DNA from: a virus
Strand: one strand, 5' to 3'
Virus record (IMG/VR): IMGVR_UViG_3300025645_000289
Span: 1-31,325 of that record
DNA: 31,325 nt
Part shown: positions 1 through 31,325 of the stretch, piece by piece
How positions within the stretch are numbered: position 1 is the stretch's first letter
Layout of the letters: the number at the start of each line of letters is the position of its first letter
Translations under genes and position numbers: made by a program
Notes under the pieces: model-generated
Told to the model about the DNA's origin: nothing
The model's input: the letters and a program-made list of their open reading frames with translations, nothing else
The model's database searches: none

Positions 1-208
1 CCACTGTGTCAGTAAAGTTGCCCACAGTAATCAGCACCCGCTGACCAGCAGAAGGTGACGCAGGTAGAGTGATAGTTCTACCAGCCGCACTAACATAGAC
101 ATGAGTATTAGCTGTGGCTGTAATAGAGGACGCTGTGCTGACTGTGGTGATGCCTACGGTTATGGGGTCAGAAGCAATGACACCTGCTTTTACTTTTGTT
201 AAAGCCAT
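1..208 (-). CDS. Tail fibre / appendage protein, N-terminal part (runs off the window)
   Basis: The 69 visible residues start MALTKVKAGV. The start codon overlaps the stop of the fibre-chaperone gene upstream (TAATG). The stretch around residues 48-56 reads TLPASPSAG and is followed by a V-x-I-x-V-G segment. The same motif and layout occur near the C-terminus of the 603-residue fibre at 1178-2989, where they form a beta-rich tip module. I therefore read this as another short fibre or adhesin subunit on the distal tail. The C-terminal part lies beyond position 1. The family assignment rests on that local resemblance and on being last in a row of fibre genes. Confidence 0.6.
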   Translation of the reverse strand, partial: MALTKVKAGVIASDPITVGITTVSTASSITATANTHVYVSAAGRTITLPASPSAGQRVLITVGNFTDTV

Positions 209-489
209 TAGCCCACCTCTGGTCTTGTGTCTGGGAAGTCGTCAGTAGCTGGCCAGTCTCGTAGGGCTTGGCGATAAGCTAGGATAGCCTCAGCGTTAGG
301 GTAGTCGGATACTGTGGCTGCTATGTCAGTGCGAGTTAGTTCGCCATCACGCCACTGACGGGCATCTTCCTCTATCTCAGCGGTAGTTGGCTCAACAGCC
401 TCATTGACCATCTTATCTTCATACCAACCATCATACTGAAACCTAGTCAGGCCGTTGTCTAATACTGTTTCACTTATTGGGGTAGTCAT
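208..489 (-). CDS. Tail fibre assembly chaperone-like protein (Phage_tail_APC type)
   Basis: This is a 93-residue protein. Its diagnostic part is A-x-QWRDGEL-x-RTD (about residues 43-55) followed by YRQALRDWP (about 72-80), the pattern I know from the Phage_tail_APC family of small chaperones encoded next to tail fibres. Such proteins are thought to help fibres fold or trimerise and are not always found in virions. The start has a good ribosome-binding site (AAGGAGAAA, then ATG). It sits between two fibre-type genes and its stop overlaps the next start. A clear paralogue lies at the other end of the window (31115-31325), sharing the WRDGEL core, the ALRDWP core and a C-terminal DFPDT. Family is fairly secure; the fibre it serves is inferred from position. 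Confidence 0.72.
   Translation of the reverse strand: MTTPISETVLDNGLTRFQYDGWYEDKMVNEAVEPTTAEIEEDARQWRDGELTRTDIAATVSDYPNAEAILAYRQALRDWPATDDFPDTRPEVG
338..369. repeat. 32-bp identical repeat shared by the two fibre-chaperone genes
   Basis: Bases 338-369 are identical to 31248-31279. Both copies lie at the conserved A-RQWRDGEL part of the two chaperone paralogues. A second identical stretch of 14 bp is at 227-240 and 31137-31150. The repeats are in the same orientation and mark a gene duplication or recombination between fibre loci. Confidence 0.85.
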
Positions 490-499
490 TATTTTCTCC

Positions 500-1165
500 T
501 TAGCTATCTAGCCGAACTAAACAGCCTGCTTGTCTTGAATCAGCATGTGTAGTCCCTACGCTTGACGCAACAGTAATAGTTAAGCTGTTTTCAAAACGCA
601 CACAGGCTGCGGGATTAACAAGAGGCGCGTTGACATTTGGCCACAACTGTTTAGGGTAGTAACCAGCACCCCCTGAATAATCAACAGTCATGTTATCTGG
701 GTTTCCTACTGGTGCGCTTGAAGTACCAGCGTCCATTGCGGATTGAGGGGGAATCATTGAATAACCAACACTTAAAGATTGACCTAAAGTTATTGCTGAA
801 GGTAAACCTAAGTAACCTCTTATGTAGTAACTCCCTGCCGCTGGAGCTAAAGTTACTGTTGTTGCTACTCCGTCTACAGTAACTATAAAAGTAGTAACTA
901 AATTAGCAGTGCCGTTTGGCGCAGCTCCTCCAAAAGCATATATTAAAGACCCCCCTTTACCGCTAACGCTGTAGATAGTCCTGTGTGTGTTCGCTACAGA
1001 ATTAGTGTCTGTAAATGCAGTTAACGTCTTAGTGTTATAATAATAGGTACCATATGCTCTAAAAGCATTATTTGCCCAAACACCTACACTTTGAAAATCA
1101 GCATTAAATCTTGGCATCTTTGCTGGGTCGCGATTTAAACTGTCTCTACTTCCTATTACTGCCAT
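500..1165 (-). CDS. Probable tail-tip / receptor-binding structural protein, unrecognised
   Basis: I do not recognise the family. The 221-residue product has no membrane segment or signal peptide. It is rich in Ser, Thr, Gly, Ala and Tyr, and short hydrophobic strands such as TTFIVTVDG and YYIRGYLGL suggest a beta-sheet virion protein. It lies between the long fibre gene (1178-2989) and the fibre chaperone (208-489), the usual place for a variable receptor-binding or fibre-tip subunit. The start is preceded by AGAGG. The 221 residues may form a single distal domain that decorates the fibre. Function is inferred from position and composition only. Confidence 0.6.
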   Translation of the reverse strand: MAVIGSRDSLNRDPAKMPRFNADFQSVGVWANNAFRAYGTYYYNTKTLTAFTDTNSVANTHRTIYSVSGKGGSLIYAFGGAAPNGTANLVTTFIVTVDGVATTVTLAPAAGSYYIRGYLGLPSAITLGQSLSVGYSMIPPQSAMDAGTSSAPVGNPDNMTVDYSGGAGYYPKQLWPNVNAPLVNPAACVRFENSLTITVASSVGTTHADSRQAGCLVRLDS

Positions 1166-1177
1166 GTCTATAACCTC

Positions 1178-2989
1178 TTAAATAGTTGTCCAGCCAATGG
1201 TGCTATCCACGTAGACCATCTGTGCTGCGTTATTCTGTGGCAGTTGAGCATCTCCAGCTACCGAATTAATATTTGAGCCGTTACGTCCTACAGTAATTAA
1301 TGCTGCCCCTACGTTCTTAACAGTAACAACATCACCTGCTGATGGACTAGCTGGGAGTGTGAGAGTAAACGCAGTAGTGGCATGATTGCCTACAATTTGA
1401 TCGCCAGACAACATAGTGTAGTTGGCAGTCTTAACCAGCCAATCGTTATACAATCCGCCAACTGTGGCAAAAGACAAAGTGCCTGAACCGTTAGTTATAA
1501 GTGCTTGTCCTGTGCTGCCGTCAGTGACAGCAAGTTTTGCAATGTTTACAGCGTTGTCTACAATCTTTGCCGTAGTGACTGTGTTGTCTGCTGGAGTACC
1601 TATCTCAGTGACTGCAATAGCCGCTACCATAATCTCAATGGCTGCTCCGTTCGCAGGAGCTTCAGAGAAAGTAACTACAGCGGGATTGCCAGATACTGCA
1701 TACGTTGCCTTGTTTTGATACACGCCATCAATATAGACAAGCGTGTTGTTTTCAATTGCTGCGCCAGAGAGTGAGAAGGTTACGTCAGAGCCGTCACCAG
1801 TAAAGCTGTTGAGCAGGAGGTCAGCAGCACCGCCACCAATCTCGCCCCACTCTGTGGTATAGCCTTCAAACTTACCTTCAGTAGTGTTATAGCGGAACAT
1901 CCCCGCTGCTGGAGAGCCTTCACGCTGCCCTGTAGTACCTGCGGCAACTTTCAAAGAGCCGGTATTATTAAGTACAAGCGCACCAGTCATTGTGCCGCCA
2001 GATTTAGGCAAAGCGTTATCAGCTAAAGTGCCTTGTGCTGCGGTAGCGTAATCGGAAGAATCAAAAGCCTTTACTTGAGCGAGGTTAGCTACTTCGCTGT
2101 CCATCAACGCACCAGCGGCTGTTACGTTGGCTGTGTCTGTTACGTCTGCCCCAGCTTCAATGCCATCTAGCTTTGCACCGTCTGTAGCGACATCACGCCC
2201 ATCAAACGTGCTGCTGGTAGTAACTGCGCCCGTCAATGCTCCACCCGATAGTGGCAAAGCAATATTTGTAACGCTAGTGCTAAAGTCTGCGCTGACAGCC
2301 TGATTGCTGCCGTTTCCTAAGAAAAAGTTGCCATCATTAAGATTAGGCGTGGCGTTTGTGCGACCAGCACCGCTAACCTTGATGCTGCCGCTTGATGCGT
2401 GTGACTTTGTTACTTTAGCGATTTTCTGCAACAACGCAGATTCGCCAGTAGGTGCAGTAGTAGTTAGGGTGCCTGTAGCCGAGACAAAAAGCTCATCGCC
2501 CTCGCTAAAACTAGAGGTATCTAGCCCCTGCAAGGTGCCAAAAGTGACGACAGAGCAAGCAGCGTTAGCGTTTACTGTCGCATCAACAAGACCAAAGCAT
2601 GGCATTTTACTAGCGTCATCAGCATCTGCCTTACTAACTATGGTGGTATTTCCGCTAATGCCCGATATGTAAACTGGATCGCCTTTGGTCAGTGCCTCGC
2701 CAGCCTGACCTTTAAACAATATTGCGCCAGTCAGGTCACCGTTGAATCCTGTAGCCTCTACCTCGCCAGTAAAGGTAGCGCCCGACAATGCCGCATAGCC
2801 TGACAAATCTGGTGGGGTATAGGTGAACACCCCAGAAGAATATGCCAGTGCAGCAGTGCCTACGCTATTTGTAGTTACACTTAAATCACCATCTTCGAGT
2901 TTGTCTGTGTTGAGATTGGTAAAGTTGCTGTCAATCTCATTATTTGTCAGGGGCGAGCCTTTGCCTGCCCGTGTTACTATTGTAGACAT
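1178..2989 (-). CDS. Tail fibre protein
   Basis: This 603-residue protein starts MSTIVTRAGKGSPLT followed by N-x-E-I-D-S-N-F-x-N-L-N, an N-terminus I recall from tail fibres of marine phages. The body has repeated low-complexity motifs typical of trimeric fibre shafts: SGGALTGAV and SGGTMTGAL, each preceded by an L-P-x-SGG turn. A section near residues 395-460 (VYIDGVYQNKATY) resembles a beta-domain common in such fibres. The C-terminal about 90 residues contain TLPASPSAG and end in a beta-rich tip. It probably forms a side or terminal fibre that contacts the host surface. No intramolecular chaperone domain is visible, which fits the separate chaperone gene downstream. Confidence 0.78.
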   Translation of the reverse strand: MSTIVTRAGKGSPLTNNEIDSNFTNLNTDKLEDGDLSVTTNSVGTAALAYSSGVFTYTPPDLSGYAALSGATFTGEVEATGFNGDLTGAILFKGQAGEALTKGDPVYISGISGNTTIVSKADADDASKMPCFGLVDATVNANAACSVVTFGTLQGLDTSSFSEGDELFVSATGTLTTTAPTGESALLQKIAKVTKSHASSGSIKVSGAGRTNATPNLNDGNFFLGNGSNQAVSADFSTSVTNIALPLSGGALTGAVTTSSTFDGRDVATDGAKLDGIEAGADVTDTANVTAAGALMDSEVANLAQVKAFDSSDYATAAQGTLADNALPKSGGTMTGALVLNNTGSLKVAAGTTGQREGSPAAGMFRYNTTEGKFEGYTTEWGEIGGGAADLLLNSFTGDGSDVTFSLSGAAIENNTLVYIDGVYQNKATYAVSGNPAVVTFSEAPANGAAIEIMVAAIAVTEIGTPADNTVTTAKIVDNAVNIAKLAVTDGSTGQALITNGSGTLSFATVGGLYNDWLVKTANYTMLSGDQIVGNHATTAFTLTLPASPSAGDVVTVKNVGAALITVGRNGSNINSVAGDAQLPQNNAAQMVYVDSTIGWTTI

Positions 2990-3006
2990 CGGTAGCCCCT
3001 TCTAAA

Positions 3007-3456
3007 TTAAGATGCAGTTAAGGTAATAGTCCAAGTGATAGACATACTATCGGACGCGCCCTTATTTACCACGCTAAATACTGTACGGCAAAGCATATCA
3101 CCACTAGAAGAAGCATTGAAAATGCCAGCCTCTGTAACCGCACCAGTGCCTTCTCCAGCCTCAAAGCTAGATACATATGTAACGGTGTTGGTTGAAACAG
3201 TAGTGCTGTCTAACGCTTCTCTGGATCCTAGTATTGATACCAGATCAGTCTGACCAGCAGCAGCGGCAGTTGTGCCAGAGCCGACAGCCATGTGCGACAT
3301 AGCGCCCTGAGTAGTGTCTTTCATGCGGCTGACAATGTAATTCAGGCCATCGTCTACCACTAAGTTGTGAATTTCGCGGGTATCTTTTACAGTGCCATCT
3401 TCGCCTTTAACAACGATTGCCACATCACCGCGCAGTTTTAAGTTATCGTTAACCAT
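3007..3456 (-). CDS. Phage structural protein, probably tail-appendage subunit
   Basis: This 149-residue beta-rich protein has no membrane segment. Recognisable stretches are HNLVVDDGLNYI (about residues 30-41), MAVGSGTTAAAAGQTDL (about 56-72) and AVTEAGIF (about 106-113). I have seen this combination in small phage proteins encoded among fibre genes, annotated only as hypothetical or tail proteins. The ribosome-binding site AAGAGG precedes the ATG. Its position between a repeat-rich adhesin and the long fibre suggests a collar or connecting subunit of the distal tail, but the role is inference. Confidence 0.65.
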   Translation of the reverse strand: MVNDNLKLRGDVAIVVKGEDGTVKDTREIHNLVVDDGLNYIVSRMKDTTQGAMSHMAVGSGTTAAAAGQTDLVSILGSREALDSTTVSTNTVTYVSSFEAGEGTGAVTEAGIFNASSSGDMLCRTVFSVVNKGASDSMSITWTITLTAS

Positions 3457-3465
3457 TTGAACCTC

Positions 3466-4521
3466 TTAAAAGTTGCGGATGAAGCCGCAATATTCTTCTG
3501 CAAAATAATCTTCAAGCGCATAGGTCTGAGTTGTTAAGTTCCCAGAGTCTGACGCTGAAGGCGTTTCGGTTATTCCTTTACCCGCTAAGTTTACTATGGA
3601 ATCGGTAATCAATCCAAGTTCCGTCCGCGTCTTGACGAAATCCATCGTCTGATCATCCTCAACAGAGGATTCTCCATCAAGGTCATCGGTGCCATATAAA
3701 ATGTCGGTGATCACCTTAAAGAAGTCTTTTTTATCTATCTGATCGGCAGCGCCTGACGCATCGCTAGGGGCCAAGCCGAAACCAATAACACTAGAATCTG
3801 CAAATGCGCCACTGTCTGACAACGACTGTATCAATGCGACTACAACAGTTATCGAATCTGTAAAGCCTGCTGCGTCTGATCTTGAGGTTGTTAAACCTAA
3901 ATTTGCTGCATCACTGGCACTTGCAGCGTCAGCATGATCGCGCACATAGGCCAGCACAAATGACAGTGCGTCAGTTGCTCCCGATGTATCTGCAAGACCT
4001 TTGGTGAAGTCGAAAAACTCATCATCAGTCAGCGTGCCGCTGTCTGTTAGGTCAACACCGAAAAACAAAAGCACAGTAATTACATCTGTCAAAGACGCAG
4101 AGTCGCTTTCCGTCGATGTAAAATCTAATGCGGCTAAATCACTAACCGCTGGATTTTCTGACTTGGCTAAAATAGCAGACAAAGCAGCAGCATCAGCAAC
4201 GCTGCCTGCGTCAGCAAGCTCTTTCAAAGCCTCTATGACAGCCTGATCTGCGGCAGTGCCGCTATCAGCTAAACCTTTGGTCGATGCCAATGTTGTGCTG
4301 TCTGCAACACCTGCCGAGTCAGATGGCGACTTGCCTAATGCACGCGCAACGGAATCCACAATAGCTGCTGCATCTGTGAAAGCCTTGCTAAATAGTTGAC
4401 CAACAATAAAAGCGCCAACCTCTACTGCCGCTATTGCTCTAAGGCTAACAACCTGTGCCGCAGCTTTTAACGCAGACAGCTTCGCTATAGCTCGCCTAAG
4501 TGCAAACTTAGCGTCAGCCAT
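3466..4521 (-). CDS. Repetitive Asp/Ser/Ala-rich tail-appendage protein
   Basis: This 351-residue protein is made mostly of about ten degenerate repeats of roughly 18-24 residues. Their core is (L)-(S/A/T)-D-(S/A)-(G/A/S)-x-x-(A/T/S)-D followed by a hydrophobic stretch; examples are LADSGTAADQAV, LTDSGTLTDDEF, LSDSGAFADSSV and PSDSAGVADSTT. The N-terminal about 50 residues are basic and hydrophobic, unlike the repeats, and could be the virion-anchoring part. The last about 40 residues (ending CGFIRNF) are also non-repetitive. Repeat proteins like this are common next to fibre genes in environmental phages. The Asp-rich turns could bind calcium, but I see no RTX nonapeptide. Repeat number probably varies between relatives. 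Confidence 0.7.
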   Translation of the reverse strand: MADAKFALRRAIAKLSALKAAAQVVSLRAIAAVEVGAFIVGQLFSKAFTDAAAIVDSVARALGKSPSDSAGVADSTTLASTKGLADSGTAADQAVIEALKELADAGSVADAAALSAILAKSENPAVSDLAALDFTSTESDSASLTDVITVLLFFGVDLTDSGTLTDDEFFDFTKGLADTSGATDALSFVLAYVRDHADAASASDAANLGLTTSRSDAAGFTDSITVVVALIQSLSDSGAFADSSVIGFGLAPSDASGAADQIDKKDFFKVITDILYGTDDLDGESSVEDDQTMDFVKTRTELGLITDSIVNLAGKGITETPSASDSGNLTTQTYALEDYFAEEYCGFIRNF

Positions 4522-4522
4522 C

Positions 4523-4852
4523 TTAGAAATCAGCCCTGAGCTTGAAGTTTAAAAGCTCGTAGATTGTCTCGACTGTCCCCGAAGGGTAAGTAATCTCAAT
4601 CTCGCCCTCGTAGTAGCCAGAATCAAGGTCTAAATCTGTCGCTCCAAAACTAAACAACACTATGCCCTTTGCGTAATTTGTATTAGGGTTATTTACACCG
4701 CTAAGAGTAAACAGGGTTGTAGTGCCGCCTTTTTTGCGAAATTTCAAAACCAAAGTGCAGCCAGTTAAATCAACGATAGATCCGTCATCTTCTCTAGTGA
4801 TCGTCGCCTTTACCTGTGGCGCATTGTCATCTTTTACTAAGTAAAAAGTCAT
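4523..4852 (-). CDS. BppU N-terminal-like / Ig-like baseplate adaptor domain protein
   Basis: This 109-residue single-domain protein has the pattern DDNAPQVKATITREDDGS, then VDLTGCTLVLKFRKKGG, and ends in a YYEGEIEITYPSG strand pair. This is the layout of the N-terminal domain of lactococcal BppU-type baseplate proteins and of free-standing relatives that attach appendages to the tail tip. Here the domain stands alone, one base after the repeat protein and just before the tip genes. It may be the adaptor that docks the repetitive adhesin or fibre on the tip. The start has TAGAGG upstream. Fold assignment is from pattern memory; the docking role is inferred. Confidence 0.65.
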   Translation of the reverse strand: MTFYLVKDDNAPQVKATITREDDGSIVDLTGCTLVLKFRKKGGTTTLFTLSGVNNPNTNYAKGIVLFSFGATDLDLDSGYYEGEIEITYPSGTVETIYELLNFKLRADF

Positions 4853-4861
4853 CTTATGCCT

Positions 4862-5053
4862 CTAGGGGTCTACGAACCCATACTTAATCATGCCTTCGCC
4901 ATGATCTGCCTGAATAAAAAGTGTGTAAATGTCATCTCTTGAGCGAAGAGTAATATTTAATGCCTCTAATGCGGTGTTAGCATCAACAGGACTATTGTAT
5001 GTACCTGTCACGGTATCATCGCCATCGAGAGTAGTATAACCGATTTCTATCAA
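4862..5053 (-). CDS. Small conserved-looking tail-region protein, unknown
   Basis: I do not recognise this 63-residue protein. It is acidic (TLDGDDTVTGT, RSRDDIYTLF, GFVDP C-terminus) and has no membrane segment. It starts inside the last codons of the tail-tip gene (ATGA overlap), so it is probably translated by coupling to it. Being sandwiched between the tip protein and the BppU-like protein, it is probably a small tip or adaptor subunit. Nothing in the sequence defines its role further. Confidence 0.6.
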   Translation of the reverse strand: MIEIGYTTLDGDDTVTGTYNSPVDANTALEALNITLRSRDDIYTLFIQADHGEGMIKYGFVDP

Positions 5054-8000
5054 GATACGTTCTCCATTGTTCCGCTATACTTCATCAGCTTTGCAGTTAC
5101 ATTTGTTATGTTAGTAGTACCAACTATTTCCGGCCTAAATTCCGTTGTAGTAGTAGACTCGCCATATGTTTTAGCAATGTTGTGTCTTACAGTCTGCGTA
5201 GTTCCCGCTGGAACGTGTATGCGAATATCATCAAGAGAAGCTGGATCAACATAAGTATTTACACCAGCAAATCTGTAAGGGTTGAAATATAAAGTATCAC
5301 CTGTAGCAAATGGACTAGATAAAGCTGATACCATAATATATGTTCTATTTAGAGCAGTATGGTAAAACACTGAATTGATATTGCCATTGCTGGTTCCGCT
5401 AGAATTATTTGCAACACCCCCAGTATTATCTAAGGCAGAAAGGTAATTGCCAGATAGGTATATCCACCAGTTATACGGGAAGGGATTGCTAGACAAAGTA
5501 ACGCCACCTGCTGATCCAACTTGTACACCTGTTGCGCTTTTGCTTTTAACCTGCAATCCGAACTGAAACTCTACCTGATAATCTGTCCCTGAGCTATTGA
5601 TTACAACAAAATCAAAATCCATGTCTATACGCTGGCGCTTGCTAATGCTTAAAGATGGCGCGGGGATATAGAATTGCTGCGTAAATGCTGCTGTAGAGGT
5701 AATGGTGGTATTAACATATACACTGGTCGGGTAAAGCTCTGACACATCGCCTGAGAGCTTATCTACTGTAATACTAGATGCCTGTATCTCAGCGGCAGTT
5801 AAAGTGTTTGTAGCAATTTGTGCGGCAGTAATAGTTCTGGCTTCTATTTCATTAGCCGTTATAGTCCCTGCTTCTAGCTTATTGCCAGTAATTGTGCCTG
5901 CTAAAATAGACACTGCTGTCACAGCATTTGCCGCAATCGAGTCGCCATTAACAGCATCAGTTGCTATCAGCGCATTAGTTATAGCGTCATTGTCGATGTT
6001 AGGCGTATCAATAATGCCGACTTCTAAATTACCGCCACTGTATTTAACGGTTGTTCCATCAATGTTAGTTGCTGTGATCGTTCCTGTAATTGTTGCGCTA
6101 GTGGCTGTGATTGCGCCAGCAGGGGTTACTCTGAACGGTGCGCTGCCGAATGTTGCGTTGCCTAAGTAAATTCCGTTGGTGTCCGCTTTAAATATGCTTG
6201 TGCCAGTGCCAATCTTTACGGTTACGCCATCAATAGATCCAGCGGTAATCGTACCTATATCAGCACTAATAGCGGCTAGATTAGCTACATCAATTTTTAC
6301 AGCAGTAACTGCGTTAGCTGCGATAGAATCAGAATTAACTGCATCTGTATCAATAAGCCTATTAGTAATTGCATCGTCTGCAATTTTTATCGTATCGATA
6401 CTACCATCAGGAATAGTCGCTGCTGGTGCTGCTGTTGTAGTTGCGCTGACTACGCCACTAAACGCAGACTGGTTGCCTGTAAAGTCTACGGCCTTCACCT
6501 TGTAGTAATAGGTAGTTGTAGTGCTTAGTCCTACCTTAACAAATGAAGTGCCAGAGCTTTTGCCGACTAAAGAATATGTACCGCTAGATGATGTAGATTG
6601 ATAAACATCTACATGGCTAAAGTCAGCGGCAGTAGGATTCGTCCAGTTGACAGATATAGCCTCAAACTGGCCTGTAGCTGATACACTGCTAGGTACACTT
6701 GGCGCAGTGGTATCAGTCGCTGCTGTCGGTGAAGCTGCTACATAAGAAGAAGAGACACCAATCTCATTGATAGCTTTAACCCTGACGTTGTAGGTCTGGC
6801 CATTCTGTAGTGTAGTAATTACAGCAGGGCTAGACTTAGTTGTCATAGAGTAATAGTTAGACGCACTAGCCAGCTTCCACTCAACCACATAATGATCGGT
6901 AAAGGCATCGTCAGCATTAGTCCACGCCACGTTAAACTCTGCGTTAAATGTGCCGTCAGAGTTTAAAAAGCTGTCACCCGTTACGCTGAGATTAGTAGGC
7001 GCAGCAGCAGTTAGCCCGTCATATAACGCAACCTCACCAGCGCCAAGATAGACTTCCTCGTCTGAGGCAGTCCAGTCCCAGATAGATGCCGCAGTCTCAA
7101 TAGCATCTACATTTACTACAATCTGGCCATCTGCAAAGTCTAAGTTATATCCAACAACCTCAAACACCTTATTGGAATAACCCAGTCGAGCATTCGTTAC
7201 ATTGATATTGTCGCCAATCTTAAACCGTAAAGCACTAAGGTTGCAGGGTATGGTTATTGCTTCTTGCTGGCGGCTACGGAACAAGGCCAGCTTTGCTATC
7301 CGTTGTGCGCGAATATTATTAACCGTGAAAGGTAACGGCATATCTAAATAGATTGGATCGCCATCTTCAGCCACAAAAGTGCTAGATAGCTGTGCAGGGT
7401 AGTCGGCAAGAATAAAGTTATCATCCTCGGATAAAAACACGCCTTTTACGCCATTGTAAGCATTACGCCTAGACTGCTTGGTCTGGATGCTTATATCACC
7501 AACAGCGACCGATTCATCTACGCTGTAGGTAGGGGCCACATATTCGCCTGCATATATCTCAAACTTACCTGCCGAGAAAACAAGCCGCCCAATCATAGAA
7601 CCGAGCATCGAGTCTAAGTTGCCTTTTATAGAGCCAGCAGTATCTACAACGCCATCTAATTGATATCGCTTTTGAGTCCCACCAGCAGCAAGGGTTACCG
7701 TTTCTTCACAGACAGTTGCAGCAGCAGTAATGCTAGACGTTAAGATATTTCCTACAGTCTCACCCAGACCGTATTTAGTGTCTCGCAAGTAATCATAAAC
7801 GCACAAGGCTGGATTTTGGGACCACTCAGTAACACTGGTAGCAGGATTTAAAACCTTTTTCCCGCGAACTACAGTTGAGATATTAGGCAAGCCATTAGCA
7901 AACTGATCAACGTCATAGGTCAGCCTGACCACCATATAGGCTGTGTCTAGCAACTTATGATCTGATGTCCATTTAGTTGACGCTGCGTTTAAACCTGCAT

Positions 8001-8436
8001 CGGCTGTAGTCTGATCTCCCTTGTGAAAACCTATGCTTACATAGTTGCCCCAAGTCCCAACAAAACTACCATCCCATATTTTAACATCGTTAAACCAGAC
8101 TTCCTCGAAGGCATCAATCTCATGCCCAGCTACAGCGATAACCAACCATAGGTATTTATTGTCAGTGCCTGTTGACTCAAGGTAAACGATATTCCCGCCT
8201 ACTCTAGCTCGGCCATAGACTATCTTGCGCGATTGTGCAGCTTCTCTTGTTGTTATTGACCTGCCTTCCATAGCAGCCCCTAAATCAATGCTTGGCATTA
8301 GGGCTTGAGAAACTAAAGATAAACCAGCACCAATAGCAAAGGCTATCGCAACTTGGCTGAATGTTATTGCGGCAAACCCTATAGTTGCAGCAGCTCCTGC
8401 CGCGCTTACCAAACCTGCTATTACTACTGTAGCCAT
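5050..8436 (-). CDS. Tail tip / host-specificity protein (lambda gpJ-like, GTA megatron-like)
   Basis: At 1128 residues this is the largest protein here. The first about 48 residues are hydrophobic and Ala/Gly-rich, as in gpJ relatives. Residues about 50-450 form the conserved hub part, with SRKIVYGRARVGG (69-81) and VCDYLRD-like and DNINVTNARLGYSNKVFEV stretches typical of these proteins. Two fibronectin type III domains follow (about 480-570 and 578-668, each ending in a Y-x-Y-x-V-K-A pattern). Residues about 675-900 are short coiled or beta-helical repeats (DAITN...TDAVN.DSIAANAVTAV occurs twice, about 687-713 and 817-843). The last about 220 residues form a separate beta-rich domain, probably the exposed end. 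It caps the tail and is the central host-contact protein. Confidence 0.9.
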   Translation of the reverse strand: MATVVIAGLVSAAGAAATIGFAAITFSQVAIAFAIGAGLSLVSQALMPSIDLGAAMEGRSITTREAAQSRKIVYGRARVGGNIVYLESTGTDNKYLWLVIAVAGHEIDAFEEVWFNDVKIWDGSFVGTWGNYVSIGFHKGDQTTADAGLNAASTKWTSDHKLLDTAYMVVRLTYDVDQFANGLPNISTVVRGKKVLNPATSVTEWSQNPALCVYDYLRDTKYGLGETVGNILTSSITAAATVCEETVTLAAGGTQKRYQLDGVVDTAGSIKGNLDSMLGSMIGRLVFSAGKFEIYAGEYVAPTYSVDESVAVGDISIQTKQSRRNAYNGVKGVFLSEDDNFILADYPAQLSSTFVAEDGDPIYLDMPLPFTVNNIRAQRIAKLALFRSRQQEAITIPCNLSALRFKIGDNINVTNARLGYSNKVFEVVGYNLDFADGQIVVNVDAIETAASIWDWTASDEEVYLGAGEVALYDGLTAAAPTNLSVTGDSFLNSDGTFNAEFNVAWTNADDAFTDHYVVEWKLASASNYYSMTTKSSPAVITTLQNGQTYNVRVKAINEIGVSSSYVAASPTAATDTTAPSVPSSVSATGQFEAISVNWTNPTAADFSHVDVYQSTSSSGTYSLVGKSSGTSFVKVGLSTTTTYYYKVKAVDFTGNQSAFSGVVSATTTAAPAATIPDGSIDTIKIADDAITNRLIDTDAVNSDSIAANAVTAVKIDVANLAAISADIGTITAGSIDGVTVKIGTGTSIFKADTNGIYLGNATFGSAPFRVTPAGAITATSATITGTITATNIDGTTVKYSGGNLEVGIIDTPNIDNDAITNALIATDAVNGDSIAANAVTAVSILAGTITGNKLEAGTITANEIEARTITAAQIATNTLTAAEIQASSITVDKLSGDVSELYPTSVYVNTTITSTAAFTQQFYIPAPSLSISKRQRIDMDFDFVVINSSGTDYQVEFQFGLQVKSKSATGVQVGSAGGVTLSSNPFPYNWWIYLSGNYLSALDNTGGVANNSSGTSNGNINSVFYHTALNRTYIMVSALSSPFATGDTLYFNPYRFAGVNTYVDPASLDDIRIHVPAGTTQTVRHNIAKTYGESTTTTEFRPEIVGTTNITNVTAKLMKYSGTMENVS

Positions 8437-8437
8437 T

Positions 8438-8896
8438 CTATTCGCCTAAAAAACACTTGTGATAAACGCGCTCTAAAAGATTAAAGCCCATTCGTTGCAT
8501 TAGCCCGTCAAAAGGAAAATCCACCTTCATGTTTAGGGTCATTAATGAAGCGCCATTTTCTTTGCAGTGCGCCTCAGCAAACTTTATTAGCTCTGCCCCT
8601 GTAGTGCTTTTCCTATACTCAGGCTTTACATAAATTACATCAGTAGAAGCAAAAATATGATCTTTGTGGTGAATGCTTTTTGATACCATAACCACACAGT
8701 AACCAACTAGCTCGCCACCTTCCCTAGCAGTAAATATGTGCAATATGCCCATCTGATCTAGCAAAGCGTATTCTTTCCAGTCTGGGTCGAGTGGTATTGT
8801 ATCTTGGTTTGGCTCAGTCTCTGCCCAATGTTTATCAAGCAGTGGCTTTATATCTTCTTTGACATTAGCCATGCATTCATGCGCAATCTTTATCAT
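8438..8896 (-). CDS. GNAT-family acyltransferase-like protein inside the tail-tip cluster
   Basis: This 152-residue protein matches the GNAT layout: EGGELVGYCVVMVS is the beta2-3 strand pair, IYVKPEYRKSTTGAEL is the motif A strand and acyl-CoA loop, and LMQRMGFNLLE.VYHK is the C-terminal motif. The usual R/Q-x-x-G-x-G/A loop reads RKSTTGA here, a weakened but still plausible CoA-binding loop. Both ends touch the neighbours (ATGA overlap with the upstream hub gene, two bases before the tip gene), so it is part of the tail operon. GTA and many siphophages have an NlpC/P60 peptidase at this place. It might modify a virion protein or a host target. The substrate is unknown. Confidence 0.75.
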   Translation of the reverse strand: MIKIAHECMANVKEDIKPLLDKHWAETEPNQDTIPLDPDWKEYALLDQMGILHIFTAREGGELVGYCVVMVSKSIHHKDHIFASTDVIYVKPEYRKSTTGAELIKFAEAHCKENGASLMTLNMKVDFPFDGLMQRMGFNLLERVYHKCFLGE

Positions 8897-9525
8897 CTGC
8901 CAATCCTCATTCCTCCACCACCACGCCCAGTATAGGTAGGATTCGATGCAGGTGAAGCTCTGCCCCAGATAATTTCTTTTTCTACTATTGCCGTTACAAA
9001 CTCAAAGCCTTTGTCGGTAGGGTGATCGATCTTCTGATCTTCTGCGGTGTAGCGTCTGACCTTTGCCCTTTCAAATGCAATTAATTTATTTTCGCAAGCA
9101 ATAGATATAGTAGATGTCTCGCCTGATTCAGCGATAGTCATAGTATCCATAAAGCCAGCAAATATCACAGTCGGATCAGCCACTAGATCGCCAGAAGCAT
9201 CAAACGCGCCAAGCATTACAGTTATGGGCCTGCCCTGATATTCGTGATCTTTAGCTATCACCACCAAAGATGATTTAACGCCTGTTAGGGTTACGTTAAT
9301 ACCACTGGCCTGCATATCAGATGTCTCAGTGACTGGGCTAATTCCTAACAAGTCACCAACGCCAGTATAAGTCTCACTGTCATAGGTAAGATCGCCAACA
9401 CCTGACCATAGGTTTAATTCGTTAGGCGTTTCGCCTGAATCAAATACCATACGCACAAGGAATATAGGGCGAACGACATCAGCAGTTGATACTGCCTGCA
9501 TTGCACTAGATAAAGCCCTACTCAT
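8893..9525 (-). CDS. Tail hub protein (DUF2163 / GTA gp13-like, gpL-like position)
   Basis: This 210-residue protein begins with a hydrophobic and polar helix, then strands such as VVRPIFLVRMVFDSG and NLWSGVGDLTYDSETYTG. The order of motifs (W-S-G-x-G-x-L-x-Y-D-x-x-x-Y-x-G-x-G-x-L) is the one I associate with tail hub proteins of the DUF2163 or phage BR0599 type. It comes directly after the Dit-like gene and before the tip gene, as in the RcGTA order gp12-gp13-gp14-gp15. It probably forms the hub ring between distal tail protein and tip. I see no iron-sulphur Cys cluster as in lambda gpL; there is a single Cys. Confidence 0.72.
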   Translation of the reverse strand: MSRALSSAMQAVSTADVVRPIFLVRMVFDSGETPNELNLWSGVGDLTYDSETYTGVGDLLGISPVTETSDMQASGINVTLTGVKSSLVVIAKDHEYQGRPITVMLGAFDASGDLVADPTVIFAGFMDTMTIAESGETSTISIACENKLIAFERAKVRRYTAEDQKIDHPTDKGFEFVTAIVEKEIIWGRASPASNPTYTGRGGGGMRIGR

Positions 9526-10082
9526 AATGCTTCAACCATAGCAAAGCTAAAGCCCTGCAAGCTGGCCTCATTGGTAGACCACGAAACCTCATTGGAGGCC
9601 ATGCGCCAAAGGCTCTTAGGCTGTGTGAAGTCTAGCGCCTGACCTGTAGCTATTGCCTCGCGTAATGGCGGTTGAAACTCTAAAGTACCAGCGCCTGATG
9701 ACTTGTCTGCTGTAACCAAGTATAGATAGCTGCCTAGCTGAAAGTATGTTCCTGCCGATACCGCTGTGCTGCCTCCAGAGGTTGTCAGGGTCTCTGCCCT
9801 GATAGCAGTGGTGCCGCTTGTAGTCACATTGGCTGTATCTGTATGCAGTGGGTTACCGAAAGTAAATGTACCTTCACGCCCTTTGAGTCCAATGATAAAT
9901 GCTTCGACTGATCTTGCCTCTGCATAGGTTAAAGGCGGCAAAGCAACCTCTGCCTCCCACCTTGCGCCCTGATGCGTATAGACCTGAGTATCTAAAGTAA
10001 ACGGAGATTCAGCAACAGCCACAACACGCTTTAGGCGCATTGACATATTCTGTATGCCGACATTGGGAAAAGATAAAGGCAT
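9522..10082 (-). CDS. Distal tail protein-like (Dit / DUF2460-type)
   Basis: This 186-residue protein lies directly after the tape measure gene. Its N-terminal part (VYTHQGARWEAEVALPPLTYAEA) has the W-x-x-E-V-x-x-P-P-L-x-x-x-x-A pattern of distal tail or minor tail proteins. REGTFTFGNP and LREAIATGQALDF follow further on. In long-tailed phages with this order the protein forms the ring joining the tube to the hub. Length suits a single-ring Dit without carbohydrate-binding extensions. The start is four bases from the tape measure stop; the stop overlaps the hub gene. Assignment rests on order and these motifs. Confidence 0.72.
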   Translation of the reverse strand: MPLSFPNVGIQNMSMRLKRVVAVAESPFTLDTQVYTHQGARWEAEVALPPLTYAEARSVEAFIIGLKGREGTFTFGNPLHTDTANVTTSGTTAIRAETLTTSGGSTAVSAGTYFQLGSYLYLVTADKSSGAGTLEFQPPLREAIATGQALDFTQPKSLWRMASNEVSWSTNEASLQGFSFAMVEAL

Positions 10083-10085
10083 CTA

Positions 10086-11906
10086 TTATGCTCCGACCAT
10101 TGCTCTTGAGAAGTTACCACCACGCACCCTAGCGTCTGCTACAGCGCCTTTAGCTGCTTGCGCTATCTGTGGCATCAGTCCAATTATCTCGGCTCTAACA
10201 GTGCTTTGGATGCCTGTGGTGACGTTTATGGTTTGGTTAACTACAACACCTGAGCCACCGCCTAACTTGTTATTAGGAATTATCGCACCATTTTGATTAG
10301 GAACAAAAACTTCTTGGCCTCGCTCTCCAACCAATGTTGGCTGGCCTCTATTCACAGAGCCGCCAATAGCTGCGGTAGCAGAATAGTCTTGACCCATACC
10401 AATTCCACCCCCAGCCGTCATCCCAGAGCCAGTTGAGCCTGTGCCTCCAGTACCAAAAGAGCTAGTAATAAAACCAAATGCCGCATCAACAATGTATTTC
10501 TGGATTAGCATTTTAATTAAGCTGTCAACAACGCTTTTGGCCATTGACTTTATAGCATCGGCAAAGTTAGCTGCACCTGTTATCCCAGCGGTCAGAGAGT
10601 CTGTTAAACCATCTAGTCCCTGCTTGGTAAGGTTCTGTATATTGGTTGTCATGTCAGGAATGCTGTCACTCCATGACTTGAAGCCAAGTTCTATGTCGTT
10701 TAACGCTGGAACAATAGCGGCTGGCACTGTACTAGCAGTGGCTTTAAAGTTTTCTAAGCTGGCTATTGCTAAATCAATTTCTTTGCCAAACCCAGAAAGA
10801 AAATCAACTTCACTAATGTCGGCAGCTGCTTCTGCATCCTGAGCCTCATGGTAAAGTTCAAGTAACTTTTTGCGCCTCTCCATCAACTTATCTGTTGCGG
10901 CTAACTGAGCATCGACAGACATATTGGTAGTATTTTTAACGCCTTCAATTTGCTTATCTAGCTTATCAAGATCGGCTCTGTATTCTTTACTGCTTTGCAG
11001 CCCAACATTAAACGTGTCTTTTAGCTGATTTTTTAGTTCTATGGAGCCTTTGTAGACTCTTATAAATCCGTTGGCTAACTCTTGAAACCCGACAACTGCT
11101 AGTTTAATTCCTTTAAGCAGGTCAATCGCCAATGATCTAGCAAATGCCTCAATCCCGCCCTTAGCCTCTATAGATCGCTGTAGGAAGCCCGTGAATCTTT
11201 CTACCATCATTTCTATAGCAGGGGCAAAGGCTGCTACCGTTTGATCAGTAACGCCTTTAAACAAGCTCTTGAGCTTAGTCAGAGAGTCAACTGTATCTTC
11301 GACACCTTTAGCGGCAGTGCTAGACATGGTAAGGCCAAGCACTTTCGCTTCACCTAGCATTTCTTTCAGACCATCGCTTCCCTGAGACAAGGTATTTACA
11401 AGGGCTGCACCCTCGGAGTCAAACAGCTTAAACGCTAAACGCAGTCGGTCTGATTCTGATTTAACATCTTGGAACGCATCAGCCAAAACAATCATGCGTT
11501 CATCAAGCGGCATTCTGTTTAGTTCTTGGGCATTTATACCCAGTTCCTTAATTGCGCCTTTAGCCTCACCCATGCCCTGCGCTGCTTCGGCAGTTCTACG
11601 GGTAAACCTTTGCAGGGCCATATCCATCGTTTGAGTAGCCACGCCAGTAAGGTCAGCCGCATATCTTAATGCGCCCAAAGCCTCAGTTGTTGTGCCTATT
11701 TTTGCAGCGGTCTTTGCTAGGGAGTCTGTAGCGTTTAGGGATGATCTAACTAACAAACCAAAACCAGCAGCACCAGCAACGCCAACCAGTGCAGTTCTTA
11801 GGCTAAACACAGAGCCAGCTATTGCCTTCAATCCATTAGCAGCAGAACCAAAACCTTTCTTGGTTTTATCAAATGCCCTAATCGTGATGTTTACATTTTC
11901 AGCCAT
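10086..11906 (-). CDS. Tail tape measure protein
   Basis: This 606-residue protein has the usual build: an N-terminal basic helical part (IRAFDKTKKGFGSAA), a hydrophobic stretch (residues about 30-55, LRTALVGVAGAAGFGLLV), a long Ala-rich helical middle with heptad-like spacing and a Gly-rich C-terminal section. The C-terminal motif QPTLVGERGQEVFVPNQNGA is typical of lambda H / GTA-type tape measures. It sets tail length; with the known rule of about 0.15 nm per residue the tail would be around 90 nm. I see no peptidoglycan hydrolase domain. The start overlaps the end of the frameshifted chaperone reading frame by 8 bases. Confidence 0.92.
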   Translation of the reverse strand: MAENVNITIRAFDKTKKGFGSAANGLKAIAGSVFSLRTALVGVAGAAGFGLLVRSSLNATDSLAKTAAKIGTTTEALGALRYAADLTGVATQTMDMALQRFTRRTAEAAQGMGEAKGAIKELGINAQELNRMPLDERMIVLADAFQDVKSESDRLRLAFKLFDSEGAALVNTLSQGSDGLKEMLGEAKVLGLTMSSTAAKGVEDTVDSLTKLKSLFKGVTDQTVAAFAPAIEMMVERFTGFLQRSIEAKGGIEAFARSLAIDLLKGIKLAVVGFQELANGFIRVYKGSIELKNQLKDTFNVGLQSSKEYRADLDKLDKQIEGVKNTTNMSVDAQLAATDKLMERRKKLLELYHEAQDAEAAADISEVDFLSGFGKEIDLAIASLENFKATASTVPAAIVPALNDIELGFKSWSDSIPDMTTNIQNLTKQGLDGLTDSLTAGITGAANFADAIKSMAKSVVDSLIKMLIQKYIVDAAFGFITSSFGTGGTGSTGSGMTAGGGIGMGQDYSATAAIGGSVNRGQPTLVGERGQEVFVPNQNGAIIPNNKLGGGSGVVVNQTINVTTGIQSTVRAEIIGLMPQIAQAAKGAVADARVRGGNFSRAMVGA

Positions 11907-12042
11907 TGTTCTCGCTCATTATCTGGAAGTAGGCCAACCACTCGTTAAAGTGACTGACAGGCATTTGCTCTGCTTCTTCTATGCTCATGTGAAGGCGGTC
12001 AGCCAAGGAAAGCAGATTCATCCTCGACTGATCGCTTCTCAG
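11899..12042 (-). CDS. Tail assembly chaperone frameshift extension (gpT-like part of gpG-T fusion)
   Basis: This frame has no good start of its own: the only ATG (12021) has an AGG just three bases away. It is open from the slippery heptamer at 12042-12048 to the stop at 11899. A -1 shift on G-GGA-AAC adds 47 residues to the 115-residue upstream product (162 in all). The added part reads LRSDQSRMNLLSLADRLHMS, then about 27 residues containing FNEWLAYF. That matches the small second chaperone ORF (lambda T, GTA g10.1, DUF4035-like) that recruits tail subunits around the tape measure. It overlaps the tape measure start by 8 bases. Confidence 0.8.
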   Translation of the reverse strand: MRSDQSRMNLLSLADRLHMSIEEAEQMPVSHFNEWLAYFQIMSENNG

Positions 12043-12386
12043 TTTCCCTCAGCCGCCTCTACTGACTCGATCTGTGCAAACATCTGATTAGCGATTTCAC
12101 TAATTACGTTAGTTTCTTCGCCCATCAAATCAATGCGATCCTCAGCAGAAGTAAAGAGCTTGTTGCCGCCCTCGTCTTCTGCCTTCATAACGATCAAATC
12201 CACCATCGCGCCAACTGTGGTGTTGTTTAGGAAGTTGGGGTGCTTCTTCTGCAACTGGTCTAAGTCATAGCAGGTAATGCTTCTGCAATACAATTTAAAC
12301 GCTCCAGATTCGTCACCCCATTCTGGCACCTGTACTTCTCGCGCCTCAACCTTTCTTCTGCTGCGTAACTCTTTAGCTAATCCCAT
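12039..12386 (-). CDS. Tail assembly chaperone (gpG-like, zero-frame product)
   Basis: This 115-residue soluble protein lies between the tail tube and tape measure genes, the fixed place of the tail assembly chaperone. A basic N-terminus (ELRSRRKVEAREV) is followed by VPEWGDESGAFKLYCRSITC, which fits the small beta-domain of these chaperones. The C-terminus is helical and acidic (IANQMFAQIESVEAAEGN). Normal termination at TGA gives this abundant form. Slippage on GGGAAAC at its last codons gives the longer form with the gpT-like tail. The start is preceded by AAGGGGA at a spacing that allows initiation. Confidence 0.82.
   Translation of the reverse strand: MGLAKELRSRRKVEAREVQVPEWGDESGAFKLYCRSITCYDLDQLQKKHPNFLNNTTVGAMVDLIVMKAEDEGGNKLFTSAEDRIDLMGEETNVISEIANQMFAQIESVEAAEGN
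12042..12048 (-). promoter_or_regulatory. Programmed -1 ribosomal frameshift slippery site GGGAAAC
   Basis: The heptamer fits X-XXY-YYZ in the zero frame (GAG GGA AAC TGA) and lies directly before the stop codon of the chaperone ORF. Lambda G-GT uses GGGAAAG. The next frame stays open and encodes a chaperone-like extension. Confidence 0.82.
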
Positions 12387-12398
12387 GGTTTAATCCCC

Positions 12399-12800
12399 TT
12401 ATGCTGTTGCTTCAGTTACTGCTCCGCTGCACTGGATGGAGAAGCTGGCTTCTACCATGCCGTCGAAAGAACCAGTGATTGAACGAGAAGTTACAATGCC
12501 GCCACCAGAGAAATAAGATTCGCCAGTGCCAGTACCTGTTGGATAAATCTCAAAATCTACCGCAGCGCGTTCGTCAAGGATAAGCTGCTGTGCGTCAGCC
12601 TCATCCCAGTAGCACTCGATAGTTACTGTATTGGTCTTTAGACCTTCTTTATAAGATCGTGCGGTATCGCCCATTACACTATCTTCAATGGTATCTGCTG
12701 AACCATCAAACGTGAAAGAACGAACCTCACCCACAACGGCCACAGAGCCGCCAGATGCCGCGATTTTTACTACACCAGATGCGCCTGTTTTAGTCGCCAT
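12399..12800 (-). CDS. Major tail tube protein
   Basis: This 133-residue, beta-rich protein has no membrane segment. The strand pattern (FTFDGSADTIEDSVMGDTAR, then KTNTVTIECYWDEADAQQ) and the closing SITGSFDGMVEASFSIQCSG are what I expect of a small tail tube protein of the lambda V / GTA gp9 type. Those are built of a single beta-sandwich that stacks as hexameric rings. It lies between the tail terminator and the tail chaperone, the standard order. The start has a TAGAGG ribosome-binding site at good spacing. A longer leader than its neighbours (21 bases upstream) fits a highly expressed gene. Confidence 0.78.
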   Translation of the reverse strand: MATKTGASGVVKIAASGGSVAVVGEVRSFTFDGSADTIEDSVMGDTARSYKEGLKTNTVTIECYWDEADAQQLILDERAAVDFEIYPTGTGTGESYFSGGGIVTSRSITGSFDGMVEASFSIQCSGAVTEATA

Positions 12801-12821
12801 GATAATTACCTCTAATTTAAG

Positions 12822-13256
12822 TTAAGTTGTGCCGCGAGTGTACTGATACATAACGCGAACTGTAATAATAACCCCACCAATGGGGTCAATAGAACCTTCA
12901 TCAATCTCGACTCTGGTTATCTGCGTATCAAGGGCATAGCCCCCACGCAAACGATCAACGTCAAGACCTTCTTCAATTGCTTCGATAATGTTGTTTCGGG
13001 CTGAATCAATCACAGACCCTTTAACGTAGCAAATGAACTCATAATTGATTGTAGCCATTCGCTGAGTAATTGACCCACCGATGCTACTATCTTCTCTATC
13101 CTCGTCTGCACTTCGAACAAGGATAGCAGGAAATTGTGCGCTTGATAACTTAGTAAAATCAAACGGCTCTCTTGTTACATACTTAATATCTACTGGCGTT
13201 TTAACTGCCTGAAGCGTAGCCACCAAGTTGTTTGCAATGTTCTCTCTAACGCTCAT
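12822..13256 (-). CDS. Tail terminator / tail completion protein
   Basis: This 144-residue protein begins with an amphipathic helix (NIANNLVATLQAVKT). Then come QFPAILVRSADEDRE, a pair of long strands (TINYEFICYVKGS), a helix (NNIIEAIEEGLDVD) and a final strand set (GGVIITVRVMYQYTRG). That alpha/beta order and the P-A-I-x-V core are typical of tail terminator proteins (lambda gpU, DUF3168-like) that cap the tube and join it to the head. It overlaps the upstream neck gene by ATGA. The family was recognised from layout and gene order, not from strong motifs. Confidence 0.68.
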   Translation of the reverse strand: MSVRENIANNLVATLQAVKTPVDIKYVTREPFDFTKLSSAQFPAILVRSADEDREDSSIGGSITQRMATINYEFICYVKGSVIDSARNNIIEAIEEGLDVDRLRGGYALDTQITRVEIDEGSIDPIGGVIITVRVMYQYTRGTT

Positions 13257-13675
13257 TTCAATGCCCTGAAGAATACTTCGCCAAGTTGCTTTTCTTCTCT
13301 ATCGCTAAACCCAAAAAACGGTCTAGTCTTATTGTTCATTGCAGCCTTTTTAGATTCAGTGGCTCTAGTAAAGAATATCTCAGCTTTAGTGCTGCTTGCC
13401 CTTGATGTCATCGAGCTTAACATCTGACCTGTAAACTGTAGGTCTGGGTTTGTGCTTCTGCCTCTACTAGCCCTAAATGCAGCATATACGGGCGTATACT
13501 TCTTAAACTTCCCGCCCTTAAAGCCAACGCCTTTACTGGTTCTGGCTTCAATAATATTAATACCAGCCTGAGCAGTAATCGACAGTGCTTTTTTAACACT
13601 TGCTGATAGTGCTTTGCCTTTTTTGCCAATACGCTTTGCAACAGCCTTTGCATTGGTATCAATCTTAACCTGCAT
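13253..13675 (-). CDS. Neck / head-tail joining protein (HK97 gp10-like)
   Basis: This 140-residue basic protein has an N-terminal helix (AVAKRIGKKGKALSASVKKA) followed by AGINIIEARTSKG, then an internal loop with many Lys and Arg. The C-terminus RPFFGFSDREEKQLGEVF is the clearest mark: HK97 gp10 and Mu gpG-like virion morphogenesis proteins end with R-P-F-F/W-G-hydrophobic and a closing helix. These proteins form a ring between connector and tail terminator. It sits in exactly that order here, with start and stop codons overlapping both neighbours. Confidence 0.72.
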   Translation of the reverse strand: MQVKIDTNAKAVAKRIGKKGKALSASVKKALSITAQAGINIIEARTSKGVGFKGGKFKKYTPVYAAFRASRGRSTNPDLQFTGQMLSSMTSRASSTKAEIFFTRATESKKAAMNNKTRPFFGFSDREEKQLGEVFFRALK

Positions 13676-14085
13676 TATCTATCTAACCGCTGTCCGACAG
13701 GTTGCTTCTCATCGTAGTCAACAGTGCCATCACCGTCTTCATCATAATCAACACCATCTGCCAATACAGCTTCCAACTCTTCGCCATATCGAGCTTTGTA
13801 AAAGTCGATCATGTTTCCGAATCGGTCACCATCTACCCAGTTAGTTAACTGCGGCAAGACGTATCTATATAGCACCAAGTATGCGCTAGTCATAGTAAAC
13901 TGTGAGCTAGTTAGCTTGCTGTTATCCATCTCACCAGATATGCCTTTTCTAGGCCACCATTTGATCCTAAGCTCTCGCTCAATATCCAGCTTTGCTTTTG
14001 GATGTTCCGCAACAAAAGTCTCGATACCAAAATCAAGAATATCGGGAATCAGCTTTAATAAATCTGCATCGCTTGAATAAGCCAT
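13675..14085 (-). CDS. Head-tail connector (gp6-like) with a C-terminal EF-hand loop
   Basis: This 136-residue, mostly helical protein begins SSDADLLKLIPDILDFG and has KARYGEELEAVLADG near the end. It lies between the capsid and neck genes, where the first connector ring protein belongs. Residues 115-126 read DEDGDGTVDYDE, a textbook EF-hand calcium loop: Asp at 1, 3, 5, Gly at 6, Val at 8, Asp at 9 and Glu at 12. A single loop without clear flanking E and F helices resembles calcium-binding tails or excalibur-like loops more than calmodulin. Connector role comes from position and helical pattern. Calcium binding is a good prediction from the loop. Confidence 0.72.
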   Translation of the reverse strand: MAYSSDADLLKLIPDILDFGIETFVAEHPKAKLDIERELRIKWWPRKGISGEMDNSKLTSSQFTMTSAYLVLYRYVLPQLTNWVDGDRFGNMIDFYKARYGEELEAVLADGVDYDEDGDGTVDYDEKQPVGQRLDR

Positions 14086-14094
14086 ATAAACCTC

Positions 14095-14122
14095 TAATAA
14101 AAGCCCCCTCCGAAAAGGGGGC
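14095..14122 (-). terminator. Intrinsic terminator or attenuator after the capsid gene
   Basis: On the minus strand a 7-bp stem GCCCCCT / AGGGGGC (14122-14116 and 14109-14103) with loop TTTCGG is followed by TTTTATT. It lies between the capsid stop and the connector ribosome-binding site. The U-run is short, so partial termination that makes capsid mRNA more abundant than the downstream genes is likely. Confidence 0.62.
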
Positions 14123-14142
14123 GATTAGTCTTACAGTTAGTC

Positions 14143-14976
14143 TTACAGTGCAGCGTCAGACAGAATCTCAACACCGAATGCATCGTCAAGCTCGGCTACG
14201 CCATATACAGCAGTAGCGTTCAGCTCGAATGCACGCAGAGACTCATCACGCTGAGGCGCAATGTTGAAGTCACGCTTCATAGCGATCATCAGAGCTTCAG
14301 GAGCAAATACAGCACCCTTAGCATCGTCATTGCCGTCAACAGTGATGTTGGCAGATTCATATACATTTATGCCAGCGATAGTACCTACATAACCGTTACG
14401 CATTGCTTCGTTCTGCAAGTCGCCACCGTTGGGGTTAGCAAAGGTGTTAGTTAGGTTAGCTTTCAACTGATACGCTTGGAAAGGATGTACTACAGCATTG
14501 ATAGTGCCAGTAATCTTGTTAGCGCGTAGAGTTGCAGCAGCCTTAAACAGGTCAGCAACAGTAATCTCTGCACCAGCAGTACCGATAGAACCTGAGAAGC
14601 CGTCAAACAAAGCGATTAGGTCAGTGTCAATCTTGGTAGCGATAGCGTTACCCAGAACAGTACCTAACTCAACAGCAGGGTTTCCGTCACCGTAGGTAGC
14701 CATGTCAGTCAGCAGAACCTGTGCGCCTACTTCGCCAACAGTTACAGAAACTGAGCTAGTAGATACAGTGGTGCTGGTCATGTCAGTGCCTTCAGTTAAG
14801 TTGGCAGCAGCGATTGCTGGGTACTTAGGAACCTGAATAGTCTTGCCAGCTTGGGCTTGGATGTTGTACTGAGTAACAAGACCCAGCATAAGTGATTGCT
14901 CTTCTGCGGTAAAACGCGCCTGAGCTACGATATTAACAAACAGATCGTCAAGTGTTGTTGAAGTTGTTGCAGCCAT
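14143..14976 (-). CDS. Major capsid protein (HK97-fold type)
   Basis: This 277-residue protein has the size and pattern of compact HK97-fold capsid proteins. It has an N-terminal arm rich in Thr and Ala, GKTIQVPKYPAIAAA-LTEG (E-loop region), VTVGEVGAQVLLTDMA, a spine helix region (LGTVLGNAIATKIDTDLIAL), VHPFQAYQLKA and a C-terminal AVYGVAELDDAFGVEI. It follows the scaffold gene and is followed by a hairpin terminator, as expected for the most expressed structural gene. The start has TAGAGG at good spacing. No protease gene is visible, so maturation may rely on the scaffold alone. Confidence 0.87.
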   Translation of the reverse strand: MAATTSTTLDDLFVNIVAQARFTAEEQSLMLGLVTQYNIQAQAGKTIQVPKYPAIAAANLTEGTDMTSTTVSTSSVSVTVGEVGAQVLLTDMATYGDGNPAVELGTVLGNAIATKIDTDLIALFDGFSGSIGTAGAEITVADLFKAAATLRANKITGTINAVVHPFQAYQLKANLTNTFANPNGGDLQNEAMRNGYVGTIAGINVYESANITVDGNDDAKGAVFAPEALMIAMKRDFNIAPQRDESLRAFELNATAVYGVAELDDAFGVEILSDAAL

Positions 14977-15016
14977 GATAAATGCCTCTAAATAAAATTA
15001 AATTGTGGTTTGGTGG

Positions 15017-15676
15017 TTACTTTTTCTTCATAGCAGCAAATGCTTCTTTGCCACCATTTTCCCAGTTTGCAACCATATCTGCCACAGATTGAGGCTTCTG
15101 CGTAGAGCCACCAGCGTTACCCATCGATCCTGTGCCACCTTGTGACGCTTTGACCATGTGCGGGTTTACTGTCAAGAACTCTGCTACCATCTCGTTGACT
15201 GATAACAAATCACCGCTGTCATTGTATCGCGGTACTCCGTTAGCGTCTAGCACCTCGACCGTTCCGTCATCTGACAGTCTGGTCTGGTCTTTTAGTAGCT
15301 GAGAGACTTGAGTCGGATTAACAGCATTACTGTTAGAAGCTGCACCCAGAATCGCTCCATCTACTAGCGTCTGTTGCAACTTGCTTTTGTAACTCTGTAT
15401 CTCCATGTCTTTCTTCTCGACCGTTTGCTTCAGGACTTTATCGAACTCCCCGCGCTCTTTCTGTCGCTCCAACTCTGCGGCTTCTTTTTTTGCCAACAGG
15501 TCTTTAGCTTCATCAAGGTCAACGCCAGATAGTCGTTTGTCGAACTTGCGCTGCTCTCTAGCAACACGATCCGCAACAATGCGGTCTAGTTCATCCTGAG
15601 TAAAGGTCTTGCTTTCCTGAGTTTCTACTGCCGCAGTTTCAGTCTCTGCTTCTGTTTCCATGATTTCATCGCTCAT
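15017..15676 (-). CDS. Capsid scaffolding protein
   Basis: This 219-residue protein is highly charged and helical. Acidic residues dominate the N-terminus (EIMETEAETETAAVETQESK), then TFTQDELDRIVADRVAREQR begins a long predicted coiled coil to about residue 105. A flexible Gly/Ser-rich section and a basic end (AFAAMKKK) follow. TFTQEELDRIV-type starts are typical of phage scaffold proteins of the DUF4355/GPO-like type, and the gene lies directly before the capsid gene. The basic C-terminal helix is the part that usually binds capsid protein. I see no catalytic Ser-His-Asp protease motif. Confidence 0.83.
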   Translation of the reverse strand: MSDEIMETEAETETAAVETQESKTFTQDELDRIVADRVAREQRKFDKRLSGVDLDEAKDLLAKKEAAELERQKERGEFDKVLKQTVEKKDMEIQSYKSKLQQTLVDGAILGAASNSNAVNPTQVSQLLKDQTRLSDDGTVEVLDANGVPRYNDSGDLLSVNEMVAEFLTVNPHMVKASQGGTGSMGNAGGSTQKPQSVADMVANWENGGKEAFAAMKKK

Positions 15677-15725
15677 GTCGCGTGCCTCTTAAAGAGTATT
15701 GGTGAATCGTTAGTCTAGCATAAAT

Positions 15726-15797
15726 TTACTTTTTTGGTTTCTTCTTCTTTTTTGGTCGCCCAACGTTACTACCGTATGTACCTTTACCTTTTGGCAT
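15726..15797 (-). CDS. 23-residue Lys-rich peptide (MPKGKGTYGS...)
   Basis: The tiny gene reads MPKGKGTYGSNVGRP followed by KKKKKPKK, with nine Lys and one Arg in 23 residues. An AGAGGA ribosome-binding site, formed by the last codons of the upstream head gene, lies seven bases before the ATG, and the stop TAA is unambiguous. Peptides with the pattern MPKGKGTYGSxxGRPxKKK recur in my memory of phage head modules, where they are easily missed. It may bind DNA or a negatively charged scaffold or capsid surface. Its place between the Mu F-like protein and the scaffold supports a head role, but the function is unknown. Confidence 0.68.
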   Translation of the reverse strand: MPKGKGTYGSNVGRPKKKKKPKK

Positions 15798-15800
15798 GAT

Positions 15801-16679
15801 TTAGTCCTCTAGTATTGGTCTAAAATGATGACGACAGTTATAGCCGCCCCTTACAATAAACGGATCGCCAGATGCCTTGCCTTTCCAACTACCCGCCCAT
15901 GTTCTCTCTATCTGTTCAGTGGTAAACACCTGATTAACATATTCCCTACAAAACGGCCTTGTATCTCTAACCGTTGTGCCGTAATACTTCCACTTGGTTG
16001 CACCTGACTCTTTACCTATAGCGGTGTTAATAGAAGCATCAAACTGCATCAAGCTATCCTGAGCCATCTGAGTGCTGTAGCGTCTAAGGTTATTACCAAC
16101 CCTATCCCTAGCATATAAGGTATGTAGCTTTTCAACTGCGGCTGCACTCTCTGCCGCATTGCCTGTTCTTGCTATATCAACTAACCGCTGTGCCTCTAAG
16201 TCGTCAGATTGAATGTATACGCCATTTACCGCATGGCGAATGGTCTTTACCGAATCAGCAAACGCTCTGCCCGTAAGGGTATTCTGATAAACCTCAGTCG
16301 CTATGACATCAAGGTACTCATTAGCAATCACCTCGAATCCTTGAAAGGATAACCGCTGTAGTTGGCTAATGACCGCAGGGCTTGCTTTTGTAAAGTCCCC
16401 GTATGTCTTTAGCATCACAGCCGCTTCAGCCGCTACGCCATTGTAGTCCCTTATCATCGCATCAACAGTGGCTAGGTACGTTTCATCAATTGCCAACCTA
16501 ATCTCGTTACGCGCAGATATAGCCCATTCTAAATCGAACAGATTACCATCCTGTAGAGGCGCAGTTGCCATAAGATCAGCAACCTTCTCTTCTAACGTCA
16601 CTAAAGCCGCCTGTAGCCTTTCTTGATGGCTATCGGCTAACTTCTCTAATGCTTCAGAATAAGCCGTATCCGCTGGCAT
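15801..16679 (-). CDS. Minor head protein (Mu gpF / SPP1 gp7-like)
   Basis: This 292-residue protein has a helical N-terminal two thirds and a conserved C-terminal about 60 residues. The latter contain RDTRPFCREYVNQVF, an aromatic and Trp-rich middle (TWAGSWKGK) and GGYNCRHHFRPI. The C and C-x-H-H positions are typical of the Phage_Mu_F head morphogenesis domain. These proteins are packaged in small numbers near the portal and can affect DNA ejection. Order portal, F-like, scaffold, capsid is standard. It starts by TAATG overlap with the portal gene. Confidence 0.88.
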   Translation of the reverse strand: MPADTAYSEALEKLADSHQERLQAALVTLEEKVADLMATAPLQDGNLFDLEWAISARNEIRLAIDETYLATVDAMIRDYNGVAAEAAVMLKTYGDFTKASPAVISQLQRLSFQGFEVIANEYLDVIATEVYQNTLTGRAFADSVKTIRHAVNGVYIQSDDLEAQRLVDIARTGNAAESAAAVEKLHTLYARDRVGNNLRRYSTQMAQDSLMQFDASINTAIGKESGATKWKYYGTTVRDTRPFCREYVNQVFTTEQIERTWAGSWKGKASGDPFIVRGGYNCRHHFRPILED

Positions 16680-18070
16680 TACTCAGCAACATCCTGCTCT
16701 GCAAACTGACCTAATACTTGCGATCCGCTTTCAATTTCAACGTGCGACTGGGCTAATGCCTCATCATCTAGGATTAGATCACTGATCTTCTTATCTATCT
16801 CTTGCATTAGGGTTACTGACTTAACGCCTGTAGAACGCATCTGCTGCAAGAATAGTAGCTCTTTATCGTAGTCACGCAGGTCAAATGCGTCTGGGTAGAA
16901 TATCTCCACATCTGGCGTGACATCCTGCCAATCACAGAACAACACCCAAAGCTGCTCTTCGGCAAGCTCCAGCAAGTCAGCCTTTTCTGATAACTTAGCA
17001 TTCAACATTTGGAACTCGGTCTGCATAGCCACGCCAGACATTACTTGAGCATCAGTCCCGCGTACAGCACCCATATGACTCATGCGATTGATTGACTCCA
17101 CCTTATCGGTTATCGATGCACGAACAGCGTCTAGGTTCTGACCGCTAGGCTGTAACTGGTAAGGTTTTAACTGTGCGTCCATATCATCGGGCAGATTAAT
17201 GATCGCACCAGCACCTGCACTAGCATCTGTTCCATATGATTTAACCAGTGTCGGGTGGTTAGAAATACGGATTAGCTGCTCGATCTCTGATAGCTCCTGA
17301 TAGATAGCTCTTTGCATATAGGACGCATCTGATATGTCACTCAGCCCTATGCCTCTGGTTATCGATCTTTGCGCAGGTAAGAACACCGCAGGGATGCGAC
17401 CCAGTACGTTGTCATCCACTTCAATCATCTTATCTAGGTCATTAACTGAGTGCCATTGCTCTACTCGGTCTTTGTACCAAACGCGGTAGTACGTCTCTGT
17501 GGTGGTCTCATCAACACGGATAACGCTTTCTCTGACCTTTAGATAGTCAAGCTCAAAGCGACCGCTGGGGGTGCGAGCGTAGTTCCAGTCAAGAACATTC
17601 TCAGGAGTGAACATCGTTACATAAGGTCTAATTTCTTGCTCTAGCTCTTCTGCTTTTGTTCCCGCTGTAGACTTAGGCTTATCCATCATTAGCCATACAT
17701 GACCATACACACTAGACCAAATCTGAGCTTCGCGCATAAATGCATCAAAGCTGCGGCCATCAAGATCAGCATCTTTTAAGAAAGAATCAAGGGCCACGTT
17801 ATTGGCTGCGCTGTTATAGGCTCTAGTAGGCGGCACGCGCCAGAGAAAGCTGCTGTAGATATGGACTATATTTTTGCAGTGGTTATCTAACGGGGTCAGA
17901 TCAAGTCTGCGGTCATAGTCATCTGTTGTTTCGGATATGTAGCGCGTGAGGTATGCGCCATTAAAGTAATCTTGCCCACCCATATAGCTGCGAACATAAA
18001 ACTCCCAGCGTGCTTCGTACTTGTCATAATCAGGGTGCGTTGTATCTGCGTTCAATCTCATCAAGTCCAC
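16679..18070 (-). CDS. Portal protein (DUF4055-type)
   Basis: This 463-residue protein starts with a helix and YEARWEFYVRSYMGGQDYF, then LDLTPLDNHCKNIVHIYSSF. VSGVAMQTEFQMLNAKLSEK (about residues 340-365) leads into the long helices of the stem and crown. These features fit the DUF4055/phage_portal family found with Mu F-like proteins. Twelve copies form the DNA channel at one capsid vertex and dock the terminase. The gene lies between terminase and head-protein genes and overlaps the terminase gene by 10 bases. The C-terminal acidic end (SQVLGQFAEQDVAE) is ordinary for portals. Confidence 0.9.
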   Translation of the reverse strand: MDLMRLNADTTHPDYDKYEARWEFYVRSYMGGQDYFNGAYLTRYISETTDDYDRRLDLTPLDNHCKNIVHIYSSFLWRVPPTRAYNSAANNVALDSFLKDADLDGRSFDAFMREAQIWSSVYGHVWLMMDKPKSTAGTKAEELEQEIRPYVTMFTPENVLDWNYARTPSGRFELDYLKVRESVIRVDETTTETYYRVWYKDRVEQWHSVNDLDKMIEVDDNVLGRIPAVFLPAQRSITRGIGLSDISDASYMQRAIYQELSEIEQLIRISNHPTLVKSYGTDASAGAGAIINLPDDMDAQLKPYQLQPSGQNLDAVRASITDKVESINRMSHMGAVRGTDAQVMSGVAMQTEFQMLNAKLSEKADLLELAEEQLWVLFCDWQDVTPDVEIFYPDAFDLRDYDKELLFLQQMRSTGVKSVTLMQEIDKKISDLILDDEALAQSHVEIESGSQVLGQFAEQDVAE

Positions 18071-19275
18071 CTTTGTGGTTGTGGTGTGGCGTATTCAGTG
18101 CGAACTGGGAACAGGTATTCCACTAAGTAGCCGAGGGCATCGTTCATATGATCGTAGCCATCTTCTTTATTGGGAATGCTTGTGCCTTCTTTGTATGTCT
18201 GCCTTTCAAGTGACTTAATCGTCTGCTTGCATTTCGGGCTGATGTACAAATGCCGTTCACCATCACTTGATAGTAAACGACTATTCACAGCGTTGATTCT
18301 ATCCCTGACCAATGCGTGTGAGTTCTTCGCCTTAACGCTAAATCCTGCGTTTTGTAAGATCGACAAATCTGTGCGACCACCAGCAGAGGTTTTCCGCTGT
18401 CTTGATGCTGGGTCTGGATAAACAATTATATTGCGTCTAGGGTAGCGGTCTACTATCTCCGCAACCATTTCATCGGTGTTAGACCCGTACATGACTATCT
18501 CGTCAACGGCAATCAGCGTCCCGCCTTTACGAATACAGATAACGGCAGACATTGGGTCTAAATTGAAGTCCATCCCAATGTGGAGTGTACCACTATCGTC
18601 ATCAATCGCCAATACAGACTCTTCTCGGTTAAACCCATAGTAGATCAGGCCAGCATAGGTTACGAATGCAGCCTCATACTCTTGCTTGAAGGTTCGCTCA
18701 TCTAGGTCTTGACGGGCAGCGTCAATCTCTTCCTGCGGTACGTTGCCACCATCGAGAGTCGTATACTGGAAAGACTCCCAATCCTCTGCGCCATCTTTGC
18801 CTCTAGCCCATAGATCATAGAAGTGATTCCTGCCTTTAGGCGTACCAATAAAAAGCGCACCCCCTTTTCTGTCAGATAGGCTGGGGCGTATAACCTCATA
18901 CCATGCCTCTGGGCGCATATCAGCAAACTCGTCAAGGACAACAAAGTCCAAAGCTCGTCCGCGCAGGTTGTTTGGCTTCTCGGCTCCTTTGAGGCTAATC
19001 ACTGACCCATTGATTAAACGCAGTGTTAGTGAGCTTTCGTTAGTCTTTGATATATACTCATGCGGGATAGTATGGATAAGCATCTGCCAAGCAATCTCTT
19101 TGGCAGACCCGTAGGTAGGCGCTACATACCAAACATTCTTATTCTTGCCTGATACTGCTGCCCTTAACAATGCACCTGTAGATAGGAACGTCTTGCCGAA
19201 TCGTCTGCCAGCCACGACAGAAACAAACCTAGCATTACTAATGAATATTTCAGTCTGAGGTTTGGTTAATTGCAT
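18061..19275 (-). CDS. terL: Terminase large subunit (packaging ATPase-nuclease)
   Basis: This 404-residue protein has both terminase domains. ATPase: Walker A AGRRFGKT at 22-29, Walker B VVLDEFAD at about 112-119 with D115-E116, and a coupling motif FIGTPKGRN at about 142-150. RNase H-like nuclease: GMDFNLDP (D236), an acidic VDEIVMYG region (about 257) and a last metal site DHMNDALGY (D375, D379). It drives DNA into the prohead and cuts the concatemer. It overlaps the small-subunit gene by 26 bases and the portal gene by 10. Packaging type cannot be told from motifs alone. Confidence 0.96.
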   Translation of the reverse strand: MQLTKPQTEIFISNARFVSVVAGRRFGKTFLSTGALLRAAVSGKNKNVWYVAPTYGSAKEIAWQMLIHTIPHEYISKTNESSLTLRLINGSVISLKGAEKPNNLRGRALDFVVLDEFADMRPEAWYEVIRPSLSDRKGGALFIGTPKGRNHFYDLWARGKDGAEDWESFQYTTLDGGNVPQEEIDAARQDLDERTFKQEYEAAFVTYAGLIYYGFNREESVLAIDDDSGTLHIGMDFNLDPMSAVICIRKGGTLIAVDEIVMYGSNTDEMVAEIVDRYPRRNIIVYPDPASRQRKTSAGGRTDLSILQNAGFSVKAKNSHALVRDRINAVNSRLLSSDGERHLYISPKCKQTIKSLERQTYKEGTSIPNKEDGYDHMNDALGYLVEYLFPVRTEYATPQPQRWT

Positions 19276-19630
19276 TGTTGTCTAAAATAATATTAATCGG
19301 GGGTATCTCTTGAACCTCTGCTTCCTGCTCTTTCCAGCCAGCTTGGGTTTTTAGATAAAAGATGTTAGCCGCCACGTTACCCTTTTTGGCTAATTGTATA
19401 AGGTTAGACCCCATACTAGCGCACTGTTTAACCCTGCCTTTTTTATAAGCGTCAGAAACTTCAGGCTGTCTTTCCTCTATAGCCCGCAAGGTTGTTTCGG
19501 AAATGCTAAAGTAATCAGCGATCTGGCCTTTAGTAAGCACAGCGGCCAATGCTTCAAGTTGGGTTATTTGCTCTGGCGTAAACTCAATAATAGGTCTACC
19601 GCCACCATCACCTTGATTACCTATCTTCAT
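19250..19630 (-). CDS. terS: Terminase small subunit
   Basis: This 126-residue protein has an N-terminal helix-turn-helix. FTPEQITQLEALAAVLTKGQ leads into IADYFSISETTLRAIEERQP, which reads as a homeodomain-like recognition unit for the packaging site. A helical oligomerisation part (KGRVKQCASMGSNLIQLAKK) and a flexible end follow. The central GNVAANIFYLKTQAGWKE is a very common small-terminase motif. It comes directly before the large subunit with an overlapping start and two bases after the ABC-GNAT gene. Confidence 0.87.
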   Translation of the reverse strand: MKIGNQGDGGGRPIIEFTPEQITQLEALAAVLTKGQIADYFSISETTLRAIEERQPEVSDAYKKGRVKQCASMGSNLIQLAKKGNVAANIFYLKTQAGWKEQEAEVQEIPPINIILDNNAINQTSD

Positions 19631-19632
19631 AA

Positions 19633-20724
19633 TTATCCTACAAATTCAAATGATGCAGTTAATCTATCAGCTGAAACCTTTTTTCTAATTGCCGTGACCC
19701 CAGAAATACTTTCATGTGCAGCTGTTCTGCCGACTGATACTCTACTTGGCTTTCTAGCCATGATCCAATTTTTAGATGATTGTAATCCATGTATAAAATT
19801 AGGTGCTGATGTAACTAATCTAACTCTAAATCCATTATTTTTATATTGTTTAGCCATTTCAGACATAAATCTACCACCTAAACCTATACCTTGATAATCA
19901 GGTTTGACAACAATTCTATGTATTCTTTTAAAATTCTTTACTTTTGGATGAGGAAAATGCAAAAAACTACACCATGCTACAGGTTCACCACCTATTTCAG
20001 CTATATATTTATGCGCAGCATTATGATGATCTGCACTTAAATAATGAAACTCTTTAAATAATTCCCATTCTTTTCCTGATGCTTTTCTGATTTTAACCTC
20101 AATATCGGGTCGCCTAAGTGACCTCCGATAAAATTGTTTTTCATTGGCATCATATACCCAATTTGGCTCTAACCATTCCTCAATATCATAATGACAAGAT
20201 ACCGCTATAAATTGTTTGTTTTCTCGTCTAATATATTTTTGAATTGCTGCACTACCTATTTTGGCAACTTGACGATCTACAACTGATGTAAATTCATCAT
20301 AAAGAATGGGTTTATCCGATTCTAAAATGATTCGTGCTAATTCGGCTCTCATTTTTTGACCATTAGATAAAACACTAAATGGCTTCAGCCAGTCTGGAGG
20401 ACTAGAAAATCCCACTTTGCTTAATGCTTCAGTAATTTGCTTTGGCGATAAATTTTCTGCAAAATCATCTATTACCGTTCTATCAGTCCATTCAAACCCA
20501 TTAAATAATTCGAAGTCTTTAAATACATTCTTTGCTATTGTAGTTTTACCTGAACCAGAAGCACCAACAATTAACCCTATATTCCAATCCATATCTTCAA
20601 TAGGAATATTGATATCAAATTCTTTGCGAACAACAGATGTGTCATAATCAAATTGCCCCTTTACTTTTTCCACTCTAAAAGACGATGGTATTTTGCTTTC
20701 TATTACAAACTTTGAACTTGGCAT
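19633..20724 (-). CDS. ABC ATPase fused to a GNAT acyltransferase (COG2401-like); candidate DNA-modification protein
   Basis: This is a 363-residue two-domain protein. The ABC ATPase (about 20-205) is complete: Walker A GASGSGKTT (54-62), signature LSNGQ (119-123), Walker B ILYDE (140-144), D-loop SVVD (147-150) and switch His178. The GNAT domain (about 208-363) has FHYLS (226-230), a strand pair at 239-256 and the CoA loop QGIGLG (278-283). There is no membrane segment, so it is not a transporter. The build matches COG2401, an ABC ATPase joined to a predicted acetyltransferase. The DNA is visibly more AT-rich than its neighbours (17 and 20 G+C per 60 bases at 20041-20100 and 20521-20580, against 30-31 at 18061-18120 and 18721-18780). 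It overlaps the ParB-like gene by 22 bases. Role in DNA modification is inference. Confidence 0.85.
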   Translation of the reverse strand: MPSSKFVIESKIPSSFRVEKVKGQFDYDTSVVRKEFDINIPIEDMDWNIGLIVGASGSGKTTIAKNVFKDFELFNGFEWTDRTVIDDFAENLSPKQITEALSKVGFSSPPDWLKPFSVLSNGQKMRAELARIILESDKPILYDEFTSVVDRQVAKIGSAAIQKYIRRENKQFIAVSCHYDIEEWLEPNWVYDANEKQFYRRSLRRPDIEVKIRKASGKEWELFKEFHYLSADHHNAAHKYIAEIGGEPVAWCSFLHFPHPKVKNFKRIHRIVVKPDYQGIGLGGRFMSEMAKQYKNNGFRVRLVTSAPNFIHGLQSSKNWIMARKPSRVSVGRTAAHESISGVTAIRKKVSADRLTASFEFVG

Positions 20725-21245
20725 GAATACCCCTTCTCTAATAATTCATTATAGACCCTTTCCTGATGACCTTCGTTTTCACAGCTAACAATAATGTTAA
20801 ATACCTCATAATATGATTCTTCTTTTAAATCGCCAGAATCTTCAGATAATCCATCAATAATGTTCGCTAATTCCTGATCATCAAACCCCAATAACGATAA
20901 ATCTATATTTTGCGCTATATTTTCTACTTCTATTTTTAATAACTCATAATCCCAGTCAGCATTTAAAGCTAATTTATTATCAGCTATAACATATGCCTTT
21001 CTCTGGGCCTCTGTAAAGCCCTTTAAGGCAATTGTCGGCACCTTATCCATACCTAGCAGTTGTGCAGCTTGTAGCCGCCCATGCCCTGCTATAATGCCGT
21101 TATCCTCGTCTATAAGGATTGGGTTAGTAAAGCCGAACTCTTTTATACTGGCAGCGACTTGCTGTACTTGTTTCTCGCTGTGCGTTCTTGAGTTATTAGA
21201 ATAAGGGATTAGTTCCCCTGTTTGCTTCCATTCAATAGACTCCAT
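20703..21245 (-). CDS. ParB/sulfiredoxin-fold domain protein
   Basis: In this 180-residue protein residues about 10-80 form a ParB N-terminal-like domain. LIPYSNNSRTHSEKQVQQVA is followed by SIKEFGFTNPILIDEDNGII and AGHGRLQAAQLLGMDKVP; GHGR corresponds to the GxRR/GHGR phosphate-binding motif. Residues about 85-180 carry the IADNKLAL extension seen in phage ParB proteins linked to DNA methylases, and a short C-terminal domain (FNIIVSCENEGHQERVYNEL). No methyltransferase motifs are present. The domain can bind or hydrolyse nucleotides or load on DNA. Coupling with the ABC-GNAT gene suggests both work on DNA together. It starts by TAATG overlap with the acidic protein upstream. Confidence 0.82.
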   Translation of the reverse strand: MESIEWKQTGELIPYSNNSRTHSEKQVQQVAASIKEFGFTNPILIDEDNGIIAGHGRLQAAQLLGMDKVPTIALKGFTEAQRKAYVIADNKLALNADWDYELLKIEVENIAQNIDLSLLGFDDQELANIIDGLSEDSGDLKEESYYEVFNIIVSCENEGHQERVYNELLEKGYSCQVQSL

Positions 21246-21499
21246 TATTGCTCCGTCCCGAATATCTCTTCTGCCATTGCTGCAAACTCCCTGAACCCTT
21301 CGTAAGGCTCAAACTCTGAAAGCTCATCGACCATGTTAGCAACGCCATCTTGCCAGTCAATAAGCTCTTCTCTGATCTTATGTCTTGGAACATCAGTGGT
21401 CATTAATGATTCAATAATCGCATCGAAGCGAATTATCTCGTCATTTAATTCCCAATCAAAGCAATCTTCAAGTGATTTAGTTAGGTTTAGGCTATCCAT
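21245..21499 (-). CDS. Small acidic protein, unknown
   Basis: I do not recognise this 84-residue protein. It is strongly acidic (DCFDWELNDEIIRFD, DELSEFEPYEGF) and helical in character, with no membrane segment and no metal motif. The ribosome-binding site is AGGGG ten bases before the ATG. Its stop overlaps the ParB-like start, so it belongs to the same transcript as the ParB and ABC-GNAT genes. It may be a DNA mimic or a partner protein of them. Both ideas are inference from charge and position. Confidence 0.62.
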   Translation of the reverse strand: MDSLNLTKSLEDCFDWELNDEIIRFDAIIESLMTTDVPRHKIREELIDWQDGVANMVDELSEFEPYEGFREFAAMAEEIFGTEQ

Positions 21500-21931
21500 T
21501 TGACACCCCTAATGTCAGTGAACTAGCGGCATTGTGCATGGTTTTTACGAAAATGTAAACTAGCTAAGGTCGTCGGCAGCGACTGCGCCAAGCGAGAGAA
21601 TTACAAAAACTATCATGTAAATTATCACTGTTTGCCCCCTTGTTGGTAAGTTAAGGCGGCATTGTATAGACGATCAGTTATGATTTGAAATGCTTGTTTA
21701 AGATAATGCTCATACCATTATTGATATGTAAAAAAACCCCCCAGCCAAGTACAAATCGGTCTGAGGGGGTGGGGGTAAGACTCGCAACGACTTTTAACGA
21801 GTCTTGGAAATAGTAGCCCGTATCGGCCCTCAGTGGGCTAACCTGAGTCAAAGGTATAAGGGAACCTCGGCCTATGCGTTTTCGCCACCAGTGCATTAAT
21901 CTGGCAAGAAAGGACTATGTTAGGCCCTCGG
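21500..21931 (-). other. 432-base gene-poor stretch: candidate structured RNA, terminator and late leader
   Basis: I find no convincing gene here. On the minus strand the right part (21931-21770) has several inverted repeats. CTCAG/CTGAG encloses GTTAGCCCA. TAGCCC/GGGCTA has a 15-base loop. AAGACTCG/CGAGTCTT (21777-21784, 21798-21805) has a 13-base loop. These end in a terminator at 21769-21730. The left part (21729-21500) leads to the late genes; TATACAAT (rc of 21660-21667) is a weak -10 candidate without a good -35. A possible 18-residue hydrophobic reading frame (21560-21616) lacks a well-placed ribosome-binding site. Confidence 0.5.
21730..21769 (-). terminator. Intrinsic terminator before the ParB/terminase operon
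   Basis: On the minus strand CCCCC(TC)AG pairs with CTGGGGG across a 16-base loop that can form an inner CC/GG pair, followed by seven T. It separates the small-protein operon on the right from the late operon on the left, so the late genes probably have their own promoter in 21500-21729. Confidence 0.65.
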
Positions 21932-22123
21932 CTAGTAAATTATAACCCCATAAACAACAAAAGCGGTCAGCAAAGCGGTCATGGTAAATAGGTGTAGCCT
22001 GTAAACTACAAGCGGTTCCTCTAGCCACTCCCTGAACCTTCTGGCCATAATCTCAGCCTTTGATCGCCTAATAGCTTTGTCAGCGTGCTTGTTAGCGTCT
22101 CTAATTAGCGTTTTAACGTCCAT
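21932..22123 (-). CDS. Small single-pass membrane protein, unknown
   Basis: This 63-residue protein has a basic helical N-terminus (ANKHADKAIRRSKAEIMARR). One hydrophobic segment near the C-terminus (about residues 45-62, FTMTALLTAFVVYGVIIY) is long enough to span the membrane. The Arg/Lys-rich side should stay in the cytoplasm. It follows the 151-residue acidic protein with overlapping stop and start. No lysis gene lies here, so it is more likely a host-interaction or superinfection-type protein; that is a guess from build and place. Confidence 0.6.
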   Translation of the reverse strand: MDVKTLIRDANKHADKAIRRSKAEIMARRFREWLEEPLVVYRLHLFTMTALLTAFVVYGVIIY

Positions 22124-22578
22124 TAGTGGCTCCCCATTACAAGTCTATCTAAATAAATTAAATCCTGATACGAGTCCATTACAAGCTCTTCCATGCTTGG
22201 CTCAAGATACATATATAACTGATGTCTAATTTCTTCAAGAAAGTCAGGTGTATCGAGTATATCCTCAAAGTCGTCCAGAGCCTCCGACAAGTAAGCATCA
22301 TTATCAACATCTTTAGCGTTCCTGTCAGCAGCATCGCGGAACATAGCGGCAGCCATCCTAGAGGTAGCGTCCTCACTGTATATCGCTTCTAATGCCAGCA
22401 AGGGCTTATCGCTAACCGTGTGAGGAAATACGTCATCCATCCAAGTCGGGTGAGTAATTAGCCAGAGAGCTATAAGTCCGTCTTTAGTCTTATCTGGCAG
22501 TTCCTGATAACTACCCTCCCACATTGGGGTTTCGTCTCGGATAAGGCCAACAGCGTCATTCAATACCTTGTAAGACAT
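22123..22578 (-). CDS. Acidic helical protein, unknown
   Basis: I prefer the ATG at 22578 (151 residues) over the GTG at 22584, because GGGGG lies seven bases upstream and the ATG overlaps the stop of the upstream 56-residue gene (TAATG). The protein is acidic and helical: VFPHTVSDKPLLALEAIYSE, a run of Asp/Glu (NDAYLSEALDDFEDILDTPD), then LYMYLEPSMEELV. No Cys/His cluster or nucleotide-binding motif is present. I do not recognise a family. It is part of a run of small genes read from the promoter at 23012. Confidence 0.62.
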   Translation of the reverse strand: MSYKVLNDAVGLIRDETPMWEGSYQELPDKTKDGLIALWLITHPTWMDDVFPHTVSDKPLLALEAIYSEDATSRMAAAMFRDAADRNAKDVDNDAYLSEALDDFEDILDTPDFLEEIRHQLYMYLEPSMEELVMDSYQDLIYLDRLVMGSH

Positions 22579-22748
22579 TAGCACACCCCCAGATTTATGC
22601 AGTCGTTGTATTCCATTGTACTAGCAGCGCAATACATGATTATGAGTATAGCCGCGCCAATCCATCCAGCGCGGTTTTCTTGTTTTTCTAACTCAGCTTT
22701 TTCAACAGTGTTTAGTTGGCTGTAAGTAATTGAGTGACGATCTAACAT
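22578..22748 (-). CDS. 56-residue single-pass membrane protein, unknown
   Basis: The gene is too short for usual cut-offs but is well supported. AGGGG lies six bases before the ATG, the frame is open for 56 codons, and its stop overlaps the next start. The product has a polar N-terminal half (MLDRHSITYSQLNTVEKAEL), then a hydrophobic segment GWIGAAILIIMYCAAS (about 29-44), and a short tail with two Cys (DCINLGVC). It looks like a small inner-membrane protein. No homologue is recognised. Confidence 0.65.
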   Translation of the reverse strand: MLDRHSITYSQLNTVEKAELEKQENRAGWIGAAILIIMYCAASTMEYNDCINLGVC

Positions 22749-22772
22749 ATTATTCCCCTTGATTTTTTGATT

Positions 22773-22788
22773 GCCCCCCGTAGGGGGC
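22773..22788 (-). other. Intercistronic GC hairpin
   Basis: A perfect 6-bp stem GCCCCC/GGGGGC with a 4-base loop TACG lies between the stop of the 51-residue gene and the ribosome-binding site of the next. No U-run follows on either strand, so it is more likely an RNA-processing or stability element than a terminator. Confidence 0.55.
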
Positions 22789-22795
22789 GGTTAAT

Positions 22796-22951
22796 TTACT
22801 CTTCCTCTTCCTCAATGAAAAAAATAACTCGAACGCTGGTGCCGTAGTTGTCAACATTCGACTCACTGTAGTTAGACTGAACATTTTTAGGCATAGCTTC
22901 AAGCCATTTGCCGAACTCTGTATCCTTATAAAGAGATTCTGTTTTATCCAT
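22796..22951 (-). CDS. 51-residue acidic-tailed protein, unknown
   Basis: This is the first gene after the promoter at 22984-23012. The ATG is preceded by AAAGG at eight bases. The product reads MDKTESLYKDTEFGKWLEAM and ends in a beta-strand pair (GTSVRVIFFI) and a run of five Glu. No membrane segment or known motif is visible. A small protein expressed first from a strong promoter is often a host-takeover factor, but nothing in the sequence proves that here. A longer frame across the same bases (22750-22995) is rejected because it runs through the hairpin downstream and is implausibly Lys/Leu/Ser-rich. Confidence 0.62.
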   Translation of the reverse strand: MDKTESLYKDTEFGKWLEAMPKNVQSNYSESNVDNYGTSVRVIFFIEEEEE

Positions 22952-22983
22952 TTTAATAACCTTTGTTTTTTGAATGTAGTTGT

Positions 22984-23012
22984 ATTAAATACCATTTGCC
23001 CGCTAAAGTAAA
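22984..23012 (-). promoter_or_regulatory. Sigma70-like promoter (copy 2 of a phage promoter module)
   Basis: On the minus strand the -35 is TTTACT (23012-23007) and the -10 is TTTAAT (22989-22984), with 17 bases between. The flanking GTTTACTTTA and the downstream CTACATTCAA (22979-22970) are identical to the promoter at 29621-29649, with the same 24-base distance between the two blocks. Confidence 0.68.
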
Positions 23013-23064
23013 CCCTTTTGTATATAATATTATGGAATGAAAAGAATCTGCTTAAAACTTTTGG

Positions 23065-23496
23065 TTATATATCACCTATGCGCCATTCCTGCTCCTTGAT
23101 CTGCTCTTTTAGTTGACGCGCAAACTGGATAACTTCTTCTCTGTCAAACTTAGGTGATGCCCTCCAAGCCAGACGCTCCATAGCCTTTACCCTTCGCTCC
23201 CCGTAGCTATCAGCCATCCACTGTCTGTAACGTAGGACATAGTGCGCCTGCTTCATGCCCCACAGGTTACAACTAGGGCATTGGGGGTGGATGTTTTCCT
23301 CGAATAGCTTAAAAACTGTTCGGCCTCTAGGTATGAAATGGCCGCCCTGCATAGCCTTGTAATGATCGATCTTGCCGCAGGTAACGCACTGGCAGTATCC
23401 GTTGTCATCACTTGCCTTTAGCCTTACAAGCCTTTGTAAGAGCTTGGCTGCCTTGTCTACTTCCTGTGCCACCGTAGTCTTTTTACGCTTCGCCAT
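23065..23496 (-). CDS. ninG: NinG/Rap-like recombination protein (HNH-type fold)
   Basis: I chose the ATG at 23496 (143 residues, GAGAGAG upstream) over the TTG at 23511. The protein has the NinG signature: YCQCVTCGK (Cys 35, 37, 40), GGHFIPRG (51-58), NIHPQCPSCN (68-77, Cys 73, 76) and a helical basic C-terminus. In lambda the NinG/Rap protein helps RecBCD or Red-type recombination and cleaves branched DNA. The Cys pairs bind zinc and the GGHFIPR/HPQC part is HNH-like. Its presence with NinB-like, annealing protein and exonuclease genes supports a recombination role. Confidence 0.9.
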   Translation of the reverse strand: MAKRKKTTVAQEVDKAAKLLQRLVRLKASDDNGYCQCVTCGKIDHYKAMQGGHFIPRGRTVFKLFEENIHPQCPSCNLWGMKQAHYVLRYRQWMADSYGERRVKAMERLAWRASPKFDREEVIQFARQLKEQIKEQEWRIGDI

Positions 23497-23698
23497 TAAT
23501 CTCTCTCTCAATCAAGAAATCAACGTAGTGCTTAATCTTTCTCAGTGAATCTACCCCCCCCTTATCCTTCCAGCGAGTTATGTATTTCACAATATTACCC
23601 TCACAGAAATCCATCTCATTAGCCATGATATATTCGATAGGCTGTATCGCTTTCTTCCTGTAATGGTCGCCACCGACCTGATTGTCTAGTGCGCTCAT
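23483..23698 (-). CDS. DUF3310 family protein
   Basis: This 71-residue protein has VGGDHYRKKAIQPIEYIM, then MDFCEGNIVKYITRWKDKGG and DSLRKIKHYVDFLIERE. That is the whole DUF3310 pattern, found in very many phages and T7-like genomes (sometimes called nucleotide-kinase-like, without proof). Length is typical. The start overlaps the zinc-ribbon gene by ATGA and its 3' end overlaps the NinG start. Its biochemical role is not established. Confidence 0.88.
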   Translation of the reverse strand: MSALDNQVGGDHYRKKAIQPIEYIMANEMDFCEGNIVKYITRWKDKGGVDSLRKIKHYVDFLIEREINGEA

Positions 23699-23874
23699 TC
23701 TTCATCCCCTTTTTCAACAACTTCAATTTCTGTAGGCATACCAATGTTGCAATGAGAGCAAATACCGTAAGCATTGCCATCATCGCCAACCCAATACTCA
23801 AGACTATTACCACACTCACAAAAGCATTTAGTAGCAATAATTCCATTTGACGGAAAGTTAATGACATTACTCAT
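23695..23874 (-). CDS. 59-residue zinc-ribbon protein
   Basis: The product reads MSNVINFPSNGIIATKCFCE and has Cys at 17, 19 and 21 and a second pair at 39 and 42 (CSHC). This is a likely zinc-binding ribbon, and it ends in an acidic tail. The start overlaps the end of the phosphoesterase gene by 8 bases, with AAAGGATG acting as a close ribosome-binding site. The stop overlaps the DUF3310 start. A longer, very hydrophobic frame over the same bases (23619-23867) is a shadow. Small zinc ribbons in phage operons can bind DNA or partner proteins. Role unknown. Confidence 0.7.
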   Translation of the reverse strand: MSNVINFPSNGIIATKCFCECGNSLEYWVGDDGNAYGICSHCNIGMPTEIEVVEKGDEE

Positions 23875-25045
23875 CCTTTAAGCTCGGCACAACAGTCTTT
23901 CGTGAATGCTCACCAGTGCGAATATGATAGGTAATCGCGTGTGCTGCCCTCCAGCTTACATAGCCACCCCTAGCAGCATAGGCATCAGCACCAGCCAATG
24001 TCGGGTGTCTCTCTACAATCGCTCCCGATGCCTCAGCGGTAACTTGCTCTTGGTGATGGTAGTGGCCCGTGTGAATGTAACAATACTTGGCTTGCCCCCA
24101 CATTGATCTATAGCGAGCATCAGAGCTAAACACAGAAGGCAGTGCGCCTATCTTCTTTTTGTGTCCGTGATGGAAGCCCAACATTATCTCGCCATGAAGG
24201 TGCGCGTAGTACGGGAACTCGGTATCGTCTACCTCTAGCCGTGGATTGTTTTTATAGATAACCTTAGCGGCCTTTCTAAGCCACGCAGAGCCACTTTCGT
24301 CATGGTTACCCTCACATACTATTAGTTTGACAGCTTTATGCTTGGTTAACAGTATTTCAACGCATTGCATAGTCACAGACAAAGCCATCTCGATTAGCTT
24401 TCCATATCTAGTGTCGGCATCAAGAACGTGCTTTGAAATAGGGGTAACTGGTAAAAGGCCGTCCCAGTGCAGGAAGTCGCCTTGCAGGTTAAGTATCGCT
24501 AGCTCGCTATTAGGTGAACCATCAGCCATGCGGGTCATTGCAGACAATGCCTCATGCTCGGCTATGGACATATCCCAGTCATCGCCAGTCTCAGCGTGCC
24601 AACTGTACATCCCTAAGTGAAAATCTGTAAGGGTATATAAAGTTAAAAGCTCTGAGTCGTGTCCTTTAGCAGCCTTTATCTTTGGGGCTGGCTTCCACTC
24701 AAATCCCTCAATCGCCTCTACAATCTGATCCTTGTTTAAACCCTTAGCTCTTTCTTGGATAACCCACTGCAAGGCTTGTGAGCCATCTTCCTTATAAGCG
24801 GTAGATATTCTCTTTGCTTCGAACCCTTCTGCGGTCTGGTGGACTAAATCCCTATGGGGAGCAACCCCGTTGCTGGCGGCTATCCCCTCTAACCTGCGAA
24901 GCATTTTATCAATATTGCGCCTAGAGCTTCCGATCTTTTTGCTTGCTTTGTTGGCTGACCCTGTCTCAATCACCGCATCTAGTATCTGATGATGCCTCTC
25001 AGTGGTTGCAAATTCCTTTAGTACCCGTGGATCGATCTTATTCAC
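23867..25045 (-). CDS. HTH-metallophosphoesterase
   Basis: I set the start at GTG 25045 (392 residues): AGGAGG lies four bases upstream, and the GTG overlaps the stop of the NinB-like gene. A longer open frame to 25126 would sit inside that gene. The N-terminus (about 5-60) is a winged or simple helix-turn-helix (ASKKIGSSRRNIDKMLRRLE). The calcineurin-type phosphoesterase follows: DFHLGM (D141, H143), GDFLHWD (189-195), EGNHDESG (245-252), HHGHKKK (292-298) and GHYHH (327-331). All metal ligands are present. It may be a DNA phosphodiesterase, as in SbcD/Mre11 relatives, guided by the HTH. Confidence 0.86.
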   Translation of the reverse strand: MNKIDPRVLKEFATTERHHQILDAVIETGSANKASKKIGSSRRNIDKMLRRLEGIAASNGVAPHRDLVHQTAEGFEAKRISTAYKEDGSQALQWVIQERAKGLNKDQIVEAIEGFEWKPAPKIKAAKGHDSELLTLYTLTDFHLGMYSWHAETGDDWDMSIAEHEALSAMTRMADGSPNSELAILNLQGDFLHWDGLLPVTPISKHVLDADTRYGKLIEMALSVTMQCVEILLTKHKAVKLIVCEGNHDESGSAWLRKAAKVIYKNNPRLEVDDTEFPYYAHLHGEIMLGFHHGHKKKIGALPSVFSSDARYRSMWGQAKYCYIHTGHYHHQEQVTAEASGAIVERHPTLAGADAYAARGGYVSWRAAHAITYHIRTGEHSRKTVVPSLKDE

Positions 25046-25509
25046 TATGCCTCCTGCTGGGCTTGTAGTTCGGCATACTCGCTGTCTGCGGGTATTGATA
25101 ACCGAATGCCCTGCTTGGTAGCCCAATGATAGACGTTATCAAGAAAGTGTACAAATTCACCTTTTGTTAGCTTGCTAGTGCTTTTGATCTGGTCAGGCAA
25201 GTTGTTAAAGGTATGCACACCCAAGAATCGCTTTTTTAAATACAGTTTCCACACAAACTCTGGGTCTTCGTGATCTACTGCGTGGCCTTTTTTTGCCATG
25301 CCTTCCGCTATTTCCCTAAACCAAATATGCGACATAGCGTTTTGACTTAGGCTTCTTGGGTTTTCATAGGGGTCTAGCTTGACTGCCAAAGGCGTACTGT
25401 AGTCCCAGTCTTGCATACGCTTAATGATATGAGGCAGCCTTTTCTCTAGCTCCTGCTTACTGCTTACCTTTACATGATCGCCCTGACTCACAGCTTTACC
25501 CGCAACCAT
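25045..25509 (-). CDS. ninB: NinB-like recombination protein
   Basis: This 154-residue protein carries the NinB core NPRSLSQNAMSHIWFREIAE (about residues 50-69), in which R-S-x-x-Q-N is the family hallmark. EFVWKLYLKKRFLGV and FLDNVYHWATKQGIRLSIP follow near the C-terminus. NinB (Orf of lambda) binds single-stranded DNA and can replace RecFOR functions in Red recombination. Together with the NinG-like protein, annealing protein and exonuclease it completes a lambda-like recombination toolbox. It overlaps the upstream gene by 22 bases. Confidence 0.85.
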   Translation of the reverse strand: MVAGKAVSQGDHVKVSSKQELEKRLPHIIKRMQDWDYSTPLAVKLDPYENPRSLSQNAMSHIWFREIAEGMAKKGHAVDHEDPEFVWKLYLKKRFLGVHTFNNLPDQIKSTSKLTKGEFVHFLDNVYHWATKQGIRLSIPADSEYAELQAQQEA

Positions 25510-25805
25510 TTAGCCATTATTCGCTCAGACTTATTCTCCAGCCTGCTTGCAGTTTTCACTCGCTCCCTAGCTGCCGCGTCAAATCCGAGTCTGTTCTTTT
25601 CGAAAGAGAAGATCGGTTGCAAATGATTAGGCGTACAGTATTGGCTGCCGTACAACCTACCCTTCAGCGTGCTGTATTTAATCGTCTCAGGGTTTATATC
25701 GTTGCAGACATTGACAAGATCAGCAATCGTGTAGCATTTACCATCCTCCAGCTTTGGATGCTCGCCCCTAAACTCGACTAACCTTTTTGCATTCTTACTA
25801 CGCAT
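25488..25805 (-). CDS. Small basic protein, possible DNA-binding, unknown
   Basis: The ATG at 25805 (105 residues) has GGGGA seven bases upstream and overlaps the end of the gene before it; the longer frame from 25844 lacks this. The protein is basic: MRSKNAKRLVEFRGEHPKLE, then CYTIADLVNVCNDINPETIKY and STLKGRLYGS, which looks like a helix-turn-helix pattern. The C-terminus is Arg/Lys-rich (KSERIMAKWLRVKL). It may be a small DNA-binding protein or regulator between the replication-type gene and NinB. No family is recognised. Confidence 0.62.
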   Translation of the reverse strand: MRSKNAKRLVEFRGEHPKLEDGKCYTIADLVNVCNDINPETIKYSTLKGRLYGSQYCTPNHLQPIFSFEKNRLGFDAAARERVKTASRLENKSERIMAKWLRVKL

Positions 25806-26169
25806 TTTTAAATTCCCCATCATAATAAAAGCCAAACTTGTCAAGATAATACTGCTTCATCGAAATTTGGTCTTCAGTGTTAAGCCAGCTAATGTCAGTC
25901 ATCTGCATATCAATAGACTTGGCCCTAATGCTTTCATTTTTACTAGACTTTTTAGCCATTGGTGAGCCGCCCTGATTTTGCGCCTTAGTCAACCAAAGAT
26001 TGACAAAGCGTTTAATACCGCTTTTTGTCTTTCTCTTTGTAGGGTTAGCATCGCACCATGATTCCATAGCCATAAGCTCTTGGTGTACGTTGACTGCTGG
26101 AAAGACTCTCTGCCACGCGATTACATCTTTTTCTTCTGGCTGCCAATCTTCTTTAGTATTTAGTAGCAT
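25798..26169 (-). CDS. Possible replication accessory protein (DnaT-like C-terminal motif)
   Basis: I chose the ATG at 26169 (123 residues): GGGGA is five bases upstream and the previous gene stops two bases earlier. The central ESWCDANPTKRKTKSGIKRF and NLWLTKAQNQGG is a pattern I know from C-terminal parts of phage replication or primosome proteins, where a helical E-x-W-x-x-x-N-P-x-x-x-K segment is followed by a W-L-x-x-x-Q-x-x-G-G end. The rest is helical and basic. No helicase or initiator domain is present, so if it acts in replication it must recruit host proteins. That is inference. Confidence 0.6.
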   Translation of the reverse strand: MLLNTKEDWQPEEKDVIAWQRVFPAVNVHQELMAMESWCDANPTKRKTKSGIKRFVNLWLTKAQNQGGSPMAKKSSKNESIRAKSIDMQMTDISWLNTEDQISMKQYYLDKFGFYYDGEFKNA

Positions 26170-26170
26170 A

Positions 26171-26725
26171 TTATTCCCCGAATGCTTGTTGGTATAGGTG
26201 AGTCTCAACCTTGTTGAAAAATGAATCAATAGACTCTAGCTCATTGTATTTCTTTTTGCCTCCATCTTCTCGCTCAATAAGGCCATCTGAGTTCTGCCCT
26301 TTTCTTTTGATCTGACAGGTATCCCAGTAATCAGATTTCCTACACCACCCCATAAACTTAACATTGGTAGCCAGCTTCTCTCCTTTCGGAATAAGAACAC
26401 TAGCAAAAACATAATAGTGACAAGGGTAATCCCTTTGGTACAGGTTGACGTGAGTATCGTAAGTCGGTAAACACTGAACTGTTCTTTGCTTGGCTTTTAG
26501 GTCAACAGTGGCTCTGCCTATCTTAAAGTCGAAATGATAGCTCGTAGATGCTGTGTATTCATGCTCTAAAAAACGATCACTTAAAGCGTCTTTGAAAAGC
26601 AATTCAGCTAAGTTGCCAGCATATTGACCTGAACCATTATCTAACATTGTCTTGCCGTTAAATGCTTTGTTGGTCGCCATCTCTAACGCTTTTTTGTGAT
26701 TAGCTTCAGTTGGAACTAATATCAT
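26171..26725 (-). CDS. Predicted PD-(D/E)XK nuclease-like protein
   Basis: This 184-residue protein contains the order expected of a small PD-(D/E)XK fold. A helix with GNLAELLFKDAL supplies Glu41. A strand HFDFKIGRATVDLKAK follows, with Asp66 and the pair Asp75-x-Lys77, and then QRTVQCLP. Two Cys and many Tyr/Trp follow (GWCRKSDYWDTC). Possible roles are DNA end processing, Holliday junction cutting, or attack on host DNA; the neighbouring recombination genes favour the first two. The start has CTGTAGGAGG seven bases before ATG, a leader shared with two other early genes. Confidence 0.68.
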   Translation of the reverse strand: MILVPTEANHKKALEMATNKAFNGKTMLDNGSGQYAGNLAELLFKDALSDRFLEHEYTASTSYHFDFKIGRATVDLKAKQRTVQCLPTYDTHVNLYQRDYPCHYYVFASVLIPKGEKLATNVKFMGWCRKSDYWDTCQIKRKGQNSDGLIEREDGGKKKYNELESIDSFFNKVETHLYQQAFGE

Positions 26726-26747
26726 CTGAACCTCCTACAGTCAGTGA

Positions 26748-27029
26748 TTAATACTTTTTACAGGTGTATAAATCCTCTTTGCCTTCATCGAGTTCATTGA
26801 TAAATAATTTTACAAGTTTCCTGAACTCTTTGTTTTGAACCAAACACTGCTGAAAAATGTTATGTAAAGTCCAACCAGTAATCTCTACTGATCCATACCA
26901 AGTCTCTATGCTGGCTCTTGCTGAATATATCCTGTTAGGCATTTTGACAACAGTGTTGCGAATGTCTTGCTCCCTAATACTAAACTGAGCATCTTTGTCA
27001 TTCTCGATGCCATTTACTGTAAATCCCAT
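26748..27029 (-). CDS. Small early protein, unknown
   Basis: This 93-residue protein starts MGFTVNGIENDKDAQFSIRE and has a central YSARASIETWYGSVEITGW and a charged helical end. No membrane segment, nucleotide motif or Cys cluster. The ribosome-binding site is AGGAG seven bases before ATG. It is the first gene after the control region 27030-27344 and probably reads from the promoter at 27107-27134. Being first after a promoter suggests an abundant early protein. No family is recognised. Confidence 0.62.
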   Translation of the reverse strand: MGFTVNGIENDKDAQFSIREQDIRNTVVKMPNRIYSARASIETWYGSVEITGWTLHNIFQQCLVQNKEFRKLVKLFINELDEGKEDLYTCKKY

Positions 27030-27106
27030 TATGTTCTCCTATGGCTCGGCAAGCCTCGCCTTGTGTATTGATAAATTATATTTTTAAATATTTTTAATTA
27101 AGGTGC

Positions 27107-27134
27107 GTTAAACCCTTTTACTTCGTAAAGTAAA
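27107..27134 (-). promoter_or_regulatory. Candidate promoter copy 3
   Basis: On the minus strand TTTACT (27134-27129) and TTTAAC (27112-27107) are 16 bases apart. The first ten bases, TTTTACTTTA, resemble the conserved GTTTACTTTA of the other two promoters, but the CTACATTCAA block is absent. It points at the gene 26748-27029. Confidence 0.5.
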
Positions 27135-27135
27135 A
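27116..27135. repeat. Perfect palindrome, candidate operator
   Basis: TTTTACTT-CGTA-AAGTAAAA is an 8+4+8 inverted repeat covering the -35 and spacer of the candidate promoter at 27107-27134. A repressor bound here would block that promoter. Confidence 0.6.
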
Positions 27136-27150
27136 TTTGCGATCAAAGGG

Positions 27151-27252
27151 CTAAAGCAGCTTTGCGATTAATTCGTATTCGTATCGAATCTCTAATCTAT
27201 CCATCAGCAGAAATCGATCTGCATCTGGGGCCATGTCTGGAGGGTCAACCAC
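27151..27252 (-). pseudogene. Possible small gene or frameshifted remnant
   Basis: One frame (27252-27151, GTG start, 33 codons) ends MDRLEIRYEYELIAKLL. A second overlapping frame (about 27308-27204) reads VQKVFGLEADELFKLNIRAW before its stop. Both look like protein, neither has a convincing start or ribosome-binding site, and a single shift between about 27230 and 27250 would join them. It may be a decayed small gene, a sequencing error, or chance within the control region. Confidence 0.3.
27190..27201. repeat. 12-bp direct repeat (second copy 27308-27319)
   Basis: CTCTAATCTATC occurs twice in the control region, 118 bases apart, same orientation. One copy lies 25 bases after the stop of the regulator gene. 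It could be an operator pair or a recombination scar. Confidence 0.55.
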
Positions 27253-27344
27253 GCTCTGATGTTTAATTTAAAGAGTTCATCAGCCTCTAGCCCGAATACT
27301 TTTTGTACTCTAATCTATCTCAATATAAAAATAAACTGAAAAGG

Positions 27345-27554
27345 TTACTTATAACCAAATGTTATAAAATCATCTATCGTTATATCCAAAGACAAGCATA
27401 TAAGCTGGATAGTATGTATCTTTAAGTTTTTGCTTTTACGCCAGCGTAATACCTGCTGCGGTGAGGTGTCAGCTATTTTGGCAAGCTGTCGGCTGTTTAC
27501 GCCTTTGTTGTTTTGTGCCGTTATGAGGCATTTGCCTGTATCGATTAATTCCAT
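27345..27554 (-). CDS. Small helix-turn-helix regulator
   Basis: This 69-residue protein has a Cro/CI or Cox-like helix-turn-helix. Residues about 17-45 read NKGVNSRQLAKIADTSPQQV followed by LRWRKSKNL, with the second helix carrying Q-Q-V-L-R-W-R for DNA contact. The rest is a short helical end (DITIDDFITFGYK). No dimerisation or protease-like domain, so it is Cro-sized. It lies between the SSB gene and the repeat-rich control region, which probably holds its operators. It may switch the early operons; no CI-like partner or integrase is seen. The ribosome-binding site AAGG is nine bases before ATG. Confidence 0.78.
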   Translation of the reverse strand: MELIDTGKCLITAQNNKGVNSRQLAKIADTSPQQVLRWRKSKNLKIHTIQLICLSLDITIDDFITFGYK

Positions 27555-27617
27555 GATCTTGAACCTTGTGATATATTAATTGGGCGGGTTCCCCCGACTC
27601 GCAACCTCCTATGGTTT

Positions 27618-27641
27618 GCCCCCCGAAAGGGGGGCTTTTTT
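27618..27641 (+). terminator. Intrinsic terminator oriented on the plus strand
   Basis: On the plus strand GCCCCCC-GAAA-GGGGGGC, a 7-bp stem with GAAA tetraloop, is followed by six T. All genes are on the minus strand, so it would stop antisense transcripts coming from the left over the regulator gene. On the minus strand the same hairpin lies between the SSB gene and an unused AGGAGG (27610-27605) and lacks a U-run. Confidence 0.6.
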
Positions 27642-27644
27642 ACC

Positions 27645-27959
27645 CTAGAACGGAATGTCAGCATCTAGCTCTTCCATCGTCATATCTTCTTTAGCCGTAG
27701 TTCCTTGCCCCGCAGACCCTGCTGGTGATCCTGAGTCGGTATAAAATACCTTAACATTGCCAAGAATAGGGGTTTTAGTCCCAGCGTCACGCTCTTCTTT
27801 ATCGACGGTCTGGCTGATAAAACCATTGTTGTCATACTGATCGGCTACTGCTGTATCTACAAAGGTAGTCAGGTCTAGATAAGTGCCTTTTGCTCCCTTA
27901 TACAGGCGCGACTTGTCGATCTTGGTAACATCAATTCGTACTGATAATCCTACTTTCAT
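27645..27959 (-). CDS. ssb: Single-stranded DNA-binding protein-like
   Basis: This 104-residue protein starts MKVGLSVRIDVTKIDKSRLY and contains GAKGTYLDLTTFVDTAV, YDNNGFISQTVDKEERDAG and ILGNVKVFYT. These fit a small OB-fold. The Gly/Ser-rich linker and acidic end MEELDADIPF match the DDDIPF C-terminal tip by which bacterial SSB binds its partners. It starts by ATGA overlap with the exonuclease gene. In a recombination operon it would coat single strands made by the exonuclease and may recruit host enzymes through the tail. Fold is inferred; the C-terminal tip is clear. Confidence 0.82.
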   Translation of the reverse strand: MKVGLSVRIDVTKIDKSRLYKGAKGTYLDLTTFVDTAVADQYDNNGFISQTVDKEERDAGTKTPILGNVKVFYTDSGSPAGSAGQGTTAKEDMTMEELDADIPF

Positions 27960-28555
27960 TTTAGCTTCTCCACTTGGTTTGTAATTTCCGCTACAGCCTT
28001 ATCGACCTGAGCAGACAGTTTTGCGATATATTCATCATCGCGGTCAACACGCACTAGAACGTGCGGCATTTCTGGGTGGTAAGAAAAAAAATCCCACCAA
28101 TCTCGTTTTGTAATCCACATACAGCCTTGAATTTGCTGCCAGTATTTTTTTATTCCTTCTTGTGGGTTAATCATATATTCCGCGTGTGTGGTAGGAGCAG
28201 GGCATTTAATTTCTAAACCGCCTTGACCATCTACCAATCCATCTGGAGAGCAACCAAACTTAAAACTGGTGTCGAGGATAAATCCAGTCTCGATAACATT
28301 GTTGCCGGATATAAACTCGTATGCCTCTCTAGCTTCAGGCTCTAGATCAGTACCTCTCTGCATCCATTCGTTTACATATACAGGCTCTACACACCCTCTA
28401 ATATTTTCTGCCACCAACTGCGCTATATATTTTGTCGCTTGTGATGATGGCTTTCCTGTTTGGGTTATAAGTCGCGCAAAACCACTGGCTGAAGGCTTGC
28501 CTAATCTTGCGGCAAGCCACTCATCCGTTCCCTGTTCATGGTCTAAGATAATCAT
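27956..28555 (-). CDS. exo: YqaJ/lambda-type exonuclease
   Basis: This 199-residue protein starts with QGTDEWLAARLGKPSAS (the family Q-G-x-x-x-W-x-x-x-R start). It then has MQRGTDLEPEAREAYE (about 65-80) and the catalytic set SPDGLV (Asp105), LEIKCP (Glu115, Lys117) and WQQIQG (about 138-144). Spacing Asp-Glu-Lys (105, 115, 117) equals lambda Exo (119, 129, 131). It degrades one strand of linear duplex DNA 5' to 3' and hands the other to the annealing protein encoded directly upstream, with overlapping start and stop. Confidence 0.92.
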   Translation of the reverse strand: MIILDHEQGTDEWLAARLGKPSASGFARLITQTGKPSSQATKYIAQLVAENIRGCVEPVYVNEWMQRGTDLEPEAREAYEFISGNNVIETGFILDTSFKFGCSPDGLVDGQGGLEIKCPAPTTHAEYMINPQEGIKKYWQQIQGCMWITKRDWWDFFSYHPEMPHVLVRVDRDDEYIAKLSAQVDKAVAEITNQVEKLK

Positions 28556-29130
28556 CCTTCTGACCTGCGCTTGTTACGCAAAGCGTGCATAGCCCTGTCA
28601 AACTGAGAGGCAAGTAATTTATTTGGGTTTTCACACTTGAAATGATTACAGAATGCAGCAACATCAGCGTCACGTTCTTCGATCATAGCCTTCAGTTCTT
28701 TTGCTTGATCGTCAGTGATAATGGCATTTGCGACAACAGGGTTAATATCTTCCCCAGCATAAATGTGATGGCCAAGGCCAAACATTGCAAAACACTTAAC
28801 TAGGCATCGCATCTTGCTGGAGTTAATCGCAAACTTATCAGGGTTAATTATTGCCTTGTTTCTATGGTCCATTACAGGCAACCACATATGCCGCATCATC
28901 ATCTGATCTTGCTCTGAGCCAGTATGAATGTGGACCACGCAACTTATTTCAACGGTGCCTGTATCCTCGCATTTATCTTCTTCAAAAGAGTAATGCAGAT
29001 CAGGATAATACTCCATCATCGTTCCGTAAGCCCAAGCCCACGAAAGGTATGATAGATTGCCTTTTTTCTCAATATGCTGAGATACATCAATAGCAGATAG
29101 GGTTTGCCAGACTTCTTTAGATAAACTCAT
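28552..29130 (-). CDS. Single-strand annealing protein (Sak / DUF1071-type)
   Basis: This 192-residue protein contains NLSYLSWAWAYGTMMEYYP (about 25-43), a conserved strand section (YSFEEDKCEDTGTVEI), and INPDKFAINSSKMRCLVKCF then GLGHHIYAGEDI (about 95-130). That order (LSYLSWAWA ... MRCLVKA-hA-hhGLG-xIYAGED) is the mark of DUF1071/Sak proteins, a RAD52-like annealing family. The C-terminal about 50 residues are helical and charged and may bind SSB or exonuclease. With the YqaJ exonuclease it forms a two-protein recombinase. The start follows CTGTAGGAGG. Confidence 0.88.
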   Translation of the reverse strand: MSLSKEVWQTLSAIDVSQHIEKKGNLSYLSWAWAYGTMMEYYPDLHYSFEEDKCEDTGTVEISCVVHIHTGSEQDQMMMRHMWLPVMDHRNKAIINPDKFAINSSKMRCLVKCFAMFGLGHHIYAGEDINPVVANAIITDDQAKELKAMIEERDADVAAFCNHFKCENPNKLLASQFDRAMHALRNKRRSEG

Positions 29131-29272
29131 TTTGACCTCCTACAGTCATTTCTTTTGCGTACTGCTCACCATATCCAACATAGTAAGCCTCTGATTGCCC
29201 TTCTAGGGCTTGATAGCCTAGAACGCAGTCGTACTCACCGCGCTCCAGATCGTTTAGATCATTGATTCCCAT
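29117..29272 (-). CDS. 51-residue protein with ERGEYDC-GYGEQY pattern, unknown
   Basis: The small gene is preceded by CTGTAGGAGG at six bases and overlaps the annealing-protein start by 14 bases. It reads MGINDLNDLERGEYDCVLGY, then AYYVGYGEQYAKE. Similar small phage proteins with R-G-x-x-D-C-x-x-G ... Y-x-x-G-Y-x-x-x-Y exist in my memory but without function. One Cys and several Tyr are conserved in that pattern. It may be a structural partner of the recombination proteins; not proven. Confidence 0.65.
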   Translation of the reverse strand: MGINDLNDLERGEYDCVLGYQALEGQSEAYYVGYGEQYAKEMTVGGQNEFI

Positions 29273-29292
29273 AATTGCCTCCTACAGCAAAT

Positions 29293-29308
29293 GCCCCCTC
29301 GCGGGGGC
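29293..29308 (-). other. Intercistronic GC hairpin
   Basis: A perfect 6-bp stem GCCCCC/GGGGGC (29293-29298 with 29303-29308) with a 4-base loop lies between the early 90-residue gene and the CTGTAGGAGG leader of the next. No U-run follows. It belongs to a family of similar hairpins at 14103, 22773 and 27618. Confidence 0.55.
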
Positions 29309-29315
29309 GGTTAGA

Positions 29316-29588
29316 TTAGATTTCGTAAATGTCTTTATAGTATGGCTTGTCGCATAAATCGTTAGCTTTGATATTGCTCACAATAACTTCATATTTTCTT
29401 TGCATATATCTATTGCTGGCAGTATTGAAACACCATCTGCGTAACAAACGATCTTCACAAAGCCAATCAAACAGTTGTGTAACAACATCATAAGCCTCTT
29501 TATCAGGGAAAACCGGATGTTCTGCCATCCACTGTAAATGATCAATTTCATCTTCAAACTTATCGTCCCAGTCGCTAAAGTCTTTCAT
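29316..29588 (-). CDS. First gene of the early operon, unknown
   Basis: This 90-residue protein is acidic at the N-terminus (SDWDDKFEDEIDHLQWMAEH) and basic in the middle (LLRRWCFNTASNRYMQRKYE). Two or three helices are likely; no membrane segment or metal site. AAGGG lies seven bases before the ATG. It is the first gene after the strong promoter at 29621-29649. Such promoter-proximal small proteins often act on host transcription or defence, but I see no motif to name one. Confidence 0.62.
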   Translation of the reverse strand: MKDFSDWDDKFEDEIDHLQWMAEHPVFPDKEAYDVVTQLFDWLCEDRLLRRWCFNTASNRYMQRKYEVIVSNIKANDLCDKPYYKDIYEI

Positions 29589-29620
29589 TTTGTTGCCCTT
29601 TATTTATTGAATGTAGGTAC

Positions 29621-29649
29621 ATTTTATACCCATTTTTGTATAAAGTAAA
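29621..29649 (-). promoter_or_regulatory. Sigma70-like early promoter (copy 1)
   Basis: On the minus strand -35 TTTACT (29649-29644) and -10 TAAAAT (29626-29621) are 17 bases apart. The full block GTTTACTTTA, a 24-base spacer and CTACATTCAA (29617-29608) recurs at 22970-23013. It lies just after the lysis-gene terminator and before the early operon. Confidence 0.72.
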
Positions 29650-29670
29650 CTATTTTGTTAATTAATAGGC

Positions 29671-29698
29671 AAAAAAAAGCCCCGCGCTTGGCAGGGCT
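29671..29698 (-). terminator. Strong intrinsic terminator after the lysis genes
   Basis: On the minus strand AGCCCTGC pairs with GCGGGGCT (8 bp, one G-T pair) around a 5-base loop CAAGC, followed by eight T. It ends the lysis and tail-chaperone transcript and insulates the early promoter. Confidence 0.85.
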
Positions 29699-29714
29699 AG
29701 TGTTCTATGTGGAA

Positions 29715-30107
29715 CTAGTATGACCAGATAGCAGGGCAAGGGAAGCCATCCTCTTCAGTACAGCCATCTAGGTGGATAAATCGACCTGATCCTTTCTGCT
29801 GAATGCCTATTCTCTGTATACCATGCTTCTGGGCCACTCTAATGATCTCTAAGGCGTTTTCTCCGCTGGCTAGTATATCTACTGCCTTGCCGTGCGTATG
29901 CGCCCCTAAGACCTCTTTACGCGCCTCTATAGGGTGTTCTGGAGATCTGTAAGCAGAAGACAGTGCAAAGCTGAACCCGCACTCTTCGCGGATAGCATTT
30001 AGGGTCTTTAGAAAATCAGGGTCAAAGCCTTCATCGCCAGTGTGTCGGCAGGCCAATTCTTTAGGCTTAAAGTAATTCTTGTCTTCTGTCTTGGATGATT
30101 TAGCCAT
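29715..30107 (-). CDS. Endolysin, peptidase M15-type (DD-/LD-carboxypeptidase fold)
   Basis: This 130-residue single-domain protein has the M15 zinc site. SAYRSPEHP (51-59) is followed by GAHTHGKAVDI, where His70-x-x-G-x-A-x-Asp77 provides two ligands, and FIHLDG (His112, Asp114) gives the third. It should cut the peptide cross-links of peptidoglycan from the cytoplasmic side after holin opening. There is no signal peptide. The gene is coupled to the holin-like gene (shared base at start and stop) and followed by a terminator. Which bond it cuts cannot be told from sequence. Confidence 0.87.
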   Translation of the reverse strand: MAKSSKTEDKNYFKPKELACRHTGDEGFDPDFLKTLNAIREECGFSFALSSAYRSPEHPIEARKEVLGAHTHGKAVDILASGENALEIIRVAQKHGIQRIGIQQKGSGRFIHLDGCTEEDGFPCPAIWSY

Positions 30108-30481
30108 TATTTGCCCTCTATGCTTTTGGTTTTTTCAAAACTGCGTAACCCACCCAGCCCTAAAAGCCCCATCAAGATTGGCATCATTGTGCCAGTGTCA
30201 GCTTGCGGAATTACAACACCTACGCCAGCAGCTAATGGCGAGACTAAAAAGTTGACGGCAAATCCAAGAACGCAGACCCAGCCTGTTGCTGGTCGCCAGC
30301 TACTTTGGAACCAGTTGCCTTTGGCTTCTTCGGTGTTAAGCTTAATCTGTGCCAGTGCAAGTTCCTGCGCATGGCGTTCCGACATTGTTGCAATCTCATG
30401 TGCGATCTTTTGCTTGGTGTCGGCATCAGGTATCCATTTGTCAAGTAATCCAGCTACGGGGGCGATCAGTGCTTGTAACAT
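30107..30481 (-). CDS. Holin-like membrane protein (GTA three-helix holin family)
   Basis: This 124-residue protein starts MLQALIAPVAGLLDKWIPDA and then has a helical Gln/Glu/Ala-rich section. SSWRPATGWVCVLGFAVNF follows, then a hydrophobic VSPLAAGVGVV segment and a last MMPILMGLLGLGGLRSFEK. The S-W-R-P-x-x-G-W motif between helices is the mark of the GTA_holin_3TM family. It probably forms the membrane lesion that lets the M15 enzyme out. Its partner lies directly downstream. The start codon is six bases from the previous stop region with AAGT upstream. Confidence 0.85.
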   Translation of the reverse strand: MLQALIAPVAGLLDKWIPDADTKQKIAHEIATMSERHAQELALAQIKLNTEEAKGNWFQSSWRPATGWVCVLGFAVNFLVSPLAAGVGVVIPQADTGTMMPILMGLLGLGGLRSFEKTKSIEGK

Positions 30482-30482
30482 A

Positions 30483-30665
30483 TCATTCTATCCACTTTGC
30501 TACGGAAAAGACTGCGATGATCATGGGGTACATCATCCACAGCATTTTCTCTAGTTTGTCAAATCGTTGCTTACCATCATCCAGCCTGCGCTCAATGTTC
30601 TGATATCGGATAGCGCATTCTTTCTCATGCGCCTCAAGGCGGGTAATGGTTGTTTCCTTAGCCAT
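30483..30665 (-). CDS. Small coiled-coil membrane protein (haemolysin XhlA-like layout)
   Basis: I prefer ATG 30665 (60 residues, GGAA seven bases upstream); the longer frame to 30704 sits inside the previous gene. Residues 1-38 are a charged coiled coil (AHEKECAIRYQNIERRLDDG). The C-terminal half is a hydrophobic segment (LWMMYPMIIAVFSVAKW). This is the layout of XhlA or T7 gp-like small lysis helpers, with one membrane anchor at the C-terminus. Its place before the holin-like gene supports a lysis-assisting role, perhaps a second holin or antiholin. Confidence 0.65.
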   Translation of the reverse strand: MAKETTITRLEAHEKECAIRYQNIERRLDDGKQRFDKLEKMLWMMYPMIIAVFSVAKWIE

Positions 30666-30666
30666 G

Positions 30667-31113
30667 TTAGTTCCAGAAGTAGTAGATTGCAGCAGCAGTA
30701 GCAATTAGAGCCACAACGCCAATAATGTTTTTAATCATATCATCATTTTTAGACTGCTGGCGCAACTTGGCCAGCCTTTCGCGCTCAAGACGATGCTTAT
30801 TCTGCATCACAGATTTATGCTGGATCGCCAGCATATCTCGCCATACCTGCCGTGGCGTTATTTTCTTTAGCTCTTTTTCGCGTTCGCGTATTTCATTCTT
30901 CGCCCACGCAAGTTCTAGTGCCTGTTCTTGCGTCAACACAGCGTCACCCTGCTTCTGCGCTTCCTCGATATTGTCTACGGCAACTTTAGTTTCGGTGATG
31001 CTTGTGAAAAGTCCAGCAAGGTCAGACAGGTGCGACCCTGACTCTTTTACAGTTTTAATACCTGCGTTAAGAGTCTTGAGTACACCTACTACTGCTGAGA
31101 TTTCTGCAATCAT
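30667..31113 (-). CDS. Coiled-coil protein with C-terminal membrane anchor, unknown
   Basis: In this 148-residue protein the N-terminal half is helical (MIAEISAVVGVLKTLNAGIK, then ESGSHLSDLAGLFTSITE). EQALELAWAKNEIREREKEL and ITPRQVWRDMLAIQHKS lead into a very charged coiled coil. It ends in one membrane helix (IIGVVALIATAAAIYYFW). I remember similar proteins next to lysis genes in aquatic phages, always without function. It could be an inner-membrane spanin-like or holin-controlling protein, but its anchor is at the C-terminus, unlike classical i-spanins. The start overlaps no gene but is two bases from the chaperone stop. Confidence 0.65.
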   Translation of the reverse strand: MIAEISAVVGVLKTLNAGIKTVKESGSHLSDLAGLFTSITETKVAVDNIEEAQKQGDAVLTQEQALELAWAKNEIREREKELKKITPRQVWRDMLAIQHKSVMQNKHRLERERLAKLRQQSKNDDMIKNIIGVVALIATAAAIYYFWN

Positions 31114-31114
31114 A

Positions 31115-31325
31115 TTAGCTGCCTAAAGTTGGCTTAGTGTCTGGGAAGTCTGCCGTGCTGGGCCAGTCGCGTAAAGCTACACGGTAAGTCATGTAAGCTG
31201 CGTGTTGCGGGTGGTCGGTCAGAGGTACTATGTAGTCTGTGCGCTGGAGTTCGCCATCACGCCACTGACGGGCATCTTCTGCTGCTGTAGGCTCTGGTGG
31301 TGTAGGCTCTACCCAAAGCTCGTAA
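31115..31325 (-). CDS. Tail fibre assembly chaperone-like protein, C-terminal part (runs off the window)
   Basis: The 69 visible residues read YELWVEPTPPEPTAAEDARQ, then WRDGELQRTDY, YRVALRDWPSTADFPDT and KPTLGS. This is a clear paralogue of the protein at 208-489 and the same Phage_tail_APC family. Its start lies to the right of the window. It precedes the lysis genes, so tail-fibre genes probably lie just beyond the right edge. Confidence 0.78.
   Translation of the reverse strand, partial: YELWVEPTPPEPTAAEDARQWRDGELQRTDYIVPLTDHPQHAAYMTYRVALRDWPSTADFPDTKPTLGS

Follow-up and report, generated by a model that had tools for sequence, protein, structure and literature searches.

A ParB-domain protein and an ABC ATPase-GNAT fusion as a candidate phage DNA-base modification system in an exchangeable slot before the terminase genes

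Acylation of a DNA base by a GNAT enzyme working with an ABC ATPase was predicted by Iyer et al. in 2013 and restated in 2021 for jumbo phages, with pT24 as an example (PMC7824862); the cited passage leaves the acyl group unspecified. Other described systems share parts of this design. Mom of phage Mu (PF25680; structure 8bv8) is a GNAT-type phage enzyme, ParB domains are fused to N6/N4 DNA methyltransferases (phrog_498), and the ParB-like ATPase DpdB is the partner of DpdA when deazaguanine is inserted (PMC12839542). According to a metagenomic study of cryoconite phages, a variable region has ParB next to the terminase, and one variant carries an acetyltransferase where others carry DNA methyltransferases (PMC7468147). 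The paper on the "unknown DNA modification" of Klebsiella KP15/KP27 names no ABC-GNAT (PMC5219037). A 2025 study states that the precise role of ParB domains beside phage DNA-modification genes is unknown (PMC12783734).

The locus and its relation to described systems

The DNA analyzed here (the window) is a virus sequence of 31,325 bases. Its cassette is transcribed in the order 84-aa gene, ParB-domain gene, ABC ATPase-GNAT, terS, terL, and portal, all on the minus strand (Table 1). The ABC-GNAT and ParB reading frames overlap by 22 bases (20703-20724), and a gap of two bases separates the end of ABC-GNAT from terS; this arrangement, with all of the coordinates and motifs given in the preliminary description, was reproduced. 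That description, which cited Mom as a GNAT-fold enzyme that modifies DNA, took the two proteins to load on DNA and to acylate a base, or to mark DNA or protein for packaging, in either case protecting the genome from host restriction. DNA modification with a ParB partner is supported by the slot and neighborhood data presented below; kinship with Mom and a packaging mark are not.

Table 1. Features of the cassette and its borders in the window
Feature	Position	Strand	Remarks
ABC ATPase-GNAT fusion, 363 aa	19633..20724	-	Predicted DNA-base acyltransferase; phrog_11143; model pLDDT 87
ABC ATPase domain, residues 1 to ~200	20125..20724	-	Walker A, signature, Walker B, H-loop
GNAT domain, residues ~206-363	19636..20109	-	F223, HYL 227-229, R270, PDYQGxGxG 275-283, W320
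ParB-domain protein, 180 aa	20703..21245	-	Predicted DNA adaptor; without HTH domain match
ParB N-terminal domain, constant part	20950..21245	-	Homologous in sister phages with other modification enzymes (blastn breakpoints)
ParB C-terminal tail, ~residues 143-180	20703..20819	-	Specific to ABC-GNAT partners (cross-trained profiles)
Exchanged segment, ParB tail + enzyme	19631..20950	-	In sisters: ParB tail + Mom, MTase, or TET/TAGT genes
84-aa gene, no assigned function	21245..21499	-	Upstream border; abuts terS directly where the site is empty
terS (terminase small subunit)	19250..19630	-	Downstream border; homology resumes at start codon
terL (terminase large subunit)	18061..19275	-	Neutral seed for sister phages
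Portal	16679..18070	-	Pfam portal 5.9e-10

The window protein belongs to the family of the predicted system: it has the same domains and matches the pT24 protein at 38% identity (tblastn, E 2e-50). Beyond the cited prediction, our analysis adds exchange of enzymes in a genomic slot, specificity of the ParB tail, a natural ParB fusion, and PanD/CoA-transferase and formyltransferase partners; part of this may stand in Iyer et al. 2013.

Mom and ABC-GNAT both show an HY motif early in the GNAT domain and, in sister phages, occupy the same slot beside ParB. Mom, however, has neither an ABC domain nor a canonical QxxGxG CoA loop, and the family link did not hold up: Pfam gave no Mom match (E ≤ 0.1), and hhalign returned a probability of 0.2% (E 0.31), while the Mom profile scored Mu Mom itself at 2e-75 (PF25680). 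The structural matches listed for the GNAT half do not include Mom (8bv8). ABC-GNAT thus probably works like Mom in purpose, yet by the tests run it is no member of the Mom family. The ParB-N6/N4 methyltransferase fusions share with the window a closely similar ParB N-terminal domain, a DNA enzyme, and the same slot, but they use SAM for methylation where acylation is predicted here, and they carry the enzyme on the ParB chain itself, whereas here the following gene encodes it. The existence of such fusions accounts for the weak similarity of the window ParB to MTase_II in PADLOC, where the ABC domain also weakly resembles mad3. DpdB/DpdA likewise combines a ParB-like protein with a base-modifying enzyme (7-deazaguanine); enzyme and chemistry differ from those of ABC-GNAT.

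The ABC-GNAT protein and its ParB neighbor

The fusion combines ABC motifs (Walker A GASGSGKTT, residues 54-62; LSNGQ, 119-123; ILYDE, 140-144; His178) with GNAT motifs (FHYLS, 226-230; CoA loop QGIGLG, 278-283). Pfam matches on the cassette comprise ABC_tran (1.1e-8), Acetyltransf_1 (1.2e-10), and ParB_N (2.4e-7), with Terminase_6N (1e-15) for the terminase; the full 363 aa match phrog_11143, which carries no functional label, at 2e-102. Across 238 homologues, G54, G57, G59, K60, S120, G122, D143, E144, and H178 of the ABC half and Y228, R270, P275, G279, and W320 of the GNAT half do not vary, and H227 is present in 237. These features are thus not due to chance and, since the conservation includes the catalytic residues, both halves look catalytically active. 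In the confident AlphaFold model, which has two domains (pLDDT 87, pTM 0.78), the ABC half folds as an ABC ATPase (VIA, Z 15.7) and the GNAT half as RimI-like acetyltransferases (Z ~15), closer to protein N-acetyltransferases such as RimI than to any nucleic-acid enzyme among the matches listed. We rejected an ABC transporter ATPase: transporter profiles match through the ABC domain only, far below cut-offs, and in the window no permease is encoded with or fused to this domain, which is joined to GNAT and has ParB and terS as neighbors.

Megablast of the window found no near-identical reference phage. The best ABC-GNAT match by tblastn (66%) is in Pseudoalteromonas phage SL25, whose GenBank record leaves the gene (L001:6001-7068) unannotated, in a gap that immediately precedes the large terminase gene. 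The annotation of Streptococcus, Lactococcus, and Oenococcus phages (L002, L085, L086) splits ABC and GNAT into two genes that are adjacent or overlap slightly. In Rhizobium phage RHEph10, a Tad2-like gene (anti-Thoeris 2-like, PF11195; L099:4609-4911) lies between separate ABC ATPase and GNAT-like genes, in a region that adjoins two ParB genes.

The family is widespread. Tblastn matched 78 phage records, 47 of them covering ≥80% of the query, with hosts that include Lactococcus, Gordonia, Porphyromonas, Aeromonas, and Leptospira; at least 590 IMG/VR contigs carry ABC-GNAT, and a search of genomes from 84,980 species yielded 425 loci, the best 80 of which come mainly from Planctomycetes and Actinobacteria. 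ParB adjoins ABC-GNAT in 148 of 155 distinct IMG/VR loci and in 73 of 79 loci from bacterial genomes. No ParB was found nearby in the other 7 and 6 loci, some of which end at a contig edge; phage loci of this kind include PX29 and Nonlabens. Because terminase or portal genes are recognizable in 43 of the 60 cellular loci whose downstream sequence is long enough, most cellular loci are prophages. A family usually found without ParB and outside phages, the outcome that the preliminary description had named as contrary to its reading, is therefore not what the survey returned. The order ParB, ABC-GNAT, terminase is also kept where the terminases show no detectable similarity to that of the window, for example in Streptococcus, Pasteurella, and Planctomycetes, and in a Gemmataceae locus ParB and ABC-GNAT form a single open reading frame, a natural fusion.

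Exchange of enzymes and ParB tails in sister phages

To avoid choosing by content, sister phages were picked among IMG/VR contigs by TerL similarity alone, and the region just upstream of terS was scored in 46 non-duplicate loci with ≥2.3 kb upstream. Slot classes were assigned by homology (iterative profiles) to a few Pfam-checked representatives. Kinship among the sampled loci means that their slot counts are not independent. The slot is empty in 18 of the 46, and the 28 filled slots hold ABC-GNAT (4), a ParB-DNA methyltransferase fusion (6), Mom (4), TET/JBP with a TET-associated glycosyltransferase (7), TET/JBP alone (5), or a glycosyltransferase with an epimerase (2). At 15 of the 18 empty sites, those in which the 84-aa gene was recognized, this gene lies directly against terS. 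ParB is within range in 26 of the 28 filled slots, and in none of the 46 loci does ABC-GNAT occur together with another enzyme class. The slot representatives matched Pfam Mom (9.5e-44), TAGT (5e-15 and 4e-40), and N6_N4_Mtase (1e-25) with ParB_N; the Tet_JBP representative, at 2.6e-7, falls below the Pfam cut-off (30.5 versus 34.9 bits).

These exchanges are recent, since phages with near-identical TerL carry different enzymes: one sister with a TerL 99.3% identical to that of the window (L276) nevertheless has Mom in its slot, and another, at 98.8% (L277), has the ParB-methyltransferase. In a third (L292; TerL 90.8%), the ABC-GNAT shares just 34% identity with that of the window, so ABC-GNAT entered the slot at least twice.

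Some sister loci deserve separate mention. Three (L325, L343, L401) combine the TET-associated glycosyltransferase with a nucleotide-sugar epimerase, which suggests a sugar-modified base. A TET/JBP-like protein (L375:5997-6830) matches phrog_6059, labeled queuine tRNA-ribosyltransferase; its Pfam match is Tet_JBP, which makes this label look mistaken. In two loci with an empty site (L288, L301), the start of terS is unalignable at the DNA level with window positions 19315-19630, and the remaining terminase region is 86-90% identical.

A slot of the same kind is found in an unrelated lineage, the Gordonia Sourvirus phages, in which gp1 is a ParB and exchanged genes lie between gp1 and the terminase. 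The slot holds ABC-GNAT with a formyltransferase-like protein in Ligma and NHagos, queuosine-type genes in Sour, and TET/JBP-type genes in CaiB, whose operon has been published as nucleotide modification (PMC9302106).

The borders of the exchanged unit fall within ParB and at terS. In blastn comparisons of the window with its sisters, homology crosses the 84-aa gene into ParB, ends at 20950-20920 (ParB residue ~98-108, just past the Pfam ParB_N match at residues 20-82), and restarts at 19631/19630, where terS begins with its ATG start codon. From these positions, the exchanged unit is the ParB tail plus the enzyme, and the ParB domain is constant. That domain contains the GxxR motif, matches Spo0J and ParB structures, and has conserved G54, R57, and A60. 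A classical ParB partition protein was considered and rejected: ParB_N is the only domain in the 180 aa, where neither the HTH (parS-binding) nor the C-terminal dimerization domain was found, and the tail is instead a segment peculiar to ParBs with ABC-GNAT partners.

Profiles of the distal tail (the last ~35 residues) separate ParBs by partner; a profile including the shared segment beside the ParB domain was unspecific. Trained on cellular ABC-GNAT loci, the tail profile recognized 127/127 IMG/VR and 9/10 phage ParBs linked to ABC-GNAT and 0/53 of those linked to methyltransferase, Mom, or TET/TAGT. The reverse profile, trained on the clade of the window, found 67/68 cellular ABC-GNAT loci and 0/53 other ParBs. 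This specificity, together with the natural ParB-ABC-GNAT fusion, makes a docking role of the tail likely. Most Mom-linked ParBs have a different, zinc-ribbon-like end, CPHCGKEF or CPKCGHEF (L276, L278, L306, L371, L388, L411).

Because the 24 slots filled by something other than ABC-GNAT all contain DNA-modification enzymes, DNA modification by ABC-GNAT is very likely as well. Our best explanation is that the ParB and ABC-GNAT pair is probably a phage DNA-base modification system, in which ParB would serve as adaptor and ABC-GNAT as the acylating enzyme. Acetylation of a protein instead (host RNA polymerase, a ribosomal protein, or terminase), by a GNAT with a regulatory ABC domain in a general counter-defense slot, seems unlikely. 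It would suit the top structural neighbors, which are N-terminal protein acetyltransferases, RimI among them (Z ~14-15), and phage GNATs that modify host proteins are known (PMC7824862), but every one of the 24 other filled slots belongs to a DNA-base-modifying class, with no general counter-defense gene among them, and ParB partners nearly all of the slot enzymes. RNA is a highly improbable target. The comparison that raises it is with TmcA, the tRNA(Met) cytidine acetyltransferase, in which an ATPase is likewise joined to a GNAT acting on a nucleobase, at a base amine, and which ranks 10th in Foldseek for the full model (2zpa); the alignment, however, is loose (TM 0.30, rmsd 13), TmcA has a helicase-type ATPase and an RNA substrate, the slot is shared with DNA-modifying enzymes, and the partner protein has a ParB domain, not an RNA-binding one. 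That the pair marks or organizes DNA for packaging by the adjacent terminase, as the preliminary description had offered and as the position just upstream of terS/terL here and in Streptococcus, Pasteurella, Leptospira, and Gordonia phages might suggest, is scarcely credible and was not borne out, given that the site is empty in 18 sisters with closely similar terminases, that known modification enzymes, plain methyltransferases and Mom, take the same place, and that several ABC-GNAT phages have no annotated terminase within ~4-5 kb.

Candidate acyl donors and the proposed reaction

Partner genes give a hint of the acyl donor. In Gordonia/Rhodococcus phage Jace, ABC-GNAT is followed by an aspartate decarboxylase (PanD; PF02261, 2e-33) and a family III CoA-transferase (PF02515, 2e-8). 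Viewed from the CoA-transferase side, ABC-GNAT lies directly upstream in 33/33 IMG/VR loci with upstream room, 27 of which also have PanD; four more loci end at a contig edge. Counted by non-identical ABC-GNAT sequence, the CoA-transferase-linked set comprises 25 IMG/VR loci. Most of the linked loci group in a single clade of the ABC-GNAT tree, to which a Gemmataceae pair from one assembly is to be added. The GS cleavage site of PanD is kept in the four full-length copies and the GDT motif of the CoA-transferase is invariant; we take both to be catalytic elements. These associations suggest beta-alanyl-CoA, made from aspartate via beta-alanine, as the donor in this branch; an alternative order, with decarboxylation after transfer, is possible. 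A search for literature linking PanD or the CoA-transferase with ABC-GNAT returned nothing relevant. Several IMG/VR loci (L433-L438, L441) have a second ABC-GNAT ~0.6 kb after the CoA-transferase start, such that two divergent ABC-GNATs flank PanD and the CoA-transferase in one operon.

A Formyl_trans_N protein directly follows ABC-GNAT in a separate clade (Gordonia Sourvirus, Pseudomonas Komp_PAO1_1, Porphyromonas prophages). A formyltransferase as universal partner was rejected: three faecal phage records with relatives show no ABC-GNAT nearby, and the association is thus limited to one clade. None of the three genes, PanD, CoA-transferase, or formyltransferase, is present in the window, so its phage would use host acyl-CoA. 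The acyl donor appears, from gene content, to vary by lineage.

In the reaction that we propose, the ParB N-terminal domain would contact phage DNA while its C-terminal tail, judging by its specificity and the one natural fusion, would dock the dedicated enzyme. The ABC ATPase would be expected to dimerize on ATP and to grip or distort the DNA, and GNAT would take the acyl group from CoA and attach it to a nucleobase, the probable site being an exocyclic amine; the resulting bulky base would block host nucleases. One branch may supply its own donor, with PanD converting aspartate to beta-alanine and the CoA-transferase yielding the acyl-CoA, and another may add a formyltransferase. A broader reading can be advanced tentatively: ParB would be an exchangeable platform, a single domain in contact with DNA that bears docking tails specific to each enzyme (methyltransferase, Mom, TET/JBP-glycosyltransferase, ABC-GNAT), and ABC-GNAT would produce a previously undescribed class of aminoacylated bases, with beta-alanyl-CoA from the phage PanD and CoA-transferase as donor in one lineage and possibly N-formylated by a phage formyltransferase in another.

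Since the ParB domain stays constant while tail and enzyme are exchanged jointly, the role of ParB beside phage DNA-modification genes becomes directly testable. If the predicted chemistry holds, the widespread phrog_11143 would aminoacylate bases in DNA, from a donor that can be specifically predicted for one branch, and phages would possess a new anti-restriction chemistry that may also provide enzymes for DNA labeling.
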